From Chloroflexota bacterium (GTDB lineage Bacteria; Chloroflexota; Dehalococcoidia; Tepidiformales; Tepidiformaceae), in the NCBI GenBank assembly GCA_016234445.1, contig JACRBT010000004.1, forward strand, positions 372,001 through 436,000: DNA of 64,000 nt, given 5' to 3'. The notes beneath the pieces are model-generated. The model made no database searches. It saw only the letters and a program-made list of their open reading frames with translations, and was not told the origin of the DNA. Position numbers and translations under genes: made by a program. The number at the start of each line of letters is the position of its first letter. The stretch's first letter is position 1. Below, in pieces: positions 1 through 64,000 of the stretch.

Positions 1-144
1 GCCATCGCCGGGGCTGCGATGACGCTGCTCACCAGCGCCTCCGCCCGGGAGGAGTGGGTCGGCCGGGGCCGGGAGCGCGCCACGCAGTTCAGCTGGGACC
101 GCGCCGCCGCCCAGACGGCCGATGTCTTCCGGCAGCTGCTGTGA
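1..144 (+). CDS. Glycosyltransferase, C-terminal fragment (cut by window edge)
   Basis: Only the last 47 codons are present. They read as the C-terminal helix of a GT-B fold glycosyltransferase and end ERATQFSWDRAAAQTADVF. The FSWDRAA segment matches the same place in the next two genes (YSWERAS and FSWERAA), so this is probably the third member of a tandem paralogous set. The stop TGA at 142-144 overlaps a GTG start at 141 of the next gene, which suggests translational coupling. The catalytic domain lies left of the window, so sugar specificity cannot be judged. Confidence 0.75.
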   Translation, partial: AIAGAAMTLLTSASAREEWVGRGRERATQFSWDRAAAQTADVFRQLL

Positions 145-1238
145 CTCCCCCCGGGCGCCGCCTGCGCGTGCTGATTGACGCCGTGGACCTGGCGCAGCCG
201 CCCACCGGGCTCGGTGTCTACGCGACCGAACTGGCGGCGGCACTCGCCCGCACCGGGGACGTGGACGTGCACACTGCGTTCCCGGCGCCGGGGCCGGCCG
301 GGACGTCGCCGTTCCCGCTCCCGGACCGTCATCGCCAGCTCTGGCGCCAGGCCGTCCTTCCCCGGCGGCTGCTGGCGGCAGGCATCGACGTCTACCACGG
401 CACGGAGTTCGCGGCGCCGCTGCTCTGCCGCGTGCCCCGCGTGGTCACGGTCCACGACGTCGCCTTCCTCAGCCGCCCGCGCGCCTACACCTTGCGGGCG
501 CGGGCACATTACCGCGCCCTCCTCGCGACTGGCCTCCGGGCGGAGCGGATCATCGTCCCCTCCCGGCACGTCGCCGGCGCCCTCGCATCCGCGACCGGCA
601 CGGATCGGGCGAAGATCCGGGTCGTCCCGGAGGCCCCGCCGCCGGGGATGGAGGTGGCAGCCCGAGAACGTGTCACGGCGACGCTCCGGGGTCTCGGCGT
701 CGAACGCCCGTACCTGCTCTGTGTGGGGTTCGCGGACCGGAGGAAGCGCGTGGTCGACGTCGTCCGGGCGCTGGCATTGCTGGAGGGCCCCCAACGCCCG
801 TCGCTCCTGGTCGCCGGGGAGGACCGGGAGGGCGTGCAGGCTGCGCTCGAACGCGAAGCCCGGCGTCTCGGGGTCAGCGACCGGGTCCGGTTTACCGGGT
901 ACTTCACGGGCGACCTGGCAGCGCTCTACGGCGGAGCCCTGGCACTGGTCTACCCCTCGCTGGATGAGGGCTTCGGCCTCCCCCCACTCGAGGCGATGGC
1001 ATGCGGGACCCCCGTCATCGCCTCCGACATCCCGGCTCTGCGCGAAACCGCCGGCGAAGCAGCCATGTTCGTCCCGGTCCGGTCGCCGGCTGCGATCGCG
1101 GACCGCGCCCGGTCGCTGCTCGCGGACCCGGCGGTGGCCGCCGGCTGGCGCGCCCGGGGACTTGCCCGATCCGCCACATACTCCTGGGAGAGGGCCTCCC
1201 GCGAGACGCTGGAGGTCTACCGTGAACTCGCCCGGTAG
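141..1238 (+). CDS. GT-B glycosyltransferase (family 1/4 type)
   Basis: Predicted 365-residue cytosolic or membrane-associated enzyme transferring a nucleotide-activated sugar to a glycan acceptor. The N-terminal acceptor domain has the PPTGLGVYATELAAAL segment. The C-terminal donor domain begins near YLLCVGFADRRKRV and carries the family signature YPSLDEGFGLPPLEAMACG, with the E-x7-E pattern that binds the nucleotide sugar. Start: GTG at 141 overlaps the upstream stop by four bases; a longer frame from 54 would lie inside the upstream gene. It is strikingly similar along its length to the next gene, so the two arose by duplication. The donor sugar is unknown. Family assignment is confident; role in exopolysaccharide or cell-wall glycan synthesis is inferred. 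Confidence 0.88.
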   Translation: MTPPGRRLRVLIDAVDLAQPPTGLGVYATELAAALARTGDVDVHTAFPAPGPAGTSPFPLPDRHRQLWRQAVLPRRLLAAGIDVYHGTEFAAPLLCRVPRVVTVHDVAFLSRPRAYTLRARAHYRALLATGLRAERIIVPSRHVAGALASATGTDRAKIRVVPEAPPPGMEVAARERVTATLRGLGVERPYLLCVGFADRRKRVVDVVRALALLEGPQRPSLLVAGEDREGVQAALEREARRLGVSDRVRFTGYFTGDLAALYGGALALVYPSLDEGFGLPPLEAMACGTPVIASDIPALRETAGEAAMFVPVRSPAAIADRARSLLADPAVAAGWRARGLARSATYSWERASRETLEVYRELAR

Positions 1239-2328
1239 CACCGCCAATCGCATTCGCGTCCTTCTCGACGCGGTCACCCTGGCCGACCCGCCAACCGGCG
1301 TCGCAACCTACGCCACTCAGCTGGCGGCGGCACTCGCTGCGCGGCCGGACATCGACGTTGGCGTCGCCTTCCCGGTCGCGGGCCCCCGGGGGACGCGGCA
1401 GCACCCGCCCAGCCGGAAGCACCGCCAGCTCTGGCGGCAGCTCGTCCTGCCCCGCCTGCTCTCACGCGAGAGCTACGACGTCTACCACGGCACCGAGTAC
1501 GGCTCGCTGCTCCGAAGCCCCGTCCCGCGCGTCGCCACCGTCCATGACCTCTTCTTCCGCAACCTCCGCAAGCTCTTCGACCACCGCGGCCGCTGGCACA
1601 TGCGTGCGATGCTCCAGACAGCGCTGGCGGCGGAACGGATCGTCGTCCCCGCGCGGCACGTCGGCGAGCAGCTCACCGCGGAGTTCGGCTACCCGGCCGC
1701 CCGGGTCCGGATCGTCTACGAGGCGCCAACAGCCGGGATGCGCCCCGCTTCAGCCGAGTCGGTAGCCCGGGTGCGACAAGAACTCGGTTTCAGCGAGCCC
1801 TACCTCCTCTGCGTGGGCATCGGGCACCGGGGGAAACGGACGATCGACGTCCTCCGCGCCGCGGTCCTCCTCCGGGAGCGCGGGCTGACGGTGCCGATGG
1901 TCCTCGTCGGCTGGCCGGACCCGAGAGTCGGAGAGGCGCTCCAGCGCGAAGCCGCCCGCCTCGGGCTGGGCGACATCGTTTCCTTCACCGACTACTACCG
2001 CGGCGACCTTGCGGCCCTCTACAGCGGGGCGCTCGCCTTCGTCTTCCCGTCGATCGAAGAGGGTTTTGGGATCCCGCCCCTCGAAGCAATGGCCTGCGGG
2101 ACGCCGGTCATCGCCGCCCGGGCGCCGGCGATGGACGAAACCCTCCAAGGCGCGGCCCTGTTCGTCCCCACACGATCCCCCGAGGCCATCGCGGCGAGGG
2201 TCGCCGAACTCGCAGGAAGCTCCGGGCTCCGGGACCACTGGCGGGGGAAGGGACTCGAACACGCCGCCCGGTTCTCCTGGGAACGCGCCGCGGCGGAGAC
2301 CGTCGAGATCTACCGCGAGCTGCTCTGA
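1222..2328 (+). CDS. GT-B glycosyltransferase, tandem paralogue of the preceding gene
   Basis: Predicted 368 residues. Start GTG at 1222 is preceded by GGAGGT at 1211-1216, inside the end of the upstream gene, giving a 17-base overlap. It shares PPTGVATYATQLAAAL, HRQLWRQ and DVYHGTEY with its neighbour and carries the donor-site block FPSIEEGFGIPPLEAMACG. Its C-terminus FSWERAAAETVEIYRELL aligns with the partial gene at the left edge. Retained donor-site glutamates suggest all copies are active. The duplicated enzymes may add successive sugars of the same kind or act on related acceptors, which the sequence cannot decide. Its end overlaps by 19 bases the end of the opposite-strand MarR gene, so transcription of the two genes converges. 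Confidence 0.87.
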   Translation: MNSPGSTANRIRVLLDAVTLADPPTGVATYATQLAAALAARPDIDVGVAFPVAGPRGTRQHPPSRKHRQLWRQLVLPRLLSRESYDVYHGTEYGSLLRSPVPRVATVHDLFFRNLRKLFDHRGRWHMRAMLQTALAAERIVVPARHVGEQLTAEFGYPAARVRIVYEAPTAGMRPASAESVARVRQELGFSEPYLLCVGIGHRGKRTIDVLRAAVLLRERGLTVPMVLVGWPDPRVGEALQREAARLGLGDIVSFTDYYRGDLAALYSGALAFVFPSIEEGFGIPPLEAMACGTPVIAARAPAMDETLQGAALFVPTRSPEAIAARVAELAGSSGLRDHWRGKGLEHAARFSWERAAAETVEIYRELL

Positions 2329-2759
2329 CTCTTGCCGGCGAGTCCGGACATCACCCAGAGCCACGTCGCCTCGGCGCCGGGGCCGGCCGCCGCGAACGCC
2401 GCTTCGAGGAGTGCGTGCTGGGGGCCTGTCAGCTTCCATTCGAGGTCGGCGCCGCCGGCACTGAGCCGCAACCGTTTCGCCCGGCGGTTCGTGGGGTCCT
2501 GGCGCATCTGGACCCAGCCCGCGTCGACGAGGTCACGAAGCGGCCGATTCAGCGCCTGCTTCGTGACGCCGAGCCCGCGGATCACGTCCCCAACCGCCGA
2601 ATCCGGGTGGCGGGCGAGGAAGGAGAGGATGCGCTGATGGGCCCGGCCAAACCCCAGGCGGGCCAGCACGCGGTCCGGCGCCGCGGAAAGGCCGCGCGTA
2701 GCTTCGGAAAGCGCGTCGAGCGCGCCGTCGAGTCGCCTCCGGGACTGTTGGTCAACCAC
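2310..2759 (-). CDS. MarR-family transcriptional regulator
   Basis: 149-residue winged helix-turn-helix protein of usual MarR length. The recognition region reads DVIRGLGVTKQALNRPLRDL, followed by the wing DAGWVQMRQDPTNRRAKRL, with dimerisation helices at both ends. Such proteins bind palindromic operators as dimers and are released by small ligands. It is divergent from the acyl-CoA carboxylase operon starting at 2927, and a long inverted repeat lies between them, so it probably controls that operon and itself; the ligand could be a pathway acyl-CoA or carboxylate (inference). The likely start is GTG at 2759. No ribosome-binding site precedes it and one repeat arm covers it, so the start is the least certain part. 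Confidence 0.85.
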   Translation of the reverse strand: MVDQQSRRRLDGALDALSEATRGLSAAPDRVLARLGFGRAHQRILSFLARHPDSAVGDVIRGLGVTKQALNRPLRDLVDAGWVQMRQDPTNRRAKRLRLSAGGADLEWKLTGPQHALLEAAFAAAGPGAEATWLWVMSGLAGKSQSSSR

Positions 2760-2807
2760 TTTGACGTAAGCATAACGATCGCTTTCGAAATGTCAATTCG
2801 GTTGACC
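2750..2807. promoter_or_regulatory. Long interrupted inverted repeat, candidate MarR operator
   Basis: Left arm 2750-2765 (GGTCAACCACTTTGAC) and right arm 2792-2807 (GTCAATTCGGTTGACC) are inverted copies matching at 13 of 16 positions, separated by 26 bases. Each arm consists of GGTCAACC, three variable bases, then TTGAC. The left arm covers the regulator's start codon, the position expected for autorepression. Two arms spaced by about two and a half helical turns could bind two dimers or allow looping. Function is inferred from position and symmetry. Confidence 0.6.
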
Positions 2808-2882
2808 TGCGCCTCGCCATGGCTCCGTTGCGGCCCGCCGCGGCCCTTCGCGGAGGCTTACCACCCGCCTTCGCCCCGGCGA

Positions 2883-2911
2883 ATGACGGAGCGTCCCCGG
2901 CACTGTAGATT
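2883..2911 (+). promoter_or_regulatory. Candidate promoter of the carboxylase operon
   Basis: ATGACG at 2883-2888 and TAGATT at 2906-2911 are 17 bases apart and resemble sigma-70 -35 and -10 boxes (four of six matches each). The predicted transcript would begin only about eight bases before the ATG at 2927, giving a very short leader. Weak match; position is its main support. Confidence 0.35.
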
Positions 2912-2926
2912 GCCCTTCCACAAGTC

Positions 2927-4555
2927 ATGGCGATCCTCCGCACTTCGGTCGACCCTTCCTCGGAGACGTTCCGGGCAAACCGCGAAGCGATGCTGGCAAA
3001 GATCGCCGAGGTCGAACATTGGCTCGGCGTCGCCCGGGCCGGGGGCGGTGAACGCAGCCTCGCCCGGCTTCGCGAACGCGGCAAAATGACCATCCGCGAG
3101 CGCATCGAGACCCTCCTCGACCGCGATACCCCCTTCCTCGAACTCAGCCCGCTCGGCGGCTGGGGCACCGACTACGCCGTCGGCGGGGGGCTGGTCAGCG
3201 GCATCGGCACCGTCGCCGGCGTTGAGTGCGCCATCGTTGGCAACGACCCGTCCGTGCTCGGCGGGGCGATCACACCGATCTCCGGCAAAAAGACGGACCG
3301 CCTCCTCGAGATCTCCCGGATCAACCGGCTGCCCTACATCCAGTTCGTCGAGTCCGCCGGCGCCGACCTTCGCCGCACCACTGAGTCCGCGGAAGACGAA
3401 CTCCGCCGCCAGATGAACCACTTCGCCGAGAGCGGCCGCCTCTTCCACGACTACACCGCGCTCTCCGCCGCCCGGATCCCGGTCGTCGCCGTCGTCTTCG
3501 GCAGTTCCACCGCCGGCGGCGCCTACCAGCCCGGCCTCTCCGACTACATCGTCATGATCCGCGGGCGCTCGAAGGTCTTTCTCGGCGGCCCCCCGCTCGT
3601 CAAGATGGCCACCGGCGAAGATTCGGACGACGAAGAGTTGGGCGGCGCCGAGATGCATGCCACCGTCTCCGGGCTGGCCGACTACCTCGCCGAAGACGAG
3701 ATCGACGGCCTCCGGCTCGCGCGCGACATCGTCGCCCACCTCAACTGGCGAAAGCTCGGGCCAGGTCCGTCGCTCCCCCCCGACGAGCCGCTCTACGACC
3801 CCGAAGACATCCTCGGGATCGTGCCGACCGACCTCCGCACCCCCTACGACGTGCGGGAGGTCATCGCCCGCATCGTCGACGGCTCCCGCTTCGAGGAGTT
3901 CAAGCCGCTCTACGGGCGCACGCTCGTCACCGGCTGGGCCTCCATCCACGGCTTCCCGCTCGGCATCATCGCCAACAACGGCGTCCTCTTCTCCGAGGAA
4001 TCAGAGAAGGCGGCCCAGTTCATCCAGCTCTGCAACCAGGTCGACACGCCCATCCTCTTCCTCCAGAACATCACCGGCTACATGGTCGGCAAGGAGTACG
4101 AACGCGGCGGCATCGTCAAGGACGGTTCGAAGATGATTAACGCCGTCTCGAACTCGACCGTCCCCCACCTGACCGTGATCCTGGGCGCCAGCTACGGCGC
4201 CGGGAACTACGGCATGGGCGGTCGCGCCTACGACACCCGGTTCGTCTTCGCCTGGCCCAACGCCAAGATCGCCGTGATGGGGCCCGCCCAGATGGCCGGC
4301 GTCATGTCCATCGTCCAGCGCGCCGCCGCCGCCCGCACCGGCCAGCCCTTCGACGAAGAAGCCGACAAGCGCAATCAAGCCCTGATTATCGACCGCAACG
4401 AAAAGGAGTCCCTCGCGCTCTACGCCACCGGGCGGGTCGCCGACGACGGCATCATCGACCCACGCGACACGCGCACCGTCCTCGGCATCACCCTCTCCGC
4501 CTGCCATTCAGCCGAGGTCCGGGGAACTGACCGCTTCGGCGTCTTCCGGATGTAA
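2927..4555 (+). CDS. Acyl-CoA carboxylase, carboxyltransferase (beta) subunit
   Basis: 542-residue carboxyltransferase with two crotonase-fold halves, closest in layout to methylcrotonyl-, propionyl- and geranyl-CoA carboxylase beta subunits. The first half has GSSTAGGAYQPGLSDYIVM and GGPPLVKMATGE; the second has GASYGAGNYGMGGRAYDTRF and PNAKIAVMGPAQMAGVM, the two oxyanion regions that position carboxybiotin and acyl-CoA. The early segment SLARLRERGKMTIRERIETLLD is typical of the family N-terminus. It is followed after five bases by the biotin-carrying alpha subunit. Linkage to an AtuA-type protein and a hydratase favours a branched, beta-methyl-unsaturated acyl-CoA substrate (geranyl- or methylcrotonyl-CoA-like) over acetyl-CoA. 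Exact substrate is not readable from sequence. Confidence 0.92.
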   Translation: MAILRTSVDPSSETFRANREAMLAKIAEVEHWLGVARAGGGERSLARLRERGKMTIRERIETLLDRDTPFLELSPLGGWGTDYAVGGGLVSGIGTVAGVECAIVGNDPSVLGGAITPISGKKTDRLLEISRINRLPYIQFVESAGADLRRTTESAEDELRRQMNHFAESGRLFHDYTALSAARIPVVAVVFGSSTAGGAYQPGLSDYIVMIRGRSKVFLGGPPLVKMATGEDSDDEELGGAEMHATVSGLADYLAEDEIDGLRLARDIVAHLNWRKLGPGPSLPPDEPLYDPEDILGIVPTDLRTPYDVREVIARIVDGSRFEEFKPLYGRTLVTGWASIHGFPLGIIANNGVLFSEESEKAAQFIQLCNQVDTPILFLQNITGYMVGKEYERGGIVKDGSKMINAVSNSTVPHLTVILGASYGAGNYGMGGRAYDTRFVFAWPNAKIAVMGPAQMAGVMSIVQRAAAARTGQPFDEEADKRNQALIIDRNEKESLALYATGRVADDGIIDPRDTRTVLGITLSACHSAEVRGTDRFGVFRM

Positions 4556-4560
4556 CGCCG

Positions 4561-6552
4561 ATGCCACGAATCTCCCGGCTGCTGGTGGCGAATCGCGGCG
4601 AAATCGCCCGCCGGGTCTTCCGCACGGCCCGCGAAATGGGCATCACGACCGTCGCCGTCTACGCCGACCCCGACCGCGACGCCCCCTTCGTCCGCGAGGC
4701 CCACCTCGGCGTCGCCCTCGGCGGCAGTAGCGCCACCGAGACCTACCTGTCGATCGACAAGGTGATCGACGCCGCCCGACGCGCCGGCGCGGATGCGGTC
4801 CACCCCGGGTACGGGTTCCTCTCCGAAAACGCCGCCTTCGCCCGGGCCGTGATCGCGGCCGGGCTCACCTGGGTCGGCCCCCACCCTGAGGCGATCGAGG
4901 CGATGGGCGACAAGCTCGCCGCCAAGCGCCTGATGGACATCGCCGGCGTCCCCACGCTCCCCAGCGAGGAACTCTCCGACGGCTCCCCCGAAGCGATCGC
5001 CGCCGCGGGCGCGAAAGTCGGCTATCCCCTGCTGGTCAAGGCGGCGGGGGGCGGTGGCGGCCGCGGCATGCGTGTCGTCCGCGTCGCGGACGACCTCGTC
5101 GCGGCCGTGGCCAGCGCCCGCCGCGAAGCCGGCAGTGCCTTCGGCAACGACACCGTCTTCCTCGAACGCTACCTCGAAGGCGCCCGGCACGTCGAAGTCC
5201 AGGTGATGGGCGACCGCCACGGCAACATCGTCCACTGCTTCGAACGCGAATGCTCCATCCAGCGGCGCCACCAGAAGATCATCGAGGAAGCGCCGTCGCC
5301 GGCCGTCGACGCGGAACTCCGCGAGCGCATGGGCGCCGCCGCCGTCTCCGCCGCCCGCACCATCCACTACGACAATGCCGGCACGGTGGAGTTCCTGCTC
5401 GACAACCGGGGCGACTTCTTCTTCCTCGAAGTGAACACCCGCCTCCAGGTCGAGCACCCGGTCACGGAAGCCATCACGGGCCTCGACATCGTCCGCGAAC
5501 AGATCCGCGTGGCGGAAGGCGACGCCCTCTCGATCTCCCAACACGCCCTGGAAATCCGGGGCTGTGCGATCGAGGCCCGCGTCTACGCCGAGAGCCCGGC
5601 GAACGACTTCCTCCCGGCAACGGGCCCGGTCGTCGCCTGGGGCGAACCGGCCTTCCACGGCCTCCGCATCGACTCCGGCGTGGCGACCGGGTCGCAGGTG
5701 TCCATCCACTTCGACCCAATGCTTGCGAAAGTCATCGCCCATGCGCCGACCCGGGCGGAGGCCGCCTGGAAGCTGGCCGGGGCGCTCGAACAGCTTCGTG
5801 TCCACGGCCTGACCACAAACCGCGACTTCCTCGTGAACGTCCTCCGCCACGAGGCTTTCCTCGCCGGCGACACCACCACCGACTTCATCGAGCGATTCGA
5901 CCCCGCGCGGACCCGGACAGCCTCCGCCGAAGAGACGCGCGCCGCCGCGCTGGGGGCCGCGCTCGCCGCCCAGTCCGTCCGGCGAGCGGAAGCGCCATTC
6001 CTCCGGACCATCCCCTCCGGGTGGCGGAACAACCGCTCGACGATGGAGACCGTGCACTACAGCATCGATGGCAGCCCGCTCGCCGTCCGCTACGCCCTTC
6101 GCCGCGATGGCGCCTTCGACTACGAGTGCGGCGAGGCGCGAGGCACGGTCCGGCTGGCTTCGTTCGAACCTGGTCGTCCCGGAAACATGGCCGTGGAGGT
6201 CGACGGCGTCCGCCACCAACTGACCATCACCACCTCAGGGGACCAGGTGTGGATGCAGGGCGCGGGGGCCGAAGTCCTGCTCCGTGAACTGCCCAGGTTC
6301 CCGGTGCCCGAGCCGGAACAGGTCGCCGGCGGATACGCCGCGCCGATGCCGGGCAAGGTGCTCCAGGTAGCCGTCGCGCCCGGAGACGCCGTCAGCGCCG
6401 GGCAGGTGCTCATCCTCCTCGAGGCGATGAAGATGGAGCACCGGATCACCTGCCACGACGCCGGCACCGTCACCGAAGTCCGGGTCGTCCCCGGGCAGCA
6501 GGTCGAACGCGACGAGGTCATGCTCGTCGTCGACACGGGAGAGAGCGCATGA
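4561..6552 (+). CDS. Acyl-CoA carboxylase, biotin carboxylase / biotin carrier (alpha) subunit
   Basis: 663-residue subunit that carboxylates its own biotin with ATP and bicarbonate and passes CO2 to the partner at 2927. Order: biotin carboxylase N-domain (RLLVANRGEIARRVFRTARE), ATP-grasp (KAAGGGGGRGMRVV near residue 160), catalytic segment ERECSIQRRHQKIIEEAPSP, EVNTRLQVEHPVTE near 300, a bridging domain, and a C-terminal biotinyl domain with LLEAMKMEHR. Lys624 in AMKM is the biotinylation site. Length fits MCC/GCC/PCC alpha subunits rather than the short AccC of fatty acid synthesis. It overlaps the next start by four bases (ATGA), so the operon is translationally coupled. Confidence 0.94.
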   Translation: MPRISRLLVANRGEIARRVFRTAREMGITTVAVYADPDRDAPFVREAHLGVALGGSSATETYLSIDKVIDAARRAGADAVHPGYGFLSENAAFARAVIAAGLTWVGPHPEAIEAMGDKLAAKRLMDIAGVPTLPSEELSDGSPEAIAAAGAKVGYPLLVKAAGGGGGRGMRVVRVADDLVAAVASARREAGSAFGNDTVFLERYLEGARHVEVQVMGDRHGNIVHCFERECSIQRRHQKIIEEAPSPAVDAELRERMGAAAVSAARTIHYDNAGTVEFLLDNRGDFFFLEVNTRLQVEHPVTEAITGLDIVREQIRVAEGDALSISQHALEIRGCAIEARVYAESPANDFLPATGPVVAWGEPAFHGLRIDSGVATGSQVSIHFDPMLAKVIAHAPTRAEAAWKLAGALEQLRVHGLTTNRDFLVNVLRHEAFLAGDTTTDFIERFDPARTRTASAEETRAAALGAALAAQSVRRAEAPFLRTIPSGWRNNRSTMETVHYSIDGSPLAVRYALRRDGAFDYECGEARGTVRLASFEPGRPGNMAVEVDGVRHQLTITTSGDQVWMQGAGAEVLLRELPRFPVPEPEQVAGGYAAPMPGKVLQVAVAPGDAVSAGQVLILLEAMKMEHRITCHDAGTVTEVRVVPGQQVERDEVMLVVDTGESA

Positions 6553-7361
6553 GTTCCGCCTTCGAAGACGTCATCCACGACCTGGCCGAAGAACACGCCG
6601 CCCTGGAGCGAGTCCTGCGGGCGATGCCGGATTCGACCTGGGACCTCCCGAGCCACGCGCCCGGCTGGTTGGTCCGGGACCAGGTCGCCCACCTCGCCTA
6701 TTTCGACGAAGCCGCCGAACTGGCCATCCGCGACCCGGAAGCGTTCACGGCCACCGTCGCCGCGGCGACCGCCGCCAACAGTAACGTCGAGGAACAGTAC
6801 CTCGCCAAAGGTCGCGCCATGACCCACGCGGCGCTCTTCGACTGGTGGAAGGGCGCCAGTTCCTCGCTCGTCGCGGCCGCGCGCCTGGTGGACCCGAAGG
6901 CACGGCTCCCTTGGTACGGCCCGGCCATGAGCGGCGTCTCCTTCCTGACCGCGCGCCTGATGGAATGCTGGTCGCACGGCCTCGACGTCGTCGACGTGGC
7001 GGGCGTGCCCCGGACCGACACCGAACGGCTCCGCCACGTGGCCTTCATCTCGTTCCGGGCACGGCCGTTCTCCTACGCCACGCGCGGGCGGACGATGCCC
7101 GAGATCCCGGTTCGCGTCGAACTCACATCCCCCGGCGGCGAAGCCTGGGTGTTCGGCGAAGACGACGCGGTCAACGTCGTCCGCGGCACGGCCACCGACT
7201 TCTGCCGCGTTTGCACCCAGCGCCGCCACCTTGCCGACACGACCCTCGTTATCGAAGGCGACGCCGCCCGCGAGTGGATGGAGATCGCCCAGGCGTTCGC
7301 GGGCCCCCCGGGGCAGGGCCGCCAGCCCGGCGAGTTCCCGAAGGAGCCGGCGCCGAAATGA
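6549..7361 (+). CDS. TIGR03084-like protein with DinB/maleylpyruvate-isomerase-type fold
   Basis: 270 residues. The N-terminal half looks like the four-helix DinB/mycothiol-dependent maleylpyruvate isomerase domain: DLAEEHAALERVLRAM, then PGWLVRDQVAHLAYFDEAAELA with its conserved His, and later LMECWSHGLDVVD with a second His, which together could form a metal site. The C-terminal part (EAWVFGEDDAVNVVRGTATDFCRV) resembles the SCP2-like tail of the TIGR03084 group. The family has no established reaction. It sits inside the carboxylase-hydratase-AtuA operon with four-base overlaps on both sides, so it probably serves the same pathway, perhaps in thiol or acyl-CoA chemistry (inference). Confidence 0.75.
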   Translation: MSSAFEDVIHDLAEEHAALERVLRAMPDSTWDLPSHAPGWLVRDQVAHLAYFDEAAELAIRDPEAFTATVAAATAANSNVEEQYLAKGRAMTHAALFDWWKGASSSLVAAARLVDPKARLPWYGPAMSGVSFLTARLMECWSHGLDVVDVAGVPRTDTERLRHVAFISFRARPFSYATRGRTMPEIPVRVELTSPGGEAWVFGEDDAVNVVRGTATDFCRVCTQRRHLADTTLVIEGDAAREWMEIAQAFAGPPGQGRQPGEFPKEPAPK

Positions 7362-8140
7362 CGGATGAGCTCGTCCACCTCGATATTGCCGGCGGCGTCG
7401 GGACAATCACCCTCGATTCGCCCGCGAACCGGAACGCGCTCTCGCGCCAGCTCTTCGCCGACCTGTTCCGCCACGTGAACGCCGCCATGGCCGACGACCG
7501 CGTCCACGTCGTCGTCCTCACCGGCACCGGGACGGTCTTCTGCTCCGGCGCCGACCTGAAGGAACAGCGCGAGGCCAACGTCAGCGGGAGCGGCCAGACC
7601 GGCCCCGGCGGCCTCGTCGAAATCGTGATGGCGCTCTGGAACTCGCCGAAGCCGGTGGTCGGGCGGATCAATGGCCACGCCCGCGCCGGGGGCCTCGGGC
7701 TGATGGCCGCCTGCGACATCGCCATCGCCGTCGACACGGCGACCTTCGCGTTCAGCGAAGTCCGCATCGGCGTGGCCCCCGCGATCATCGCCGTGGTGAC
7801 GCTCCCGAAGATGGGCCTGACGAACGGCCTCGAACTGATGCTTACCGGCGACACCATCGACGCCGCCCGGGCGGTCCAGGTCGGTCTCTTGAACGCGGCC
7901 GCCGCCCCCGCCGAATTCGAAGCCGTCGTCGGCCGCTACACCGAGAGCCTCCTGAAAGGTGGGCCGAACGCCCTCGCCGAGACGAAGCGGCTCGTCCGGG
8001 AAGTGCCGGGCCTCGCCACCGATGTCGCCTTCGCGCGGATGGCGAAACTCTCGGGCGTGCTCTTCGCGTCGCTGGAGGCCCGCGAGGGCATGACCGCCTT
8101 CGCCGAAAAGCGCCCGCCGTCCTGGGCGGTGACCGAATGA
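7358..8140 (+). CDS. Enoyl-CoA hydratase/isomerase family protein (methylglutaconyl-CoA hydratase-like)
   Basis: 260-residue crotonase-fold enzyme. Visible features are the N-terminal GVGTITLDSPANRNALSRQL, the first oxyanion loop FCSGADLKEQRE, and the second oxyanion region NGHARAGGLGLMAACDIAIA. The typical second-glutamate region is replaced by FSEVRIGVAPAIIAVVTLPK, a pattern seen in methylglutaconyl-/isohexenylglutaconyl-CoA hydratases. In such operons the carboxylase makes a glutaconyl-type CoA and this enzyme hydrates it. ATG at 7358 overlaps the previous stop and the gene overlaps the next start by four bases. Reaction assignment is by context; family assignment is secure. Confidence 0.88.
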   Translation: MTDELVHLDIAGGVGTITLDSPANRNALSRQLFADLFRHVNAAMADDRVHVVVLTGTGTVFCSGADLKEQREANVSGSGQTGPGGLVEIVMALWNSPKPVVGRINGHARAGGLGLMAACDIAIAVDTATFAFSEVRIGVAPAIIAVVTLPKMGLTNGLELMLTGDTIDAARAVQVGLLNAAAAPAEFEAVVGRYTESLLKGGPNALAETKRLVREVPGLATDVAFARMAKLSGVLFASLEAREGMTAFAEKRPPSWAVTE

Positions 8141-9978
8141 GCAACCCCAACCCGAAGCCCGTCCTTCGCATCGCCAACTGCTCCGGGTTCTATGGCGACC
8201 GCATCTCCGCCGCCCGGGAAATGGTCGAAGGCGGCCCCATCGACTTCCTCACCGGCGACTACCTGGCCGAACTCACCCTCCTCATCCTCTGGAAGGGGAA
8301 GCAGCGCGACCCCAGCGCCGGTTACGCGAACACCTACCTCCGCCAGATGGAGGAGGTCCTCGGGACCTGCCTCGAAAAAGGCATCAAGATCGTCACCAAC
8401 GCGGGCGGGCTCAACCCGGCATCCCTCGCGGCGAAGATGCGCGAACTTGCCGACCGCCTCGGCTTGCAGGCCCGGATTGCCCACATCGAAGGCGACGACA
8501 TCCTCGCGAAACTGCCCGAACTCCAGGCCGCCGGGAACCCGCTTGCCCACCTCGACACCGGCAAGCCGTTCGCATCGGTAGGCGCGGAAGCGGTGGCGGC
8601 GAACGCCTACCTCGGCGGCTGGGGCATCGTCCAGGCGCTGGACACCGGCGCCGACGTCGTCATCTGCCCGCGCGTGACCGATGCCTCCGTGGTCGTCGGG
8701 CCCGCGGCGTGGAACTTCGGCTGGAAGCGCGACGACTGGGACCGTCTGGCGGGCGCGGTCGTCGCCGGCCACATCATCGAATGCGGCGCCCAGGCCACCG
8801 GCGGCAACTACGCCTTCTTCCAGGAGGTCCCCGACCTTCACCACCCGGGCTTCCCCATCGCCGAAATGCACGACGACGGCAGCTTCGTCATCACCAAGCA
8901 CGAAGGCACGGGCGGCCTCGTCAGCACCGGCACCGTCACCGCCCAGCTGCTCTACGAGATCGGCAGCGAACGCTACCTCAACCCGGACGTCGTCTCCCGC
9001 TTCGACACCATCCGCCTCGAGGACGAAGCGCCGGACCGCGTGCGCGGGTTCGGCATTCGCGGCGAACCGGCCCCGGACACGACGAAGGTCTGCATCAACT
9101 ACATCGGCGGCTTCCGCAACTCGATGACCTTCGTCCTCACCGGCCTCGACATCGAAGAGAAGGCCCGGCTCGCCGAAGAGACGCTCTTCGCGGCCCTCGG
9201 CGGCAAGGAGCGCTTCGACAGCGTTACCGTCACCCTCACCCGCTCCGACCGGCAGGACCCCGGCTCGAACGAAGAGGCGAGCGCGTTCCTTCGGGTCACC
9301 GTCAAGGACCGCGACCCCCGCAAGACCGGCCGTCCGTTCTCAAACGCCGTCGTGGAGATGGCGCTCGCCAACTACCCGGGCTTCCACATGACCTCCGGGC
9401 CCGGCGGCGAAGACGCCTACGGGGTCTACTGGCCCGCCCTCGTCCCCGTCTCTGCGATCGACGAGGTCGTCGTCGACGCCGAGGGCCACGTGGCACCGGT
9501 TCCGCACACCGCCGCGGCGCCGCTCCAGGCGAACGTCGAGCCATGGCTGCCCGAACTCCCGCCGCCGCCCGGAGGACCCACCGTCCGGGCTCCCCTGGGG
9601 ACGGTCATCGGAGCACGCTCCGGCGACAAGGGCGGGAACGCCAACGTCGGCCTCTGGGCACGGAGCGATGCTGGCTACGCCTGGCTCGCCAGCTACCTGA
9701 CCACCGCGCGCTTCAAGGAACTGGTCGCGGAGGCCCGGAACCTGGAGGTGCGCCGCTACGAGTTCCCCAACCTGCGGGCGGTCAACTTCGTCGTCGTCGG
9801 CTTGCTGGGCGAAGGCGTCGCGTCGTCCACCCGCGCAGACCCGCAGGCGAAGAGCTTCGGCGAGTACGTCCGCGCGAAGCTGGTGGACCTCCCGGAAGCG
9901 CTGCTAGCGGACCGCCCATCGCGCCGGCGCCAGCCAGACCCCGTCGCCGCCGAACTCCACCGCGCCTTCCCACTCTAG
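8137..9978 (+). CDS. AtuA-family (acyclic terpene utilisation / DUF1446) protein
   Basis: 613 residues. The large N-terminal domain (about residues 8-460) starts RIANCSGFYGDRISAAREM, continues GPIDFLTGDYLAELTLLIL and IKIVTNAGGLNPASLAAKM, and matches the DUF1446/AtuA family. The C-terminal ferredoxin-like AtuA domain (about 490-600) has RSGDKGGNANVGLWARSD. AtuA is required for citronellol/geraniol breakdown in pseudomonads but its reaction is unproven. Its genomic partners there are geranyl-CoA carboxylase and a hydratase, the same combination as here. This is the last gene of the five-gene operon. Whether the substrate is an isoprenoid, leucine-derived CoA or something else is open. Confidence 0.85.
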   Translation: MSNPNPKPVLRIANCSGFYGDRISAAREMVEGGPIDFLTGDYLAELTLLILWKGKQRDPSAGYANTYLRQMEEVLGTCLEKGIKIVTNAGGLNPASLAAKMRELADRLGLQARIAHIEGDDILAKLPELQAAGNPLAHLDTGKPFASVGAEAVAANAYLGGWGIVQALDTGADVVICPRVTDASVVVGPAAWNFGWKRDDWDRLAGAVVAGHIIECGAQATGGNYAFFQEVPDLHHPGFPIAEMHDDGSFVITKHEGTGGLVSTGTVTAQLLYEIGSERYLNPDVVSRFDTIRLEDEAPDRVRGFGIRGEPAPDTTKVCINYIGGFRNSMTFVLTGLDIEEKARLAEETLFAALGGKERFDSVTVTLTRSDRQDPGSNEEASAFLRVTVKDRDPRKTGRPFSNAVVEMALANYPGFHMTSGPGGEDAYGVYWPALVPVSAIDEVVVDAEGHVAPVPHTAAAPLQANVEPWLPELPPPPGGPTVRAPLGTVIGARSGDKGGNANVGLWARSDAGYAWLASYLTTARFKELVAEARNLEVRRYEFPNLRAVNFVVVGLLGEGVASSTRADPQAKSFGEYVRAKLVDLPEALLADRPSRRRQPDPVAAELHRAFPL

Positions 9979-9995
9979 CCAAAAGCCAACGCCCA

Positions 9996-10043
9996 CATTC
10001 CCCTCGCCCACGAAGTGGGAGAGGGGCCAGGGGTGAGGGCCCT
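9996..10043. repeat. GC-rich hairpin repeat, copy A
   Basis: A hairpin pairs CCCCTCGCCCAC (10000-10011) with GTGGGAGAGGGG (10015-10026) around a GAA loop, one mismatch in twelve, followed by the tail CCAGGGGTGAGGGCCC. The same element recurs at 19303 (same orientation) and at 44331 and 60256 (opposite orientation). Here it lies between two convergent genes and contains the stop of rplS, so it may terminate both. It is a dispersed intergenic repeat of a kind widely seen in GC-rich genomes. Confidence 0.8.
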
Positions 10044-10389
10044 AGAAGCGCTTTTCCTTGATCCGGGCAGCCTTGCCGGTCAGCCCGCGGAGGTAGTACA
10101 GGTTCTTGCGCCGGACCTTGCCGCGGCGCATCACTTCCACCTTGTCCACGCGAGGGCTGTTGATCGGGAACGTCCGCTCGACGCCCACCCCGCTCGCGAT
10201 CTTGCGGACCGTGAAGTTGGAGACCAGGCCCTTCATCCGCTTGCGGATGACAACGCCTTCGAACACCTGGATGCGCTCTTTGTCGCCTTCGACGACCTTG
10301 GCGTGGACGCGGACGGTGTCACCGCTGCCGAAGTCGGGAATGTCAGTGCGCTGCTGGGTCGCGGTCAGTGCGTCGAGTTCGTAGGCCAT
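10042..10389 (-). CDS. rplS: 50S ribosomal protein L19
   Basis: 115 residues, the usual bacterial length. The sequence [36 protein letters not shown], the [20 protein letters not shown] block and the basic end [11 protein letters not shown] are characteristic of L19, which sits at the 30S-50S interface. It is a single-gene unit here rather than in the common rpsP-rimM-trmD-rplS operon, with its own upstream promoter. Its stop codon falls inside the GC-rich hairpin repeat, which may be its terminator. Confidence 0.97.
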
Positions 10390-10420
10390 CGTCTCAATCC
10401 TCGCGGGGCGTAACCTTCAA

Positions 10421-10449
10421 AAGATAGCGAACCCCGGGCTTACTGCCAA
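10421..10449 (-). promoter_or_regulatory. Promoter of rplS
   Basis: On the minus strand TTGGCA (10449-10444) and TATCTT (10426-10421) are separated by exactly 17 bases, a good sigma-70-type pair. The expected transcript starts about 25 bases before the L19 start codon. This supports rplS being transcribed on its own. Confidence 0.6.
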
Positions 10450-10544
10450 AGCCTGCCCCCACGGCCGATATGACGTGGGACATCGTCAACCGCTGCGGGC
10501 GGGCGCACGCTGCTTCCATACCTGGCACCCGAGGAGAGTTTCCC

Positions 10545-11774
10545 ATGTCCGAGGCAACCGTGGCGGGGGGCGGTGTTGCTCCCGCGAAGCCAGTCCATCA
10601 TCGCGTCGTCGTCGTCGGTGGCGGCAACGCCGGGATCAGCGTCGCCGCGCGCCTGCTGCGCCGCGACGCGAACCTGGACGTCGCCATCGTCGAACCTTCC
10701 GAGGTCCACTACTACCAGCCGCTCTGGACGCTCGTCGGCGGCGGCGTCTTCCCGAAAGAGCGCAGCTGCCACACCGAAGCAAGCGTCATCCCCAGGGGCG
10801 CCACCTGGATCAAGGACGCCGTCGCCGAATGCTGCCCCGACGAGAACGCGCTCGTCACCCGCGGCGGCCAGCGGGTTTCCTACGACTTCCTCGTCATGGC
10901 CCCCGGGATCCAGCTGAACTGGGGCGGGGTCAAGGGCCTGCCCGAGGCACTCGGCCACGACGGCGTCTGCAGCAACTACAGCTATGAGACCGTCGACAAG
11001 ACCTGGGAGTTCATCCGCACCTTTAAAGGCGGGACCGCGATCTTCACGCACCCGGCCACGCCCATCAAGTGCGGCGGCGCCCCCCAGAAGATCGCCTACC
11101 TGGCCGACGAGGCCTTCCGCAAGCAGGGCGTCCGCGAAAAGTCCACCATCATCCTCGCCACCGCCAACGCCTCCATCTTCCAGGTCGAAAAGTACGCAAA
11201 CACGCTTCGCAAGGTGGTCGCGCGCAAGGGCATCGAAGTGAAGTACCGCCACAACCTTGCCGAACTGCGGCCCGCCACCAAAGAGGCGGTCTTCGTCAAC
11301 CTCGACACCAACGAGGAACTCGTCCTCCATTACGACATGATCCATGTGACACCGCCCCAGGGCCCCCCGGACTTCGTCCGCCGGAGCCCGCTCGCCAACG
11401 CGGACGGCTGGATAGACATCGATCGCGGCACGCTGCGGCACACCCGCTACGCGAACGTCTTCGCCCTCGGCGACGCCAGCTCGCTCCCGACGAGCAAGAC
11501 CGGCGCCGCGGTCCGGAAGCAGGCGCCCGTGCTGGTGGCAAACCTGCTCGCCGCGCTCGCGGGGACGGAGCAGACCGCTGTCTACGACGGCTACACCGCC
11601 TGCCCGCTCGTGACCGGCTATGGCAAGCTCGTGATGGCCGAGTTCGACTACGACCTCAAGCCCCAGGAGAGCTTCCGGATCGACCAGTCGAAGGAGCGCC
11701 GGACGATGTACTGGGTGAAGAAGTGGGGGCTGCCGATGCTCTACTGGCGCGCCATCATGAAAGGCCGCGCCTGA
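10545..11774 (+). CDS. sqr: Sulfide:quinone oxidoreductase, type II-like
   Basis: 409-residue FAD enzyme that oxidises sulfide and passes electrons to quinone at the cytoplasmic membrane. The FAD dinucleotide fold starts RVVVVGGGNAGISVAARLL, a second site is VFALGDASSLPTSKTGAAVR, and two redox cysteines stand at Cys176 (TPIKCGGAPQKI) and Cys353 (YDGYTACPLVTGYGKL). The C-terminus AEFDYDLKPQES..IDQSKERRTMY, together with those motifs, is typical of the type II group that includes mitochondrial SQRDL. ATG at 10545 is chosen because GAGGAG lies at 10531-10536. No persulfide dioxygenase or rhodanese gene is adjacent, so whether it acts in detoxification or energy gain is not shown. Confidence 0.9.
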   Translation: MSEATVAGGGVAPAKPVHHRVVVVGGGNAGISVAARLLRRDANLDVAIVEPSEVHYYQPLWTLVGGGVFPKERSCHTEASVIPRGATWIKDAVAECCPDENALVTRGGQRVSYDFLVMAPGIQLNWGGVKGLPEALGHDGVCSNYSYETVDKTWEFIRTFKGGTAIFTHPATPIKCGGAPQKIAYLADEAFRKQGVREKSTIILATANASIFQVEKYANTLRKVVARKGIEVKYRHNLAELRPATKEAVFVNLDTNEELVLHYDMIHVTPPQGPPDFVRRSPLANADGWIDIDRGTLRHTRYANVFALGDASSLPTSKTGAAVRKQAPVLVANLLAALAGTEQTAVYDGYTACPLVTGYGKLVMAEFDYDLKPQESFRIDQSKERRTMYWVKKWGLPMLYWRAIMKGRA

Positions 11775-11781
11775 CGCTCCC

Positions 11782-12153
11782 CTACAGCGCCTTCGTGGCG
11801 GTGACACCAAGCCAGACGCCGGCCATCCCGGCGAAAAGGCTCAGGGCGACGTTCCCTGAGGCCTGGAGGACGTGGTTGTCGCGGAGAAGGGCGTACGTCT
11901 CCCAGCCGAAGGCGCTGAAGGTGGTGTAGCTGCCGAGGAAGCCGGTCACCAGCAACAGCCGCGCCTCCCGCGAGAGCGAACCGCGCGCTTCCGCCAGCCC
12001 CAGGACGAGCCCAATCAAGAGGCAGCCGGTCACGTTCACCGCGAGGGTCCCCCAGGGGAAGCCGCCGTCGAGCGCAGATTGCACCCGGCTGCCGAGGAAG
12101 TAGCGCAGCGGCGCACCCACCGCGGCCCCGGCAACGATGTAGACGTAGGTCAT
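11782..12153 (-). CDS. crcB: Fluoride channel CrcB/Fluc
   Basis: 123-residue, four-helix membrane protein exporting fluoride as a dual-topology dimer. Diagnostic motifs are the early GAAVGAPLRYFLGSRV, the GGFPWGTLAVNVTGCLLIG segment with its conserved Asn, and GFLGSYTTFSAFGWETY with the phenylalanine box lining the pore. ATG at 12153 overlaps the stop of dut (ATGA), so the two are co-translated. Many genomes carry two crcB copies whose products form a heterodimer; only one is in this window. No fluoride riboswitch was recognised; the start follows dut directly. Confidence 0.93.
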   Translation of the reverse strand: MTYVYIVAGAAVGAPLRYFLGSRVQSALDGGFPWGTLAVNVTGCLLIGLVLGLAEARGSLSREARLLLVTGFLGSYTTFSAFGWETYALLRDNHVLQASGNVALSLFAGMAGVWLGVTATKAL

Positions 12154-12590
12154 CGACCCGTGCTCCCGTGGCCCCCGGCACCCCGGGCGGAATCGCTCAG
12201 CTCCTCCGCCACTTCGACTACCACATCGGCAAGTCGCGTTATGACGAGTTGTGAGATTCGGTCGCCATCGTGGATCACGTAGCGGATGTCCGGTGCCAGC
12301 GTGTACATCGTCACCTGGCATTCGCCCCGGTAGTCGGCGTCGAGCGTGCCGAACGTGCTGAGGACACCCTGCCGGGCGAGCCCACTCCTCGGCCGGAACT
12401 GGGCGTCGAGGCCCGGCGGCACCTCGATCGCGATCCCCGTGGGCACCATCACCGGGTGCTGGGTGACCTCGATCGTGCCGCCATCGAGACATGCGTGGAG
12501 GTCGAACCCGGAGGCGAACTCGGTTGCCCGCCTGGGCAGCTTCGCCCCGGGCCGGAGCAGTTTCACGCGCACAACAGCCTGCCCGCTCAT
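12150..12590 (-). CDS. dut: Deoxyuridine 5'-triphosphate nucleotidohydrolase (dUTPase)
   Basis: 146-residue trimeric dUTPase converting dUTP to dUMP and pyrophosphate, which keeps uracil out of DNA. The five motifs can be read in order: ASGFDLHACLDG, RPRSGLA, GTLDADYRGE, GDRISQLVI, and the glycine-rich tail GAGGHGSTGR. The tail ends exactly at the motif, where the usual phenylalanine is replaced by the final Arg. It overlaps the downstream crcB by four bases and the upstream CocE-type hydrolase by four bases, so all three look like one transcription unit read leftward. Confidence 0.95.
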   Translation of the reverse strand: MSGQAVVRVKLLRPGAKLPRRATEFASGFDLHACLDGGTIEVTQHPVMVPTGIAIEVPPGLDAQFRPRSGLARQGVLSTFGTLDADYRGECQVTMYTLAPDIRYVIHDGDRISQLVITRLADVVVEVAEELSDSARGAGGHGSTGR

Positions 12591-14332
12591 GCCGGGTGAA
12601 TCACCGGCAGGAGGATGTGGCTCGGCCGCGCCGAGTCGTGGAAGACCGTGTTCACCGCCACGACGGAGTCCGTGTCGGTGGCGATCAGCGCGCCCGTGTT
12701 CGTGTTCCGGTCGAAGCGCGGGAAGTTCGAACTGCTCACCTCAACGCGGATGCGATGGCCGGCGCGGAAGACGTTGGAGATGCCCTGGAGGTCGATTGCG
12801 AGCTCCACCGGGGCGCCGGGGTCCAGCAGTTTCGGCGCCGCGAAGCCGTCCCGGTACCGAGCCCGGAGGACCCCATCGCAGAGGTTGATGGGCGTGCCGT
12901 CCGGGCGCACGTCGACGAGCTTGGCGGTGAAGTCCGTGTCCAACGCCGAACTGGCTGCCCAGAGCCGCATGCTGACCGGGCCGGTCACCTCCGTATCGCG
13001 GTCGAGCGGCGGCGTCGTGTAACAGAGGACGTCGGGGCGAGCCTCCACCGTGGACTGGTCGAACGGCCCGGGCGGGACGTCGAGCGGGTAGGGGAAGAGC
13101 GATCCGCCCGCCGTCGGGCACGGATGAAGGGGGTCGTAGAGGTACCGGTCCGGGCGCTCGGCCCCGGGGGCATCCGTCGAAAGGACGCCGTCGCCCCGAG
13201 AAGTCGCCGCCGCGCCGTTGCCGTGGAAGTAGTAGGGCGTCATCCGCGCCTCGGGCGGCGGCCAGTCGGCGTAGGTCGCCCAGTCGTTCGTCCCCATCCG
13301 GAAGACGCGCACCGGCGGCTCGCGGTCGATCCCGTTGTCCGCGTCGCGCAGCCAGCGGTCGAACCACTGCATGTGGAGCTCTTCCAGCAAGACCGAGGCT
13401 GGCTGGCCGAAGTTCACCTGCCCGACCGTGGTGTTGATCGTCGCGCCGTGGGACCAGGGCCCGACGATCAGCTTCTGGCCCTTCCGGGCGACCTCCGTGG
13501 GTGCGTTCGCCCGCATCCCGGCGAAGTTTCGCAGCGTCCCCCGGATGAACAGGTCGTACCAGCCGCCCAGGTTGTAGGCGGGAGTGTGGATGCGGGGATG
13601 GGCCTCTTCGATGCAGACGCGCGACCAGAAGTCGTCCCGCGTGGGGTGCTCCAGCCACTCCTTGTAATAGGGGGCGACGACGTCGTGAGCGAAGGCCGGC
13701 ACCTCCCGGAGGGGGAGGTGCCGCGTGGAGGGCCAGTGGTCCCAGACGACGCCGTAGAGCCCGGCGAGGAGGTCCTGCTGCTGTGCCGGGGGCAGCCCCG
13801 AGCGCGCGATCTCCGGCAGCGCGAGCAAGATCGCGGTCCAGGTCAGGTTGAAGCCGAGCTTGAAGGCGCCGCCCTGGTAGGTCCACCCGTCGTAGTAGTC
13901 AGAGCCCGTGAGGCTCGGGAAGATCGCCTGGAGGTTCGGGGGCTGCGCCGCCGCGGCGAGCCATTGGGTCGCCCCAAGGTAGGAGATGCCGTACATCCCG
14001 ACGCGCCCGTTCGACCACGGCTGGCGGGCGGCCCACTCCACCGTGTCGAATCCGTCGTTTAGCTCCTGATGGAACGGCTGAAACGTCCCCTCGGATTCGA
14101 ACCGCCCGCGCACGTCCTGGACGACGACGACGTAGCCTTCGCTCGCCGGCCGGATCGGCTGGAGCCAGCCGTAGGAGAGGTTGCTCAACGACTTGTTGTA
14201 GGGCGTCCGCGTGAGGAGCACCGGGTAGTCGCCTTCTGGTTCGGGGCGAAAGACGTCGGCGCGGAGGACGGTGCCGTCACGCATGGGCACCGCCACGTTG
14301 CGCTCGACGCGAATGTCCATCAGTTGGGGCAT
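12587..14332 (-). CDS. CocE/NonD-family alpha/beta hydrolase (X-Pro dipeptidyl-peptidase type)
   Basis: 581 residues. The N-terminal domain has the opening VAVPMRDGTVLRADVFRPE, VVVVQDVRGRFESEG and the nucleophile elbow GMYGISYLG with Ser117. The C-terminal jelly-roll domain includes DTDFTAKLVDVRPDGT and HRIRVEVSSSNFPRFDRN, the usual PepX_C signature. Members hydrolyse esters (cocaine esterase), glutaryl-7-ACA or X-Pro peptides. No signal peptide is visible, so a cytosolic esterase or peptidase is likely; substrate is unknown. It overlaps dut by four bases. The 215 bases upstream, to the small ORF at 14548, contain only the palindrome at 14517. Confidence 0.88.
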   Translation of the reverse strand: MPQLMDIRVERNVAVPMRDGTVLRADVFRPEPEGDYPVLLTRTPYNKSLSNLSYGWLQPIRPASEGYVVVVQDVRGRFESEGTFQPFHQELNDGFDTVEWAARQPWSNGRVGMYGISYLGATQWLAAAAQPPNLQAIFPSLTGSDYYDGWTYQGGAFKLGFNLTWTAILLALPEIARSGLPPAQQQDLLAGLYGVVWDHWPSTRHLPLREVPAFAHDVVAPYYKEWLEHPTRDDFWSRVCIEEAHPRIHTPAYNLGGWYDLFIRGTLRNFAGMRANAPTEVARKGQKLIVGPWSHGATINTTVGQVNFGQPASVLLEELHMQWFDRWLRDADNGIDREPPVRVFRMGTNDWATYADWPPPEARMTPYYFHGNGAAATSRGDGVLSTDAPGAERPDRYLYDPLHPCPTAGGSLFPYPLDVPPGPFDQSTVEARPDVLCYTTPPLDRDTEVTGPVSMRLWAASSALDTDFTAKLVDVRPDGTPINLCDGVLRARYRDGFAAPKLLDPGAPVELAIDLQGISNVFRAGHRIRVEVSSSNFPRFDRNTNTGALIATDTDSVVAVNTVFHDSARPSHILLPVIHPA

Positions 14333-14516
14333 GTGAGACTCCGGGCTGCGATTGTCCGAAGCCTACACGCCACGGCCCGAAGCCGGAATCGCGGGGAAAC
14401 CTCGCGGCAGTCGCGGTACGGCCCCGCGGACACGACAGCGGGTTGCCGTGCCACGACTGTGAAGGAGTGGTTCCCCCGGGCGCCCCGGCACGCCCACCAT
14501 TGCCTTCCTTCCGGAA

Positions 14517-14533
14517 GTGGCTACAGTAGCCAC
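14517..14533. promoter_or_regulatory. Perfect palindrome upstream of the small antitoxin-like ORF
   Basis: GTGGCTAC, one central A, then GTAGCCAC: two perfect 8-base inverted arms. It ends directly before the ribosome-binding site AAGGAG (14534-14539) of the ORF at 14548. Toxin-antitoxin operons are usually autorepressed through such palindromes at the transcription start, so this is a good operator candidate for the neighbouring DNA-binding-like peptide. Confidence 0.6.
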
Positions 14534-14547
14534 AAGGAGCGATCGCA

Positions 14548-14712
14548 GTGGAACGGAAGGTCGGCGTCCGCCAGCTCAAGAACAAAGCTCGCCGCGAACG
14601 CGTCCGTGCTCAGATGAGCCGGGCATCGGAACTTGCCGGCCTCATCGGCAGCGAATGGGGCTCCCCGCTCTCGGCGGTTGAGGCAATCCGCAAACAAAGA
14701 CGCGAACTCTGA
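14548..14712 (+). CDS. Small Phd/YefM antitoxin-like protein, possibly truncated
   Basis: 54 residues. GTG at 14548 sits eight bases after AAGGAG. The N-terminus VERKVGVRQLKNKA resembles the start of Phd/YefM antitoxins (KVGVRELKN..), whose N-terminal half binds DNA. The middle that normally follows is missing, and the chain passes straight to RASELAGLIGSEWGSPLSAV, ending KQRREL. This could be an internally deleted antitoxin or a short unknown family. No toxin gene follows, because the cofE gene on the other strand begins within 21 bases. The perfect palindrome just upstream supports it being an expressed, self-regulated gene. Confidence 0.5.
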   Translation: MERKVGVRQLKNKARRERVRAQMSRASELAGLIGSEWGSPLSAVEAIRKQRREL

Positions 14713-14732
14713 GACTGCCCAGCGCCGGACCC

Positions 14733-15485
14733 TTAGCGGAACAGGTCTCGTTCGCTCTCCCGGATCACAAGCCGCATCGTCGCCTCGTTGTCGTGCTCCC
14801 AGTGGTAGCCGCGGATCACCGCGACCGGCACCCGGCTGAGGTTCCCCTTCACCAGTTCCGCCGCCCCGGCGAGCTCGTCGGCGACGCAGAGCGCCTGCAC
14901 CCGGAACTCGTGGCCGTGGGGGTCCACCTGCCCGATGTAGCTCACCACCGGGTTCATCCCGGCGATGCCGATGGCGATGTCGGTCTGGGCCTCGCGCCAG
15001 GGCCGCCCGAAGGTGTCCGAGACGATGACGGCGACGTCGTGGCCGTGAGCCCGGATGCCCTGGCGGATGCGGGCCGCGCTCGCATCCGGGTCCTCGGGCA
15101 ACAGCACGGCGAGGCCGTGGCCACCGGAGCTCGACTGGTCGACGCCGCTGTTGGCGCAGACGAAACCCTGGCGCGTCTCCGTGATCAGCACGGGACCGAC
15201 CTGCCGGACCACGCGGCGCGCCTCGCGGAGGACCAGTTCGATGACCGCCGGCTCCTTCTCCCACTTCTCCGCGTACTGCCGCGCGAAGGGCGAGACGTCG
15301 ACCGACGCCAGCTCGACCACACGGCCCTCGGCCTTGGAGACGATTTTCGAGGTCACGACCACCACGTCCCCGTCCTGGAGCGGCGTGCCCGCGAGGGACG
15401 CCGCCGCCGCGATCATCCCGGCGAGGTCGCTGCCGCCCGTGATTTCCGGGAGCCCCGGGATCCCAAACACCTGGAGACCTGCCAT
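14733..15485 (-). CDS. cofE: Coenzyme F420:L-glutamate ligase
   Basis: 250-residue enzyme adding glutamates to F420-0 with GTP. Family blocks are DGDVVVVTSKIVSKAEGR, the ITETRQGFVCANSGVDQSS segment, LPEDPDASAARIRQGI, and VIVSDTFGRPWREAQTDIAIG. This is the stand-alone CofE form; the nitroreductase-like C-terminal FbiB domain is absent. ATG at 15485 overlaps the stop of the upstream hydrolase (TAATG); an in-frame start at 15500 would add five residues. Together with the reductase at 16313 and two luciferase-fold F420 enzymes elsewhere in the window it shows that the organism makes and uses F420. Confidence 0.94.
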   Translation of the reverse strand: MAGLQVFGIPGLPEITGGSDLAGMIAAAASLAGTPLQDGDVVVVTSKIVSKAEGRVVELASVDVSPFARQYAEKWEKEPAVIELVLREARRVVRQVGPVLITETRQGFVCANSGVDQSSSGGHGLAVLLPEDPDASAARIRQGIRAHGHDVAVIVSDTFGRPWREAQTDIAIGIAGMNPVVSYIGQVDPHGHEFRVQALCVADELAGAAELVKGNLSRVPVAVIRGYHWEHDNEATMRLVIRESERDLFR

Positions 15486-16303
15486 TACTTGCCCCCCCAT
15501 GCCGCCTCGGCAGCGTCGAGAAAATTGATCACCGTCGCCGCCGCCCGGGCGGGGTTGTGTGCCCAGAAGTTGTGGCTGTCGCCTTCGAGCATCTCAAGCC
15601 GGGCGCGCGGCACCGCTTCCTTGAGCGTCTGTGCGTTCTGGGGCGGGACCAGGCGGTCGACCGTCCCGTGCGCGATCAGCACCGGCCAGGGGTGACCCCC
15701 AAGGGCCGGATTCGCGTCGCCGGCCTCCTGCGCAGCCTTGAGCTGGTACTGGAACGTCCGCGGCGGCGTCGGTTCGGCCAGCCCCGCCTCGAACTTCCGC
15801 AGCAGGATCTCTTCGTGTTTCGCGATCCACGATTCCGGGTGGATCACCGGCCAACTCTTCCGGGCGGATTCGACGAGCGGCTTCGTCCGATCCCAGAAGA
15901 TCGCCAGCTGCATGTCCTCGGGCGTGGCGGTGATGCCGTTCGGCGGGCAGAGCAGGCTCAGCGACCGAAGGCGGGCGCCGCCCTGGTCCTTCACGAAGTG
16001 GCGGGCGATCATCGTCCCAAGCGAGCAGCCGAGGAGGTGGAACGTGTCCAGCCCGGCCGCGTCGGCCACGGCGGCGACGTCGCCGGTCATGTCCTGCATG
16101 GTCCACGGCGTTTCGGGCTGGTCGCTGTTGCCGGTGCCGCGGTTGTCCAGCATCACCAGGGTGTAACGCTGGGCGAGCAGCCGGGGGAATTCGTCCCACC
16201 AGCCGCGGGAGTTCCCGCCGATGCCATAGACCATCACCAGGGGAGGGCCGCTGCCCACCACGTCGTACCAGATGGTTGTGCCGCCGTTCGTCGTCGTCGC
16301 CAT
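15485..16303 (-). CDS. Alpha/beta hydrolase
   Basis: 272 residues. Nucleophile elbow HLLGCSLGTMIARH (Ser94), oxyanion region MVYGIGGNSRGWWDEFPRLL, LDNRGTGNSDQPETPW, and a C-terminal GDSHNFWAHNP supplying the catalytic His. The fold family is certain; substrate is not. It lies between npdG and cofE in one leftward unit, with a TAATG junction to cofE. It could hydrolyse an ester of an F420-dependent pathway, or simply be co-transcribed. No signal peptide is visible. Confidence 0.85.
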   Translation of the reverse strand: MATTTNGGTTIWYDVVGSGPPLVMVYGIGGNSRGWWDEFPRLLAQRYTLVMLDNRGTGNSDQPETPWTMQDMTGDVAAVADAAGLDTFHLLGCSLGTMIARHFVKDQGGARLRSLSLLCPPNGITATPEDMQLAIFWDRTKPLVESARKSWPVIHPESWIAKHEEILLRKFEAGLAEPTPPRTFQYQLKAAQEAGDANPALGGHPWPVLIAHGTVDRLVPPQNAQTLKEAVPRARLEMLEGDSHNFWAHNPARAAATVINFLDAAEAAWGGK

Positions 16304-16312
16304 CGCCCCTCC

Positions 16313-16966
16313 TCAGTCGATCCCGATGATCTTGATGCTGGTCTGGGTCTTGTGCTTGCGGTTGAGGTTGATGAGGAGCGAAGTCAGCATCTCCACGTAA
16401 CGGCTCTGGGAGGCGCCGCCGGCGTCGACCCCGCGAACACCCGCAATCTGGTTCGCCAGCCCGATGATCACCTGCTTCGCCTCCGCGTCGCGGCCGCAGA
16501 CGAGCACGTCGCAGTCGATCGCGTGGTCGAGCTCCATCAGCTTCTCGGCGCTCATGTTCTGGAAGGCCGAGACCACCCGCGCGTTCGGCAGCTGGGCCGC
16601 GGCTTCCTGCAGCGCGCTCCCGCCTGCCACATTCAGGGCCACCGCCCCGACGCCCTGCTGGAACTCCAGCGGCGCCACCACGTTGCAGACGATCTTCCCG
16701 TCCAGCGCAGCCCCCAGCGCTTCGAGCGTCGCCTCCTGGCCGCTGTAGGGGAAGGTGAGGAAGACGACATCTGCGGCCGCGACGACGTCGGCGTTGGCGC
16801 CCCCGCTCGCGCTGGCCTTCGGGACAGCCTCACGCACCTTCGCGGCGCCCTCTTCCCCGCGCTCGGTGGAGCGGGAACCGATGGCGACTTCGTGGCCGGC
16901 GGCAGCCATGCGGATGGCAAGGCCGAGTCCTTCGGGGCCGGTGCCCCCGACGAATGCGAGCTTCAT
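16313..16966 (-). CDS. npdG: NADPH-dependent F420 reductase
   Basis: 217 residues. N-terminal Rossmann fold MKLAFVGGTGPEGLGLAIRM and the NADP-selecting segment EVAIGSRSTERGEEGA, then ADVVFLTFPYSGQEATLEAL and the F420-side C-terminal block SRYVEMLTSLLINLNRKH. It transfers hydride between NADPH and F420 and so supplies F420H2 to the luciferase-like oxidoreductases. First gene of the unit npdG-hydrolase-cofE. The 292 bases upstream, up to ftsH, hold divergent promoters and no other gene. Confidence 0.92.
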   Translation of the reverse strand: MKLAFVGGTGPEGLGLAIRMAAAGHEVAIGSRSTERGEEGAAKVREAVPKASASGGANADVVAAADVVFLTFPYSGQEATLEALGAALDGKIVCNVVAPLEFQQGVGAVALNVAGGSALQEAAAQLPNARVVSAFQNMSAEKLMELDHAIDCDVLVCGRDAEAKQVIIGLANQIAGVRGVDAGGASQSRYVEMLTSLLINLNRKHKTQTSIKIIGID

Positions 16967-17206
16967 GAAGCGAACGAGCCCCTTGTGTCAGTTGGTGCGC
17001 GGCTATCCCGCGGCGAGTCTGGCCAGTCTAGCAGCCGCCCCTTCCACCCGCTCGCGCGGCCCATCCCCGGTTCCAACCGTCTCGCCCCTGCACGGCCGAG
17101 CGCCCCCGGCCGAACTCATAAGCAGGCCCACATCGCGGCGGCTTCGGCAGACGTAGGGTGTATAGGCTGGCTAACCAAACCCGGCGGCAAGGGCTGGACC
17201 GTCTGC

Positions 17207-17212
17207 TATACT
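17207..17212 (+). promoter_or_regulatory. -10 element of the ftsH promoter
   Basis: TATACT, preceded by TGC (CTGCTATACT), lies 46 bases before the TTG start of ftsH. There is no convincing -35 box 16-18 bases upstream (CGGCGG region), so an extended -10 or an alternative sigma factor would be needed. The remaining 16967-17206 spacer shows no gene. Confidence 0.4.
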
Positions 17213-17258
17213 GGTTCGACAGGATCGGCCACCCCGCCGGTCACCCGGAGATTTCGTA

Positions 17259-19262
<2,004 letters not shown>

Positions 19263-19302
19263 CGCCTTGCGACCTGACCTCGGCGAACCCCGTCAACGCC
19301 CG

Positions 19303-19351
19303 CATCCCCCTCGCCCACCGCAGTGGGAGAGGGGGCAGGGGGTGAGGGCCC
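19303..19351. repeat. GC-rich hairpin repeat, copy B
   Basis: CCCCCTCGCCCAC (19306-19318) pairs with GTGGGAGAGGGGG (19323-19335) around CGCA; the tail CAGGGGGTGAGGGCCC matches copy A at 9996. It lies after ftsH and just before the rplU promoter, so it may separate the two transcripts. Confidence 0.8.
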
Positions 19352-19379
19352 AAGAACGCGCTTGCGAAGCCGATCGTCG

Positions 19380-19409
19380 TTGACCACCGGGCCACCCGGC
19401 GGCTACACT
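19380..19409 (+). promoter_or_regulatory. Promoter of rplU-rpmA-rpmE
   Basis: TTGACC (19380-19385) and TACACT (19404-19409) with an 18-base spacer, a strong sigma-70-like pair. The transcript would start about 25 bases before the GTG of rplU. Confidence 0.65.
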
Positions 19410-19440
19410 AGAGCTTCGCGACTGTCATAGGGAGAGTCTT

Positions 19441-19752
19441 GTGGAAGCGATTGTACGCGCCGACGGGCGTCAGATGCGCCTCGTGCAGGGGCAGGAATTC
19501 GAAGTTGGCCGCCTCGACGGCCAGCCCGGGGACACCGTGACCTACGATGTCCTCATGCTCATGGACGGCGTCGACGTCACCGTCGGGACCCCCGTGGTGG
19601 CCGGTGCAGCCCTCAAGGCCCGCATCGCCCAGCACGGCAAGGCCCCCAAGATCCGGTTCATGAAATACAAGAACAAGACCCGGTACCGCCGGATCTTCGG
19701 CCACCGCCAGGCGGTCACCCGCCTCGTCGTGGAATCGATTTCGAAGGGATAA
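19441..19752 (+). CDS. rplU: 50S ribosomal protein L21
   Basis: 103 residues, normal length. Motifs: [39 protein letters not shown], and the family tail [23 protein letters not shown] start at 19441 follows GGGAGA. L21 binds 23S rRNA domain V. First gene of the rplU-rpmA-rpmE unit, each separated by fewer than 20 bases. Confidence 0.97.
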
Positions 19753-19756
19753 CGCA

Positions 19757-20026
19757 ATGGCTCACAAGAAGGGCGTTAGCAGCTCCAAGAACGGGCGCGA
19801 CAGCAACAGCCAGCGCCTCGGCGTCAAGCACTTCGATGGCGAAGTCGTGAAGCCCGGCTCCATCATCATCCGCCAGTGCGGCACCCGCTTCCATCCCGGC
19901 GAAAACGTCGGCCTCGGCAGGGACTACACCATCTATTCGCTCATCGACGGCCAGGTGAAGTTCGAACCCTTCGCCAAGGGCCGCCGCAAGAAGGTCAGCG
20001 TCTACACCGCGGCAGCGGCCACCTAA
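19757..20026 (+). CDS. rpmA: 50S ribosomal protein L27
   Basis: 89 residues. The N-terminus [20 protein letters not shown] is the standard L27 start whose tail reaches the peptidyl-transferase centre; it starts directly as MAHKKG with no Firmicutes-type cleavable extension. [21 protein letters not shown] follows. Four bases after rplU; the pairing rplU-rpmA is near universal in bacteria. Confidence 0.97.
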
Positions 20027-20043
20027 GCACAGGCAGGGAATCC

Positions 20044-20253
20044 ATGAAGGCCACCATCCACCCCAAATACGAAGAAGCCACCATCCACTGCAGCTGTGGC
20101 CGGGACATCCTCACCCGCTCGACCCGCAAGACGATGCACCTCGACGTCTGCAGCGAATGCCACCCCTTCTTCACCGGCGAACAGCGCATCGTCGACACGG
20201 CCGGCCGCGTCGAGCGCTTCAACCGCCGCTATGCCGGCCGCTCGGGCCGCTGA
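20044..20253 (+). CDS. rpmE: 50S ribosomal protein L31, zinc-binding form
   Basis: 69 residues. Four cysteines at 16, 18, 36 and 39 (HCSCG and DVCSEC) form the zinc site of the C+ type L31. The segment [20 protein letters not shown] is diagnostic. ATG at 20044 follows the sequence GCAGGGAATCC. The zinc-containing form is usually replaced by a paralogue during zinc starvation; no second copy is in the window, although a Zn/Mn importer is present at 41785. A terminator follows directly. Confidence 0.95.
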
Positions 20254-20280
20254 GCACCACCACCCAGTCGATTTCGAACC

Positions 20281-20307
20281 GGGCGCCCTCGTGGCGCCCT
20301 TTCCTTT
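20281..20307 (+). terminator. Intrinsic terminator after rpmE
   Basis: GGGCGCC (20281-20287) and GGCGCCC (20293-20299) form a perfect 7-bp stem with loop CTCGT, followed by TTTCCTTT. It ends the ribosomal protein operon, and only ten bases separate it from the DUF1385 start, so it could also work as a partial attenuator for that gene. Confidence 0.7.
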
Positions 20308-20317
20308 GGCGGCGAAC

Positions 20318-21289
20318 ATGACGAACTCCCCCTCCGGCCCCGCGAACGTCTATTACGGCGGCCAGGCCGTCATCGAAGGCGTCATGATCCGCGGCCCCGA
20401 GCACATGGCCGTCGCCGTCCGCCACCCCAAGGGCCACATCGTCCAGCACGCCGAGAAGCTCAGTTCGCTCTACACCGGCCGCGCCCGGCGCATCCCCCTC
20501 GCCCGCGGCGTCCTCGTCCTCTGGGAGACCATGGCCCTCGGCATGCGCGCCCTCTCCTTCTCCTCCCGCGTCGCCATGGCCGAAGAGAACGAAAGCGGCG
20601 AGGAGGAACCGTTCCCCGAGAAAGTCTTCTGGGGGACGATGGCAATCGCCCTCGTCTTCGTTGTCGGCGTCTTCTTCGCCGGCCCAATCCTCCTCGCGAA
20701 CCTCCTCGAAATGGTCGACGCCAGCCGCTTCGTCATCGTCCTGGTCGAAGGCGTGGTCCGCCTGGGGCTCTTCGTCGGCTACGTCTGGGCCATCGGCCGC
20801 ATCCCCGACATCCGCCGCGTCTTCCAGTATCACGGCGCCGAACACATGACCATCCACGCCTACGAGGCCGGGCAGCCGCTCACCATCGCCGGGGTGCGGC
20901 CGTTCCCGAAAGAGCACACCCGTTGCGGGACCAGCTTCCTCCTCGTGGTGGTCTTCGTTGCCCTCATCACCTTCTTCGCCTTCGACCTGCTGGTGGACAA
21001 GGGCATCCTCGTGCGGACGCTTTCGCGGCTGGTGTTCATCCCCCCGATCGCCGGGCTCAGCTACGAAATCCTCCGCATCGGCGCGCGCTGGGGCGGCAAC
21101 GCCTTCGTCCACGCCATGTTCATCCCCAACATCGCCCTCCAGGCCCTCACCACCCGGGTCCCCGACGACGGCCAGATCGAAGTCGCCATCGCCTCCTTCA
21201 CCGCGGTCCTCGAAACCACCGGCCTTGTCCCCGCGGCCGAACTGGCCGCCGCCGGCGAAGCTGTCCACGAGGCGCCCCCGCTCGACTGA
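20318..21289 (+). CDS. DUF1385 family membrane protein
   Basis: 323 residues. The opening VYYGGQAVIEGVMIRGPEHM and the central VFQYHGAEHMTIHAYEAGQPL are hallmarks of DUF1385, an uncharacterised membrane family often found next to rpmE and prfA. Four or more hydrophobic segments are seen (IALVFVVGVFFAGPILLANL, FVIVLVEGVVRLGLFVGYVW, SFLLVVVFVALITFFAFDLL and LVFIPPIAGLSYEILRI). The GAEH and HTRCG residues suggest a metal or nucleotide site but no activity is known. Start ATG at 20318; an upstream frame extension crosses rpmE and its terminator and is not used. Confidence 0.85.
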   Translation: MTNSPSGPANVYYGGQAVIEGVMIRGPEHMAVAVRHPKGHIVQHAEKLSSLYTGRARRIPLARGVLVLWETMALGMRALSFSSRVAMAEENESGEEEPFPEKVFWGTMAIALVFVVGVFFAGPILLANLLEMVDASRFVIVLVEGVVRLGLFVGYVWAIGRIPDIRRVFQYHGAEHMTIHAYEAGQPLTIAGVRPFPKEHTRCGTSFLLVVVFVALITFFAFDLLVDKGILVRTLSRLVFIPPIAGLSYEILRIGARWGGNAFVHAMFIPNIALQALTTRVPDDGQIEVAIASFTAVLETTGLVPAAELAAAGEAVHEAPPLD

Positions 21290-21371
21290 ACGAAGCTCGT
21301 CGGGCTCAGACACAAACGCCTTGGCTACGAGCCTGATGCCCCGCCACACGAGATCCAGTGCGGGCCGCCCC

Positions 21372-21521
21372 CTCGGACCTCGGACCTCGGAACTCGGAAC
21401 TCGGAACTCGGAACTCGAACCCCCCTGCCATCTCCCCCTTCCACCTCCCCCGCCCTCCCCGCGACCATCGCTCCATGCCTGCGTCCTCCCGCACTCGGAA
21501 CTCGGACCTCGGACCTCGGAA
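21372..21521. repeat. Heptamer repeats CTCGGAM (two arrays)
   Basis: Seven tandem heptamers at 21372-21420 (CTCGGAC twice, CTCGGAA four times, CTCGAAC once) and four more at 21494-21521 (CTCGGAA, CTCGGAC, CTCGGAC, CTCGGAA). The 73 bases between are a C/T-rich tract. No open frame of merit crosses it. This looks like an unstable simple-sequence tract or remnant of a mobile repeat in the 497-base gap between DUF1385 and the imuB-like gene. Confidence 0.8.
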
Positions 21522-21531
21522 CTGCCCGCCG

Positions 21532-21616
21532 ACGCGTTCAACGCGTGTTTTTTCTCGCGCAGCGCAGATCGGCACCACGGACGGAGCGTGGACGTGGGTT
21601 GAACCCACGTTTTTTT
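21532..21616. repeat. Two similar hairpins each followed by a T tract
   Basis: Hairpin 1 (21532-21546) is ACGCGTT-C-AACGCGT, then G and six T. Hairpin 2 (21592-21610) is ACGTGGGTT-G-AACCCACGT, directly followed by T's (seven at 21610-21616). Both T tracts lead into C/T then CGCG. The shared plan (stem ending GTT, one base, AAC, then T6-7) suggests two diverged copies of one element 60 bases apart. They may be terminators or remnants of REP-like elements. Confidence 0.6.
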
Positions 21617-21742
21617 CTTCGCGTGGTGGATCGGGCCATCGCCTCCGTACCGCGACCGCGAGGGAGCGGCGTCGCCCCGCCGTCAGCTTAATTTCTTCGC
21701 AAACCGCGACCGCCGTGCTGCCCTTCGCATGTAGTCATTTCA

Positions 21743-21760
21743 GAACGTTTGTTCTATACT
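21743..21760 (+). promoter_or_regulatory. LexA (SOS) box overlapping the imuB-like promoter
   Basis: GAACGTTTGTTC (21743-21754) is a perfect GAAC-N4-GTTC LexA site of the type found in Firmicutes, Actinobacteria and Chloroflexota. TATACT (21755-21760), the likely -10 box, abuts it, so bound LexA would block polymerase. The gene starts 26 bases later. The -35 region is weak. Confidence 0.75.
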
Positions 21761-21786
21761 GACTGCCCCACTGAGGCAGCAGCACG

Positions 21787-23040
21787 ATGGACGTCTCCCA
21801 CCCCATGCCCGCCACCAGCCATCCCCCGCACACGCTTGTCGCCTGCCTTGCCGTGCCGGGCTTCGTGGTGGCGCTGGCCCGGCGGGACAACCCCTCTCTG
21901 CTGCGCCGCCCGGTGGTCGTCGGCGGCTCGCCGGAAGAGCACGCGCGCGTCACGGCCTGTTCGCGGGAAGCGGCCGAGGCCGGCGTCACCATCGGCACGA
22001 CCTTGCGGCGGGCACTGGCGCTCTGCCCGAAGGCGGTCTTCCTCCCCCTCCAGGAAAGCTACGCCGCCGCCGAAGCCACCCGCATCCTCGACCTCCTCCA
22101 CCTCTACAGCCCCGCCGTCGAGCCGATCGCGCCCGGGCACGCCCACTTCGACATCCGCGGCCTCGCGAAGCTCGCGGGGATGGACGACGAGACCTACCTC
22201 CACGACCTCCACGGCTCGGTTGCCCTGAGCAGCGGCCTGCCGGTGCAGCTCGCGGCCGCGGAAACGGTCTTCGCCGCCCACGCCGCCGCGATGACGCGAA
22301 CAAGCGGCGGCGAAACCCGCCCCGTCCTCGTCCCGCCGGGTCAGGCGCGAGCGTTCCTCTCCGTCCTCCCCGTCGAGGCCCTGCCGCTCTCCCCGGAGAT
22401 GCACCAGCGCTTGCGGCTGTTCGGCGTCGAGACGCTGGGCCAGGTTGCCGCACTCCCCTTCGCCGCGCTCCAGGCCCAGTTCGGCCACGAAGGCGCCCGC
22501 GCCTGGGAACTCGCCACCGGCCACGACGACACCGCCATCGTCCCCGTCCGCGACGAACTCCGGATCGAGGCGAACGTCGAACTGCCCGCGCCCACCGCCT
22601 CGTCCGAACCGCTGGTCGCGGCAACCCGCGGGCTACTCCAGCGGGCGCTCGCCGAACCCGCCCTTCGCGGCCAATCCGTCCGCCGGATGGACTGGCGGCT
22701 CGGCCTCGAAAACGGCGAACAGCTGAGCCGCCGGTTCGTCTTCCGCGACCCGACGACCGACGCCCTCCGGATGCTCTTCCTCGCCCGCCAGCGGATCGAG
22801 CGGCTCCAGCTGCCGGCGGCCGCGGTCGAGATAGGACTGACGCTTTCCGGGCTCTGCAGCGAATACGGCCACCAGTCCAACCTCTGGCCCATCGGCCCCC
22901 GCCGCCAGCGCGAACTCCAGGAAGCAATCGACCAGTTGAACACGCGCGAAGGCGCCCCCCAGGTCTTCCGCATTGTGGAGGTGCAGCCATGGTCACGGAT
23001 CCCCGAACGGCAGCTGGCGCTCGTGGCCTTCGGACCCTGA
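21787..23040 (+). CDS. imuB: ImuB-like Y-family DNA polymerase homologue, probably catalytically inactive
   Basis: 417 residues with the Y-family layout: palm start HTLVACLAVPGFVVALARRD, finger region PVVVGGSPEEHARVTACSRE, a helix-hairpin-helix region (FGVETLGQVAALPFAALQAQ) and the little-finger domain after about residue 250. The catalytic acids are absent: the first-strand Asp of active enzymes (VDMD) is replaced by CLAV, and the Asp-Glu pair (S-x-DE) by PGHAHFDI. That is the hallmark of ImuB, which recruits an error-prone polymerase to the beta clamp during SOS mutagenesis. It has a LexA-boxed promoter. Neither imuA nor dnaE2 is adjacent. The DUF6504 gene overlaps its end. Confidence 0.82.
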   Translation: MDVSHPMPATSHPPHTLVACLAVPGFVVALARRDNPSLLRRPVVVGGSPEEHARVTACSREAAEAGVTIGTTLRRALALCPKAVFLPLQESYAAAEATRILDLLHLYSPAVEPIAPGHAHFDIRGLAKLAGMDDETYLHDLHGSVALSSGLPVQLAAAETVFAAHAAAMTRTSGGETRPVLVPPGQARAFLSVLPVEALPLSPEMHQRLRLFGVETLGQVAALPFAALQAQFGHEGARAWELATGHDDTAIVPVRDELRIEANVELPAPTASSEPLVAATRGLLQRALAEPALRGQSVRRMDWRLGLENGEQLSRRFVFRDPTTDALRMLFLARQRIERLQLPAAAVEIGLTLSGLCSEYGHQSNLWPIGPRRQRELQEAIDQLNTREGAPQVFRIVEVQPWSRIPERQLALVAFGP

Positions 23041-23321
23041 ACGAACCGGTCCCGGCCGCCGTCGAGGCATCGCCCGAAGGCAGCCCCCGGGCGATGCTCT
23101 GGCGGGGCGCCTATCGCCGCGTCACCACCATCCACGACCGCTGGCGGATCGACGACGAATGGTGGCGCGACGAGATCTCGCGGCGCTACTTTGCGGTCGA
23201 ACTCGAAGGCGGGCGCCGGGTCACGCTCTACCACGACCTCGTCGCGGACGCGTGGTACGCCCAGCCCTACGCCGGCCCGGAGGAATCGCGGCAGCTCACG
23301 AAGAAACGCCGGGCGGGCTAG
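22989..23321 (+). CDS. DUF6504 small protein, partner of ImuB
   Basis: 110 residues. The core LWRGAYRRVTTIHDRWRIDD, then EWWRDEISRRYFAVELEGGR and VTLYHDLVADAWYAQPY, matches the domain found fused to ImuB C-termini or encoded between imuB and dnaE2 in other bacteria. ATG at 22989 lies 52 bases inside the imuB-like gene in another frame. The tryptophan-rich beta sheet suggests a protein-interaction role in the mutasome; function is unproven. It ends four bases into the end of the sortase gene on the other strand. Confidence 0.75.
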   Translation: MVTDPRTAAGARGLRTLNEPVPAAVEASPEGSPRAMLWRGAYRRVTTIHDRWRIDDEWWRDEISRRYFAVELEGGRRVTLYHDLVADAWYAQPYAGPEESRQLTKKRRAG

Positions 23322-24001
23322 TGCGTAGCCTCGGCCCGGACCACGAGCCGGTGACTGTATTCGCCCGCGCTGAAACTGCCGCCACAGGTGATGAACGTGG
23401 CCGACCGCGACACCGTCTGGGCGACCACCTCGGCCATCGGCACCTCGGCCACCGGGTACGACTTCGCCGACGCGACCGTGTAGGCAACGGTCGAGCCGTC
23501 CTTCAGGACCACCTCGATGACGTCGCCGGGCACCAGGTCCTTGAGCCGCCAGAACACCGCCGGGCCGTAGTCCTTCCAGTCGAGATGCCCGGAGAAGACG
23601 GCGTTTCCGGGCGCGCCCGGCCGCCCCGTGAAGTCGTACCAGGCGACGGTCCGGGGGTCCGAGGGTACGTCCAGCGCACCGGCGAGGGTGATGTTCATCG
23701 ACGCCAGCGGCGCATCGACGCCGATCCGGGGGATGAGAAGGCGGTCGACGGCGGCCGGCGGCCGGACGGGGGTCGCCGTTGCCCGGACCATCGCCCCCAC
23801 CGGAGGAGCGGGAGGCTCTGCCCGGACGTCGGCGCGGACGGCCTGGTGCTCGCGGAGGCCCGCATAGCGGTCGGCCGTGGGGACCGTCGGGCCCGCCGCC
23901 ACTCCCGCGACAAGGGCGATGACGACCACGGCAGCCACGGCAAGGGCGCAGGACACCGCGGCAAGGCGGGGCGCGAACCAGTGGAAGAGGACGGCAGGCA
24001 T
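23318..24001 (-). CDS. Sortase (class E/F type)
   Basis: 227 residues. An N-terminal membrane anchor (AVAAVVVIALVAGVAAG) precedes the sortase beta barrel. The catalytic triad is readable: His139 in FSGHLDW, Cys206 in ATFITCGGSF and Arg218 in SHRLVV. Barrel opening DRLLIPRIGVDAPLASMNI is typical. Sortases cut a C-terminal signal between Thr and Gly and attach the protein to a cell-wall acceptor. Two proteins in this window carry a plausible PPxTG signal (26212 and 63074). Start ATG at 24001 is chosen because it gives a short cytoplasmic head; longer frames extend through the divergent gene's promoter. Confidence 0.88.
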   Translation of the reverse strand: MPAVLFHWFAPRLAAVSCALAVAAVVVIALVAGVAAGPTVPTADRYAGLREHQAVRADVRAEPPAPPVGAMVRATATPVRPPAAVDRLLIPRIGVDAPLASMNITLAGALDVPSDPRTVAWYDFTGRPGAPGNAVFSGHLDWKDYGPAVFWRLKDLVPGDVIEVVLKDGSTVAYTVASAKSYPVAEVPMAEVVAQTVSRSATFITCGGSFSAGEYSHRLVVRAEATH

Positions 24002-24082
24002 ACGATCCCAGCCTGCCCACAGGCTTCTCCGGCGGCTATCAGGGTAGTGCCGACTGTTGGCAGCGGGCTCGATGGACGTACG

Positions 24083-26047
24083 GTGATCGACGTGCCAACA
24101 GGCGAGCAGCGGCGGCGGCGGCAACCCACGAAACCCCGGCGGAACCGGCGCCCGATGCTGGCGGCCTGCGCCGGCGCGGTCCTTGCCGTGTTGGCCGCGT
24201 GGCACTACTGGGCCCTCTACGACGACCTCTCCGACGCGAAGGCGGAACTGCTCGCCGCCAGGGATGGCGTCTCCACAGCGGGCTTCGACGCCCGGCGCGA
24301 AGACCTCGCAGCCACCCGCGAACAGCTCGACCGGGCCGACGCACACATCACCGCGGCGCGCCGCCACCTGCGCTGGGACCCGCTGCTCTGGGCCGCGCGG
24401 CCGGTGCCGGTCGTAGGCGCCCAGGTGAGCGCGCTCGCACGGCTTGTGGACATGGCAGCGACCCTGACCGAGATCGGCCAGCTCTCCGTCGCGGCCGGGG
24501 ACCGGGTCGTCGCCTTCCGCGAGTCGCCCGCCGACGGCACCCCCCTGAGCCAATCGCTTGTCCAGCTGCTGGACGACACCGGGCCGGAGGTCCAGGCGAT
24601 CGAGCGGCTGACCCAGGAGCTGGTGGAGAGCCGTCTCGCCCTCGGTGACCGCCAGCTCGCGGGGCCGCTCGCCGTCGCCCGGGACCGGCTCGACGCCGAA
24701 CTCCCGGGCCTCGCCAACAACGTCGAACAGCTGGCGCGGACCCGGGAGCTGCTCCCGGTCTTCCTCGGCTTCGAAGGCGAACGGCGATACCTGGTGCTCG
24801 CCCTGAACAACGGCGAGCTCTTCCCAGGCGGCGGGCTCGTGTCAGCTACCGGCGTGATGCCTATCACCAACGGCGAACCCGGTGAGGTCGACTTCACCGA
24901 CTCCACCCGGTGGAAGGCCACCTGGGAGGCGAAGGGAGGCGCCTACATCGAGCCGCCCGGGCCGCTCAAGCGCTACCTCCTCCAGGACTTCACCTGGAAC
25001 CTCCTCGTCGCCGACTGGGACCCGGACTTCCCCACATGGTCGCAACAGGCGCTCGAGTTCTACGAGTTGATCCACGGCGAACAGCGGGTCGACGGCATCA
25101 TCGGCGTCGACCTCGCCGTGCTCCAGCGGCTGCTCGTCATCACCGGGCCGCGGACGCTGGAGGTCGAAGGGCACGGCGCCATCACCTTCACCGGCGACAA
25201 CGCCGTGCTGGAGCTGGAGCGGCTTACCCGCCAGGGATTCGAAGAGGACGACGACCGCAAGTCCGTGATCGGAGACCTCGCCCAGCTCCTCATCTCCGAC
25301 CTGCAGTCGCTTCCGCCGGAGAAGTGGGAGGCGGCGGTGACGGCCATCCGCGCACTCGGCGCCGAACGCCACATTCAGCTGCTCAGCTTCCACGCGGAAG
25401 AACAGACCCTCATCCGCGACGCCGGCTGGGATGGTGCCCTTCGCCGGCCGGCGGGCGACTTCCTCCACCTGGCCGAAGCCAGCGTCAATTCGACGAAACT
25501 GAACCTGATCATCGCCCCCGAAGCCGTCTACCACGTGGAGATCGACCGCTTCGGCACGGCCCACCACAGCCTCGCCCTCCACTACCGGAACACCCTGCCA
25601 GAGTGGTCGAAGGGCAAGGACCCGCGGCTCGTGAAACAGCTGATGCTGGGCGGGCTCTACGGCGGCTACCTGCGGGCATTCACGCCGCGCGGGATGGTCC
25701 ATCCCGCGGTCGCGGTCAACGGCGCGGCGGTCCCCCCGGAGGACTACGGCACACGCGGGAGCTATGACTGGTTCGGCGCCTTCTTCTCGCTGCCTTCAGG
25801 GAAAGAGGCCGACGTCGCCCTCTCCTGGGCAATCCCCGGGGCTGCGGAAGGTCCGGCCGCGACTGAGTACCGCCTCACCATCCAGAAGCAGGCGGGGACG
25901 GCTGGTATGTGCATCGACCTCAAACTGACCCGGGAAGGCGCCGCACCGGCCCGCCTGGTGGTCGACGGCGGACGCCGTGACGCCAGGGGGAGGACCTGCC
26001 TGGTCGAGGACGTGACCATCCACGCCTGGTGGCCGGAGCACCGCTGA
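24083..26047 (+). CDS. DUF4012 membrane-anchored protein
   Basis: About 654 residues. A very basic head (RRRRQPTKPRRNRRP) is followed by one membrane helix (MLAACAGAVLAVLAAWHYWA), then a predicted coiled coil (residues 45-85), and a large outer domain with ERRYLVLALNNGELFPGGGL and VDGIIGVDLAVLQRLLVITG. These are signatures of DUF4012, common in Chloroflexi and Actinobacteria surface-glycan regions and unassigned in function. The arrangement echoes LytR-CpsA-Psr proteins, but the diagnostic phosphotransferase arginines were not verified. GTG at 24083 is preferred; ATG at 24155 would remove the basic head. It is divergent from the sortase and stands before the capsule locus. Confidence 0.75.
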   Translation: MIDVPTGEQRRRRQPTKPRRNRRPMLAACAGAVLAVLAAWHYWALYDDLSDAKAELLAARDGVSTAGFDARREDLAATREQLDRADAHITAARRHLRWDPLLWAARPVPVVGAQVSALARLVDMAATLTEIGQLSVAAGDRVVAFRESPADGTPLSQSLVQLLDDTGPEVQAIERLTQELVESRLALGDRQLAGPLAVARDRLDAELPGLANNVEQLARTRELLPVFLGFEGERRYLVLALNNGELFPGGGLVSATGVMPITNGEPGEVDFTDSTRWKATWEAKGGAYIEPPGPLKRYLLQDFTWNLLVADWDPDFPTWSQQALEFYELIHGEQRVDGIIGVDLAVLQRLLVITGPRTLEVEGHGAITFTGDNAVLELERLTRQGFEEDDDRKSVIGDLAQLLISDLQSLPPEKWEAAVTAIRALGAERHIQLLSFHAEEQTLIRDAGWDGALRRPAGDFLHLAEASVNSTKLNLIIAPEAVYHVEIDRFGTAHHSLALHYRNTLPEWSKGKDPRLVKQLMLGGLYGGYLRAFTPRGMVHPAVAVNGAAVPPEDYGTRGSYDWFGAFFSLPSGKEADVALSWAIPGAAEGPAATEYRLTIQKQAGTAGMCIDLKLTREGAAPARLVVDGGRRDARGRTCLVEDVTIHAWWPEHR

Positions 26048-26148
26048 GCGACGCGAGCCCCAGCCAGCGCAGGCCGCCGCACCGGGTGCCCCTCTGGACA
26101 CGAACCGGGACGGCGCGCCCCCCAGGGCCGGGATTCCCCGGCAACAGC

Positions 26149-26179
26149 GAAGGGCCCGCCGGTCCTCGACGGGTCCTTC
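26149..26179. terminator. Hairpin between convergent genes
   Basis: GAAGGGCCCG (26149-26158) pairs with CGGGTCCTTC (26170-26179) over ten positions with one G-T wobble and an 11-base loop. It lacks a T run. It lies between the ends of the DUF4012 gene and the surface protein gene, where a bidirectional stop is expected. Confidence 0.4.
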
Positions 26180-26211
26180 AGTTCCAATGCCCGGTAAGCG
26201 GTGGTCGAAGG

Positions 26212-26742
26212 CTAGCGGGAGGAACGGCCCCGGCGAACGACAGCCGAGCCAGCCCCCACCACGAGCACCACGGCCACCGACGCGAGAACGGTGTAGGGGA
26301 AGCCACCATCGCCACCGGCTGTGCCGGTGCCGGTGTTCGGCGGAGCCGGGACGAAGCCGGGGGTAAGGCCGCCCACCGGGATCGACGCCGTCGCCGAGAT
26401 CTGGCCACAGGTGATGTCGATCCGGACCTGGCCGGGGCTGTCGCCCGTCGTTACGGTGAGTGCCCCCAGGCCGGCCGCATCCGTGGTGAAGGCCGCCGGG
26501 AAGACGGAGGCCCCGGAACCGGGCTGTGACCCCACGGTCGCTGTGCAGGCCACGCCCGCGGCGGCGACGCCCGCCGAGTCGGCGACCGTCACGGTCACCT
26601 CGGTGGTTGAGCCGGTGGCGGGGTTGCCGGTGGCGACGGTTGTCGTGATGTTCCCGCCAGGGGCGGGGTACTGGGCAACGGCCACGCCGGCCCCAAGGGC
26701 AAGGACGGCCGCGAACCCGGCAAGGATCGAACGAGTCTTCAT
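26212..26742 (-). CDS. Secreted Ig-like domain protein with PPNTG sorting-type tail
   Basis: 176 residues. Signal peptide MKTRSILAGFAAVLALGAGVAVAQ; a single bacterial Ig-like (Big-1 type) domain with VTVTVADSAGVAAAGVACTA and a conserved Cys pair; then PPNTG at 134-138, a glycine-rich stretch, a hydrophobic helix (YTVLASVAVVLVVGAGSAVV) and the basic end RRGRSSR. This is the tripartite layout of a sortase substrate, with PP in place of LP. A sortase gene lies 2.2 kb away. The likely outcome is a wall-linked surface protein; adhesion or stalk function is speculative. Start ATG follows GGGAG. Upstream (26743-26858) is an imperfect hairpin (CGTCTC-GG-GAGACG at 26785-26798) and no gene. Confidence 0.75.
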   Translation of the reverse strand: MKTRSILAGFAAVLALGAGVAVAQYPAPGGNITTTVATGNPATGSTTEVTVTVADSAGVAAAGVACTATVGSQPGSGASVFPAAFTTDAAGLGALTVTTGDSPGQVRIDITCGQISATASIPVGGLTPGFVPAPPNTGTGTAGGDGGFPYTVLASVAVVLVVGAGSAVVRRGRSSR

Positions 26743-26858
26743 CGGAGCACTCCCATTACGCCTAGTATTCCACGAAGGTTACGGCGTCTCGGGAGACGCT
26801 CCGTATCGGCAAAGGCCCTATCGCCACCGGATTTCGACCCCACCGTCACCCTGGAATC

Positions 26859-28256
26859 TCAGGCCTGTTCGCGCCGGGAATCACCGTAGCCGTAGCGGTA
26901 GTAGTAGCCCCCCGCCTTGGTGCGGTCGGAGCCGTTCAGGATGACCCCGACCAACGGCTTGTGGCTGGCACGCACCGCCGCGACTGACTCCTCCAGCTGG
27001 CTGCGGCGCGTCTTGCCCTTCCTCGCGATGAGCAACACACCATCAGCGAAGGCGGTCCAGAGGGATGTGTCGGCGAGCCCGAGGATCGGGGGACTGTCGA
27101 TGATCACCACATCGAAGGGGCGGCCCAGCATCTTGACGATTGACTGCATCCGCCCCGAACTGAGGATCTCCGTCGGGTTGGGGGCGACGGGCCCGCCCGT
27201 CAGCACCATGAACGACTCGCTGATCTGCTTGAGGAACGTTGGCACGGAGTCGAGCTCCGCAAGGAAGGCCGTGGTCAGCCCCGAGTTGTTAGGAAGCCCG
27301 AAGTAGCGGTGAGCGTCGGGCTTGCGGAGGTCGCCGTCGATGAGGAGTACCTTCTTCGACGACTCCGCCAGCGCCTCGGCGAGGTTCGCGGAGGTTGTGC
27401 TCTTGCCTTCGCCGGCGTTCGAACTGGTCACCAGGAGCACCTTCGCTTCGGTGGCCCCGAGTGCGAAGGCAAGGCTCGCCTGGACCTGGCGATAGGACTC
27501 GACGAGCGCCTCGTCGCGGTCGCGGTCGAGGATGCTTGGCACCCAGGAGCCCTTCTGGCGGCCCCGTGGCCGCTCAGCTTCGAAGATGCTCCCGAGGAAG
27601 GGGACATCCATCGCTTCGATGTCCTCCCGCGACCCGATCCCGTCGTCGAGGTATTCGACAATGCCAATTGCGGCCACGGCGGCAACAAGCCCGAGCATGA
27701 TGCCCAGTGCCACGTTCACCGTCTTGCTTGGGCGCACCGGGGCCGCCGGCGGCTGCGCCGACTCGGCGACGAAGACGGTATTGAGACCCTTCGACGGCAG
27801 GGACGACGACCCCGCCAGCTGGGCTTCTTCGATGTACTTGGGGAACGTCTCGACGACGGTGTTGGCGATCAGGGCGGCGCGATTCGGGCTCTGGTCCTCG
27901 GCGAAGACACTGATGAGCTGTGTGTCACGGAGAGCCGTCGCGCTCACCTTGTCTTCAAGTGAGCTGACGGAGAGAGAAGGATCGCTGAGTTTGGTGACAG
28001 CCCGGCCCAGGTTGATGTTCGACCCGACGAGCTCCGCGTACGTCTTGGTCAGCTGCTGGCTGCTGAGGATGTCCTGGTAGCTCTGGCCGCCGGGGGTCTG
28101 CCCCTGGTTCACGTTGACGAGAAGGACAGCGCGGGCCCGGTAGACTGGTGTCATCTGGGTCGTCACCAGGTAGGCGGCGCCACCACCGAGGACGCAGGCG
28201 AGGACGGCCATCCACCACCACTTGCGAGCAATGCCAATGTAGTCACGGAGCGTCAT
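26859..28256 (-). CDS. Wzc-like chain-length regulator / tyrosine autokinase
   Basis: 465 residues combining a Wzz domain and a BY-kinase. N-terminal helix KWWWMAVLACVLGGGAAYLV, outer coiled-coil part, second helix VNVALGIMLGLVAAVAAIGI, then the kinase with Walker A VTSSNAGEGKSTTSANLAEA, Walker A' VLLIDGDLRKP and Walker B DVVIIDSPPILG. The C-terminus carries the tyrosine cluster GGYYYRYGYG that is autophosphorylated. The usual outer part is short, as in Gram-positive CapAB-type systems, but here both halves are in one chain. It controls length and export of the capsule/exopolysaccharide assembled by the genes that follow on the other strand. Confidence 0.92.
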   Translation of the reverse strand: MTLRDYIGIARKWWWMAVLACVLGGGAAYLVTTQMTPVYRARAVLLVNVNQGQTPGGQSYQDILSSQQLTKTYAELVGSNINLGRAVTKLSDPSLSVSSLEDKVSATALRDTQLISVFAEDQSPNRAALIANTVVETFPKYIEEAQLAGSSSLPSKGLNTVFVAESAQPPAAPVRPSKTVNVALGIMLGLVAAVAAIGIVEYLDDGIGSREDIEAMDVPFLGSIFEAERPRGRQKGSWVPSILDRDRDEALVESYRQVQASLAFALGATEAKVLLVTSSNAGEGKSTTSANLAEALAESSKKVLLIDGDLRKPDAHRYFGLPNNSGLTTAFLAELDSVPTFLKQISESFMVLTGGPVAPNPTEILSSGRMQSIVKMLGRPFDVVIIDSPPILGLADTSLWTAFADGVLLIARKGKTRRSQLEESVAAVRASHKPLVGVILNGSDRTKAGGYYYRYGYGDSRREQA

Positions 28257-28382
28257 GGTCCCTCAGGGTCTGCTCGAAGAGCTCGTGGATTTGGCGCGGC
28301 ACAAGCCAGTCGTGGGAGGCGCCGCGGAGGCCAGCGTATGTGGGCCTCATGGGACGGCGGAAGTCGGCAGAACCCTGATAGC

Positions 28383-28432
28383 GGGGCACGAGACCCCACG
28401 GCACTCTGGAAGACCAGAAGCGGGGTTTCCCC
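28383..28432. other. Clustered small hairpins in the Wzc / sugar-transferase spacer
   Basis: Three stems stand in a row: GGGG-N7-CCCC (28383-28397), CTGG-AAGA-CCAG (28406-28417) and GGGG-TTT-CCCC (28422-28432). The G4 and C4 blocks can also pair with each other in alternative ways. They would lie in the 5' leader of the sugar-transferase operon. No known riboswitch motif was recognised. The rest of the 28257-28483 spacer shows no gene. Confidence 0.35.
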
Positions 28433-28483
28433 TCCTTCAGTCACCGCCCGGGGATCCCGACAATCGCCGCGTGGGAGGACGCC

Positions 28484-28534
28484 ATGAGAAGTCCAAACTC
28501 GGCTCCGATCCCAACACCGGGATGGGTGCGCTGA
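28484..28534 (+). CDS. Possible 16-residue leader peptide
   Basis: ATG at 28484 follows a strong GGAGG (28474-28478) at five bases and encodes MRSPNSAPIPTPGWVR. The stop TGA at 28532-28534 is two bases before the ATG of the sugar transferase, which has only a weak site of its own. Translational coupling is therefore plausible. Pro-rich content (four of sixteen) might slow ribosomes. No homologue is known to me. Confidence 0.35.
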   Translation: MRSPNSAPIPTPGWVR

Positions 28535-28535
28535 C

Positions 28536-29222
28536 ATGCTAGCTCCGAAGCTTCCCCCGAGGAGCGACCCGGGCGCCCTCGACGTCCTCGTCCGGGAGTC
28601 GCCGCAGCGCGAACTCCGCAGGCTGACCAAGCGGGCAATGGACATGGTCATCGCGTCACTCATGTTCTTCGGCGCTCTGCCGGTCATGCTGGGCGCCGCC
28701 GTGGCGATCGCTGTGGCCGATCGCCAGTGGCCGCTCTATCTCGACGAGCGCGTGGGCCTCGGCGGGAAGCACTTCCCATGCTGGAAGCTCCGGACGATGC
28801 GCAACCGGCCCGGGCTTGTCGAGGCATACCTGGCGGCCCATCCCGAAGAGCAGGAGGAGTGGATTGCCTGCCGCAAGCTGAGGGACGACCCGCGTAAGAC
28901 TCCTCTCGGCTCCTTCCTCCGCAAGACCAGCCTCGACGAGCTCCCGCAGCTGGTGAACGTCCTCCGCGGCGAGATGTCGATCGTCGGGCCGCGGCCGATC
29001 TCGCCGGCCGAGTTCGCTGGGCGCGGCCCCGAGCGGTTCGTCCTGGCAACGGTCCGCCCCGGCATCACCGGACTCTGGCAGGTGAAAGGCCGCAGCACCC
29101 TGGACCCCCGCGAGCGGCTGATGCTCGACAGCTACTACGCCCGCCAGTGGTCGCTTGCCATGGACATCCGGATCCTTCTCGCCACCCCGGCTGCTGTCCT
29201 CACGGCACGCGGGGCTCGGTAG
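28536..29222 (+). CDS. Undecaprenyl-phosphate sugar-1-phosphate transferase (initiating sugar transferase)
   Basis: 228-residue monotopic phosphoglycosyl transferase. The membrane hairpin MDMVIASLMFFGALPVMLGA is followed by the catalytic core: DERVGLGGKHFPCWKLRTM, LGSFLRKTSLDELPQLVNVL with the Asp-Glu pair, MSIVGPRPISPAEF and the end PGITGLWQVKGRSTLDPRER. It transfers a sugar-1-phosphate from a UDP-sugar to undecaprenyl phosphate and so starts each repeat unit. It is the short form without the five-helix WbaP/WcaJ N-terminal part. First full gene of the rightward operon; it may be coupled to a 16-residue leader ORF. Confidence 0.92.
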   Translation: MLAPKLPPRSDPGALDVLVRESPQRELRRLTKRAMDMVIASLMFFGALPVMLGAAVAIAVADRQWPLYLDERVGLGGKHFPCWKLRTMRNRPGLVEAYLAAHPEEQEEWIACRKLRDDPRKTPLGSFLRKTSLDELPQLVNVLRGEMSIVGPRPISPAEFAGRGPERFVLATVRPGITGLWQVKGRSTLDPRERLMLDSYYARQWSLAMDIRILLATPAAVLTARGAR

Positions 29223-29242
29223 GGCCGGGGGAGAGAAACTAG

Positions 29243-30556
29243 ATGACGAGCGCTGAGAGAGCCGCCGCCCTCCCGGCCCCGCTCGTGGGCGTAGGGTTTC
29301 TGCGTCACGTCGCGGTCCTCGCCGGGGCATCCGCAGCGGGGCAGGGCCTCGTGCTTGCGGCGACGCCCGTCCTGACACGTCTCTACAGCCCGGCGGAATT
29401 CGGCGCGCTGGCCATTTACACGGCGGTCGCTTCGACGGCGGTGGTCCTCGCCAGCCTGCGCTACGAAGCGGCGATCGCCCTCCCGGAGACGGACGAAGAC
29501 GGCCTCAGCCTGCTGGTCCTGTCGCTCCTCCTCGGCGGCGCGAGCGCGATCATCGCGGCAGCGGCCGTGGCGCTCGTGGGCGGGCATCTTGCCACCTGGA
29601 CCGCGACCCCAGAGCTCGGCCCGATCCTCTGGTTCCTCCCGTTCGCGGTCGCGGGGGGCGCCGCCTACCAGGCGCTGAGCTACTGGAACATCCGCCAGGC
29701 GGCGTTCAACACGATCGCCCGCACCAAGGTTACCCAGGGCGTGGCGGGGCTGGCGACGCAGGCCAGCTTCGGAGCCGCCGGGCTCGGGGCCGGGGGCCTT
29801 GTCATCGGCGACCTTTTCAGCCGGACCGCGGGCATCGTTTCGCTGGGAGGGATGGCCCTCCACTCGGCCCGCGACCGGCGCTGGCGGCCCACCATCGGGG
29901 GGATTCGACCAGTTGCGGCGCGCTACCGGCAGTTTCCCCTCGTCGGCTCCCTGTCGGCGGTGATGAACGTGGCGGCGCTCTATCTCCCGGCCCCGCTCTT
30001 CGCGGCGCTCTACGGGACCGAGGTGGCCGGGTGGCTGGGCCTGGGACAACGGATGGTGATCCTCCCGGCGATGATGGTGGGAGCCGCCTTCTCCCAGGTC
30101 TTCCTCGCCCGCGCAGCGCGGTTGGCCCACGACGACCCTCGTGGCGGGCTCAGGCTGTTCAAGGAAACGCTTCGGAGATTGGGGCTGATTGCCGTCGTCG
30201 CCGGTGTTGGGGGTGCATTGCTGGCTCCAGAGGCATTTACCGTCGTGTTCGGCGAGGAGTGGCGCCAGGCCGGCGAATTCGCGCGCTACCTCGCAGCCAA
30301 CGCCGCGATCGCACTGGTGGTATCACCGCTTTCCCAGGTGGCGCTCATCGGGCGGCGGCAGGGCCTGCAGCTCGTTGGCGACTCGGGCCGGCTGGCACTG
30401 GTGGTCGCGGCCGTGCTCGTTGCACACCGCCTTGCCCCGGGTGACCCGCTCGCCGGGATCATCGCCTACAGCGCGGTCATGTTCGCGACCTACCTCCTCT
30501 TCCTGGGCTTCTACTACCGGACGGCTGTCGCGCTTTCGAAGGGGCTCCCGGCATGA
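29243..30556 (+). CDS. Oligosaccharide flippase (Wzx-like)
   Basis: 437 residues with about twelve hydrophobic segments, for example FLRHVAVLAGASAAGQGLVL, LLLGGASAIIAAAAVALVGG and LVGSLSAVMNVAALYLPAPL. The opening LYSPAEFGALAIYTAVASTA and the middle GWLGLGQRMVILPAMMVGAA fit the polysaccharide transport (PST/MVF) family that moves lipid-linked repeat units across the membrane. Between the initiating transferase and an acyltransferase, and four-base overlap with the latter. Family certain, substrate unknown. Confidence 0.87.
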   Translation: MTSAERAAALPAPLVGVGFLRHVAVLAGASAAGQGLVLAATPVLTRLYSPAEFGALAIYTAVASTAVVLASLRYEAAIALPETDEDGLSLLVLSLLLGGASAIIAAAAVALVGGHLATWTATPELGPILWFLPFAVAGGAAYQALSYWNIRQAAFNTIARTKVTQGVAGLATQASFGAAGLGAGGLVIGDLFSRTAGIVSLGGMALHSARDRRWRPTIGGIRPVAARYRQFPLVGSLSAVMNVAALYLPAPLFAALYGTEVAGWLGLGQRMVILPAMMVGAAFSQVFLARAARLAHDDPRGGLRLFKETLRRLGLIAVVAGVGGALLAPEAFTVVFGEEWRQAGEFARYLAANAAIALVVSPLSQVALIGRRQGLQLVGDSGRLALVVAAVLVAHRLAPGDPLAGIIAYSAVMFATYLLFLGFYYRTAVALSKGLPA

Positions 30557-31203
30557 CGAGGCACCGCAAGCCGCTGGCCCGCCGGCTTGCCGCCGGCCTG
30601 GCAGTCTGCGTTCTCCGCTGGATTGGGCCGCTGTTCTTCGATCGCCGCTACCTCCGTGGCCGGCACTTCAGCGAGACCCGGGCCGGCTGGGCGTGGGTCC
30701 TGCGGTCCATCTTCACCCAGAAGATCGCGGGGTTCGGGCGCAACGTCCCCTGGCCGGTCAGCCCGTTCATCAACGTCTCGGAGCCCGACGGAATCGTCTT
30801 CCACCCCGACGACCTCAACAACTTCCAGACGATGGGCACCTATTTCAGCAACAACGGCGGCGGCGTGATCCGGATCGGGCGCGGGGCGTACATCGCGCCG
30901 AACGTCGGCCTCATCACGACGAATCACGACCCCCTGGCGCCCGATGCCCATCTGCCGCCCCGGGACATCACGATCGGCGAGAAGTGCTGGGTGGGCATGA
31001 ACAGCGTCATCCTCCCCGGCGTGACCCTGGGCGACCACACGGTCGTGGGGGCCGGCTCTGTCGTTTCGAAGAGCTTCCCTGAGGGCTACTGCGTGGTCGC
31101 GGGGTCGCCGGCGGTGAAGATCCGCGAGCTCCCGCAGCCCATGCCGGCGGACGCAATCCATACCGCCCCTGGAGATCGGAGCCAGCCGCCGTGGGCAGCG
31201 TGA
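30553..31203 (+). CDS. Left-handed beta-helix acyltransferase
   Basis: 216 residues. After a basic N-terminal hydrophobic region come hexapeptide turns (VIRIGRGAYIAPNVGLITT, DITIGEKCWVGMNSVILPGV, VTLGDHTVVGAGSVVSKS) typical of maltose/galactoside O-acetyltransferase-like enzymes. The LITTNHDP His is the usual catalytic residue. It likely acetylates a sugar of the repeat unit using acetyl-CoA. It overlaps the flippase by four bases and the next gene by 13. Confidence 0.85.
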   Translation: MTRHRKPLARRLAAGLAVCVLRWIGPLFFDRRYLRGRHFSETRAGWAWVLRSIFTQKIAGFGRNVPWPVSPFINVSEPDGIVFHPDDLNNFQTMGTYFSNNGGGVIRIGRGAYIAPNVGLITTNHDPLAPDAHLPPRDITIGEKCWVGMNSVILPGVTLGDHTVVGAGSVVSKSFPEGYCVVAGSPAVKIRELPQPMPADAIHTAPGDRSQPPWAA

Positions 31204-32315
31204 ACGACGGTCGCGAGGGGAGGCGGGTCGTGCTCGTCTCCGGGCACTACCTGGAATCGCACCGGAAGGCCGGGTTCCACTGGCTGGCGGAGGCCTACTG
31301 GCAGCAGGGATGGGATGTCACGTTTGTGACGGCGTCGCTCAGCTGGCTTTCGAAACTGCGTCGCGATCATCGCTTCGCCTACCCCGTGCGAGAGGAGGCG
31401 AACCGGCTGCGAGAGGTGCGCGAACGGTTGCGAAGCTACGTCCTCTTCACTCCGTGGCACCCGGCGAACCTCAGGCTGGGCGCGCTCAACTGGCTCTCGG
31501 CGCCGCTCTTTCGGCGCTACGGGCGCGCCAGCATCGGCGAACTCACAGAGCCCGTTGCGAACGCCGACGTGATCATTTTCGAGAGCACGCCCGGGTTGCT
31601 CCTCTGCCGCCAGTTCCGGGAGTTGAATCCCCGGGCGCGGTTCATCTACCGCGTCTCCGACGACCTTCGCCTGCTGAACAGTCACCCGGTCGTGCTGGAG
31701 GTCGAGCGCGAGGTGGCACCTGCGTTCGACCTGGTGAGCGTGCCGAGCCGGGCCATGTTGCAGCTGTTCACCGGCCTCGACAACGTTCGTCTTGACCTCC
31801 ACGGCATCGAGAAGGGCCAGTTTGACGCGCCGAGCGGCGACCCCTACGGCGACCACTCGCGCCCGGTTGCCGTTTTCGCCGGCAACTCGCACTTCGACCA
31901 TGACTTCCTCGAACGGGCCTCGCGGCTGATGCCGGGCTGGGCGTTCCACATCGTCGGGCCAATCGCCGGGATCCCGGCGCTGCCCAATGTGACCACGTAC
32001 GGCGAGATGCCGTTTGCGGCGACGATTCCGTACCTCCAGCACGCCGACGTTGGTCTGCAGATCCGCGCCTACAGTCCGGGCGCGGAATCGCTCAGCGACA
32101 GCCTCAAAGTGCTCCAGTATTCCTACTGCCAACTCCCGATCGTCGCGCCCGACTTCCTGCGATCGTCCCGGGCGAACGTCGTCTATTACCGTCCCGGCGA
32201 CGACGCATCGATCACCGGGGCGCTGACGACGGCGCTGGCGATGGACCGTGGGGCGATCCCGATAGACGACATCTGTTCCTGGGGTGAACTGGCCTCGAGG
32301 CTGGTGGCCGCGTGA
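31191..32315 (+). CDS. Glycosyltransferase, possibly GumK-like (GT70)
   Basis: 374 residues, GT-B layout. N-terminal half begins VVLVSGHYLESHRKAGFHWL, AEAYWQQGWDVTFVTASLSW; the second half contains PVAVFAGNSHFDHDFLERA and VGLQIRAYSPGAESLSDSLK. This pattern resembles GumK-type glucuronosyltransferases more than standard family 4 enzymes, whose E-x7-E block is missing. GTG at 31191 follows CGGAG nine bases upstream. Donor assignment to glucuronate is tentative. It overlaps the next gene by four bases (GTGA). Confidence 0.7.
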   Translation: MGSVNDGREGRRVVLVSGHYLESHRKAGFHWLAEAYWQQGWDVTFVTASLSWLSKLRRDHRFAYPVREEANRLREVRERLRSYVLFTPWHPANLRLGALNWLSAPLFRRYGRASIGELTEPVANADVIIFESTPGLLLCRQFRELNPRARFIYRVSDDLRLLNSHPVVLEVEREVAPAFDLVSVPSRAMLQLFTGLDNVRLDLHGIEKGQFDAPSGDPYGDHSRPVAVFAGNSHFDHDFLERASRLMPGWAFHIVGPIAGIPALPNVTTYGEMPFAATIPYLQHADVGLQIRAYSPGAESLSDSLKVLQYSYCQLPIVAPDFLRSSRANVVYYRPGDDASITGALTTALAMDRGAIPIDDICSWGELASRLVAA

Positions 32316-33724
32316 GGAGGAACCGCCACCGGGTCCCGACCCTGCCAAAGAAACCAGTAAGGCGGCCCACGAATGGCAAGCCGCTGCCGGCGCGCGAACC
32401 GGGGGCCGCAAACGACGGACTCTCCTTGCGACGGAGGCTGGCGTTGCATCCCGGGGTGTTGTTCGGTGCGGTCTGGGTGATCGCGGTGCCGGCCTGGATG
32501 TTTGCCTCGCCGGATGTCCTGGCGGGCTCGATCTCGGGTGAGCGGGCAACTTCGACGAAGGCGCTCCTCTTCTTCTCGGCCTGCATCCTCGCGTTCCTCC
32601 TGGGAGCCGTTGCCGCGGGAACGATCGGCGGCGGTCGCCCTGCTCGGCAGCCCCGGCCAGCAGGCGACGGGCTTGTGCTGGCGGCGAGGCTGATCGCGCT
32701 GGCGGCCGTTCTCGGAGGCGGGTTCTGGCTGTTCCGGAGCAGCATGCGGGTGGGCGGCCCGGCCAACCTCCTCCACCTCTTCCTCACCGGGTACTCGATC
32801 GCCGATCTCAAGGTCCTCGTCTACACGCCGTCACAGTTCCCGCCGTTCACGACGATGGTCCACCTTTCGCCGGCTGCGGCGAGCCTCCTCCTCTACCTGC
32901 GAAGCCAACGCGGCTGGCACCGGGTCGACCGCCTGCTCTTCATCGCCGTCGTCGCCGTGGGGTGTTTCCGGGGACTGCTGATGGCCGAGCGGCTCGCGAT
33001 GCTGGGTGTGCTCTCCGCGATCGTCGTGACCCTGTTGCTCACCGCCCGCGACCTCAAGCCGTCCCGCGTCGCGCTCTGGGCCGCGGGTGGCGCCGGGCTC
33101 GTCTGGTTCGTCTGGTCGGCCGGTGAGTTCTCGCGTTCGTGGATCGACAGCGGCGCTGGTGATTCGTCCGGCGTGACCGTATCGAACTTCGTTTCGAGCC
33201 TCTCGTACAGCCAGACGCGCCTTGGCCAGTATCTCTTCACTGCGATCAACAACGGCATCATCATCGTCAACGAATGGCCGGGGCAGTCGTTTCCGGCGAA
33301 CTTCGCACCACCGTTGAACAGCCTGGGGCCCCCAGGGCTTGGCGGCGGCGCCGGGGCACAGGACCTGTACCGGTCGGCCCTGAGCCGCGAGTTCACCGGG
33401 GAAAGCATGCCCGGCGCCTTCTACCTCGACGCGCGGGAGTTCGGGTTCGCCCTGGCGCTTGTCTACGGGGTGTTCTTTGGTCTGGCCTGGCGCTCAGCGG
33501 TCCGGCTTTCGCCCGCGGGCATCGTCCTCTACGCATCGACGGTGATGATCATCCTCGACTCCTACCGCAGCGCTTACCTGTTTAGCACCCAGGGAATCGC
33601 CGGGATGGTGGCGGCCGCCGTTGTCTATGCCGCGTTGCACGCGCCGGCGCGCCGCATCGCACACCGCGGCGCCCGGGAAGCCGTGCGCCGTGCCCGGTTC
33701 ACGGCCGCGCCAGGGCAAGGTTAG
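32312..33724 (+). CDS. Oligosaccharide repeat-unit polymerase (Wzy-like membrane protein)
   Basis: 470 residues with a basic, Pro-rich cytoplasmic head and about ten to twelve membrane helices (PGVLFGAVWVIAVPAWMFA, ALLFFSACILAFLLGAVAAG, LLFIAVVAVGCFRGLLMAE and others) plus a long outer loop around residues 280-390 (NEWPGQSFPANFAPPLNSLG). That profile and its place in the locus match Wzy polymerases, which join flipped repeat units. Wzy proteins share little sequence, so the call rests on topology and context. GTG at 32312 overlaps the previous stop. Confidence 0.72.
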   Translation: MRRNRHRVPTLPKKPVRRPTNGKPLPAREPGAANDGLSLRRRLALHPGVLFGAVWVIAVPAWMFASPDVLAGSISGERATSTKALLFFSACILAFLLGAVAAGTIGGGRPARQPRPAGDGLVLAARLIALAAVLGGGFWLFRSSMRVGGPANLLHLFLTGYSIADLKVLVYTPSQFPPFTTMVHLSPAAASLLLYLRSQRGWHRVDRLLFIAVVAVGCFRGLLMAERLAMLGVLSAIVVTLLLTARDLKPSRVALWAAGGAGLVWFVWSAGEFSRSWIDSGAGDSSGVTVSNFVSSLSYSQTRLGQYLFTAINNGIIIVNEWPGQSFPANFAPPLNSLGPPGLGGGAGAQDLYRSALSREFTGESMPGAFYLDAREFGFALALVYGVFFGLAWRSAVRLSPAGIVLYASTVMIILDSYRSAYLFSTQGIAGMVAAAVVYAALHAPARRIAHRGAREAVRRARFTAAPGQG

Positions 33725-33725
33725 G

Positions 33726-34811
33726 TCAGGCGGCGAGGAGCCCCCGGGCGAACCCGGACCAGCGATACGTCTCCGACAGCGCCAGGCCGCGCACCGCCTT
33801 CCATTCGGCTGCCGGGCTGAGGGCCTCTTCGATCGCTTCGCCCAGGGAAACGGCATCGCCCGGCTGGAAGTAGTGGGCCGTGTCGCCCGCCCAGCTGCGG
33901 ATGACCGGGATGTTCGCGGCCACGACAGGCGTGCCGGCGGCAAGGCCTTCGAGCACGGGAAGTCCGAAGCCTTCGGCGACGGAGGGATAGACGAGCGCAC
34001 CGGCCGAGCGCAGGAGTGTCAGCGTCTCAGGCGAATCACGGCGGCCGAGGAAGCGCACCCGGCCTGGGGCGACAGCCTGCGCCCAGCGCCTGAACGCCCG
34101 CCCCTCTTCCGTACGCCAGTTGCCCACAATCACGAGCGTCAGGTCCTCCCCGCCGGGGTGGTCGGTACGAAGGACGGCGTGCACGAGCGTGCGAAGGTCC
34201 TTTCGCGCTTCGATGGCGCCGACATAGAGCACATAGCGCCGGCGGCGAGGCGGCGCCTCCGCGAGGAAGCGCTCGGCCTGGGCGTCGCTGATCTGGCCGC
34301 AGCCGAAGCGGACCACCCGCGACGGCAGCCCGAGCTCGCGCTGGATCTCGGCGGCGGTGAATTCGCAGGAGGTCACGACTTCCGGGGCTTGCCGGGCGAT
34401 CGCTCGAAACCCCAGGCGCTTCCAGATGTCCTTTCGCGACCCGAAGTAGGACGGGTGGGTGAGCGGGAGGACGTCGTGGACAAAGGCGGCAGTCGCCGCC
34501 GTGCTCCCCGGCCATCGCCAGAGGGGGACGTAGGAGTCGAGGTAGAGGACGCGGTCGGGTTGGCGATCCGACGGCCCAAGGAGTGCCGGCAACGCGATCC
34601 TCTGGAAGAGGATGCGACCCTGCGAGCGCGCGACGAGCGGCGGCCGCCAGGCGTGGAGCGGCGCGGGAACGGGGGTCGACGGACCCGCTGCGACGGTGAT
34701 CTGGTGCCCAAACTGCTGTCCGGCGAGGGCGGAGAGGAGCCCGTTCGTCACCACCCCAATGCCGCCGCGGGCGTGCTGGGCGGTCGTCGCGTCGATGAGG
34801 ATTGTGCTCAC
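33726..34811 (-). CDS. GT-B glycosyltransferase (family 4 type)
   Basis: 361 residues. N-terminal DATTAQHARGGIGVVTNGLL, mid-linker YVLYVGAIEARKDLRTLVHA, and the donor block YPSVAEGFGLPVLEGLAAG with E-x7-E. Related in architecture to the pair at 141 and 1222 but clearly more distant. It ends one base after the convergent Wzy gene stop, and overlaps the upstream glycosyltransferase by four bases. It probably adds a sugar to the repeat unit. Confidence 0.88.
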   Translation of the reverse strand: MSTILIDATTAQHARGGIGVVTNGLLSALAGQQFGHQITVAAGPSTPVPAPLHAWRPPLVARSQGRILFQRIALPALLGPSDRQPDRVLYLDSYVPLWRWPGSTAATAAFVHDVLPLTHPSYFGSRKDIWKRLGFRAIARQAPEVVTSCEFTAAEIQRELGLPSRVVRFGCGQISDAQAERFLAEAPPRRRRYVLYVGAIEARKDLRTLVHAVLRTDHPGGEDLTLVIVGNWRTEEGRAFRRWAQAVAPGRVRFLGRRDSPETLTLLRSAGALVYPSVAEGFGLPVLEGLAAGTPVVAANIPVIRSWAGDTAHYFQPGDAVSLGEAIEEALSPAAEWKAVRGLALSETYRWSGFARGLLAA

Positions 34812-35953
34812 GAGCGGACCTCCCCCGCCGAGCGAACCGAGATGGTGGCGGGGCGCGCAGCCGCGACGGCGGTATAGATCTCGCGCATCCGGGCCGCGAA
34901 TTCCTGCAGCGAATAGGCGGACTCGACGCGGCGACGGGCGGCGGCCTGCTGAGTCCCGCGAGCCTCAGGGTCGAGGAGGAGGTCAGCCATCCGCCGGGCG
35001 ATCTGCACCGGTTCGGCCGGGACCAGCGCGAGCGCCCCCGTCCCGCCATCCACCTCGCGGTGGGCGGTGATGCCGGTGGCGACAATCGCCGTGCCCGTGG
35101 CCATGGCCTCGAGGATCGAATAGGGCATAGCTTCGAACTGGCTCGACGAGACGAGGAGCGAGGCCTCCTGCAGCAGGGGCAGGGGGTCCGGAACGGGGCC
35201 GAGGAACTCCACGGAACCAGCGACGCCGAGCTCGGCGGCCAGCGCCCGCGTGCCGTCCAGGAGGGGGCCGTCGCCGGCCCAGCGCAGGCGCGCTTCCGGG
35301 ACTTCCCGGAGGAGCGCGGCGAAGGCGCGAATGGTCAGCGCCGGTTCTTTCTGCGGCCAGAACCGGCTCAGGCTGAGGACGACATTCCCGGGCCGTACCG
35401 CGGGCCACGGCGCAAGGTAGCGTTCGGGGACGGGGTTGAGGACGAGGTCGACCGGCGCCCGCACGCCGGCCGCCCGAACAAGCTGCCGGTGTTCATCCAC
35501 CGAGACGGCAACGAAGCGGGCGCGGGCCGAGGCCGCGAGGCGGATCATGCCGCCCGCGATCGTCACCTCGGCCCGCGAGCCGGAAAGTCCCGGGACGGGC
35601 AGGGCGTGAGGCGAATGCACGAGCGGGACGCCGAGGCTCCGGGCGATGAGCATCCCCGGGAGAAGGGTGGCGACGGAGTGAGCATGCACCGCCGCAGGGG
35701 CAAACCGCCGGAGTTCGCCACTGAGCCGCCGGGCTTCAGTGATGGTCCGGAGGGAGGGGCGCCGGGGAAGGTCCGACACGACAACAGGCGATCCGGGAAG
35801 CCTGGCGGCGGCGCCGGGAGGGCCGACGAAGACGCTCTCGACGCCCGCCACGGACTGGAGGTTCTGGGCGTGGCGAAGCTGGCCATAGGTGTCGTCGCGG
35901 ATGAGATGGACGACCCGGAGGGGGCCGCCGCGATGCTGACGTTCGCGAGCCAT
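34808..35953 (-). CDS. GT-B glycosyltransferase (family 4 type)
   Basis: 381 residues with the start at 35953, preceded by GGAGG four to five bases away; an ATG at 36022 would add 23 residues but has no such site. N-terminal RVVHLIRDDTYGQLRHAQNL and AVHAHSVATLLPGMLIAR, donor half VVLSLSRFWPQKEPALTIRA and SSSQFEAMPYSILEAMATG, where E-x7-E is preserved. Works with the downstream glycosyltransferase on the same transcript. Sugar specificity unknown. Confidence 0.87.
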   Translation of the reverse strand: MARERQHRGGPLRVVHLIRDDTYGQLRHAQNLQSVAGVESVFVGPPGAAARLPGSPVVVSDLPRRPSLRTITEARRLSGELRRFAPAAVHAHSVATLLPGMLIARSLGVPLVHSPHALPVPGLSGSRAEVTIAGGMIRLAASARARFVAVSVDEHRQLVRAAGVRAPVDLVLNPVPERYLAPWPAVRPGNVVLSLSRFWPQKEPALTIRAFAALLREVPEARLRWAGDGPLLDGTRALAAELGVAGSVEFLGPVPDPLPLLQEASLLVSSSQFEAMPYSILEAMATGTAIVATGITAHREVDGGTGALALVPAEPVQIARRMADLLLDPEARGTQQAAARRRVESAYSLQEFAARMREIYTAVAAARPATISVRSAGEVRS

Positions 35954-36135
35954 CGGACCTCCGGCGGGACAACCTGGATTCGGCGCTGCCCCATCTCCAT
36001 CGTCGCGCCGGGAGTGAGCCATGGTTATCGGCGACCTCCCCCGGTGCGACGGCCCGACCCCTTACGGCTGCCCGCCGGAGCCCTGTTCTCGACGAGGGGA
36101 AGTCTTCACGTCCCCCGTGCGGTAGAGTCGAAGCC

Positions 36136-37185
36136 ATGACTCTCCCGTTCGGGCCACCGATCGAGCCCATGCTGGCGAAGCCGACGCCCGAGATCCCGGA
36201 CGGTCCCGGCTGGCTCTACGAACCGAAATGGGACGGGTTCCGGGCGCTCGTCTTCTTCGACGGCGGCGACCCCTACCTCCAGAGCCGCGACCTGAAGCCC
36301 CTCGGCCGCTACTTCCCGGAGGTGGTCGCGGGACTGGCGGGGGCGCTCCCTTGCCCGATGGTGCTGGACGGCGAACTCGTCATCATGGGGCCGAAGGGGC
36401 TCGACTTCGACGCCCTCCAGCTGCGCCTGCACCCGGCCGAATCGCGCGTCCGCAAGCTGGCAGCCGAGACCCCGGCCGCCTTCGTCGCCTTCGACATCCT
36501 CGCCGAAGGGAACACTGACCTGCGCGCCGCGCCCTTCAGTCAGCGTCGCGAACGGCTCACCGCGCTGCTGGGCGACGCCCGCCCGCCGGCCTTCGTCACG
36601 CCCGCGACTGGCGACCGGGCGCTCGCCCTCGACTGGTTCGACCGTTTCGAAGGCGCGGGCCTTGACGGGGTCATCGCCAAGCGGCTGGAGGCGCCGTACC
36701 AGCCCGGCGTCCGGGCGATGGCGAAGATCAAGCACCTCCGCACGGTGGACTGCGTCGTTGGGGGCTTCCGCTGGAACAAGGGCGAAACCGGTCGGTCGGT
36801 GGGCTCGCTCCTGCTCGGGCTGTACGACGACGCCGGGGTCTTCCACCACGTGGGCCACACGTCGAGCTTCAGCGCGGCGGAGAAGCGCGCACTCGTCGAG
36901 CGGCTCGCCCAATACGTGACCGGCGACGACGGCGACGGCTTCGGCCAGGGGAGGACGCCGGGAGCGCCGAGTCGCTGGAGCGCCGGGAAAGACCTCGCCT
37001 GGACCCGGCTGCGTCCCGAACTGGTCTGCGAAGTGACCTTTGACTACCTCCAGGGGCCGCGGTTCCGGCACGCCGCGACCTTCAAGCGCTGGCGGACGGA
37101 CAAGCCCCCGCAGGCCTGCAACTTCGACCAGCTGGCGGCGGTGGTGCCTTTCGAACTCGAGCAGGTCTTCCACGCGGCGAGGTAA
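36136..37185 (+). CDS. ATP-dependent DNA ligase (LigC/LigD-ligase type)
   Basis: 349 residues. The nucleotidyl-transfer motif EPKWDGFRAL places the AMP-accepting lysine at residue 31. VLDGELVIM (motif III), FVAFDILAEG, LDGVIAKRLEAPYQPG (motif IV) and MAKIKHLRTVDCVVGG (motif V) follow, then an OB-fold C-terminal domain. Length fits the stand-alone ligases that act with Ku and a LigD polymerase in end joining or in base excision repair. The LigD-type polymerase is 2.6 kb away at 39744. No Ku gene is in the window. TAGAGT eight bases before the ATG could be a -10 box for a nearly leaderless transcript. Confidence 0.9.
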   Translation: MTLPFGPPIEPMLAKPTPEIPDGPGWLYEPKWDGFRALVFFDGGDPYLQSRDLKPLGRYFPEVVAGLAGALPCPMVLDGELVIMGPKGLDFDALQLRLHPAESRVRKLAAETPAAFVAFDILAEGNTDLRAAPFSQRRERLTALLGDARPPAFVTPATGDRALALDWFDRFEGAGLDGVIAKRLEAPYQPGVRAMAKIKHLRTVDCVVGGFRWNKGETGRSVGSLLLGLYDDAGVFHHVGHTSSFSAAEKRALVERLAQYVTGDDGDGFGQGRTPGAPSRWSAGKDLAWTRLRPELVCEVTFDYLQGPRFRHAATFKRWRTDKPPQACNFDQLAAVVPFELEQVFHAAR

Positions 37186-37202
37186 CACCGGCCATCCGTG
37201 AG

Positions 37203-37230
37203 TTGACAGCCACCGGCGGGGCGCTATTCT
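37203..37230 (+). promoter_or_regulatory. Promoter of the RIO-kinase transcript
   Basis: TTGACA (37203-37208, consensus) and TATTCT (37225-37230) spaced by 16 bases, among the best sigma-70 matches in the window. The start would be near 37237, leaving a leader of about 220 bases before the kinase start at 37458. Confidence 0.7.
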
Positions 37231-37273
37231 GACCGCACACCAGGGGGCCTCACGCCCCGGGAGGAGCACGAGC

Positions 37274-37333
37274 ATGACCGCAGCAACTGTCGCCGTCCGT
37301 GCCCCGTCACGCCTCCCGGTGGACGCCTCCTAA
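37274..37333 (+). CDS. Candidate 19-residue leader peptide before the RIO kinase
   Basis: ATG at 37274 follows GGGAGGAG, the strongest ribosome-binding site in the area, and encodes MTAATVAVRAPSRLPVDAS before TAA. It lies directly downstream of a consensus promoter and upstream of alternative hairpins, the usual layout of translation-controlled attenuation. No matching leader family is known to me. Confidence 0.45.
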   Translation: MTAATVAVRAPSRLPVDAS

Positions 37334-37361
37334 CCCCTTCGCCAGCAGCGACGAGTGTTCA

Positions 37362-37397
37362 GGCCGCACCATGGGAGCGGCCGTTTCGTTTGCGGCC
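37362..37397 (+). other. Mutually exclusive hairpins in the RIO-kinase leader
   Basis: GGCCGC (37362-37367) can pair either with GCGGCC at 37377-37382, followed by GTTTCGTTT, or with GCGGCC at 37392-37397. The first option resembles a weak intrinsic terminator. It lies 28 bases after the 19-codon ORF. Confidence 0.4.
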
Positions 37398-37457
37398 CCG
37401 CGTGACGGACACCCCCGCGTCCTCATCGCCCGTCTGTCACACCGCAAGGGGTCCCCA

Positions 37458-38243
37458 ATGTCCGAATCGCCGCCCGGCACCGAGCCGGCGCCTTTCGCTT
37501 CCCGGAACAGTGACCTTTCCGACATGGAAGCCATCCAGGAGTTCATCGACGAAGCCGTCGTCACCGAGGTCCTCAACGTCGTCAAGAGCGGCAAGGAGGC
37601 GACGGTCTACCGCTGCCGGGCGCATCGCTCCGTCGGCCACAAGTTCGTCGCCGCGAAGGTCTACCACGACAGCGCCTTCCGAAACTTTGGCCGCGACAGC
37701 AGCTACACCGAGGGCCGGGTAATCCTGGTTGGACAGGTCAGGCGCGCGGTCGAGAAGAAGACCGACGTGGGCCGTAAGCTCGGTGCCAGCATCTGGGTGA
37801 ACCACGAGTTCGAGGTGCTCAGCGAGTTGCACTACGCCGGGGCCGACGTCCCCGAGCCGTTCTTCTCGACCGACCGCGCCATCCTGATGGAATACGTCGG
37901 CGGCGCGGACGAAGGCGGGATCCAGTTGCAACACGCCAGGCTCGAACCAGACGAGGCCGGCCCGGCGCTGGAGCGGCTGCTCTGGAACATCGAGACCTTC
38001 CTCGACCACCACATCGTCCACGCCGACCTCTCGCCCTTCAACGTGCTCACCCTCGACGGAAAGCTGAAAGTTATCGACTTCCCGCAGGCGGTGGACCCGC
38101 GCCAGAACCGGGGGTGGCTGACGTTGCTCGAACGCGACTTGAGGAACATCTGCCGCCACTTCGACCGCTACGGGTTCTCCGAGGACTGGCAGCGCATCGC
38201 AGCGAACCTGGAGCGCCGCTACCGCCTGGGCGAACTGGGGTGA
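37458..38243 (+). CDS. RIO1-family atypical serine/threonine kinase
   Basis: 261 residues. Nucleotide-binding part EVLNVVKSGKEATVYRC with the lysine of FVAAKVYH, catalytic loop HIVHADLSPFNVL (Asp in HAD) and metal-binding DFPQ segment KVIDFPQAVD. RIO kinases mature ribosomes in archaea and eukaryotes; bacterial members are uncharacterised. The start ATG at 37458 has AAGGGG seven bases before it. An in-frame ATG at 37371 would extend it by 29 residues through the leader hairpin and lacks a site. The long leader implies regulated expression. It stands between the NHEJ-type ligase and polymerase genes. Confidence 0.85.
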   Translation: MSESPPGTEPAPFASRNSDLSDMEAIQEFIDEAVVTEVLNVVKSGKEATVYRCRAHRSVGHKFVAAKVYHDSAFRNFGRDSSYTEGRVILVGQVRRAVEKKTDVGRKLGASIWVNHEFEVLSELHYAGADVPEPFFSTDRAILMEYVGGADEGGIQLQHARLEPDEAGPALERLLWNIETFLDHHIVHADLSPFNVLTLDGKLKVIDFPQAVDPRQNRGWLTLLERDLRNICRHFDRYGFSEDWQRIAANLERRYRLGELG

Positions 38244-38309
38244 CGGGTCACGGAGTCCTCCGCCGCTTGCCGGGCTCTCCTGGTGGCCGGCCGGCGCTTG
38301 ACAGGCTCG

Positions 38310-38315
38310 TACAAT
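38310..38315 (+). promoter_or_regulatory. TACAAT box of a probable leaderless promoter (also at 39052)
   Basis: TACAAT (38310-38315) lies eight bases before the ATG at 38324, and the identical arrangement stands before the ATG at 39066. No ribosome-binding site is present. A -10 box at this distance predicts that the transcript starts at or next to the AUG. The consensus TTGACA just upstream (38298-38303) is only six bases from it, too close to be its -35 box. Confidence 0.5.
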
Positions 38316-38323
38316 GGGCTCGG

Positions 38324-38983
38324 ATGTTCTTCCGAGTTGTCAGCAACCGCGTGTGTGGCGCCCTGGCCGTTTGTAGCGTCCTTGCCGCGATGGTGGTGGG
38401 CGCGCTGGCCATCCAGTCCACTGCCAGTGCACAGATGGGCCAGGGGAACTGCGTCGGCATGCCTCCGCTCGACCGGATGGAGACGCGGACCGATGTGCCT
38501 GGAGTCAAACTCGGCCCCATAGAGTCAGGGCCGTCTACTTCCTCGCCCGGGCGTGTGGAGCTTCGGCTGCGGTGGCCGTCTATTGCTCAGAGCCCGTCCA
38601 TTGTGAGCGCCAGTACGGCCTGTATCGCTGTCTGGAAGAAGATTCCCGGTGGCGATTGGTGGTCTCAAACCGAGCGCATCCTCCCAGCGGGCGCAACGGA
38701 ATTCATTGACAGCTCGCTTGGAAGCGCAGGTGAGTATTGCTACCGCTTCATGGCCATCGCCGATACCGCTCGAAGCGAGGTCAGCGAGAGCTGCTTCACG
38801 CTGAAGCAGGATCAGGCACCTCCGCCGCCCGGTTCGGCCCTTACGCCCGCTGCTCCAGCTGCCGGTCAGGGGTTCGCTGGCACAACGCCATCTGGCCGCG
38901 AGTGGTCGTGGATAGCCGGGGTGGCGCTGCTCATTGCCGCGGTTGCCCTCCCGGTCGCGTGGGGCCAACGGCATCGCCGGTAA
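38324..38983 (+). CDS. Secreted, C-terminally anchored FnIII-like protein, copy 1
   Basis: 219 residues. Signal peptide VCGALAVCSVLAAMVVGALA ending ASAQ; a mature domain with Cys pairs (NCVGMP, STACIAVWKK, YCYRF, ESCF) and the strand pattern WWSQTERILPAGATEFIDSS, resembling a fibronectin type III sandwich; a Pro/Ala linker; and the anchor helix WIAGVALLIAAVALPVAWGQ ending RHRR. No LPxTG-like signal, so probably held by the membrane helix. Function unknown. It is the first of two tandem copies and appears to be translated from a leaderless message. Confidence 0.7.
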   Translation: MFFRVVSNRVCGALAVCSVLAAMVVGALAIQSTASAQMGQGNCVGMPPLDRMETRTDVPGVKLGPIESGPSTSSPGRVELRLRWPSIAQSPSIVSASTACIAVWKKIPGGDWWSQTERILPAGATEFIDSSLGSAGEYCYRFMAIADTARSEVSESCFTLKQDQAPPPPGSALTPAAPAAGQGFAGTTPSGREWSWIAGVALLIAAVALPVAWGQRHRR

Positions 38984-38989
38984 GGCGCC

Positions 38990-39018
38990 TCAGCTGGGCT
39001 TGCGGCGCTTGCTGGGCT
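38990..39018 (-). pseudogene. Copied 3' end of the ligD polymerase gene
   Basis: On the minus strand this stretch encodes PSKRRKPS followed by a stop, against PSKRRKTS and stop at the true end of the polymerase gene (39744-39772). Around it 33 of 34 bases are identical (38986-39019 versus 39740-39773). It is a by-product of the tandem duplication of the neighbouring surface gene. Confidence 0.85.
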
Positions 39019-39065
39019 CTCCTCATGACCGGCCAGCGCTTGACAGGCTCGTACAATGGGCTCGG

Positions 39066-39737
39066 ATGTCGTTCCGAGATGTAGCCAACCGCCTACATGG
39101 CGCCCTGGCCGTTTGTAGCGTCCTTGCCGCGATGGTGGTGGGCGCGCTGGCCATCCCGTCCCCTGCCAGTGCGCAGATGGGCCAGGGGAACTGCGTCGGC
39201 CAGCCCCCGTTAGCAGCGCTTGAGGCCCGCGCTGATGTGCCCGCCGTCAGGGTCGCCCCCGTAGAGTTGGGCAAGGTCGCCGCCAAAGAGCTACCGGAGT
39301 TCGCATCCTTCGGCGGGCAGCTCGTGGTGCTTCGCCTGCAATGGCCGTCCATCACGGCGAGCCCGGCCATCGCGGGCGCCCGTACCGCGTGCATCGTTGT
39401 CTGGAAGAAGACCCCTGGGGGCGATTGGTGGTCGTTTGTCCACCGCATCCTCCCGGCTGGCACACAGGAGATCAGCGACGTCCCGTTTGGTGAAGCGGGT
39501 GAGTACTGCTATCGCTTCATGGTCATCGCCGACGATGCTCGCAGCGAGGTTAGTGAAAGCTGCTTCAACGTGGACCAGGCCCAGGGGCCTCCTTCGCTCG
39601 ATTCCGGCCCTGAGCTACTCGCCCGTCCGAATGCCGGTCAGAGCTTCAGCTACGAGTGGTCCTGGATTGCCGGGGTGGCGCTGCTCATCGCCGCGGTTGC
39701 CCTCCCGGTGGGGTGGAGCCAACGGCATCGCCGGTAA
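39066..39737 (+). CDS. Secreted, C-terminally anchored FnIII-like protein, copy 2
   Basis: 223 residues. Paralogue of the gene at 38324: same signal peptide core (ALAVCSVLAAMVVGALAIPS), the same cysteines (NCVGQP, RTACIVVWKK, YCYRF, ESCF) and near-identical anchor (WIAGVALLIAAVALPVGWSQ, RHRR). The middle differs by substitutions and small insertions (VELGKVAAKELPEF), so the two copies have diverged mainly in the exposed part. Identical TACAAT box eight bases before the ATG. Its stop is six bases from the stop of ligD on the other strand. Confidence 0.7.
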   Translation: MSFRDVANRLHGALAVCSVLAAMVVGALAIPSPASAQMGQGNCVGQPPLAALEARADVPAVRVAPVELGKVAAKELPEFASFGGQLVVLRLQWPSITASPAIAGARTACIVVWKKTPGGDWWSFVHRILPAGTQEISDVPFGEAGEYCYRFMVIADDARSEVSESCFNVDQAQGPPSLDSGPELLARPNAGQSFSYEWSWIAGVALLIAAVALPVGWSQRHRR

Positions 39738-39743
39738 GACGCC

Positions 39744-40751
39744 TCAGCTGGTCTTGCGGCGCTTGCTGGGCTGCACCCGGGGAGGTTCGCCGGCCTCCTT
39801 GGGGTAGTGCGGCGGCAGCGGCGCTTCGCCCTGGCCCTCCCGTTCGTGGCGCGCGACGAGCTCAAGCAACGGTTCGAGCGAGTGGGCGACGTCGTCGATC
39901 GTCGCGTGGGGGTCGCCGCGTTCGCGAAACAGGCCGGGGACCGTCGCCAGGGTGAAGCCGGCCGGCTCCACGTCCGGGACTTCGGCCCACTCCAGCGGCA
40001 TCGAAACGCGTGCGTCGGGCCGGGCGCGGACAGAGTAGGCCGAGGCGACGGTGCGGTCGCGGGCGTTCTGGTTGTAGTCGATGAAGACGCCGTGGCGCTC
40101 TTCCTTCCACCACGCGGTCGTGGCGAGGGCCGGCGCGCGGCGTTCGACTTCGCGGCCGATCGCCAGCGCGGAGCGGCGCACGTCCTGGAAGTCCCACTTC
40201 GGCTGGATGCGGACGTTGATGTGGATCCCGCGCGAGCCCGACGTCTTCGGGTAGCCGCGGTAGCCGAGCCCGTCGAGCACCTCGCCGGCAACCATCGCCA
40301 CCGCGCGGACGTCCGCGAAGGTCGCCTCCGGGGTCGGGTCGAGGTCGATCCGGAGCTCGTCGGGATGGTCGACGTCGCTCGCGCGCACGGGCCAGGGGTT
40401 GAGGTCGACGCAGCCGAGGTTCACCACCCAGGCGAGGTCGGCTTCGTCTTCGCAGACAACCTCGTCGGCGCTCCGCCCGCTGGGGAAGTGGATCCGGGCG
40501 GTCTTGATCCATTCGGGGCGCTGTTCGGGCGCGCGTTTCTGGAAGAAGGGCTCGGCGTCGACCCCGTTCACATAGCGCTTCAGGATCATCGGGCGGCCGC
40601 GGATGCCCCGGAGGGCGCCGTCAGCCACGGCCAGGTAGTAGTTCACGAGGTCGAGCTTTGTGTAGCCCGGCCCCGGGAAGTAGACCTTCGCCGGGTTGGT
40701 GATGGTCACCGTCTTTCCGGCAAGGTCGAGCGTCACCGGCGCGGCAGGCAT
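39744..40751 (-). CDS. ligD: LigD-type DNA polymerase/primase (PrimPol) domain protein
   Basis: 335 residues, the stand-alone polymerase domain of LigD. Motifs: TKLDLVNYYLAVADGALRGI, PMILKRYVNGVDAEPFFQKR, the metal-binding DELRIDLDPTP, KTSGSRGIHINVRI (SGxxGxH) and HGVFIDYNQNARDRTVASAY. It fills gaps with ribonucleotides or deoxynucleotides at broken ends. In many bacteria polymerase and ligase are fused; here the ligase is a separate gene at 36136 and no nuclease domain is present. It starts six bases downstream of the F420 oxidoreductase gene on the same strand, so the two may share a transcript. Confidence 0.9.
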   Translation of the reverse strand: MPAAPVTLDLAGKTVTITNPAKVYFPGPGYTKLDLVNYYLAVADGALRGIRGRPMILKRYVNGVDAEPFFQKRAPEQRPEWIKTARIHFPSGRSADEVVCEDEADLAWVVNLGCVDLNPWPVRASDVDHPDELRIDLDPTPEATFADVRAVAMVAGEVLDGLGYRGYPKTSGSRGIHINVRIQPKWDFQDVRRSALAIGREVERRAPALATTAWWKEERHGVFIDYNQNARDRTVASAYSVRARPDARVSMPLEWAEVPDVEPAGFTLATVPGLFRERGDPHATIDDVAHSLEPLLELVARHEREGQGEAPLPPHYPKEAGEPPRVQPSKRRKTS

Positions 40752-40757
40752 CGTGCC

Positions 40758-41654
40758 CTACCGGAAGGCCGGCGCCACTTCGTTAATGAAGGCGTCCATC
40801 GTCGCCTTCTTTCGTTCGGCGCCGCCCATGTTGAAGTCGGGGATGATGACCTCGTCGACCCCCGCGTCCCGGTATTCGCGGATGACGGCGCGGACGCCCT
40901 CGGTGTTGCCGGCGATGACGGGGCGCCCGGAGGCGCGGTTCCGCTCGATCACCGCCTCGTCGTCGGTCAGGACGAGCATGGCGACGGCGGACCGCTGGAT
41001 GGCCTTGGGGTCGCGGCCGATGTCGGCGCAGTGGCGGTCGAGGATGGCCATCTTCTGGCGAAGGATTTCCGGGGTGCCCCAGACGTTCCATTCGTCCGCG
41101 TACCGGGCCGTGATCCGGAGGGTCCGCTGTTCCCCGCCACCGCCGATGAGGAGCGGGAGCGGCGACTGCAGCGGCTTCGGCGCGAGGGGCGCGTCCTTCA
41201 GCTGGTAGTACTTGCCGTCGAAGGTGGTCTTTTCGTTGGCGAAGAGACTCTTGATGACCTGGCAGGCTTCCTCAAGGCGGCCCAGGCGCCCGCCGACGGT
41301 CGAGAAGGGGATCCCGTAGGCGGCGTGCTCGTTTTCCTGCCAGCCGGAGCCGAGCCCGAGGACCAGGCGGCCGCCGCTGATGTTGTCGACGCCCGCGGCC
41401 ATCTTCGCGAGGACGGCCGGGTGGCGGTAGGTGTTGCCGGTGACCAGCGTCCCGATGCGGACGCGCGGCACGGCGGCGGCGAGCCCGGCGATGGTCGTCC
41501 AGGCTTCGTTGGTGGCGCCAGACGTGTCCTCGGCGTTGGGCATGAAATGGTCGGCGTACCAGATGCCGTCCCAGCCGGTCGCTTCGGCGTGGCGGGCGAG
41601 GTCGAGCAGGTCGGTCCAGAGTGAGGCGGGGCCTGGCCAGAAACCAAAACGCAC
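40758..41654 (-). CDS. LLM-class F420-dependent oxidoreductase
   Basis: 298-residue luciferase-like TIM barrel. RFGFWPGPASLWTDLLDLAR, GWDGIWYADHFMPNAEDTSG, VRIGTLVTGNTYRHPAVLAK, ISGGRLVLGLGSGWQENEHA and PLLIGGGGEQRTLRITARYA are the family blocks that build the flavin/F420 pocket. GTG at 41654 is chosen because GGAGGA lies six bases upstream; the ATG at 41684 lacks a site. Substrate is unknown; F420 rather than FMN use is inferred from the family and from the F420 genes at 14733 and 16313. Confidence 0.88.
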   Translation of the reverse strand: MRFGFWPGPASLWTDLLDLARHAEATGWDGIWYADHFMPNAEDTSGATNEAWTTIAGLAAAVPRVRIGTLVTGNTYRHPAVLAKMAAGVDNISGGRLVLGLGSGWQENEHAAYGIPFSTVGGRLGRLEEACQVIKSLFANEKTTFDGKYYQLKDAPLAPKPLQSPLPLLIGGGGEQRTLRITARYADEWNVWGTPEILRQKMAILDRHCADIGRDPKAIQRSAVAMLVLTDDEAVIERNRASGRPVIAGNTEGVRAVIREYRDAGVDEVIIPDFNMGGAERKKATMDAFINEVAPAFR

Positions 41655-41722
41655 GGGGATTCCTCCGGGGGTGAGTGCTGGCATCTTACCAGCGTGGCGG
41701 GCGGGAGTGGTCCTCAGGGGTG

Positions 41723-41771
41723 TTGCGATCGCCTCAGTTGAGACGTAGTATCTATTGAGACTTAGTCCCAA
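41723..41771 (+). promoter_or_regulatory. Promoter with tandem operator-like sites for the metal importer
   Basis: TTGCGA (41723-41728) and TAGTAT (41746-41751) are 17 bases apart. A 7-1-7 inverted repeat, TGAGACT-T-AGTCCCA, lies at 41756-41770 over the expected start site, inside TTGAGACTTAGTCCCAA (41755-41771). A second copy of its half, TTGAGACGTAGT (41738-41749), covers the -10 box exactly 17 bases earlier. The 7-1-7 layout is typical of Fur-family (Zur/Fur/Mur) sites. Confidence 0.5.
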
Positions 41772-41784
41772 TTGGAGCGCCAAC

Positions 41785-42705
41785 GTGATCCGCCGGCTCG
41801 CTGCCATCGCCCCGCTTGCATTTGTCGCCGCCGCCTTCGCAGCATGCGGCGGGGATGGCGGCGGCACCGGCAGCGGTGGCGTCAAAGTCGTCGCGACGAC
41901 GGCACAGGTCGGGGCGCTCGCCCGGGAAGTCGCCGGCGACATGGCCCGGGTCACCACGCTCATCCCCCCCGGCGTCGACTCGCACGACTTCGAGGCCTCG
42001 GCCAGCGACCTGAAGGCCATCCGCGATGCCACCCTCCTGCTCCGCAACGGCATCGGGCTCGACGACTTCCTCACCCCCGCGATCGAGAGCGCGGGCGGGA
42101 CGAAAACGGTGGTCACGGTAACCGACGGGATCGAGCTCCACCCGGGCGCCGGCGAGGTTGACGGAACCTCGCGCGACATGGACCCGCACGTCTGGCATGA
42201 CCCGCTCAACGCGAGGATCATGGTCGCGAACATCGCCGAGGCGCTGGCTGCCGCCGACCCCGCGAACGCCGACCGCTACCGCGCGAACGCCGCTGCCTAC
42301 CAGGCGACGCTGGACGAGACCGACCGCCAGATTCGCGCCCTCATCGACGGCATCCCCGCGGCGAACCGCAAGCTGGTCACGAACCACGACGCCTTCGGGT
42401 ACTTCATCCGGCGCTACGGGCTGACCTTTGTCGGCGCCGTCATCCCCTCCACCTCGACCCAGGCCGAACCGTCGGCGAAGGACATCGCCGCGCTTGTGGA
42501 CCTGATCCGGAAGGAGCAGGTGAAGGCGATATTCGCCGAAAGCTCGCTGGACCCGAAGGTCGCCGAACAGATCGCGAAGGACACGGGCGTCAAGATCGTC
42601 GACGACCTCTACGGCGACTCACTGGGCCAGCCCGGCTCCGGCGCCGAGACCGTCCACGGTATGCTGCTGGCGAACGCCCGGAAAATCGCGGAGGCACTCA
42701 AGTGA
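41785..42705 (+). CDS. Metal ABC transporter substrate-binding lipoprotein (ZnuA/TroA-like)
   Basis: 306 residues. GTG at 41785 follows GGAG by seven bases; a TTG at 41755 lies in the operator. Lipobox FAAC puts the lipid-bearing Cys at 21. Cluster A-1 metal ligands can be read: His in PPGVDSHDFEAS, His in MDPHVWHDP, His in VTNHDAFGYF and Asp in DDLYGDSLG. A His at the third position, not Glu, is closer to zinc-type binders (ZnuA, TroA) than to PsaA-type manganese binders. It hands metal to the permease at 43432. The three genes overlap or nearly touch. Confidence 0.88.
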   Translation: MIRRLAAIAPLAFVAAAFAACGGDGGGTGSGGVKVVATTAQVGALAREVAGDMARVTTLIPPGVDSHDFEASASDLKAIRDATLLLRNGIGLDDFLTPAIESAGGTKTVVTVTDGIELHPGAGEVDGTSRDMDPHVWHDPLNARIMVANIAEALAAADPANADRYRANAAAYQATLDETDRQIRALIDGIPAANRKLVTNHDAFGYFIRRYGLTFVGAVIPSTSTQAEPSAKDIAALVDLIRKEQVKAIFAESSLDPKVAEQIAKDTGVKIVDDLYGDSLGQPGSGAETVHGMLLANARKIAEALK

Positions 42706-43430
42706 CGGAGACAGCGGGCCTCGAACTCGTGGACGTGGGGGTCGGCTACGGCCGTGTCTTCCACATGCACGAGATCTCGCTGGCCGCTTCGCCGGGCGAC
42801 ATCGTTGGCCTCATCGGGCCGAACGGCAGCGGCAAGAGCACCCTGCTGAAGGCGATCGCCGGCGTCATCCCCCACAGCGGGGAGATCCTCCTGGGCGGCG
42901 AAGGGATCCGCAGCCGGGCCTCGCGGGTCGCCTTCGTCCCCCAGCGCGAGGAGGTGAACTGGGACTTCCCGGTGAGCGCGCTCGACGTCGTCCTGATGGG
43001 GCGCTACCGGGAAGCCGGCTGGTTCCGGCGCGTGGGCGGCGACGACCGCAAGCGGGCCAGGCGGGCGCTGGAACGGCTTGGCCTGGGAGGAATGGGCGGC
43101 CGCCACATCAGCCAGTTCTCGGGCGGCCAGCAGCAGCGGATCTTCCTTGCCCGGGCGATGGTCATGGAGCCCCAGGTGGTCCTCCTCGACGAGCCCTTCA
43201 CCGGGATCGACGCGGAGAACCGGGCCGTCTTCCACGAGGCGATCCGCGACTTCGCGGCCAGCGGCGTCATCGTCCTGATGGCGACGCACGACCTGGATGA
43301 AGTGACTTCGACCTGTTCCCACGTTTGCTGCCTGAACCGGCGCCTCGTGGCCTTCGGGCCAACGGCGACGACCTATACGCCGGAAATCCTGCGCGCGACC
43401 TTCGGCGGCCAGGTGGCGGTGTTCGCCTAG
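42702..43430 (+). CDS. Metal ABC transporter ATP-binding protein
   Basis: 242 residues. Walker A GLIGPNGSGKSTLLKAI, Q-loop FVPQREEVNWDFPVS, signature QFSGGQQQRIFLARAM, Walker B VVLLDEPFTGID and H-loop MATHDLDEV. The VNWDFP segment is common in Mn/Zn importer ATPases (ZnuC/MntB). ATG start overlaps the upstream stop by four bases; the permease starts one base after its stop. It powers metal uptake with its neighbours. Confidence 0.92.
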   Translation: MTETAGLELVDVGVGYGRVFHMHEISLAASPGDIVGLIGPNGSGKSTLLKAIAGVIPHSGEILLGGEGIRSRASRVAFVPQREEVNWDFPVSALDVVLMGRYREAGWFRRVGGDDRKRARRALERLGLGGMGGRHISQFSGGQQQRIFLARAMVMEPQVVLLDEPFTGIDAENRAVFHEAIRDFAASGVIVLMATHDLDEVTSTCSHVCCLNRRLVAFGPTATTYTPEILRATFGGQVAVFA

Positions 43431-43431
43431 C

Positions 43432-44331
43432 ATGTTCGACTTCATCACCGAACCGTGGTCCTACCCCTTCATGCAGCGAGCGGCGATCGAGGTCGTCATC
43501 GTGGGGACGATCTGTGGCTTCGTCGGGTGCTTCGTCGTGCTCCGGGGGCTGTCCTTCATCGGCGACGCGCTGGCACACGCCGTCTTCCCGGGCGTCGTCC
43601 TCTCCTACATGGCGGGGCGAAGCATCATCATCGGGGCATTCATCTTCGGGCTGCTTACGGCGCTGGGGATCGGCGTGCTTTCGCGCAGCCGGCGGGTGAG
43701 CGAAGACGCGGCCATCGGGGTCATCTTCGCGGCGTTCTTCGCGCTTGGCGTGGTCCTCATCAGCCGCCAGTCAGGCTTCAAGCGCGACCTGGCGTCGCTC
43801 CTCTTCGGGAACGTCCTCGGGATCTCCCAGACTGACATCGTCGTCACGGCGGTGGTGGCCGTCGTCGTCGCGGCGATCCTCTTCGTGCTGTTGAAGGAGT
43901 TCACGCTGGTGGCTTTCGACGCGACGATGGCGCGGTCGCTGGGCTACCCCGTCTTCCTGCTCGACACGCTCCTCCTCCTGCTCGTCTCGGCGACGATCGT
44001 CGTCAGCCTCCAGACGGTGGGGAACATCCTCATCCTCGCGCTGATCGTGACGCCCCCGGCGACGGCCCGGCTGCTCACGGACCGGCTCGGGCGAATGATG
44101 GTGCTGAGCGTGGGCGTGGCGATCGCGAGTGGCCTCGGAGGGCTCCTCATTTCCTATCATGCCGACACCGCCGCGGGGGGGACGATTGTGCTCACGGCCA
44201 CGGCCGCCTTCCTCGCCGCCCTCATCGCGGCGCCGAACCATGGCCTCGTTAGCGGCTGGCTCCAGGGACGCCGGGGCGACCACCATGCCCACCACTACCA
44301 CCCGGTGGACGAGAGCGCGCACTCACACTAG
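43432..44331 (+). CDS. Metal ABC transporter permease (ZnuB/MntC family)
   Basis: 299 residues, eight or so membrane helices. Family blocks: VIVGTICGFVGCFVVLRGLS, FIGDALAHAVFPGVVLSYMA, FAAFFALGVVLISRQSGFK and ILILALIVTPPATARLL. The cytoplasmic C-terminus is His-rich (DHHAHHYHPVDESAHSH, seven His), a plausible metal sensor or buffer site. Last gene of the importer operon; a hairpin repeat begins at its stop codon and probably terminates transcription. Confidence 0.9.
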   Translation: MFDFITEPWSYPFMQRAAIEVVIVGTICGFVGCFVVLRGLSFIGDALAHAVFPGVVLSYMAGRSIIIGAFIFGLLTALGIGVLSRSRRVSEDAAIGVIFAAFFALGVVLISRQSGFKRDLASLLFGNVLGISQTDIVVTAVVAVVVAAILFVLLKEFTLVAFDATMARSLGYPVFLLDTLLLLLVSATIVVSLQTVGNILILALIVTPPATARLLTDRLGRMMVLSVGVAIASGLGGLLISYHADTAAGGTIVLTATAAFLAALIAAPNHGLVSGWLQGRRGDHHAHHYHPVDESAHSH

Positions 44332-44443
44332 GCCCCTCACCCCCCGGCCCCCTCTCCACCCTTCGGTGGAGAGGGGGAGTTGGCCTGGGACAAGAGGGCT
44401 GCGGAACGCGTGGGACGCCGGCTCTCCACCGTTCGGTGGAGAG
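44331..44443. repeat. GC-rich hairpin repeat, copy D, with an extra half-copy
   Basis: CCCCCTCTCCACC (44348-44360) pairs perfectly with GGTGGAGAGGGGG (44365-44377); loop CTTC. The preceding CCCCTCACCCCCCGGCCCC matches copy C at 60256 and the reverse of copies A and B. A second hairpin, CTCTCCACC-GTTC-GGTGGAGAG, follows at 44422-44443. The element fills the gap between convergent genes and probably ends both. Confidence 0.8.
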
Positions 44444-44462
44444 GGGGAGGTGGCGCGGGTGG

Positions 44463-45068
44463 TTACGGTCGCGGCGGCGCGGATTCGAACCACCACTTGT
44501 CGCGCGTTCCTTCCCAGGCAAGCGGGGATTCGAGCTCGGCCATGGCGTCTTGCAGGGTCGCGACCGTTGTGATGAGCCCGAGGTGCACGGGCCGGATGAA
44601 GCGGCCTTCGGCGGCAGCGGCGAGGAACGCGAGGAGGTGGTCGAAGAAGCCTTCGTGGTTGAGCACGACGATCGGCTTCGCGTGGACGCCGAGCTGCTTC
44701 CAGGTAATCGCTTCAAAGGTCTCGTCGAGCGTGCCGAAGCCGCCGGGGAGGATGAGGAAGGCGTCGGAGGCGTCGGTCATCCGCTGCTTGCGCTCGTGCA
44801 TGGTGGCGACCACATCGAGCCTGGTGAGCCCGGCGTGGGCGACCTCCATCCCGACCAGCGCCTCGGTGATGACGCCAACGACCTCGCCCCCGGCCGAAAG
44901 CGCACCATCGGCACAGCGGCCCATCATCCCGACGGAGCCGCCGCCATAGACCAAGCGCCAGCCACGGGCCGCGATCGCGCGCCCGGCATCCTCGGCCAGC
45001 TGGAGGAACCCTTCGGGCACGGCCATGCTGGAAGCGCAGTAGACCGCGACGGCCCGTGAGGATGTCAT
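44463..45068 (-). CDS. LOG-family / TIGR00730 Rossmann protein
   Basis: 201 residues. GWRLVYGGGSVGMMGRCADG and the signature FLILPGGFGTLDETFEAIT (PGGxGTxxE) identify the LOG family, phosphoribohydrolases that release free base from nucleoside 5'-monophosphates; in plants this yields active cytokinin. ERKQRM is the other conserved block. Its bacterial role is often nucleotide clean-up. Alone on its strand; convergent with the metal permease. Confidence 0.9.
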   Translation of the reverse strand: MTSSRAVAVYCASSMAVPEGFLQLAEDAGRAIAARGWRLVYGGGSVGMMGRCADGALSAGGEVVGVITEALVGMEVAHAGLTRLDVVATMHERKQRMTDASDAFLILPGGFGTLDETFEAITWKQLGVHAKPIVVLNHEGFFDHLLAFLAAAAEGRFIRPVHLGLITTVATLQDAMAELESPLAWEGTRDKWWFESAPPRP

Positions 45069-45160
45069 CGAGGCAGCATCCGACCGGGAGGGTCAAGGCT
45101 CAACCGGCCGGACGCCACCGCAGTAGAATGCGCCGGTAACCTCGACACGGCAGGCTCATC

Positions 45161-46156
45161 ATGGACCTCGACGAACTCAACGACAGGCTCATCCCATTCG
45201 TCCGCACCCAGACCGGCGACCCGTGGGCGAAGGTGATGAACCTTGAACCCGGGCCCGGACACGCCGGCTTCTCGTACCTGTTCGACGTTGTGGCCGATGG
45301 CAAGCTCCAGCGCTATTTCCTCCGCCTGCCGCCGCCGAACGTGAAGCACGAGGGCACCGCGGACGTCCTTCGCCAGGTTGCCTCCCTGAACGCGCTGGAA
45401 GGGACAGCCGTCCCCCACGCCAGCGTCGTCTGGTCCGGCGACGACCCCCAGTGGTTCGGATGCCCCTACTTCGTCGTGCCGCGGATCGAAGGCGACGTTC
45501 TCCGGGGCGAATGGCTGGAGCGCTTCACGACGGACCAGCTCCGGGACATGGCCCGCCAGGCGATGACCGCCCTCGCCGGGATCCACCGGGTTCCGCCCGA
45601 GCGGGCGAGCTACCTCGGCGAATTCTGGGGGTTCGAATTCGACGTCTCCCGGTGGGACCGCTTCGCCGAGCGGGCGGCCGACCCCGAGTTGCTCGCCCTC
45701 CAGCCAACCGTGCGCGACCGGCTCATCGCGCAGGTCCCGGCCGGCGCGCGGATCGGGCTGTATCACGGCGACTTTCAGTGGTCGAACCTGATGTATTCGG
45801 CAGAGGGCAAGCTCAACGCGGTGATCGACTGGGAGCTGACCGGGATCGGAGCGACGCTCAACGACCTCGGCTGGATCTGCATCTTCAGCGACCCGGCCGC
45901 ATGGGCCCACGCGGGGGCGATAACCGGCGGCAGGTTGCCCCACGCCGACGAACTGGAGGCGATGTACGCCGAAGCCTGGGGCTCGAATCCCGGGGAGACG
46001 CGCTGGTTCCGGGCGCTGGCGGCGTACAAGTTCGGGGTCATCACCGGGTTCAACCTGATGCTCCATCGGCGGGGCAAGCGCCACGACCCCCACTGGGAGG
46101 ACATCGCGCCGAGCGCCCGGAGCAACATGGAGTACGCGATGGAGATGTTGAAGTAG
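45161..46156 (+). CDS. APH-fold phosphotransferase (ACAD10-like)
   Basis: 331 residues. N-terminal EPGPGHAGFSYLFDVVADGK, catalytic loop LYHGDFQWSNLMY and metal-binding AVIDWELTGIGATLNDLGW. Closest in pattern to the APH domains of ACAD10/11, which phosphorylate hydroxyacyl-CoAs, and to predicted aminoglycoside phosphotransferases. With enoyl-CoA hydratases in the window a role in acyl-CoA metabolism is possible. It is convergent, two bases apart, with a second APH-fold gene of different sequence. Confidence 0.82.
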   Translation: MDLDELNDRLIPFVRTQTGDPWAKVMNLEPGPGHAGFSYLFDVVADGKLQRYFLRLPPPNVKHEGTADVLRQVASLNALEGTAVPHASVVWSGDDPQWFGCPYFVVPRIEGDVLRGEWLERFTTDQLRDMARQAMTALAGIHRVPPERASYLGEFWGFEFDVSRWDRFAERAADPELLALQPTVRDRLIAQVPAGARIGLYHGDFQWSNLMYSAEGKLNAVIDWELTGIGATLNDLGWICIFSDPAAWAHAGAITGGRLPHADELEAMYAEAWGSNPGETRWFRALAAYKFGVITGFNLMLHRRGKRHDPHWEDIAPSARSNMEYAMEMLK

Positions 46157-46158
46157 CC

Positions 46159-47211
46159 TCAGCCGCTGAGGTGGCGGGCAAGGGTCCCGGCGAGCGCGTC
46201 CCGAAAGCCCGGTTCGGAGAGGGTCGCCAGGCGTTCCGGATCTTCCCCGAAGAAGCGCTCGACGCGGTGGTCGCCGTCGATGAAGCGCAGGCGGAGCGCC
46301 CAGGTGTCGTGAAGGACGCTCTGCCACCACATCTCGACACCGAGCCGGCACACCTCCGGCGCCAGGCGGACTTGCTTCCCGTAGCCTTCGAGGTAGGGCT
46401 CGAGCGACGGCGTCCCCAGGACTCCGCCGAAGTCGACAGCCCGCATCAGCCCGAACACCCGCGGGACGACGGTGCGACCTTCCCAGTCGACGACCGCGAG
46501 GATGGAACCATCAGCGGCGAACATGACGTTGCGCTCGTGGTAGTCGCCGTGGGACGCCTGCACGGGGAGGGAGGCGAAGTCGGCCCTGGGACGGGCCTCA
46601 CCGCCTTCGAGGAAGCGCAAGCGGAACCGGATGGTCTCCTGGACGCGCACCTGCATCTCGGGGACGGCGGCGTAGTAGCGGATCAGGTCGTCCACGCGGC
46701 TGAGCATGGCGATCGACGCCTCCGTGTCCCAGTTCGCGCCACCGCGGCCGGGACGAAGAGTGGGGTCCTGGAAGTCCGCGAGCGCCGTGTCCAGGCGGCC
46801 GTGCATGTCGCCAAGGGCGGCCGCCTCGGGGGGTGTGACGGCGCCGCGCGACAGCGTGCGGCCGTCCAGCCAGGGCCAGACCGAAAGCAGGAGGCCCCCG
46901 GAACCGTGGACGATGGCGCCGTCGTTCGCACGCACCGGCAGGCAGACAGGGATACCCCGAGCGGCGGCGTGCTCCATCATCCGGACCTCCCCGGCGACCG
47001 TCTCCCGCGTCCGCGAGGGCTTGTGGACGCGGACGAAGCGCGGACCGGCGGTGGTCTCGACGCGGTAGTTGTCGTTGAGTATTGAATCCGCCACGGCGAC
47101 CGGTTCGGCGACGCGGGCCAGCCCGTAACGGGGGAGGATGTCGTCGATGGCGGAACGATGGGCCGCGCGGGCACCCGGTCCGGCCGCGCCTGCCGTCACG
47201 TCGATGGTCAT
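46159..47211 (-). CDS. APH-fold phosphotransferase (homoserine-kinase/HipA-unrelated group)
   Basis: 350 residues. LPRYGLARVAEPVAVADSIL, NDNYRVETTAGPRFVRVHK (ATP-binding Lys), catalytic SHGDYHERNVMFA and metal-binding AVVDWEGRTVVPRVF. The layout is that of the ThrB2/choline-kinase-like APH subfamily. Start ATG at 47211 follows AGGGAG and overlaps the stop of the glycosylase gene upstream (ATGA); a longer frame start lies inside that gene. The substrate is unknown. Confidence 0.8.
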   Translation of the reverse strand: MTIDVTAGAAGPGARAAHRSAIDDILPRYGLARVAEPVAVADSILNDNYRVETTAGPRFVRVHKPSRTRETVAGEVRMMEHAAARGIPVCLPVRANDGAIVHGSGGLLLSVWPWLDGRTLSRGAVTPPEAAALGDMHGRLDTALADFQDPTLRPGRGGANWDTEASIAMLSRVDDLIRYYAAVPEMQVRVQETIRFRLRFLEGGEARPRADFASLPVQASHGDYHERNVMFAADGSILAVVDWEGRTVVPRVFGLMRAVDFGGVLGTPSLEPYLEGYGKQVRLAPEVCRLGVEMWWQSVLHDTWALRLRFIDGDHRVERFFGEDPERLATLSEPGFRDALAGTLARHLSG

Positions 47212-47891
47212 GGGGTGCTCCCTTCGGGGTCGCGTCCCGGGCAGCGCCCGGCGAGGAGACATTCGCCGCAGCGCGGCCGCTGCTTCCGGCAGAGGTGCTT
47301 GGCGTGCATCACGATCAGCGCGTGGTAGCGTGCCCAGAGGTCGCGGTCGGGTTCAAGGGCGGCGACGAAGAAGTGCTGCCATTCATGGTAGTCGGCCGTA
47401 TGCGTGGGTCCTATCGCGAGGCGAGAGAAGATCCGCTGCGTGTAGGCGTCGACGACGAAGGCCGGCTGGCAGGCGGCGTAGACGACCATGGCGTCTGCAG
47501 TCTCCGGGCCGATGCCCCAGGTAGCGAGGAGCCGCTCCCGAAGTTCCGCCGCAGGGAGGGCCAGCAGCGCCTCCAACGAGCCGTGGGACTCCACCAGCGC
47601 CAGGAACGCGCCGAGCTTCCTCGCCTTCTGCCGGTACTGCCCGCTCGGGCGGACGAGTTCCTCGAGGCGCGCGGGCGGGAGGGCGGCCATCGCCGGCGGG
47701 TTCAGGGCGCCGGCGTCTCGCAGAAGGGCGAGCGCGCCTTCGACGTTCGTCCAGGACGTGTTCTGGACGAGGATGGAGCCGACGCAAACTTCGAAGGGGT
47801 CGGCGTCGGGCCACCAGTGCCAGCCCCGGGGCGCGTGCATCGCGTCCAGGCGGCCGTAGATCTCCATCAGGGCGGGTGTGTGTCCGTTCAT
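47208..47891 (-). CDS. MagIII-like HhH-GPD DNA glycosylase with iron-sulfur cluster
   Basis: 227 residues. The stretch FEVCVGSILVQNTSWTNVE, LVRPSGQYRQKARKLGAF and ATWGIGPETADAMVVYAACQ follow the helix-hairpin-helix glycosylases related to endonuclease III. The lyase Lys of endonuclease III is replaced by Glu130, while the catalytic Asp148 (VVDAYTQR) is kept, as in Helicobacter MagIII, a monofunctional 3-methyladenine glycosylase. The C-terminus adds C-x6-C-x2-C-x5-C (CRKQRPRCGECLLAGRC), a 4Fe-4S site. Overlaps both neighbours by four bases. Confidence 0.85.
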   Translation of the reverse strand: MNGHTPALMEIYGRLDAMHAPRGWHWWPDADPFEVCVGSILVQNTSWTNVEGALALLRDAGALNPPAMAALPPARLEELVRPSGQYRQKARKLGAFLALVESHGSLEALLALPAAELRERLLATWGIGPETADAMVVYAACQPAFVVDAYTQRIFSRLAIGPTHTADYHEWQHFFVAALEPDRDLWARYHALIVMHAKHLCRKQRPRCGECLLAGRCPGRDPEGSTP

Positions 47892-48838
47892 GCTTCGGAA
47901 TGCAGGGCCTGGGCTTCGATCGCAGCCACGGCCGGCCGGCGCCGCTCCGTGACCAGGGTCCGTCCCCCGACGGCGGCGACGATCACGGCCCCGCCAGCGA
48001 CCGCCCACCAACCGGGGGTCTCGCCGAGGAAGAGGAACACCCAGATCGGGTTAAGGACGGGTTCGAGCATGCCGATGAGGGCGGCTTCGAGGGCGTGGAC
48101 GCGGATGATCCCGAAGGTGAAGACGACGTAGGCGAGGCCGATCTGGCAGACCCCGAGGAAGAGGAGCGCGGCCATGTCCCCCGCGCCCGGGGTGAAGGCA
48201 CCCTCCCGACGGATGAGGTTCACGGCGACCATCGCCACGACCAGCAAGAGGTTCCCGTAGACCATTGCGGTCGGCCGCGTTTTCGGGCCGCAGGCGGGGA
48301 GCCGGAGCATGACGAGGAAGATGGCGAAGGCCGCGCCCGAGGTCACCGCGCAGACGTTCCCGGCGATGTCCTCGGTCCGCAGGCGGCCAACGAAGAACAG
48401 GGCCATCCCCCCGAAGGCGGCGACGAGCGTCGCGACGTCCAACCGGGTCGCCCGTTCGCGAAGGAGGAAATGCCCGAGGAGGAGCACGTAGAACGGCGCG
48501 GTGTACTGGAGGAAGATGGCGTTCGCTGCGGTGGTAAGGCGGGTGGCCATCACGAAGAAGAGAAGCATCGCCGCGTAGCTCACGGCCAGGCCGGCGACCA
48601 GCCAGCCGGCCTTCCAGGGCGCCGCCCAGCCCGGCCGCATCAGCGCGGCGATGGTCAGCGCCGCGAACACCGACCGCCACATCGTGATCCCGAAGGCGTC
48701 GAGGTCGACCCACTTGATCAGGAGCCCGCCCGAACTCCAGAGGACGGCCGCAAGCGTGACCGCGAGGAGGCCCTGGCGGTGCGGTTCGAGCGAGAGGAAG
48801 AAGGCGCGGTGCGACCGCCGGGCGGCTGCGATCTCCAT
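47888..48838 (-). CDS. EamA-family (DMT) transporter
   Basis: 316 residues with ten predicted membrane helices in two EamA halves: first AVLWSSGGLLIKWVDLDAFG to FFVGRL, second from IAGNVCAVTSGAAFAIFLVM to GGAVIVAAVGG. The segment LEPVLNPIWVFLFLGETPG is the family signature near the end of the second half. Probable exporter of metabolites or amino acids; no substrate evidence. ATG 48838 is used; an in-frame ATG 21 bases upstream is possible. Overlaps the glycosylase gene by four bases. Confidence 0.88.
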   Translation of the reverse strand: MEIAAARRSHRAFFLSLEPHRQGLLAVTLAAVLWSSGGLLIKWVDLDAFGITMWRSVFAALTIAALMRPGWAAPWKAGWLVAGLAVSYAAMLLFFVMATRLTTAANAIFLQYTAPFYVLLLGHFLLRERATRLDVATLVAAFGGMALFFVGRLRTEDIAGNVCAVTSGAAFAIFLVMLRLPACGPKTRPTAMVYGNLLLVVAMVAVNLIRREGAFTPGAGDMAALLFLGVCQIGLAYVVFTFGIIRVHALEAALIGMLEPVLNPIWVFLFLGETPGWWAVAGGAVIVAAVGGRTLVTERRRPAVAAIEAQALHSEA

Positions 48839-48888
48839 CGCCAAAGGGTACACCGGCACGGGCTTGCGGCTCCGGTACCCGGACTGGC

Positions 48889-49101
48889 TCAGTCGCCGTG
48901 GGTGCGGGGCACTTCCGGCTCGTCCGGGAACTTGTGTTCGAGCCAGAAGAGGGCGATGCCCAGGGCGATCCCTCCCACCGCGCCGATCACAACCCCGAGG
49001 ATGACCTTGTCAGCGTCGAACCGCACGAAGAGGTAGACGACGAAGGTGATGACGAAGCCGATCAGGAAGTACGTGAGTTGCCTGCGGACAAACCTTCTCA
49101 T
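48889..49101 (-). CDS. Small two-helix membrane protein
   Basis: 70 residues: basic start MRRFVRRQ, helix LTYFLIGFVITFVVYLFVRF, short loop with DADK, helix VILGVVIGAVGGIALGIALF and an acidic-His end. No family recognised. It overlaps the end of the DUF402 gene by four bases, so it is real and co-expressed, perhaps as a membrane accessory. Confidence 0.6.
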   Translation of the reverse strand: MRRFVRRQLTYFLIGFVITFVVYLFVRFDADKVILGVVIGAVGGIALGIALFWLEHKFPDEPEVPRTHGD

Positions 49102-49691
49102 TGCGGCGGAGTATCACGGGAGTCCGGGGCGCTGTAAAGCACCGCGGGCGTGGCGAGGCCCAACTTCGCCTCAAGTGCTTCGGCTTCGTCGATGACGTGG
49201 CGATAGCGGCCGAAGACCGCCTGGGCCGCGCGGCGGGTGCGTTCAAAGTCTCCCGGGGGCACGCTGCCGGCCGCGACCATTGCATCGAGTTCGTCCCGGT
49301 CCTCCTCGACAATCTCGCCGCCGGGGAGCACCCACCAGTCGAGGATCAGGTCGCGGTAGCTCACGACTTCCGGGCCCAGGGACACATCGGCGACGGCGTC
49401 GAACCGGTGGGCGATGAGGGAGCCGTCGGCGCGCTTCATCCGGTAGAGGTTGTAGGGGCGGCGCTTCCAGAAGTAGCCGTAGGAGACAGAGCCCGGCGGG
49501 ATGACAACGGGCAGGCCCGGGATCGTTCCGCCGCGAGCCATCACGAAGGCGACCACGGCCAGCCCCGGCTCCAGGTGGAGGAGCGTGCAGGGGTATTCCC
49601 GCACGGTGCCGTCCGGCTTCAGCTTGCGTTCGACGACCTGGCGGGCGTTCGCGGGCGGGTTGCGCCCGGGAGTATGCTGGCTATCCATCAA
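49098..49691 (-). CDS. DUF402 domain protein
   Basis: 197 residues. The DUF402 core is VSYGYFWKRRPYNLYRMKR, then SYRDLILDWWVLPGGEIVEE and DRDELDAMVAAGSVPPGDFE. The family includes FomD-like nucleotidyl hydrolases that cleave CMP-linked intermediates and Ntdp diphosphatases; conserved Asp/Glu residues bind metal. The exact substrate here is unknown. Divergent from the enoyl-CoA hydratase gene, with 27 bases between starts. Confidence 0.82.
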   Translation of the reverse strand: MMDSQHTPGRNPPANARQVVERKLKPDGTVREYPCTLLHLEPGLAVVAFVMARGGTIPGLPVVIPPGSVSYGYFWKRRPYNLYRMKRADGSLIAHRFDAVADVSLGPEVVSYRDLILDWWVLPGGEIVEEDRDELDAMVAAGSVPPGDFERTRRAAQAVFGRYRHVIDEAEALEAKLGLATPAVLYSAPDSRDTPPQ

Positions 49692-49718
49692 GGACTCACA
49701 CCAAGAGGAGAATCAGCC

Positions 49719-50504
49719 ATGGCCGGCCTCACCTTCGAGAACATCATCTACGAAAAGAAGGGGGCGGTCGCCGTCCTCACGATCAACCGGGAAAAGGCGC
49801 TCAACGCGATCAACGCCCAGACCTCGCGGGAGATGCAGACCGCCTGGGAGGACTTCCGTGACGACGACGCCCTCCGCGTGGCGATCCTGACAGGGGTGGG
49901 GGAGAAGTCGTTTTCGACGGGCATGGACCTCGTCGCGACCGCCCAGGGCGAGAACCAGTTCGCCGGCCGCCCGGCTCCATTCGGCGGCTTCACCAAGCGG
50001 ATGCCGATCTACAAGCCGATCATCGCGGCGATCAACGGCTTCTGCCTGGCGGGGGGCATGGAACTTGCGCTCGCCTGCGACATCCGGATTTGCGCGCCGG
50101 AAGCCCGCTTCGGCCTGCCCGAAGTGCGCTGGGCGATCATGCCGGGGGCCGGCGGCACGCAGCGCATGCCGCGCGCCATCCCCCAGGCGTGGGCGAACTA
50201 CCTGATCCTGACCGCGGAGCAGATCGACGCCGAGACCGCCCGCAGCATCGGCCTCGTTTCCCACATCGTCCCGCGCGAGGAATTGCTCGACAAGGCGATG
50301 CAGATCGCGAACGTCATCTGCGAGCGCGGGCCACTGGCGGTGCGCGCCGCGAAGGAAGCGATCACCCGGGGGATGGACATGCCGCTCGACCACGGCCTCG
50401 CCTATGAGGACCTCGTCCTGGGGCGGCTGATGGCGACTGACGACGCGAAGGAAGGGCCGCGGGCGTTCGCCGAAAAGCGGAAGCCCGAATACAAGGGCCG
50501 GTGA
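49719..50504 (+). CDS. Enoyl-CoA hydratase/isomerase family protein
   Basis: 261-residue crotonase-fold enzyme. KGAVAVLTINREKALNAINA, first oxyanion loop KSFSTGMDLVATAQ, second NGFCLAGGMELALACDIRIC, and FGLPEVRWAIMPGAGGTQRM with the second Glu region partly changed. ATG at 49719 follows AAGAGGAG. It may act in fatty-acid or aromatic CoA degradation. Unlike the copy at 7358 it is not in a catabolic operon; the next gene starts 16 bases later and is unrelated. Confidence 0.9.
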   Translation: MAGLTFENIIYEKKGAVAVLTINREKALNAINAQTSREMQTAWEDFRDDDALRVAILTGVGEKSFSTGMDLVATAQGENQFAGRPAPFGGFTKRMPIYKPIIAAINGFCLAGGMELALACDIRICAPEARFGLPEVRWAIMPGAGGTQRMPRAIPQAWANYLILTAEQIDAETARSIGLVSHIVPREELLDKAMQIANVICERGPLAVRAAKEAITRGMDMPLDHGLAYEDLVLGRLMATDDAKEGPRAFAEKRKPEYKGR

Positions 50505-50520
50505 CGGTCGTACCCGGACC

Positions 50521-51876
50521 ATGAGACGTTGGCTGACAGCGGGAGCCGCGTTGTTGGCAGTCCTGGTGGGCGCGTGTGGTGGGGACACGCCGGACGCCCC
50601 GCTCCCCCAGGTGCACGAGGCCCGGGCCGAGCGGCTCGTCATCGACGGCGCGCCTGGCCTCGCCAGCCGTGTCGACATCCGTTTCAGCCGTGCCTTCCCG
50701 CTGGCCGAGACACGGATCCCGCTCGCGTCTCACTTCGAAGTGGAGATCCCGGAGAGCAGCAGTCCCGGCTCCCGGACGGGGCGGATGCTGGTCCAAACGG
50801 CGACGGCGGCCGATGACAGGCTGAGCATCCAGCTCCAGGTTGCCGCGGTGGTGCCCGCGGGGAGCGTCGTCCACATCGCCCGAAAGGCGTTCCGCGGGGG
50901 AGAGACAGGCGAAATCACCGCCACGGTCGCGGGCGACCTCTCCCCGGAAGTAGCGATCCTGGCCAGCCAGGCGCTTGTGGCGGGGCGGGCTGGCGTCCTG
51001 GACCCGGCGCAGGTCGCCACGCCGACGGCCGATGACGATGACCCCGTGGCGATGCGAGCTGCTCTCGAACGGCACCTCGCGGCCCGGGGGTCGGCGGCGG
51101 ACACGGTTGGCCGCGCGCTGGAACGCTTCGACGCGATCCCGGTGTCTATCGTCCCGGCGCCAAAGCTGCGGGCGGCGCTGGCGGCCCTGACCGGGACCTT
51201 CGCCGAGCCCGCGTTGGATTCGCTCTTCACCGCACAGAACTGCACGGCGAAGGTCGCGGGCGCGATCCTGTTTCAGCCGCCGCCAGACGAGCCCCAACTG
51301 CTCGCGCGGGCGACCCGTGACCGCCAGGGCCGCCGGGTGATCTCCGTGAACCCGGCCCTCCGGGGCGACCGGATCGAGCACCTCATGCCCATCCTTGCCC
51401 ACGAGGCGATCCACTGCGACAACGAGGACAGCCCGGCGGAAGAGGTTGCGGCGACCGCGTTCGACACGTTCCTCTACCTCCAGCTCGTGGCCGCCATCCC
51501 TGACCTCGTGGCGACCAACACACCCCTCGCCCGGGACCTGAACGTCGATGTCATCGCGATGATCAACAGTGGGAGGATGGTTCCCGAGTCAGCGGGAGTG
51601 CTCCGGAGCCCGGGCGTGACCCGCGCGCTGCCGGGGACGGGCGCGACGGCTGCCTCCTTCGCGGACCTCGTGGCGGCGGCCTACCCCGGGCTCGAGGGCC
51701 AGTCGCCCGCGGAGGCGCTGGCTGAGGCCTACGTCGCCCGCGTTGCGCCGGTGGCCGGCATGGCGCCGGGGACCGCATTCGACTTGCGCTACCTGGACGA
51801 GCTGATCGGGCGCGCGACGAGCCCTGAGCTGATGGTCGCCGTGCTCGTTGTCTTCGAGATGGGGCCGGGACGCTGA
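50521..51876 (+). CDS. Lipoprotein with HEAIH motif, putative metallopeptidase
   Basis: 451 residues. Lipoprotein signal with Cys19 (LVGACGG). The first half (30-130) is beta-rich and resembles an Ig-like copper-type or SbsA-type N-domain (RVDIRFSRAFPLAETRIPLA). The second half holds LMPILAHEAIHCDNED, where HEAIH at 294-298 fits the HExxH zinc-peptidase motif, followed by Glu307-308, a possible third ligand. I know no named family. Cell-surface protease is an inference. It ends one base before the stop of a receiver-domain gene on the other strand. Confidence 0.6.
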   Translation: MRRWLTAGAALLAVLVGACGGDTPDAPLPQVHEARAERLVIDGAPGLASRVDIRFSRAFPLAETRIPLASHFEVEIPESSSPGSRTGRMLVQTATAADDRLSIQLQVAAVVPAGSVVHIARKAFRGGETGEITATVAGDLSPEVAILASQALVAGRAGVLDPAQVATPTADDDDPVAMRAALERHLAARGSAADTVGRALERFDAIPVSIVPAPKLRAALAALTGTFAEPALDSLFTAQNCTAKVAGAILFQPPPDEPQLLARATRDRQGRRVISVNPALRGDRIEHLMPILAHEAIHCDNEDSPAEEVAATAFDTFLYLQLVAAIPDLVATNTPLARDLNVDVIAMINSGRMVPESAGVLRSPGVTRALPGTGATAASFADLVAAAYPGLEGQSPAEALAEAYVARVAPVAGMAPGTAFDLRYLDELIGRATSPELMVAVLVVFEMGPGR

Positions 51877-51877
51877 C

Positions 51878-52258
51878 CTACGGGACGCAGGGCTTCGGAT
51901 CGCCAAGGATGTCGGCAACGAGTTCGAGGAAGTCATCGGCGGCGAAGGGTTTCTGGACGAAGCGGGTGAGCGGGGTGCGAGCGGCGAATTCCGCGGGACC
52001 TTCGGGGCTGTAGCCGCTGATGAGGAGGACAGGCAGGGAGGGGGATTCGCGGGCGATCCAGCGCCGCAGTTCGATGCCGCTTTCGCCGGGCATGACGATG
52101 TCGCTTACGACGAGGTCGGGCTGTTGGGTTTCAAGCACACGTCGCGCCTCGATGGCGTTGGCGGCGAGGAGGATGGTGTGCCCCTGGGTGCGGAGCAGCC
52201 GTGCCAACATCACGCGCACCGGCTCGTCGTCGTCCACAACCAGAATCAGGGCCGCCAA
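51878..52258 (-). CDS. Single-domain response regulator (receiver only)
   Basis: 126 residues. Acidic pocket DDDE at 9-12, phospho-acceptor Asp53 in LVVSDIVMPG, the Ser of LLISGYS and Lys of VQKPF. No output domain is present, so it acts by protein contact or as a phosphate sink, like CheY or Spo0F. No kinase gene is adjacent. The upstream gap (52259-52487) shows no gene and no clear promoter. Confidence 0.9.
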   Translation of the reverse strand: MAALILVVDDDEPVRVMLARLLRTQGHTILLAANAIEARRVLETQQPDLVVSDIVMPGESGIELRRWIARESPSLPVLLISGYSPEGPAEFAARTPLTRFVQKPFAADDFLELVADILGDPKPCVP

Positions 52259-52487
52259 ATCGAAAACTCCTTGGGGTTGCCCTGACCGGGGGCTGTACCA
52301 CGAGTACTGGCCGCGCCGCCCGCTGAAGACCGCTTCCGCGTCGATCCTAGGTCATTCTGCTTCGGGGTCTTGCAAAGTCATATCAGGGGAATCCCCTAGG
52401 TAATCGTGAAGGCGGCGGCGGCTGAGCGCCAGTTTCCCCAACGGACAAATGCGAACTATCATCGGGGTGCTCACCCGGGGGAGATCG

Positions 52488-52958
52488 ATGCGATTCCTTG
52501 GCACTGTCCTTGCCGCCGCGCTGCTCCTGGTGCTGATCTACCTGTTCGCCGGCTGGATGGTCGACGGCTACTTCGGCGGCAACATCGTCCCCGACGGGGC
52601 CGTGCCGGACGCGTGGGCCGCGCCTGACAGCTGGTCCGAGTGGCGAGACATCACCTTCGTCCTCATGGCCGGCTTCTGGCTCCTCTCCGGCCTGATGTTG
52701 CTGGCGGTGCTCACCGCGGCGTTCTTGCTGGTGATCACCATCCGCAAGATGCTGCGCGAAAACGTCACCCCGGCGGTCGACTCGCTCAAGGAATCCCTCG
52801 ACCAGATCAAGGGCACAGCGGAGTTTGCCGGCGAGACAGTAGTGTCGCCGATCATCCGGGTTTACTCGGTGGTTAAGGGGGTCCGGGCCGGAGTCAGTGC
52901 CGTGACGAACCTGCCGGGCTTCGTCCGGGGACGCAGGAAGAAGGGCCGCAAGAAGTGA
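52488..52958 (+). CDS. Membrane protein of unknown function
   Basis: 156 residues. Helix FLGTVLAAALLLVLIYLFAG, an outer loop rich in Pro/Trp/Asp, helix LMAGFWLLSGLMLLAVLTAA, then an amphipathic segment (TPAVDSLKESLDQIKGTAEF) and a very basic end RGRRKKGRKK. Start ATG at 52488 follows GGGGGAG; an earlier ATG at 52449 lacks a site. It overlaps the next gene by four bases. The pair resembles a small conserved module seen beside tRNA genes in Chloroflexota, but I cannot name a family. Confidence 0.65.
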   Translation: MRFLGTVLAAALLLVLIYLFAGWMVDGYFGGNIVPDGAVPDAWAAPDSWSEWRDITFVLMAGFWLLSGLMLLAVLTAAFLLVITIRKMLRENVTPAVDSLKESLDQIKGTAEFAGETVVSPIIRVYSVVKGVRAGVSAVTNLPGFVRGRRKKGRKK

Positions 52959-53251
52959 GTTCGCCAGCGGACGGCCCCGAACGTGGCAAGCGGCGTGAGG
53001 ACGCCCCGCGGGTACGACGCGAGCTTCCCGCCTCCCTGCCGCCCGCGAACCCGCGCCCTGGGACAATGCCGGCCGCGACTTCGACGCAACCTGAGCCCGA
53101 GACCGACTGGCTGACCGCAGTGCTCTTCGGCATCCGCGACACGGCGAAGGCGATGCTGCAGGCCGGCCGCGACGGCGCCCACGAAGCCTACGACGAGGGC
53201 TGGGAGCGGTTCGAAGCGAAAACGAAGCACCGCCGCCGCAAGGACCGCTGA
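52955..53251 (+). CDS. Small basic protein of unknown function
   Basis: 98 residues, GTG start at 52955 overlapping the previous stop (GTGA). A disordered Pro/Arg-rich first half is followed by a helix TAVLFGIRDTAKAMLQAGRD and the end EGWERFEAKTKHRRRKDR. Probably functions with the membrane protein upstream. No recognised domain. Confidence 0.55.
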   Translation: MSSPADGPERGKRREDAPRVRRELPASLPPANPRPGTMPAATSTQPEPETDWLTAVLFGIRDTAKAMLQAGRDGAHEAYDEGWERFEAKTKHRRRKDR

Positions 53252-53280
53252 CCCGGCAAGCCTGCAACGCCCGGTCTTGG

Positions 53281-53286
53281 TACGAT
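53281..53286 (+). promoter_or_regulatory. -10 box of the tRNA-Ser gene
   Basis: TACGAT lies 16 bases before the mature tRNA start. The -35 region is not well conserved. Confidence 0.35.
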
Positions 53287-53302
53287 CTTCCGTGGCCCAG
53301 AC

Positions 53303-53392
53303 GGAGAGGTGCTGGAGTGGCCGATCAGGCACGCCTGGAAAGCGTGTAGGGGTGCAAGTCCCTCGTGGGTTCGAATCCCACCCTCTCCGCCA
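53303..53392 (+). tRNA. tRNA-Ser(GGA)
   Basis: Acceptor stem GGAGAGG / CCTCTCC with discriminator G and an encoded CCA end. The anticodon stem CACGC / GCGTG encloses loop CTGGAAA, so the anticodon is GGA, reading UCC and UCU. A long variable arm (TAGGGGTGCAAGTCCCT) is typical of class II tRNA-Ser, and the T arm is GTGGG-TTCGAAT-CCCAC. All stems pair. Confidence 0.97.
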
Positions 53393-53447
53393 GCATCGCC
53401 CACCACCCCTGCTCCCCGACCGCCGTCATCATTGAGGTAGCACCGCC

Positions 53448-54326
53448 ATGAAGCTTGGACTGCACATCGCGAATTTCACGTGGGGAGTCGACGCTCCGGC
53501 CCTTGCGCCGAAGCTGGCGGAGGTCGCTCGCGCCGCGGAGGGCGCCGGCTTCGCCCGGATCTCCGTGATGGACCACTTCTTCCAGATCCCGAACGTCGGG
53601 CCTGCCCAGAACGAGATGCTGGAGGCATACACCACGCTTGGCTACCTGGCGGCGGTCACGAGCAGGGTCCAGATCGGCACGCTCGTCACGGGCGTCACCT
53701 ACCGAAACCCGGGGATCCTCGCCAAGCAGGTGACGACGCTGGACGTGCTCTCCGGCGGGCGCGCCTGGCTTGGCATCGGCGCCGCCTGGTTCGAACGCGA
53801 ACACCTCGGCTTCGGCATCCCCTTCCCGCCCCTGCGTGAGCGCTTCCAGCGGTTGGAAGAGGCCATCCAGGTCTGCCTCCAGATGTGGAGCGGGGAGGAC
53901 GGCCCCTTCGAAGGCAAGCACTACCAGATGGCCGAGACGTTGAATTCTCCGCAACCGGTCTCCCGCCCGCGGCCGCCGATCATGATCGGTGGGAGCGGCG
54001 AGAAAAAGACCCTCCGGCTGGTGGCGAAGTACGCCGACCTCTGCAACGTCCGCGCCGACACCCCGGACGGCGTGAGGCACCGCTTCGAGGTGCTGCGCGA
54101 ACATTGCGAGGCCGTCGGCCGCCCCTACAGCGACATTGAGCGGACCATCGTCACTCGTTTCGACGTCGGCAAGGACGGGGAGAAGGCGGGCGAGCTCGTG
54201 GACACCCTCGGCCGCTTCGCCGAAGCCGGCGTCCAGGGTGCGATGGGCTATCTCTTCGGCTGCGAGTCGGAACGAACCTTCGAGCTGATGCACGACAAGG
54301 TATTCCCGCAGCTGGCCGGGTTCTAG
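53448..54326 (+). CDS. LLM-class F420-dependent oxidoreductase
   Basis: 292 residues, luciferase-like barrel. KLGLHIANFTWGVDAPALAP, RISVMDHFFQIPNVGP, VQIGTLVTGVTYRNPGILAK, LSGGRAWLGIGAAWFEREHL and PIMIGGSGEKKTLRLVAKYA are the family blocks. Related to but distinct from the enzyme at 40758. Likely an F420H2-dependent reductase or dehydrogenase of unknown substrate. It overlaps the end of the Uma2 gene by four bases on the other strand. Confidence 0.9.
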   Translation: MKLGLHIANFTWGVDAPALAPKLAEVARAAEGAGFARISVMDHFFQIPNVGPAQNEMLEAYTTLGYLAAVTSRVQIGTLVTGVTYRNPGILAKQVTTLDVLSGGRAWLGIGAAWFEREHLGFGIPFPPLRERFQRLEEAIQVCLQMWSGEDGPFEGKHYQMAETLNSPQPVSRPRPPIMIGGSGEKKTLRLVAKYADLCNVRADTPDGVRHRFEVLREHCEAVGRPYSDIERTIVTRFDVGKDGEKAGELVDTLGRFAEAGVQGAMGYLFGCESERTFELMHDKVFPQLAGF

Positions 54327-54904
54327 GAAGGCGCGCTGGCCCCCTCGTCGTGCAGGGCGGCAAAGAGCGAGGCGAGGTCCAGGCGGAAGTCGTGTAGCAC
54401 GGGCGACGCGTCGAGCGACTGCGGCGCCCGGTGGAGCTCCTGCGGCGCGCCCGGACGGTAGACCGTCACGGTCTCCGTGTCCGGGTCGACCACCCAGAGC
54501 AGCCGCACACCACTGCGCATGTAGAAGTCTGCCCGCTCCAACACCCGCCCCGCTGCGTCGTCGGGGGAAAGGACCTCGATGGCGAAGTCCGGGACTACCT
54601 CGATAGGCCCGCGCGCCCGGACTTCCGGGTCGACTTCCGCCCGGCCGCGCAGTGTCACGGAGACATCGGGGAGGAAGACTCGGCCCTCCGAGCGCTGGAG
54701 ATGGCGCACCTCCGTGCGGGCGACGGCTTCGCGGGTGCGGCGCAGGTAGTTCCCCAACTCCAGGAGGAGTTCGGCGACGAGGGCGCCATGGTTGTCGTTC
54801 GGCATCGCCTTGCAGACGACCTCCCCGTCGATGAGTTCGCGGTACGGCTTGCTCTCCTCCATCGCGAGGAACTCTTCGAGCGAGACACGGGCAGCCACAG
54901 CCAT
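54323..54904 (-). CDS. Uma2-family (DUF820) restriction-endonuclease-like protein
   Basis: 193 residues. VSLEEFLAMEESKPYRELID GE-type start, FLPDVSVTL with the catalytic Asp, VPDFAIEVLSPDD (ExL) and MRSGVRLLWVVDPDTETVTV. The PD-(D/E)xK fold is confidently matched. Uma2 proteins are abundant in Cyanobacteria and Chloroflexota; function is unknown, possibly nuclease of mobile origin. Single gene without a partner. Confidence 0.88.
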   Translation of the reverse strand: MAVAARVSLEEFLAMEESKPYRELIDGEVVCKAMPNDNHGALVAELLLELGNYLRRTREAVARTEVRHLQRSEGRVFLPDVSVTLRGRAEVDPEVRARGPIEVVPDFAIEVLSPDDAAGRVLERADFYMRSGVRLLWVVDPDTETVTVYRPGAPQELHRAPQSLDASPVLHDFRLDLASLFAALHDEGASAPS

Positions 54905-54975
54905 GCCGCCAAGTATACGCCCGGCGGGACGGCGCGTTCCCCGGTAAGATTCGGGGATTACCGAGGTGAACCGCC

Positions 54976-55542
54976 ATGCCCGACGAGCCCGTCACCAACC
55001 TGCCCGGTTTCGGCGTCGAGCCGACGATGGCCGCCCAGTGCTCGCGGCTGGCGGAACGGCTCCTCCAGTACTGCGAATGGGGCCTCGACGGCCTCACGGT
55101 CGAGCAGATCAGCGATTCCCGCGGCGGGCTCACGAACTCCATCGGCTGGGACGTCTGGCACGTCGTCCGGACGGTCGACAACATCGTCCACTTCGTTTTC
55201 GACCGCGAGCAGCCGGTGTGGCTTCGCGACAACTTCGACCAGCGCTGGGGCCTGCCGCGCGTCGACCAGGGCACCGGGATGGAGGCGGACACCGCCTACG
55301 GTCTGAAGTTCCCGGAGCCGGCGGAGTTCAGCAAGTACACGCGCGCCGTCTCGGCCGCCGTGGTCCCGCGGATCGCAGCGATGAGCGACGCCTACCTTGC
55401 CGAGACGATGCGCATCCGCCCGTGGGGGATGGTGCCGCGGATGGAGGCGGTGCTCCACGGGCTCATCGGCCACGGGAACGGCCACCTGGGGCGGGTCTCC
55501 CTGGCGCGCGAACTCTACGGCAAGAAGGGCCTCGCCTACTGA
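54976..55542 (+). CDS. DinB-superfamily protein
   Basis: 188 residues forming the four-helix DinB/YfiT bundle. MAAQCSRLAERLLQYCEWGL, WDVWHVVRTVDNIVHFVFDR with the first His and VLHGLIGHGNGHLGRVSLAR with the last two His give the usual three-His metal site. Thiol-transferase or stress role in other members; unknown here. A near match GAGGTGAACCGCC precedes ATG. Followed by an amidohydrolase on the same strand. Confidence 0.75.
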   Translation: MPDEPVTNLPGFGVEPTMAAQCSRLAERLLQYCEWGLDGLTVEQISDSRGGLTNSIGWDVWHVVRTVDNIVHFVFDREQPVWLRDNFDQRWGLPRVDQGTGMEADTAYGLKFPEPAEFSKYTRAVSAAVVPRIAAMSDAYLAETMRIRPWGMVPRMEAVLHGLIGHGNGHLGRVSLARELYGKKGLAY

Positions 55543-55620
55543 GCGCGTCACTCGCACCGATTGACGCGCTCTATCGCCGGTTGTAGAACGAAGGTGCTAA
55601 ACGAAGCGAAGGAGCAGCTC

Positions 55621-56784
55621 GTGGCATCACCCACCGTCCTTGAGATCCCGAAGATGCGTGGCATCGGCGACGCCCGTAATCGCATCGCCGAGTCCGAAGG
55701 CCGCCCGCTGCCGGCGGGGACCGTCGTCATCTCCGCCGACAGCCACTGGCTCGAAGGCGACATCTGGATTGACCGGTTCCCCGAGCACCTGAAGCACCGC
55801 GCCCCGCGCGTGTTCTTCGAAAACGGCGGCTGGGAGGTCGAACTCGGGGGCAAGCGGCTCACGCCGCCCGGTTCGGCGGCAGTTTCCTGCTCGTTCGAAT
55901 GCGTCCCGGGCTTCAACAACGTCCCGGTCCGCTTGAAGGATCTGGACGTCGAGGGTGTAGCGCAGGAGATCATCTTCCCCCAGAAGTTCTTCACCCTGCT
56001 CTTCCTCGAAAACCTCGAAGAGAAGGAGTGGGTGGCGCGAGCCTACAACCAGGCGCTGGCCGAATTCTGCGCCCAGGCGCCGGACCGCCTCCACGGGGTC
56101 GCGATCCTCAACTGGTGGGACCCGGAAGCGACCCGCGACTCCCTCGCCGAGATAAAGGCGCTCGGGTTCAAGACCGCGATGGTCCCGATCCAGCCGGGGA
56201 AGTTCAGCGACGGCGAGCCGATCAGTTACCACGGCCCCCGGATGGACCCCTTCTGGGACGCGGTCGAGGAGGCCGGCCTGCCCCTGAACTTCCACATCGG
56301 CGAGCGGCCGGTGAACCCCACGGTCGGCGGCAGGGGCGCGGCGGGGATCTTCGTGATGGGGCAGATGGGCGGGATGCGAAACGTCTGGTCGGGGCTGACC
56401 TTCGGCGGCGTTTTCGACCGCAACCCCGGGCTCCGGGTGATCTTCGTGGAGAGCGGGCTTCACTGGGTGCCGGGGGCGCTCCAGGAAGCGGACATGATCT
56501 ACGAGTCGTTTCCGAGCCACATCCAGCCGAAGCTCAGTCACCTGCCCAGCCACTACTGGTTCAACAACTGCTACGCCACCTTCATGGTGGACCCGGCGGG
56601 GCTGGAGATGATCCACCGGATCGGGGCGGACCGCTGCCTCTGGTCCTCGGACTACCCGCACAACGAGAGCACCCTGGGCTACTCGCGGAGCGCGGTCCAG
56701 GCGATCTTCGACGCGACCAGCGTGGAGGACGCGAAGAAGATCGCGGGCAGCAACGCCATCGAGCTCTTCGGCCTGAAGGTCTAG
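55621..56784 (+). CDS. Amidohydrolase-2 family metal-dependent hydrolase
   Basis: 387 residues, TIM barrel of the amidohydrolase superfamily. VVISADSHWLEGDIWIDRFP with D-x-H in the first strand, LPLNFHIGERPVNP (His), RVIFVESGLHWVPGALQEAD and RCLWSSDYPHNESTLGYSRS (SDYPH). The AMH_2 subfamily catalyses decarboxylations or hydrolysis. GTG at 55621 follows AAGGAG; an upstream TTG at 55561 lacks a site. No linked pathway genes, so substrate is unknown. Confidence 0.88.
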   Translation: MASPTVLEIPKMRGIGDARNRIAESEGRPLPAGTVVISADSHWLEGDIWIDRFPEHLKHRAPRVFFENGGWEVELGGKRLTPPGSAAVSCSFECVPGFNNVPVRLKDLDVEGVAQEIIFPQKFFTLLFLENLEEKEWVARAYNQALAEFCAQAPDRLHGVAILNWWDPEATRDSLAEIKALGFKTAMVPIQPGKFSDGEPISYHGPRMDPFWDAVEEAGLPLNFHIGERPVNPTVGGRGAAGIFVMGQMGGMRNVWSGLTFGGVFDRNPGLRVIFVESGLHWVPGALQEADMIYESFPSHIQPKLSHLPSHYWFNNCYATFMVDPAGLEMIHRIGADRCLWSSDYPHNESTLGYSRSAVQAIFDATSVEDAKKIAGSNAIELFGLKV

Positions 56785-56802
56785 CCTCGCCCCGGCCGCG
56801 TC

Positions 56803-58368
56803 TCAGTGCCGGAAGTGGCGCGTGCCCGTGAACACCATCGCGACCCCGTACTGGTCGCAGCAGTCGATCCCGTCCTGGTCGCGGAGGCTGCCGCCGGGGT
56901 GGACGATGACGCCGATACCCGCCTGGCAGGCCTTCTCGATTGAGTCGCCCCAGGCGAAGGGGAAGAAGGCATCGCTCGCCAGGGCCGCGCCCTTGACCTC
57001 GCCGCCGGCCTTCTCCATCGCGATTTCGACGCTCTTCACGCGGTTGGGCTGGCCGCTGCCCATCCCGAGGAGCCGGTTGTCCTTCGCGACGGTGATGGCG
57101 TTGCTCTTCACGTGCTTCACGCAGCGCCAGGCGAACTTGAGGTCGTCCCACTGGGCCGCCGTCGGCACCGTCTTCGTCACCACCTTGAAGTCGATCTCCT
57201 CCGGCGTGCGGTCGTCGCTGTCCTGCACGAGCCAGCCACCGCCGACCTGCCGGAAGGAGGTCCCACCCGGCTTGCGCGCCTGCGCCTCGAGGATCCGCAG
57301 GTCTTTCGACTTCCCCTTCAGGATGGTCATGCCTTCGGGCGTGTACGACGGCGCGATGACGATCTCGTAGAACATCCGCGTCTCGCCGTCGGTGGGGTTG
57401 CGAAACTCGCGGAGGTCGCGCGCCAGCGTTTCGTCCACGGGGCGATTGAAGGCGACGATGCCGCCGAAGGCGCTCGTGGGGTCGGCCCGGACGGCCAGCT
57501 GGTAGGCCTCGACGAGGCTTTCGCGCGTCGCGACACCGCACGGGTTCGTGTGCTTGACGATGACACAGCTCGGGCCGGGGAAGTCGTTGACCGCATTCCA
57601 GGCAGCGTCGGCGTCGAGGTAGTTGTTGTAGGACATCTCCTTGCCGTGGTGCTGGACCGCCGTCGCGATGCCGCCACGGCCGTGCTCCCGCAGCGAGCGG
57701 TCGACGTAGAACGCCGCGGCCTGGTGGGGGTTTTCGCCGTAGCGAAGGGACGACGCGAGTTCGAGCGGGATGGTCAGCGACGGGGCAGTGCCCTCGCCGG
57801 GGTAGAGCCACTCGCCGACAGCGCTGTCGTAGCTGGCGACGTGCTGGAACGCCTTCCACGCCAGGCGGCGACGCTCTTCGGCCGAAACACCGCCGGCAGC
57901 CAGCATCTCGAGGATGGGCGCGTAGTCGGCGGGGTCGACGACGACGATGACGTCCTGGTGGTTTTTCGCCGCGGCGCGGAGCATGGTGGGCCCGCCGATG
58001 TCGATGTTCTCGATGCCCTCGTCGAAGGGGACTCCACCCGGCCGGGTGACGGTCGCATAGAACGGGTAGAGGTTGCAGGCGACGAGGTCGATCGGCTCGA
58101 TGCCGTGGTCGCGGAGGGCATCACGGTGGGCGGGCAGGTCCCGGCGGGCGAGGATGCCGCCGTGGACCGCGGGATGGAGGGTCTTCACACGGCCGTCGAG
58201 CATCTCGGGGAAGCCGGTGAGGTCTTCGACTTTTCCAACCGGGACCCCGGCCTGCTGGATCGCGGCGAAGGTGCCGCCGGTGGATGAGAGTTGCCAGCCG
58301 AGCGCCGCCAGCCCGCGGGCGAAGTCGCTGATGCCGGTCTTGTCGTAGACACCGAGGATTGCGCGCAT
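56803..58368 (-). CDS. purH: Bifunctional AICAR formyltransferase / IMP cyclohydrolase
   Basis: 521 residues. The N-terminal MGS-like cyclohydrolase part runs from ILGVYDKTGISDFARGLAAL to about 200 with STGGTF and RVKTLHPAVHGGILARRD. The C-terminal AICAR formyltransferase holds RYGENPHQAAAFYVD, IVKHTNPCGVA (Lys-His pair), SAFGGIVAFNRPVD and FFPFAWGDSIEKACQAGI. Catalyses the last two steps of IMP synthesis. Single gene; no purine box was seen in the 188 bases upstream, which hold no gene. Confidence 0.96.
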   Translation of the reverse strand: MRAILGVYDKTGISDFARGLAALGWQLSSTGGTFAAIQQAGVPVGKVEDLTGFPEMLDGRVKTLHPAVHGGILARRDLPAHRDALRDHGIEPIDLVACNLYPFYATVTRPGGVPFDEGIENIDIGGPTMLRAAAKNHQDVIVVVDPADYAPILEMLAAGGVSAEERRRLAWKAFQHVASYDSAVGEWLYPGEGTAPSLTIPLELASSLRYGENPHQAAAFYVDRSLREHGRGGIATAVQHHGKEMSYNNYLDADAAWNAVNDFPGPSCVIVKHTNPCGVATRESLVEAYQLAVRADPTSAFGGIVAFNRPVDETLARDLREFRNPTDGETRMFYEIVIAPSYTPEGMTILKGKSKDLRILEAQARKPGGTSFRQVGGGWLVQDSDDRTPEEIDFKVVTKTVPTAAQWDDLKFAWRCVKHVKSNAITVAKDNRLLGMGSGQPNRVKSVEIAMEKAGGEVKGAALASDAFFPFAWGDSIEKACQAGIGVIVHPGGSLRDQDGIDCCDQYGVAMVFTGTRHFRH

Positions 58369-58556
58369 GGGAACCTCCGGGAGTGATTGTGCCCACCGGA
58401 AGGTTGCCCTCCGCGGATGGACGCAGGCACGTCCTGGCCCAGGCGAGCGGCCACGAGTTGAGTTGCTGGTCCCGGGCTTCCCCGCGGTGCTCCGCGTTTC
58501 GCCAGTCGCCCGGACGGCCCTAGTGTATCAGGAACGGGGGCGCCGGGGCGGCGAAA

Positions 58557-59405
58557 TCACCCCGGGCCGGGGTCGCGGTCCGGCCCCCATTCCCAGGTGA
58601 AGCGCTGCTGGAAGCGAAGGAGGGCGCGGAGCAACGGTGCGCCCAGGATGGCGAGGATGACGGTGTTACAGGCGGTGCTCGCGAGGTCCCAGCCGAGGCT
58701 CGTGACAAGGTAGAAGTTCCAGTAGCGGCGAAGCGCCTCCGCCACGCCGATCCCGGGCTGGTAGGTTATGTCTTCGCCGCCGACCCAGAACGGCCAGAAC
58801 CAGAGGTTGGTTATCGCCCCGTACAGTAGCCCCCACGCGGCCCCAAAGGCGACGACCGCACCCACCTGCGCCCGGAACGGCGCCCGCATCCCGCCGAGCA
58901 GGGCACGGAGCCCGCCGGCGGAAAGCCCCATCCAGGCCGCGGCGAACATCTGGAAGGGCAGCCAGGGTCCGAAGCCGCCAGTGACGACGGCGCTCAGGAA
59001 GAAGGACAGCGCCCCGAGGAGGAAGCCCAGGCGCGGGCCGAAGGTGTAGCCGCCGAGGATGACCACGAAGAAGTAGAGGTTCGCTCCCGCGGGCAGGGTG
59101 ACCGTCCGCAACACCGCCGCCAGGGCCGAGAGCACGCCGAGCACGGAGAGCGACTTGCTGTTGAGGCCGCCGCTCGTCAGTTCGCCCACGATGAGGACCA
59201 TGCAGAGTGCCGCAATCCCGGCGAAGACGAGGGGGCCATCCGCGTTGTGGCTGAACCAGTCGCGGTCGCTGTTCCCGGCGCGGGCGAAGATGAAGGGATG
59301 GAGGTAGGCGGCGACGCCCATGACGTTCAGAAGGACGAAGGCGACGTCGCTGATCCCCGGGAGACGGAGCGGTGTAGCCCGGGCGGAGCTAACCCTGGCG
59401 GTCAC
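58557..59405 (-). CDS. ECF transporter substrate-binding (S) component
   Basis: 282 residues, about six membrane helices: VAFVLLNVMGVAAYLHPFIF, LVFAGIAALCMVLIVGELTS, LSVLGVLSALAAVLRTVT, LYFFVVILGGYTFGPRLGFL, LSFFLSAVVTGGFGPWLPFQ and FGAAWGLLYGAITNLWF. FGPWLPFQMFAAAWMGL is the signature of ECF S proteins; the AxxxA helix for EcfT docking is compatible but not exact. GTG at 59405 follows GGAGGT by six bases. It is the last gene in the leftward ECF operon. Vitamin ligand is unknown; context with the squalene-repeat surface protein favours a cobamide (speculative). Confidence 0.82.
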   Translation of the reverse strand: MTARVSSARATPLRLPGISDVAFVLLNVMGVAAYLHPFIFARAGNSDRDWFSHNADGPLVFAGIAALCMVLIVGELTSGGLNSKSLSVLGVLSALAAVLRTVTLPAGANLYFFVVILGGYTFGPRLGFLLGALSFFLSAVVTGGFGPWLPFQMFAAAWMGLSAGGLRALLGGMRAPFRAQVGAVVAFGAAWGLLYGAITNLWFWPFWVGGEDITYQPGIGVAEALRRYWNFYLVTSLGWDLASTACNTVILAILGAPLLRALLRFQQRFTWEWGPDRDPGPG

Positions 59406-60369
59406 GGCGGTACCTCCAGGCGGACGCGGCAACCACGCCGAGGATGAGGACGAGGGCGACGATCCCGAACCCGACCAGCCCGCCACTGCCTCGTTTGTCC
59501 TCGGTGTCTTCGCGCGCCGGCGAGCTGGCGAGCGGCGGAGTGGCGCCGCCGGGGACGATGGTGACCAGCTTTTCGCCAGTGGCGGCCGCGAACGATGGAC
59601 TGGGGGAACCGGCAAGAGCCGTGCTGGGCTGGCCCACGGCGACTCCCGGCGACGCGTCCGCCGGGGTTGCATCGGAGCCGACGGCAGGGGAGGGCCCGCC
59701 CGGTGAAGTGGTCACCGTCGCCGCGGAACCACCTCCCGCAGCCTGCGGCGGGTGCCCGCAAACCTGCTCGAAGGTGATCGCTTGCGGCGCCGGCGCGCTC
59801 TGGAGTCCGCCCTTGCCCCACTTCCAGCCCTGGAGGTCGCCGTCCTTCGCCTTCTGGCCCTGGTAGCCGATGCTCGCGTAGACCCAAGCCTGGCCGTATC
59901 TCTGCGTAAAGAAGGCCCAGTAGGTGCAGTCGGCGCCGCCCTTGCACTGGCAGGTGCACGAAGAGACGGAGTTCGGCTGGAAGCAACCTTCTGATTCGCC
60001 GATGGCGCAGACGAGCCCGCCCCAGCTGACCACCGTCACACCCGCCTGGGCCAGGAGCCGGTCGCCGGTGATGCCGTCGCCACTGAAGGCGACGCAGTAC
60101 GTGTCGATGGTCCCGTCGCCGTTCTGGATGACGAGGCCGGCTTCGCCGCCGTCGGCGAAGGCGGCCCCGGTGCGGACGACAAGACCAAGGAGACCGGCGA
60201 GCAGCAGCATCACGAGGGAGTAGTCGGTGACGAAACTCCCCGTTCGATGGCTGCGGGGGCCCCTCACCCCCCGGCCCCCTCTCCCACTTCGTGGGGAGAG
60301 GGGGAATGGGCGGCGGGGCGCCTGGAATCTCCCAGCGCCAACTTCCCTTGCGACGTGGTCGCGTGTCAT
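59389..60369 (-). CDS. Secreted, membrane-anchored Cys-rich protein linked to the ECF transporter
   Basis: 326 residues from the ATG at 60369, which overlaps the ATPase stop (ATGA). The first 50 residues are encoded across GC-rich repeat copy C (RRPFPLSPRSGRGGRGVRGP) and precede the signal helix LVMLLLAGLLGLVVRTGAAFA; an internal start at 60210 is possible but has no ribosome-binding site. The mature domain has six or more cysteines (TYCVAF, LVCAIG, EGCFQP, SCTCQCKGGADCTYW) and the repeat-like AFFTQRYGQAWVYA, WKWGKG. A Pro/Ser/Thr stalk and anchor VGFGIVALVLILGVVAASAW, RRDRQG follow. It may be the extracellular ligand-handling partner of the S component. Confidence 0.65.
   Translation of the reverse strand: MTRDHVAREVGAGRFQAPRRPFPLSPRSGRGGRGVRGPRSHRTGSFVTDYSLVMLLLAGLLGLVVRTGAAFADGGEAGLVIQNGDGTIDTYCVAFSGDGITGDRLLAQAGVTVVSWGGLVCAIGESEGCFQPNSVSSCTCQCKGGADCTYWAFFTQRYGQAWVYASIGYQGQKAKDGDLQGWKWGKGGLQSAPAPQAITFEQVCGHPPQAAGGGSAATVTTSPGGPSPAVGSDATPADASPGVAVGQPSTALAGSPSPSFAAATGEKLVTIVPGGATPPLASSPAREDTEDKRGSGGLVGFGIVALVLILGVVAASAWRYRRDRQG
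60256..60310. repeat. GC-rich hairpin repeat, copy C, inside a coding frame
   Basis: CCCCCTCTCCCAC (60275-60287) pairs with GTGGGGAGAGGGGG (60291-60304; loop TTC). The flank CCCCTCACCCCCCGGCCCC is shared with copy D. Unlike the others it lies within the presumed start region of the exported protein gene and, if the ATGA-coupled start is used, is translated. Confidence 0.8.
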
Positions 60370-61937
60370 CGGCGGACCACCTCTTCGGGGAGGATCGCGC
60401 CCGGCACGAGCCGCGCCACCTGCGTCGGGACCGGGCCGGCCGCTGAGAACGCCTCGCGCGCGGGGAGGTCGAAGGCGACCCGTCCCTCCCGCAGACCGAC
60501 GACGCGGGTGGCGTAGCGCGCCGCCGATTCGATGTCGTGCGTGGAGACGATGGCGGCCCCACCCCTGGCGGCGTGTTCGCGGAGCCGCGCCGCGAGCCAC
60601 GCCTTCGCCTCCCCGTCGGCGCCGCGGGTGGGTTCGTCCAGCAGCCAGACGGGCGGCTCGTGCGCGAGCATCGCCGCGATCGCGACCCGCTGCTGTTGCC
60701 CGACGCTGAGATCTCGCGGGTTGCGGCCGGCGAGGGGGTCCAATCCCCAGCGCGCGAGGGTCGTCGAGACACCCGCCCGGTGCCCTCGCCGCCGGAGAGT
60801 GTCCGCCAACTCCGCCCGGAGCGTGTCGTGGTAGAGGGCGACCGCGGGGTCCTGGGGGACGAGGCCGGTGAAGGCCGTGCGCTGCTGGACGGCGGCGGGG
60901 GCCTCGTCGTCGAAGTGACACACGCGCCCGGACTCGAGCTTCTGGAGCCCCACGAGGGCGCGGAAGAGCGTCGTCTTGCCGCTGCCGTTCGGCCCCACAA
61001 GGGCGACAACCTCCCCGGCGTGGAGGGAGAGCGAGACGCCGTCGAGGGCCGCAAGCTCGCCGTAGACGACGCGCAGGCCCTCGGCCCGGAGGATGGGCGG
61101 ACCGGCCGGCGCGGGATCGGGCGCAACCTCGCAGGAGAGGCCGTGCCCGCGGAGAAGCCCCGCTGCTTCGGGAACCGAGAGGGGCATGGGGTCGAGCCCA
61201 AGGCGCCGGGCCAGATCACAGACCGGCGGGACCGCACGCAGCCTCGAACCCGCCTCCCGGGGGGACATCGCGGTCACCCGCCCGGCTTCGACCTCCAGCA
61301 CCCCCCCGGCCAGGGGCAACAGCCGTTCCAGCCGGTGTTCGGCGATGGCGATGGTGAGACCGCGGTCGCGGTGGAGGGACTCGACGGCGGCGAGGACGGC
61401 GGCAGCGCCATCGGGGTCGAGCTGCGAAGTCGGCTCGTCGAGGAGAAGGAGTGACGGCTGCAGGACGAGGACGGCGGCGATCGCGACCCGCTGGCGTTCG
61501 CCGCCGGAGAGGGTCGAAAGCCGCCGCCTTCGCAGGTGCTCGACGCCCACCCTGGCGAGGACCTCGTCCATCCGGCGGTGCATCTCTGCGGGAGCGATCC
61601 CGTGCTGCTCCATGCCGAAGGCGACCTCGTCCTCGACGGTGTCGGCGACGGCCTGGGCCTCCGGTTCCTGGAACACCATCCCCGCGGCAAGGGCGATCTG
61701 CCGGGCCGGAGTGCGGGCGGCGTCAAGGCCGGCGACGGTCACCGTCCCTGCGTAGCGGCCGCCGTGGAACTGGGGGACGAGACCGTTGAGCGCGCGGAGG
61801 AGGGTCGACTTCCCACCCGCCGAAGGTCCGGCGAGCAGTGTGAACGAGCCAGCTTCGAGGTGGAAGGACGCATCGCGAAGGGCGGGGGCGTCGCCCGCGG
61901 GGTAGGTGTAGGAGAGGCCGCTCGCCGTGGCGATCAT
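60366..61937 (-). CDS. ecfA: ECF transporter fused ATPase (EcfA1-EcfA2)
   Basis: 523 residues with two ABC domains in one chain. Domain 1: Walker A LLAGPSAGGKSTLLRALNGL, signature STLSGGERQRVAIAAVLV and Walker B LLLLDEPTSQLD. Domain 2: Walker A VALVGPNGSGKTTLFRALVG, signature LSVGQQQRVAIAAMLA and Walker B VWLLDEPTRGAD. Most ECF systems use two separate ATPases; fusion is a known variant. ATG 61937 overlaps the EcfT stop by four bases. Drives vitamin uptake through EcfT and the S component. Confidence 0.93.
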   Translation of the reverse strand: MIATASGLSYTYPAGDAPALRDASFHLEAGSFTLLAGPSAGGKSTLLRALNGLVPQFHGGRYAGTVTVAGLDAARTPARQIALAAGMVFQEPEAQAVADTVEDEVAFGMEQHGIAPAEMHRRMDEVLARVGVEHLRRRRLSTLSGGERQRVAIAAVLVLQPSLLLLDEPTSQLDPDGAAAVLAAVESLHRDRGLTIAIAEHRLERLLPLAGGVLEVEAGRVTAMSPREAGSRLRAVPPVCDLARRLGLDPMPLSVPEAAGLLRGHGLSCEVAPDPAPAGPPILRAEGLRVVYGELAALDGVSLSLHAGEVVALVGPNGSGKTTLFRALVGLQKLESGRVCHFDDEAPAAVQQRTAFTGLVPQDPAVALYHDTLRAELADTLRRRGHRAGVSTTLARWGLDPLAGRNPRDLSVGQQQRVAIAAMLAHEPPVWLLDEPTRGADGEAKAWLAARLREHAARGGAAIVSTHDIESAARYATRVVGLREGRVAFDLPAREAFSAAGPVPTQVARLVPGAILPEEVVRR

Positions 61938-63040
61938 GGGTGCACCTCCGCGACGACGTTCGTGCCTTCGGGAGCTGCGGACGCCGGCAGTTCGCCGTGC
62001 CGGGCGGCCCCCGGCAAGAGGACGGCGTGGGCCGCCGGCCAGGCGACGGCAAGGGCCAGCAGCGCCCCGGCGGGTTCGAATTCGGGCCAGGCCAGCCCCG
62101 CGAACGGGTTGTAGGCCAGGCCGGCGGCGCCGAGGGAACGCAGGGCGAACGCCGCCGCCGCCAGCGCGAGCGACCCCCCGATGGCGGCACGGTCGATGGG
62201 CGTCAACGGCTCTCGGCGGAAGCGGGTGACGTGGCTGGTCTTCGCCGCGGCGGTCGCCCACCAGAGCAAGGCGCCGGCCGCCGCGACCGCACCCGCGACC
62301 GCCAACCAGCGGGCCGAGTCGTAGTAGAACCAGGCCCAGCCGGACGGAAGCAGCAAGGGCGCCGACGACAACGCCGCCAGTCGCGCCGGCGCCGGCGGGC
62401 GGGCCGCGGATGCGTAGCCGCGCGCTTCCATCGCCTCCGCCAGCTTCATCGAACGTTCGAGGCCACCGATCACGGCGGGGACGACGAGGCCCGGCAGGTT
62501 TCGCACGCCGGTTGCGCCACCGCGGAGCGCCTGCATCTCGCGGATCCGGCGGATGTCTTCGATGCTGGAAGGCAGGAGCGTCAGCCCGACGGTGACAATG
62601 AGCCCGGCGTGGAAGAGGGCGGCGGGGGCGGTGCGGAGCACGCGGTAGGGGCTGACGGCGCCGTTGAAGACACCAAACGCGAGCAGCACACAGGAGATAC
62701 TGAGCCCGCGCACGCCGGCGGCGACGAGGCTCTCCGCCGCCACCGGCCCGCCAAGCCGGAGCCCGCCCATCCAGCCGGGGAAGTCGGGCCCGGGCATCGC
62801 GAAGAGGACGTGCTCGCCGTAGCCGCCGTTGAGGACCGCGACCGCCAGCGACATCAGGAAGAGGGCCGTGCCGGCCATGGCCAGCGTCCGCACGCCGGCC
62901 ACGGCCGTTGATGTCCGGGGCGCGAGCACCCCGACAAGCACCACCGCCAGCAGGACGACGACGAGGTAGAGCGGGTTTGTGGCGGTCAGCGAAACCACCA
63001 TCACCAGCGTTACCCAGGCGAGCCAGGCCAGCGGGTGCAT
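61934..63040 (-). CDS. ecfT: ECF transporter transmembrane component EcfT
   Basis: 368 residues. N-terminal helices AWLAWVTLVMVVSLTATNPL, LVVVLLAVVLVGVLAP and others; coupling-helix segment GGLERSMKLAEAMEARGYAS with the A-R-G motif that grips the ATPases. C-terminal extension with extra helices (WAWFYYDSARWLAVAGAVAA, AAFALRSLGAAGL) beyond the usual EcfT length of about 265 residues. Located 33 bases downstream of the surface protein gene and overlapping ecfA. Confidence 0.9.
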   Translation of the reverse strand: MHPLAWLAWVTLVMVVSLTATNPLYLVVVLLAVVLVGVLAPRTSTAVAGVRTLAMAGTALFLMSLAVAVLNGGYGEHVLFAMPGPDFPGWMGGLRLGGPVAAESLVAAGVRGLSISCVLLAFGVFNGAVSPYRVLRTAPAALFHAGLIVTVGLTLLPSSIEDIRRIREMQALRGGATGVRNLPGLVVPAVIGGLERSMKLAEAMEARGYASAARPPAPARLAALSSAPLLLPSGWAWFYYDSARWLAVAGAVAAAGALLWWATAAAKTSHVTRFRREPLTPIDRAAIGGSLALAAAAFALRSLGAAGLAYNPFAGLAWPEFEPAGALLALAVAWPAAHAVLLPGAARHGELPASAAPEGTNVVAEVHP

Positions 63041-63073
63041 CGTCTCAACCTCCCCCTGCTGAAGCAGTGGCCA

Positions 63074-64000
63074 TCACGACTTGCGCTTCCGGCTGGCCGC
63101 GAAAGCCCTCAGCACGAGCGCTCCCAGCACGGCCGCCGGGAGTACGGCTTCGCCGCCCGACCCGGAGGTGGCGTCCTGCTGCCCGCTGCCGGTGCTGGGC
63201 GGGCGAGGAGTCGGCGATGCCTTGGGGGAGGGAGCCGGGGTCGCCGTCGCGGCCGGCGGGGCCGGGGCAGCCGGCGTCGTGACGGCGTGACAGAAGGTCC
63301 GCCCGGCGAGCGCGGGCAGGGCCTGGTTCGTCGAATAGGCGGGGTCATAGCCGATGAAGGAACCGTCCGCCTGCTGCTGGCCGAGGAGGAACGAGATCGG
63401 GTTGCCGCCGGGCTTCTGGTAGGTCGCGGAAGCTGCGTCTTCGCCCGCGGCGATCAGCGACTGGATCACGTAAGCCGTCGACGACGCGTTCGAGGCGGCC
63501 GGGTCGAACCCCCAGCCGCCGTCCGCGGCCTGAGTCGCGCGGAGGGAGGCGATGGCCTGGCGGACGTCACTGTCGGCAGGCCCCACACCAGCCGCGACGA
63601 GTGCCTCGACGGCGATCGCGGTGGTATCGGGGTCGCCGAAGCCGCCGAAGCCCCAGCTGCCGTCGTCGAGCTGGGCGGCGCGAAGGGCGAAGAGGGCTGT
63701 CCCCGGCACCGAGTTCCCCGTGCAGGCGAGGCCGAAGATGGCGACGGCGTGGCTGAAGTCGTCATCGGCGTAGCGGCCGGTCGACTCGGTGAAGCCGGCG
63801 CGGATGCGGCCGACGAGGTCGACGCCGGCCACCGCGCGAGGGTCCATCCCCATCGCGACGGCGCCGAGGACGCCCTTCGCGGCCGCGGCGGGGGTGTCGA
63901 GCGAGGCGGCGTTGGCCCGGAGGTAGTCGGCCGGGCTCTTGCCGTCGCGCGTCACGGTCTCCGGCTGGATCCCGGCGGCGCGGAGGGCGTAGACGGCGTC
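63074..64000 (-). CDS. Surface prenyltransferase/squalene-repeat protein with PPSTG tail (5' end cut)
   Basis: At least 308 residues; the gene enters from the right edge. Alpha/alpha-barrel repeats have the squalene-hopene type QW-like pattern: LRAAQLDDGSWGFGGFGDPD, LRATQAADGGWGFDPAASN and LLGQQQADGSFIGYDPAYST. The C-terminal stalk PAAPAPPAATATPAPSPKAS leads to PPSTG, a Gly/Ser-rich linker, the hydrophobic LPAAVLGALVLRAFAAS and the basic end RKRKS, the layout of a sortase substrate. Transcobalamin and intrinsic factor use the same alpha/alpha barrel, and the gene heads an ECF operon, so a surface vitamin receptor is likely (inference). It is not a terpene cyclase: no DxDD is visible in this part. 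Confidence 0.78.
   Translation of the reverse strand, partial: DAVYALRAAGIQPETVTRDGKSPADYLRANAASLDTPAAAAKGVLGAVAMGMDPRAVAGVDLVGRIRAGFTESTGRYADDDFSHAVAIFGLACTGNSVPGTALFALRAAQLDDGSWGFGGFGDPDTTAIAVEALVAAGVGPADSDVRQAIASLRATQAADGGWGFDPAASNASSTAYVIQSLIAAGEDAASATYQKPGGNPISFLLGQQQADGSFIGYDPAYSTNQALPALAGRTFCHAVTTPAAPAPPAATATPAPSPKASPTPRPPSTGSGQQDATSGSGGEAVLPAAVLGALVLRAFAASRKRKS

What the first reader, a model, noticed from the sequence alone, without database searches (positions are those of the whole stretch)
37203..37460. Long leader with a 19-codon ORF and alternative hairpins before a RIO-type kinase
Seen: consensus TTGACA-N16-TATTCT promoter, GGGAGGAG, a 19-codon ORF and then GGCCGC able to pair with either of two GCGGCC sites, the nearer followed by GTTTCGTTT. 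Known: this plan is used in attenuation by leader peptides. Inference: the kinase may be induced by a translation signal, for instance ribosome stalling, which would link it to ribosome state as in archaeal RIO proteins.
Basis: partly seen in the sequence, partly recalled or inferred. Interest (0 to 1): 0.5.

Follow-up and report, generated by a model that had tools for sequence, protein, structure and literature searches.

The report
Stall-sensing leader before RIO kinase
A short upstream reading frame and a built-in stop signal in front of a RIO-type kinase gene form a switch found in many bacteria of one phylum, which by its design should turn the gene on when ribosomes jam at the start of translation.

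Summary
The window carries a consensus promoter, a strong ribosome-binding site, a 19-codon ORF and a GC hairpin before a RIO1-type kinase. It is not chance. The same order (SD, 10-30 codon ORF, hairpin with T tail) lies upstream of 63 of 110 Chloroflexota RIO-kinase places. Under strict rules it is found at 46 of 110, against 0.2 expected from shuffles. Of 366 genes in 464 kb of this genome, only this kinase has it. Comparison of 86 leaders reveals a three-helix switch: an element inside the ORF pairs either with the ORF's own Shine-Dalgarno or with the terminator hairpin. Both pairings coevolve (swap-test z -7.7 and -6.2; six control pairings -3.5 to +2.9). Folding predicts read-through mainly when a ribosome sits on codons 1-3; shuffled elements lose this. 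In one related family the same leader type precedes ABC exporters. Best reading: a ribosome-mediated transcription attenuator sensing ribosomes held at or near start codons, as in vmlR; a new variant with a new target. Inducer and kinase substrate are unknown.

The parts
37203..37230 (+). promoter: TTGACA, 16 nt, TATTCT
   Evidence: 10 of 12 matches; shuffles mean 0.0; similar TTGAC boxes seen by eye upstream of many relatives' ORFs, not counted
37243..37258 (+). short GC stem just 5' of the ribosome-binding site (GGGGGC...GCCCC)
   Evidence: sequence; similar stems seen by eye in relatives; not counted
37259..37266 (+). element 1: Shine-Dalgarno GGGAGGAG of the leader ORF, also the 5' arm of the proposed anti-antiterminator
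   Evidence: 1:2 duplex energies, shuffles and swap tests; the minimum-energy fold of the leader pairs it with the ORF interior
37274..37333 (+). leader ORF, 19 codons, MTAATVAVRAPSRLPVDAS
   Evidence: conserved position and length (12-28 codons) in 86 leaders
37310..37321 (+). element 2 inside the ORF (CGCCTCCCGGTG), complementary to element 1 and to the terminator hairpin
   Evidence: relatives carry CGCGCCTCC / GCGCGCCTCCT / CACGTCTCC here
37362..37382 (+). terminator hairpin (elements 3 and 4), GGCCGCACCATGGGAGCGGCC
   Evidence: relatives' counterparts e.g. GGCCGCCGCGAAGGCGGCC followed by TTTTCC
37383..37391 (+). T-rich tail GTTTCGTTT
37458..38243 (+). RIO1-type kinase, 261 aa, with intact GKEA, HADLSPFN and IDFPQ motifs; own SD AAGGGG 37446-37451

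Best explanation
The 37203-37460 stretch is the promoter and leader of a ribosome-mediated transcription attenuator of the RIO1-type kinase. SHOWN by comparison: a translatable ORF with a strong SD, followed by an intrinsic-terminator-like hairpin, conserved across Chloroflexota, and an element 2 in the ORF that coevolves with both the SD (element 1) and the hairpin (elements 3 and 4). INFERRED working: with no ribosome, 1:2 forms, the hairpin (3:4) forms and transcription stops. With a ribosome that moves through the ORF, element 2 is covered while the hairpin is made, and transcription stops. With a ribosome held at the start or first codons, element 1 is covered but 2 is free; 2 pairs with the hairpin sequence, termination fails and the kinase is made. 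The likely inducers are agents or states that hold ribosomes at start or early codons; the early residues are not conserved, so no particular amino acid is sensed.
For: Architecture: 63 of 110 kinase places loose within 700 nt; strict 46 of 110 vs 0.2 expected from dinucleotide shuffles; only this kinase among 366 control genes; 29 of 30 in another family. By group: own family 12 of 14, short paralogs of family f115 12 of 14, long paralogs of the same family 0 of 16. Pairing: 1:2 mean z -1.9 and 2:3 -1.2 vs shuffled element 2; swap test over 86 leaders z -7.7 and -6.2, six control segment pairs -3.5 to +2.9. In 29 aligned f104 leaders 1:2 is paired in 93.5%, 2:3 in 93.1% and 3:4 in 92.2% of cells, with compensatory changes. 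Ribosome position: mean terminator probability 0.83 without ribosome, 0.67 at codons 1-3, 0.87 at mid ORF; shuffled element 2: 0.85, 0.85, 0.87; for the window's leader 0.91, 0.58, 0.90. Frame: start-to-element distance 33-45 nt, a multiple of 3 in 29 of 29 f104 leaders.
Against: No expression data. Pairing evidence is uneven: in f115 the 1:2 helix is not supported (swap z +1.8) and in the window's own family the 2:3 swap test is not significant (z -0.8). In f104 the column shuffles for 2:3 are not decisive (32 to 183 of 500 reach the observed measures). Only 30 of 86 leaders lose the terminator to pairing with upstream sequence in the minimum-energy fold with a ribosome at the start, and for the window the answer depends on how much 5' sequence and tail is folded: 0.52 or 0.93. 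The window's terminator is weak by consensus. 47 of 110 kinase places lack the architecture under the scan. Relatedness can inflate swap tests, which is why the control segment pairs are reported.
Confidence: 0.72

Rival explanations
1. Arrest-peptide attenuator: the nascent peptide itself (for example the APP motif in family f104, RLR/RLP in the window's family) stalls the ribosome near codons 13-16.
For: f104 peptides nearly all carry (A/V/T)P(P/L) near codons 12-16 and their frame is fixed in 29 of 29.
Against: In f115 the same nucleotide element is read in two different frames (4 vs 7 of 11), so there RNA, not peptide, is kept; all 86 peptides differ. A ribosome at codon 13 or later gives the highest mean terminator probability, i.e. 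OFF.
Confidence: 0.12
2. Amino-acid-specific attenuation as in trp or thr leaders.
For: Codons 2-10 are rich in T, V, S, A, I.
Against: No run of one amino acid at any conserved position; the kinase is not a biosynthetic enzyme.
Confidence: 0.05
3. The kinase starts upstream (in-frame ATG 37371 or GTG 37299) and the hairpins are merely GC-rich coding sequence.
For: The kinase frame is open back to the leader ORF in the window.
Against: In several relatives the kinase frame is closed by a stop between hairpin and kinase (e.g. L044, L052, L053, L062), yet ORF and hairpin persist.
Confidence: 0.04
4. Constitutive weak terminator with a leader ORF that only tunes translation or mRNA stability (no switch).
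For: No expression data; for the window the predicted switch is modest and depends on the folded stretch.
Against: Element 2 coevolves with both partners, and its shuffling removes the ribosome-position effect.
Confidence: 0.07

Closest known systems
B. subtilis vmlR leader (PMC9226507; abstract and passages seen)
   Same: uORF inside an anti-antiterminator; a ribosome stalled at its start lets an antiterminator form that prevents intrinsic termination; tolerant of uORF sequence
   Different: vmlR uORF is three codons and its SD lies single-stranded before the hairpin; here the ORF is 12-28 codons and its own SD is the 5' arm of the anti-antiterminator; target is a RIO kinase; other phylum
B. 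subtilis bmrB-bmrCD attenuator (PMC4191407; abstract, outline and one results section seen)
   Same: leader ORF with alternative stem-loops controls transcription; target is a multidrug ABC exporter, as for the related leaders here; loss of translation lowers expression and abolishes induction
   Different: 53-residue leader with the terminator inside its coding region; here the terminator lies after the stop codon
E. coli toiL-topAI leader (PMC12121999; abstract, outline, one results section and part 1 of 2 of the Discussion seen)
   Same: uORF that senses ribosomes stalled at its start codon (tetracycline, retapamulin)
   Different: acts by freeing the downstream ribosome-binding site with Rho-dependent termination, not by an intrinsic terminator

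Membership tests
Ribosome-mediated transcription attenuator | translatable leader ORF with ribosome-binding site | tested here: met
   in-frame length changes in 29 of 29 f104 leaders
Ribosome-mediated transcription attenuator | intrinsic terminator between leader ORF and gene | tested here: met
   met in relatives; in the window itself the hairpin is present but weak by consensus
Ribosome-mediated transcription attenuator | mutually exclusive antiterminator pairing supported by coevolution | tested here: met
   swap test z -6.2 over 86 leaders; not significant within the window's family alone (z -0.8)
Ribosome-mediated transcription attenuator | read-through depends on ribosome position in vivo | not testable with these tools
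   only predicted
vmlR-type start-codon-stall attenuator | a ribosome at the start codon breaks the anti-antiterminator and prevents termination | tested here: inconclusive
   predicted on average and for the window with one choice of ends (0.52) but not another (0.93)
Amino-acid attenuator (trp/thr type) | run of regulatory codons for one amino acid | tested here: not met
Arrest-peptide leader | conserved peptide motif across members | tested here: not met
   element read in two frames in f115; motif conserved only within f104
Rfam families | match to a known cis-regulatory RNA | tested here: not met
   0 matches at E<=5 in 37150-37520; 0 matches in 12 related loci at gathering score
RIO kinase (Pfam RIO1) | RIO domain and fold with catalytic motifs | tested here: met
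   Pfam RIO1 107.9 bits over cut-off 22; invariant K67, H188, D190, N195, D207 in 16 sequences; best structural matches are RIO kinases
PA4780 family (NCBIfam NF041645) | curated score cut-off | tested here: not met
   147.9 bits, cut-off 350

The most novel reading that the evidence does not exclude
Chloroflexota own a widespread, undescribed class of attenuators in which the leader ORF's Shine-Dalgarno is itself one arm of the switch, so that the leader reads out ribosomes trapped at start codons. It drives a translation-inhibitor regulon of ABC exporters, GNAT genes and a RIO kinase, making a bacterial RIO kinase a ribosome- or antibiotic-stress enzyme.
Probability: 0.4. Interest if true: 0.82.

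Novelty: new variant of a known kind. Interest (0 to 1): 0.68.

Why it matters
Bacterial RIO kinases have no assigned job in anything I read here, while RIO kinases of archaea and eukaryotes are known as ribosome-maturation factors (recalled; one search shows that the best structural matches lie on 40S and pre-40S particles). A conserved stall-sensing leader gives a testable cue to when the bacterial enzyme is needed, and puts it next to drug exporters. The leader is also a compact design in which one helix both limits uORF initiation and sets the terminator, and it extends attenuation of the vmlR kind to another phylum, much of it known only from uncultured genomes.

Tried and rejected
Peptide-level stalling at RLR or APP as the main conserved feature: set aside because the element is read in two frames in f115. 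A model of the f104 leader (R1) found nothing in the window's genome, not even the kinase leader, so its silence there says nothing about other genes. In 843 kb of the window's genome a strict-type scan on both strands gave 17 leader-like places; apart from the kinase only one, before a biotin-ligase-like gene (two of its start codons counted), looked plausible to me. R1 hits before a leucyl-tRNA-synthetase-like gene (L218) and an ABC-F gene (L221) were dropped as leaders because no ORF/terminator pair was found there. Leaders in other phyla: three of the 10 plasmid-record RIO genes found (Deinococcus, Nonomuraea, Pseudoalteromonas) were looked at and gave no ORF/terminator pair. A model from the window's own family was not built because the 1:2 helix does not fall in fixed columns of its alignment (by eye).

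Full report
WHAT IS THERE. The window has, in order, TTGACA-16-TATTCT (37203-37230), a short GC stem, GGGAGGAG (37259-37266), a 19-codon ORF (37274-37333), a hairpin GGCCGCACCATGGGAGCGGCC (37362-37382) with GTTTCGTTT behind it, and a kinase gene from ATG 37458 to 38243. The promoter is the only sigma-70-like one found in 37050-37650, with a shuffle mean of 0.0; the tool's terminator scan finds none there. The kinase matches Pfam RIO1 (107.9 bits, cut-off 22) and falls below the PA4780 cut-off (147.9 of 350). It keeps the catalytic residues in an alignment of 16. Its AlphaFold2 model (mean pLDDT 84.5) matches RIO kinases best: RIOK3 and RIO1 on 40S or pre-40S particles, then Archaeoglobus Rio1. 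The next gene upstream is an ATP-dependent ligase.

TAXON. A genome of the same family as the window's has a contig of the same length, with the match at the same place, as JABTUD010000001.1, titled Thermoflexaceae; NCBI files that name under Chloroflexota. The genomes are otherwise unnamed, and the family labels f1 (the window's own), f104 and f115 are the tool's. Calling f115 Ktedonobacteria-like in my notes was a guess.

CONSERVATION. Kinase relatives were found in 24 of 99 close genomes (E<=0.001), 25 of 393 of the class and 87 of 400 of the phylum (E<=1e-20). I examined 110 kinase places; one more, L129, was fetched wrongly and dropped. Searches fetched 60 stretches for phylum places without a locus; 13 weaker, partial or further places were not fetched. 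A scan for an SD-led ORF of 10-30 codons followed after 8-60 nt by a hairpin with T tail finds 63 of 110 within 700 nt. Within 500 nt the loose rule gives 56 of 110 against 1.8 expected from dinucleotide shuffles, and the strict rule 46 of 110 against 0.2. A first control over 318 genes gave 5 loose and 0 strict, missing the kinase itself because of its long open frame. With a wider stretch, of 366 ORF-called genes in 464 kb of the window's genome, 12 pass the loose rule and 1, this kinase, the strict rule. By group: own family 12 of 14 (the other two have the SD and a 19-codon ORF by eye, but no hairpin called); other families of the class 9 of 11; f115 short paralogs 12 of 14 (one miss has little upstream sequence, one an N run); f115 long paralogs 0 of 16; f104 11 of 13 and, in a fuller draw, 29 of 30; remaining places 19 of 42. 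The long paralogs, which sit in the same family as the short ones, are a useful internal control.

THE ELEMENT INSIDE THE ORF. Alignments show a conserved patch in the second half of the ORF: GCGCGCCTCCT in f104, CGCGCCTCC or close in most of the window's family, CACGTCTCC in f115. In f104 it mostly encodes APP and its distance from the start codon is 33-45 nt, a multiple of three in 29 of 29. In f115 the patch is read in frame 0 in 4 and frame 2 in 7 of 11, so the nucleotides are what is kept there. Of 86 leaders (picked from 133 places, script), 65 have CTCC, CCTC or CTTC at ORF nt 28-52, against 30.6 in mononucleotide shuffles. The patch is complementary to the ORF's own SD and to the terminator hairpin.

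TESTS OF PAIRING. Against shuffled element 2, mean z is -1.9 for 1:2 and -1.2 for 2:3. In swap tests, which keep every segment and only exchange partners between species, 1:2 gives z -7.7 and 2:3 z -6.2 over 86. Six control segment pairs give +2.5, +0.7, +2.9, -2.6, -3.5 and +1.1. Within groups the results are uneven (1:2 then 2:3): 28 leaders of other families -6.6 and -4.0; f104 -2.3 and -3.2; own family -2.7 and -0.8; f115 +1.8 and -1.7. On the f104 alignment, standard pairs fill 93.5% (1:2), 93.1% (2:3) and 92.2% (3:4) of cells, with changes on both sides at 3, 3 and 1 pairs. Column shuffles reach the observed covariation score in 20, 103 and 31 of 500, so 2:3 is not decisive by that measure.

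TEST OF LOGIC. Folding with a masked ribosome footprint gives mean terminator pairing of 0.83 with none, 0.67-0.68 at codons 1-3 and 0.86 to 0.89 from codon 6 on. With element 2 shuffled the early drop vanishes (0.005 against 0.161; largest of 20 control sets 0.029). For the window's leader the values are 0.91 without ribosome, 0.58 (mean of codons 1-3) and 0.90 at mid ORF. With a longer 3' end and another 5' end the value at the start codon is 0.93, so for this one sequence the prediction is soft. In minimum-energy folds 30 of 86 show replacement of the terminator with a ribosome at the start; 82 of 86 show the terminator with one at the stop.

OTHER GENES. A covariance model of the f104 leader (R1) gave 26 matches in 41 f104 genomes. 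Fourteen belong to RIO kinases: twelve directly upstream, one upstream of a second RIO gene (L213), and one where a GNAT gene stands between leader and kinase with its end overlapping the kinase ATG (L214). Of the other twelve, ten have an ORF and terminator by the scan. They precede three ABC ATPases closest to, but below the cut-off of, DrrA (L210, L215, L216) and five MsbA-like ABC exporters (L209, L211, L217, L219, L220; L211 assigned by its likeness to L209, the others). One precedes a GNAT gene some 300 nt away (L212), and one (L207) has no clear gene, with a TetR gene 700 nt on. Hits before a leucyl-tRNA-synthetase-like gene and an ABC-F gene were not confirmed. In the MsbA-like and L212 leaders the SD helix has another sequence (GGCGCACT with AGTGCGCC, by eye) but the same plan. 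This company suggests translation-inhibitor stress, in one family only; R1 does not see even the kinase leader in the window's genome.

COMPARISON. The logic is that of vmlR (anti-antiterminator, antiterminator, terminator; stalling at initiation) and of bmrB. Start-codon stalling by tetracycline and retapamulin as a trigger is documented for toiL. No Rfam family matches. Paper searches with terms on RIO kinases and bacteria, leader peptides, attenuation, uORF and Chloroflexi/Chloroflexota/Chloroflexus listed no paper that I recognised as describing this leader or such control of a RIO gene (listings only, open-licence papers only).

VERDICT. A real, conserved leader; most likely a ribosome-mediated transcription attenuator that turns on when ribosomes are held at or near the start codon. 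It is a new variant of a known kind with an unexpected target.

Noticed in passing
window 36136-37185 and 39744-40751: The kinase lies between an ATP-dependent ligase gene and a LigD primase-polymerase gene (opposite strand); ligase-like C-termini end just upstream of the leader in several relatives of the same family.
   Followed up: partly
L150, minus strand, near 9290 of the reverse complement: A second leader-like place in the same genome: ORF MDYHSRSYGLTLALEVTSS and a strong hairpin with TCTTTTTG before a biotin-ligase-like gene.
   Followed up: no
L209, L211, L217, L219, L220, L212: Leader ORFs before ABC exporters and a GNAT gene share a peptide ending close to PSRSAPVD whose codons for S-A-P are invariant (AGTGCGCCT), the part that pairs with the SD region.
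   Followed up: partly
L171, L183, L191, L192, L195: A small palindrome ACGACTNNAGTCGT directly after the leader stop codon in several f104 leaders; perhaps a pause hairpin.
   Followed up: no
L061-L073, about 190-250 nt before the kinase match: Family f115 leaders carry a second hairpin with T tail and a recurring GCGTGATGC loop, so two terminators in tandem.
   Followed up: no
L242, about 150 nt upstream of 1072: Deinococcus radiophilus RIO gene also has AAAGGAGG and a short upstream ORF that contains CCTCCTT, without a called terminator.
   Followed up: no
window 58430-58519 minus: ZMP/ZTP riboswitch (Rfam RF01750).
   Followed up: no
window 38283-39737: Two tandem, similar ORFs (repeated gene, secreted-looking N-termini) just downstream of the kinase.
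   Followed up: no
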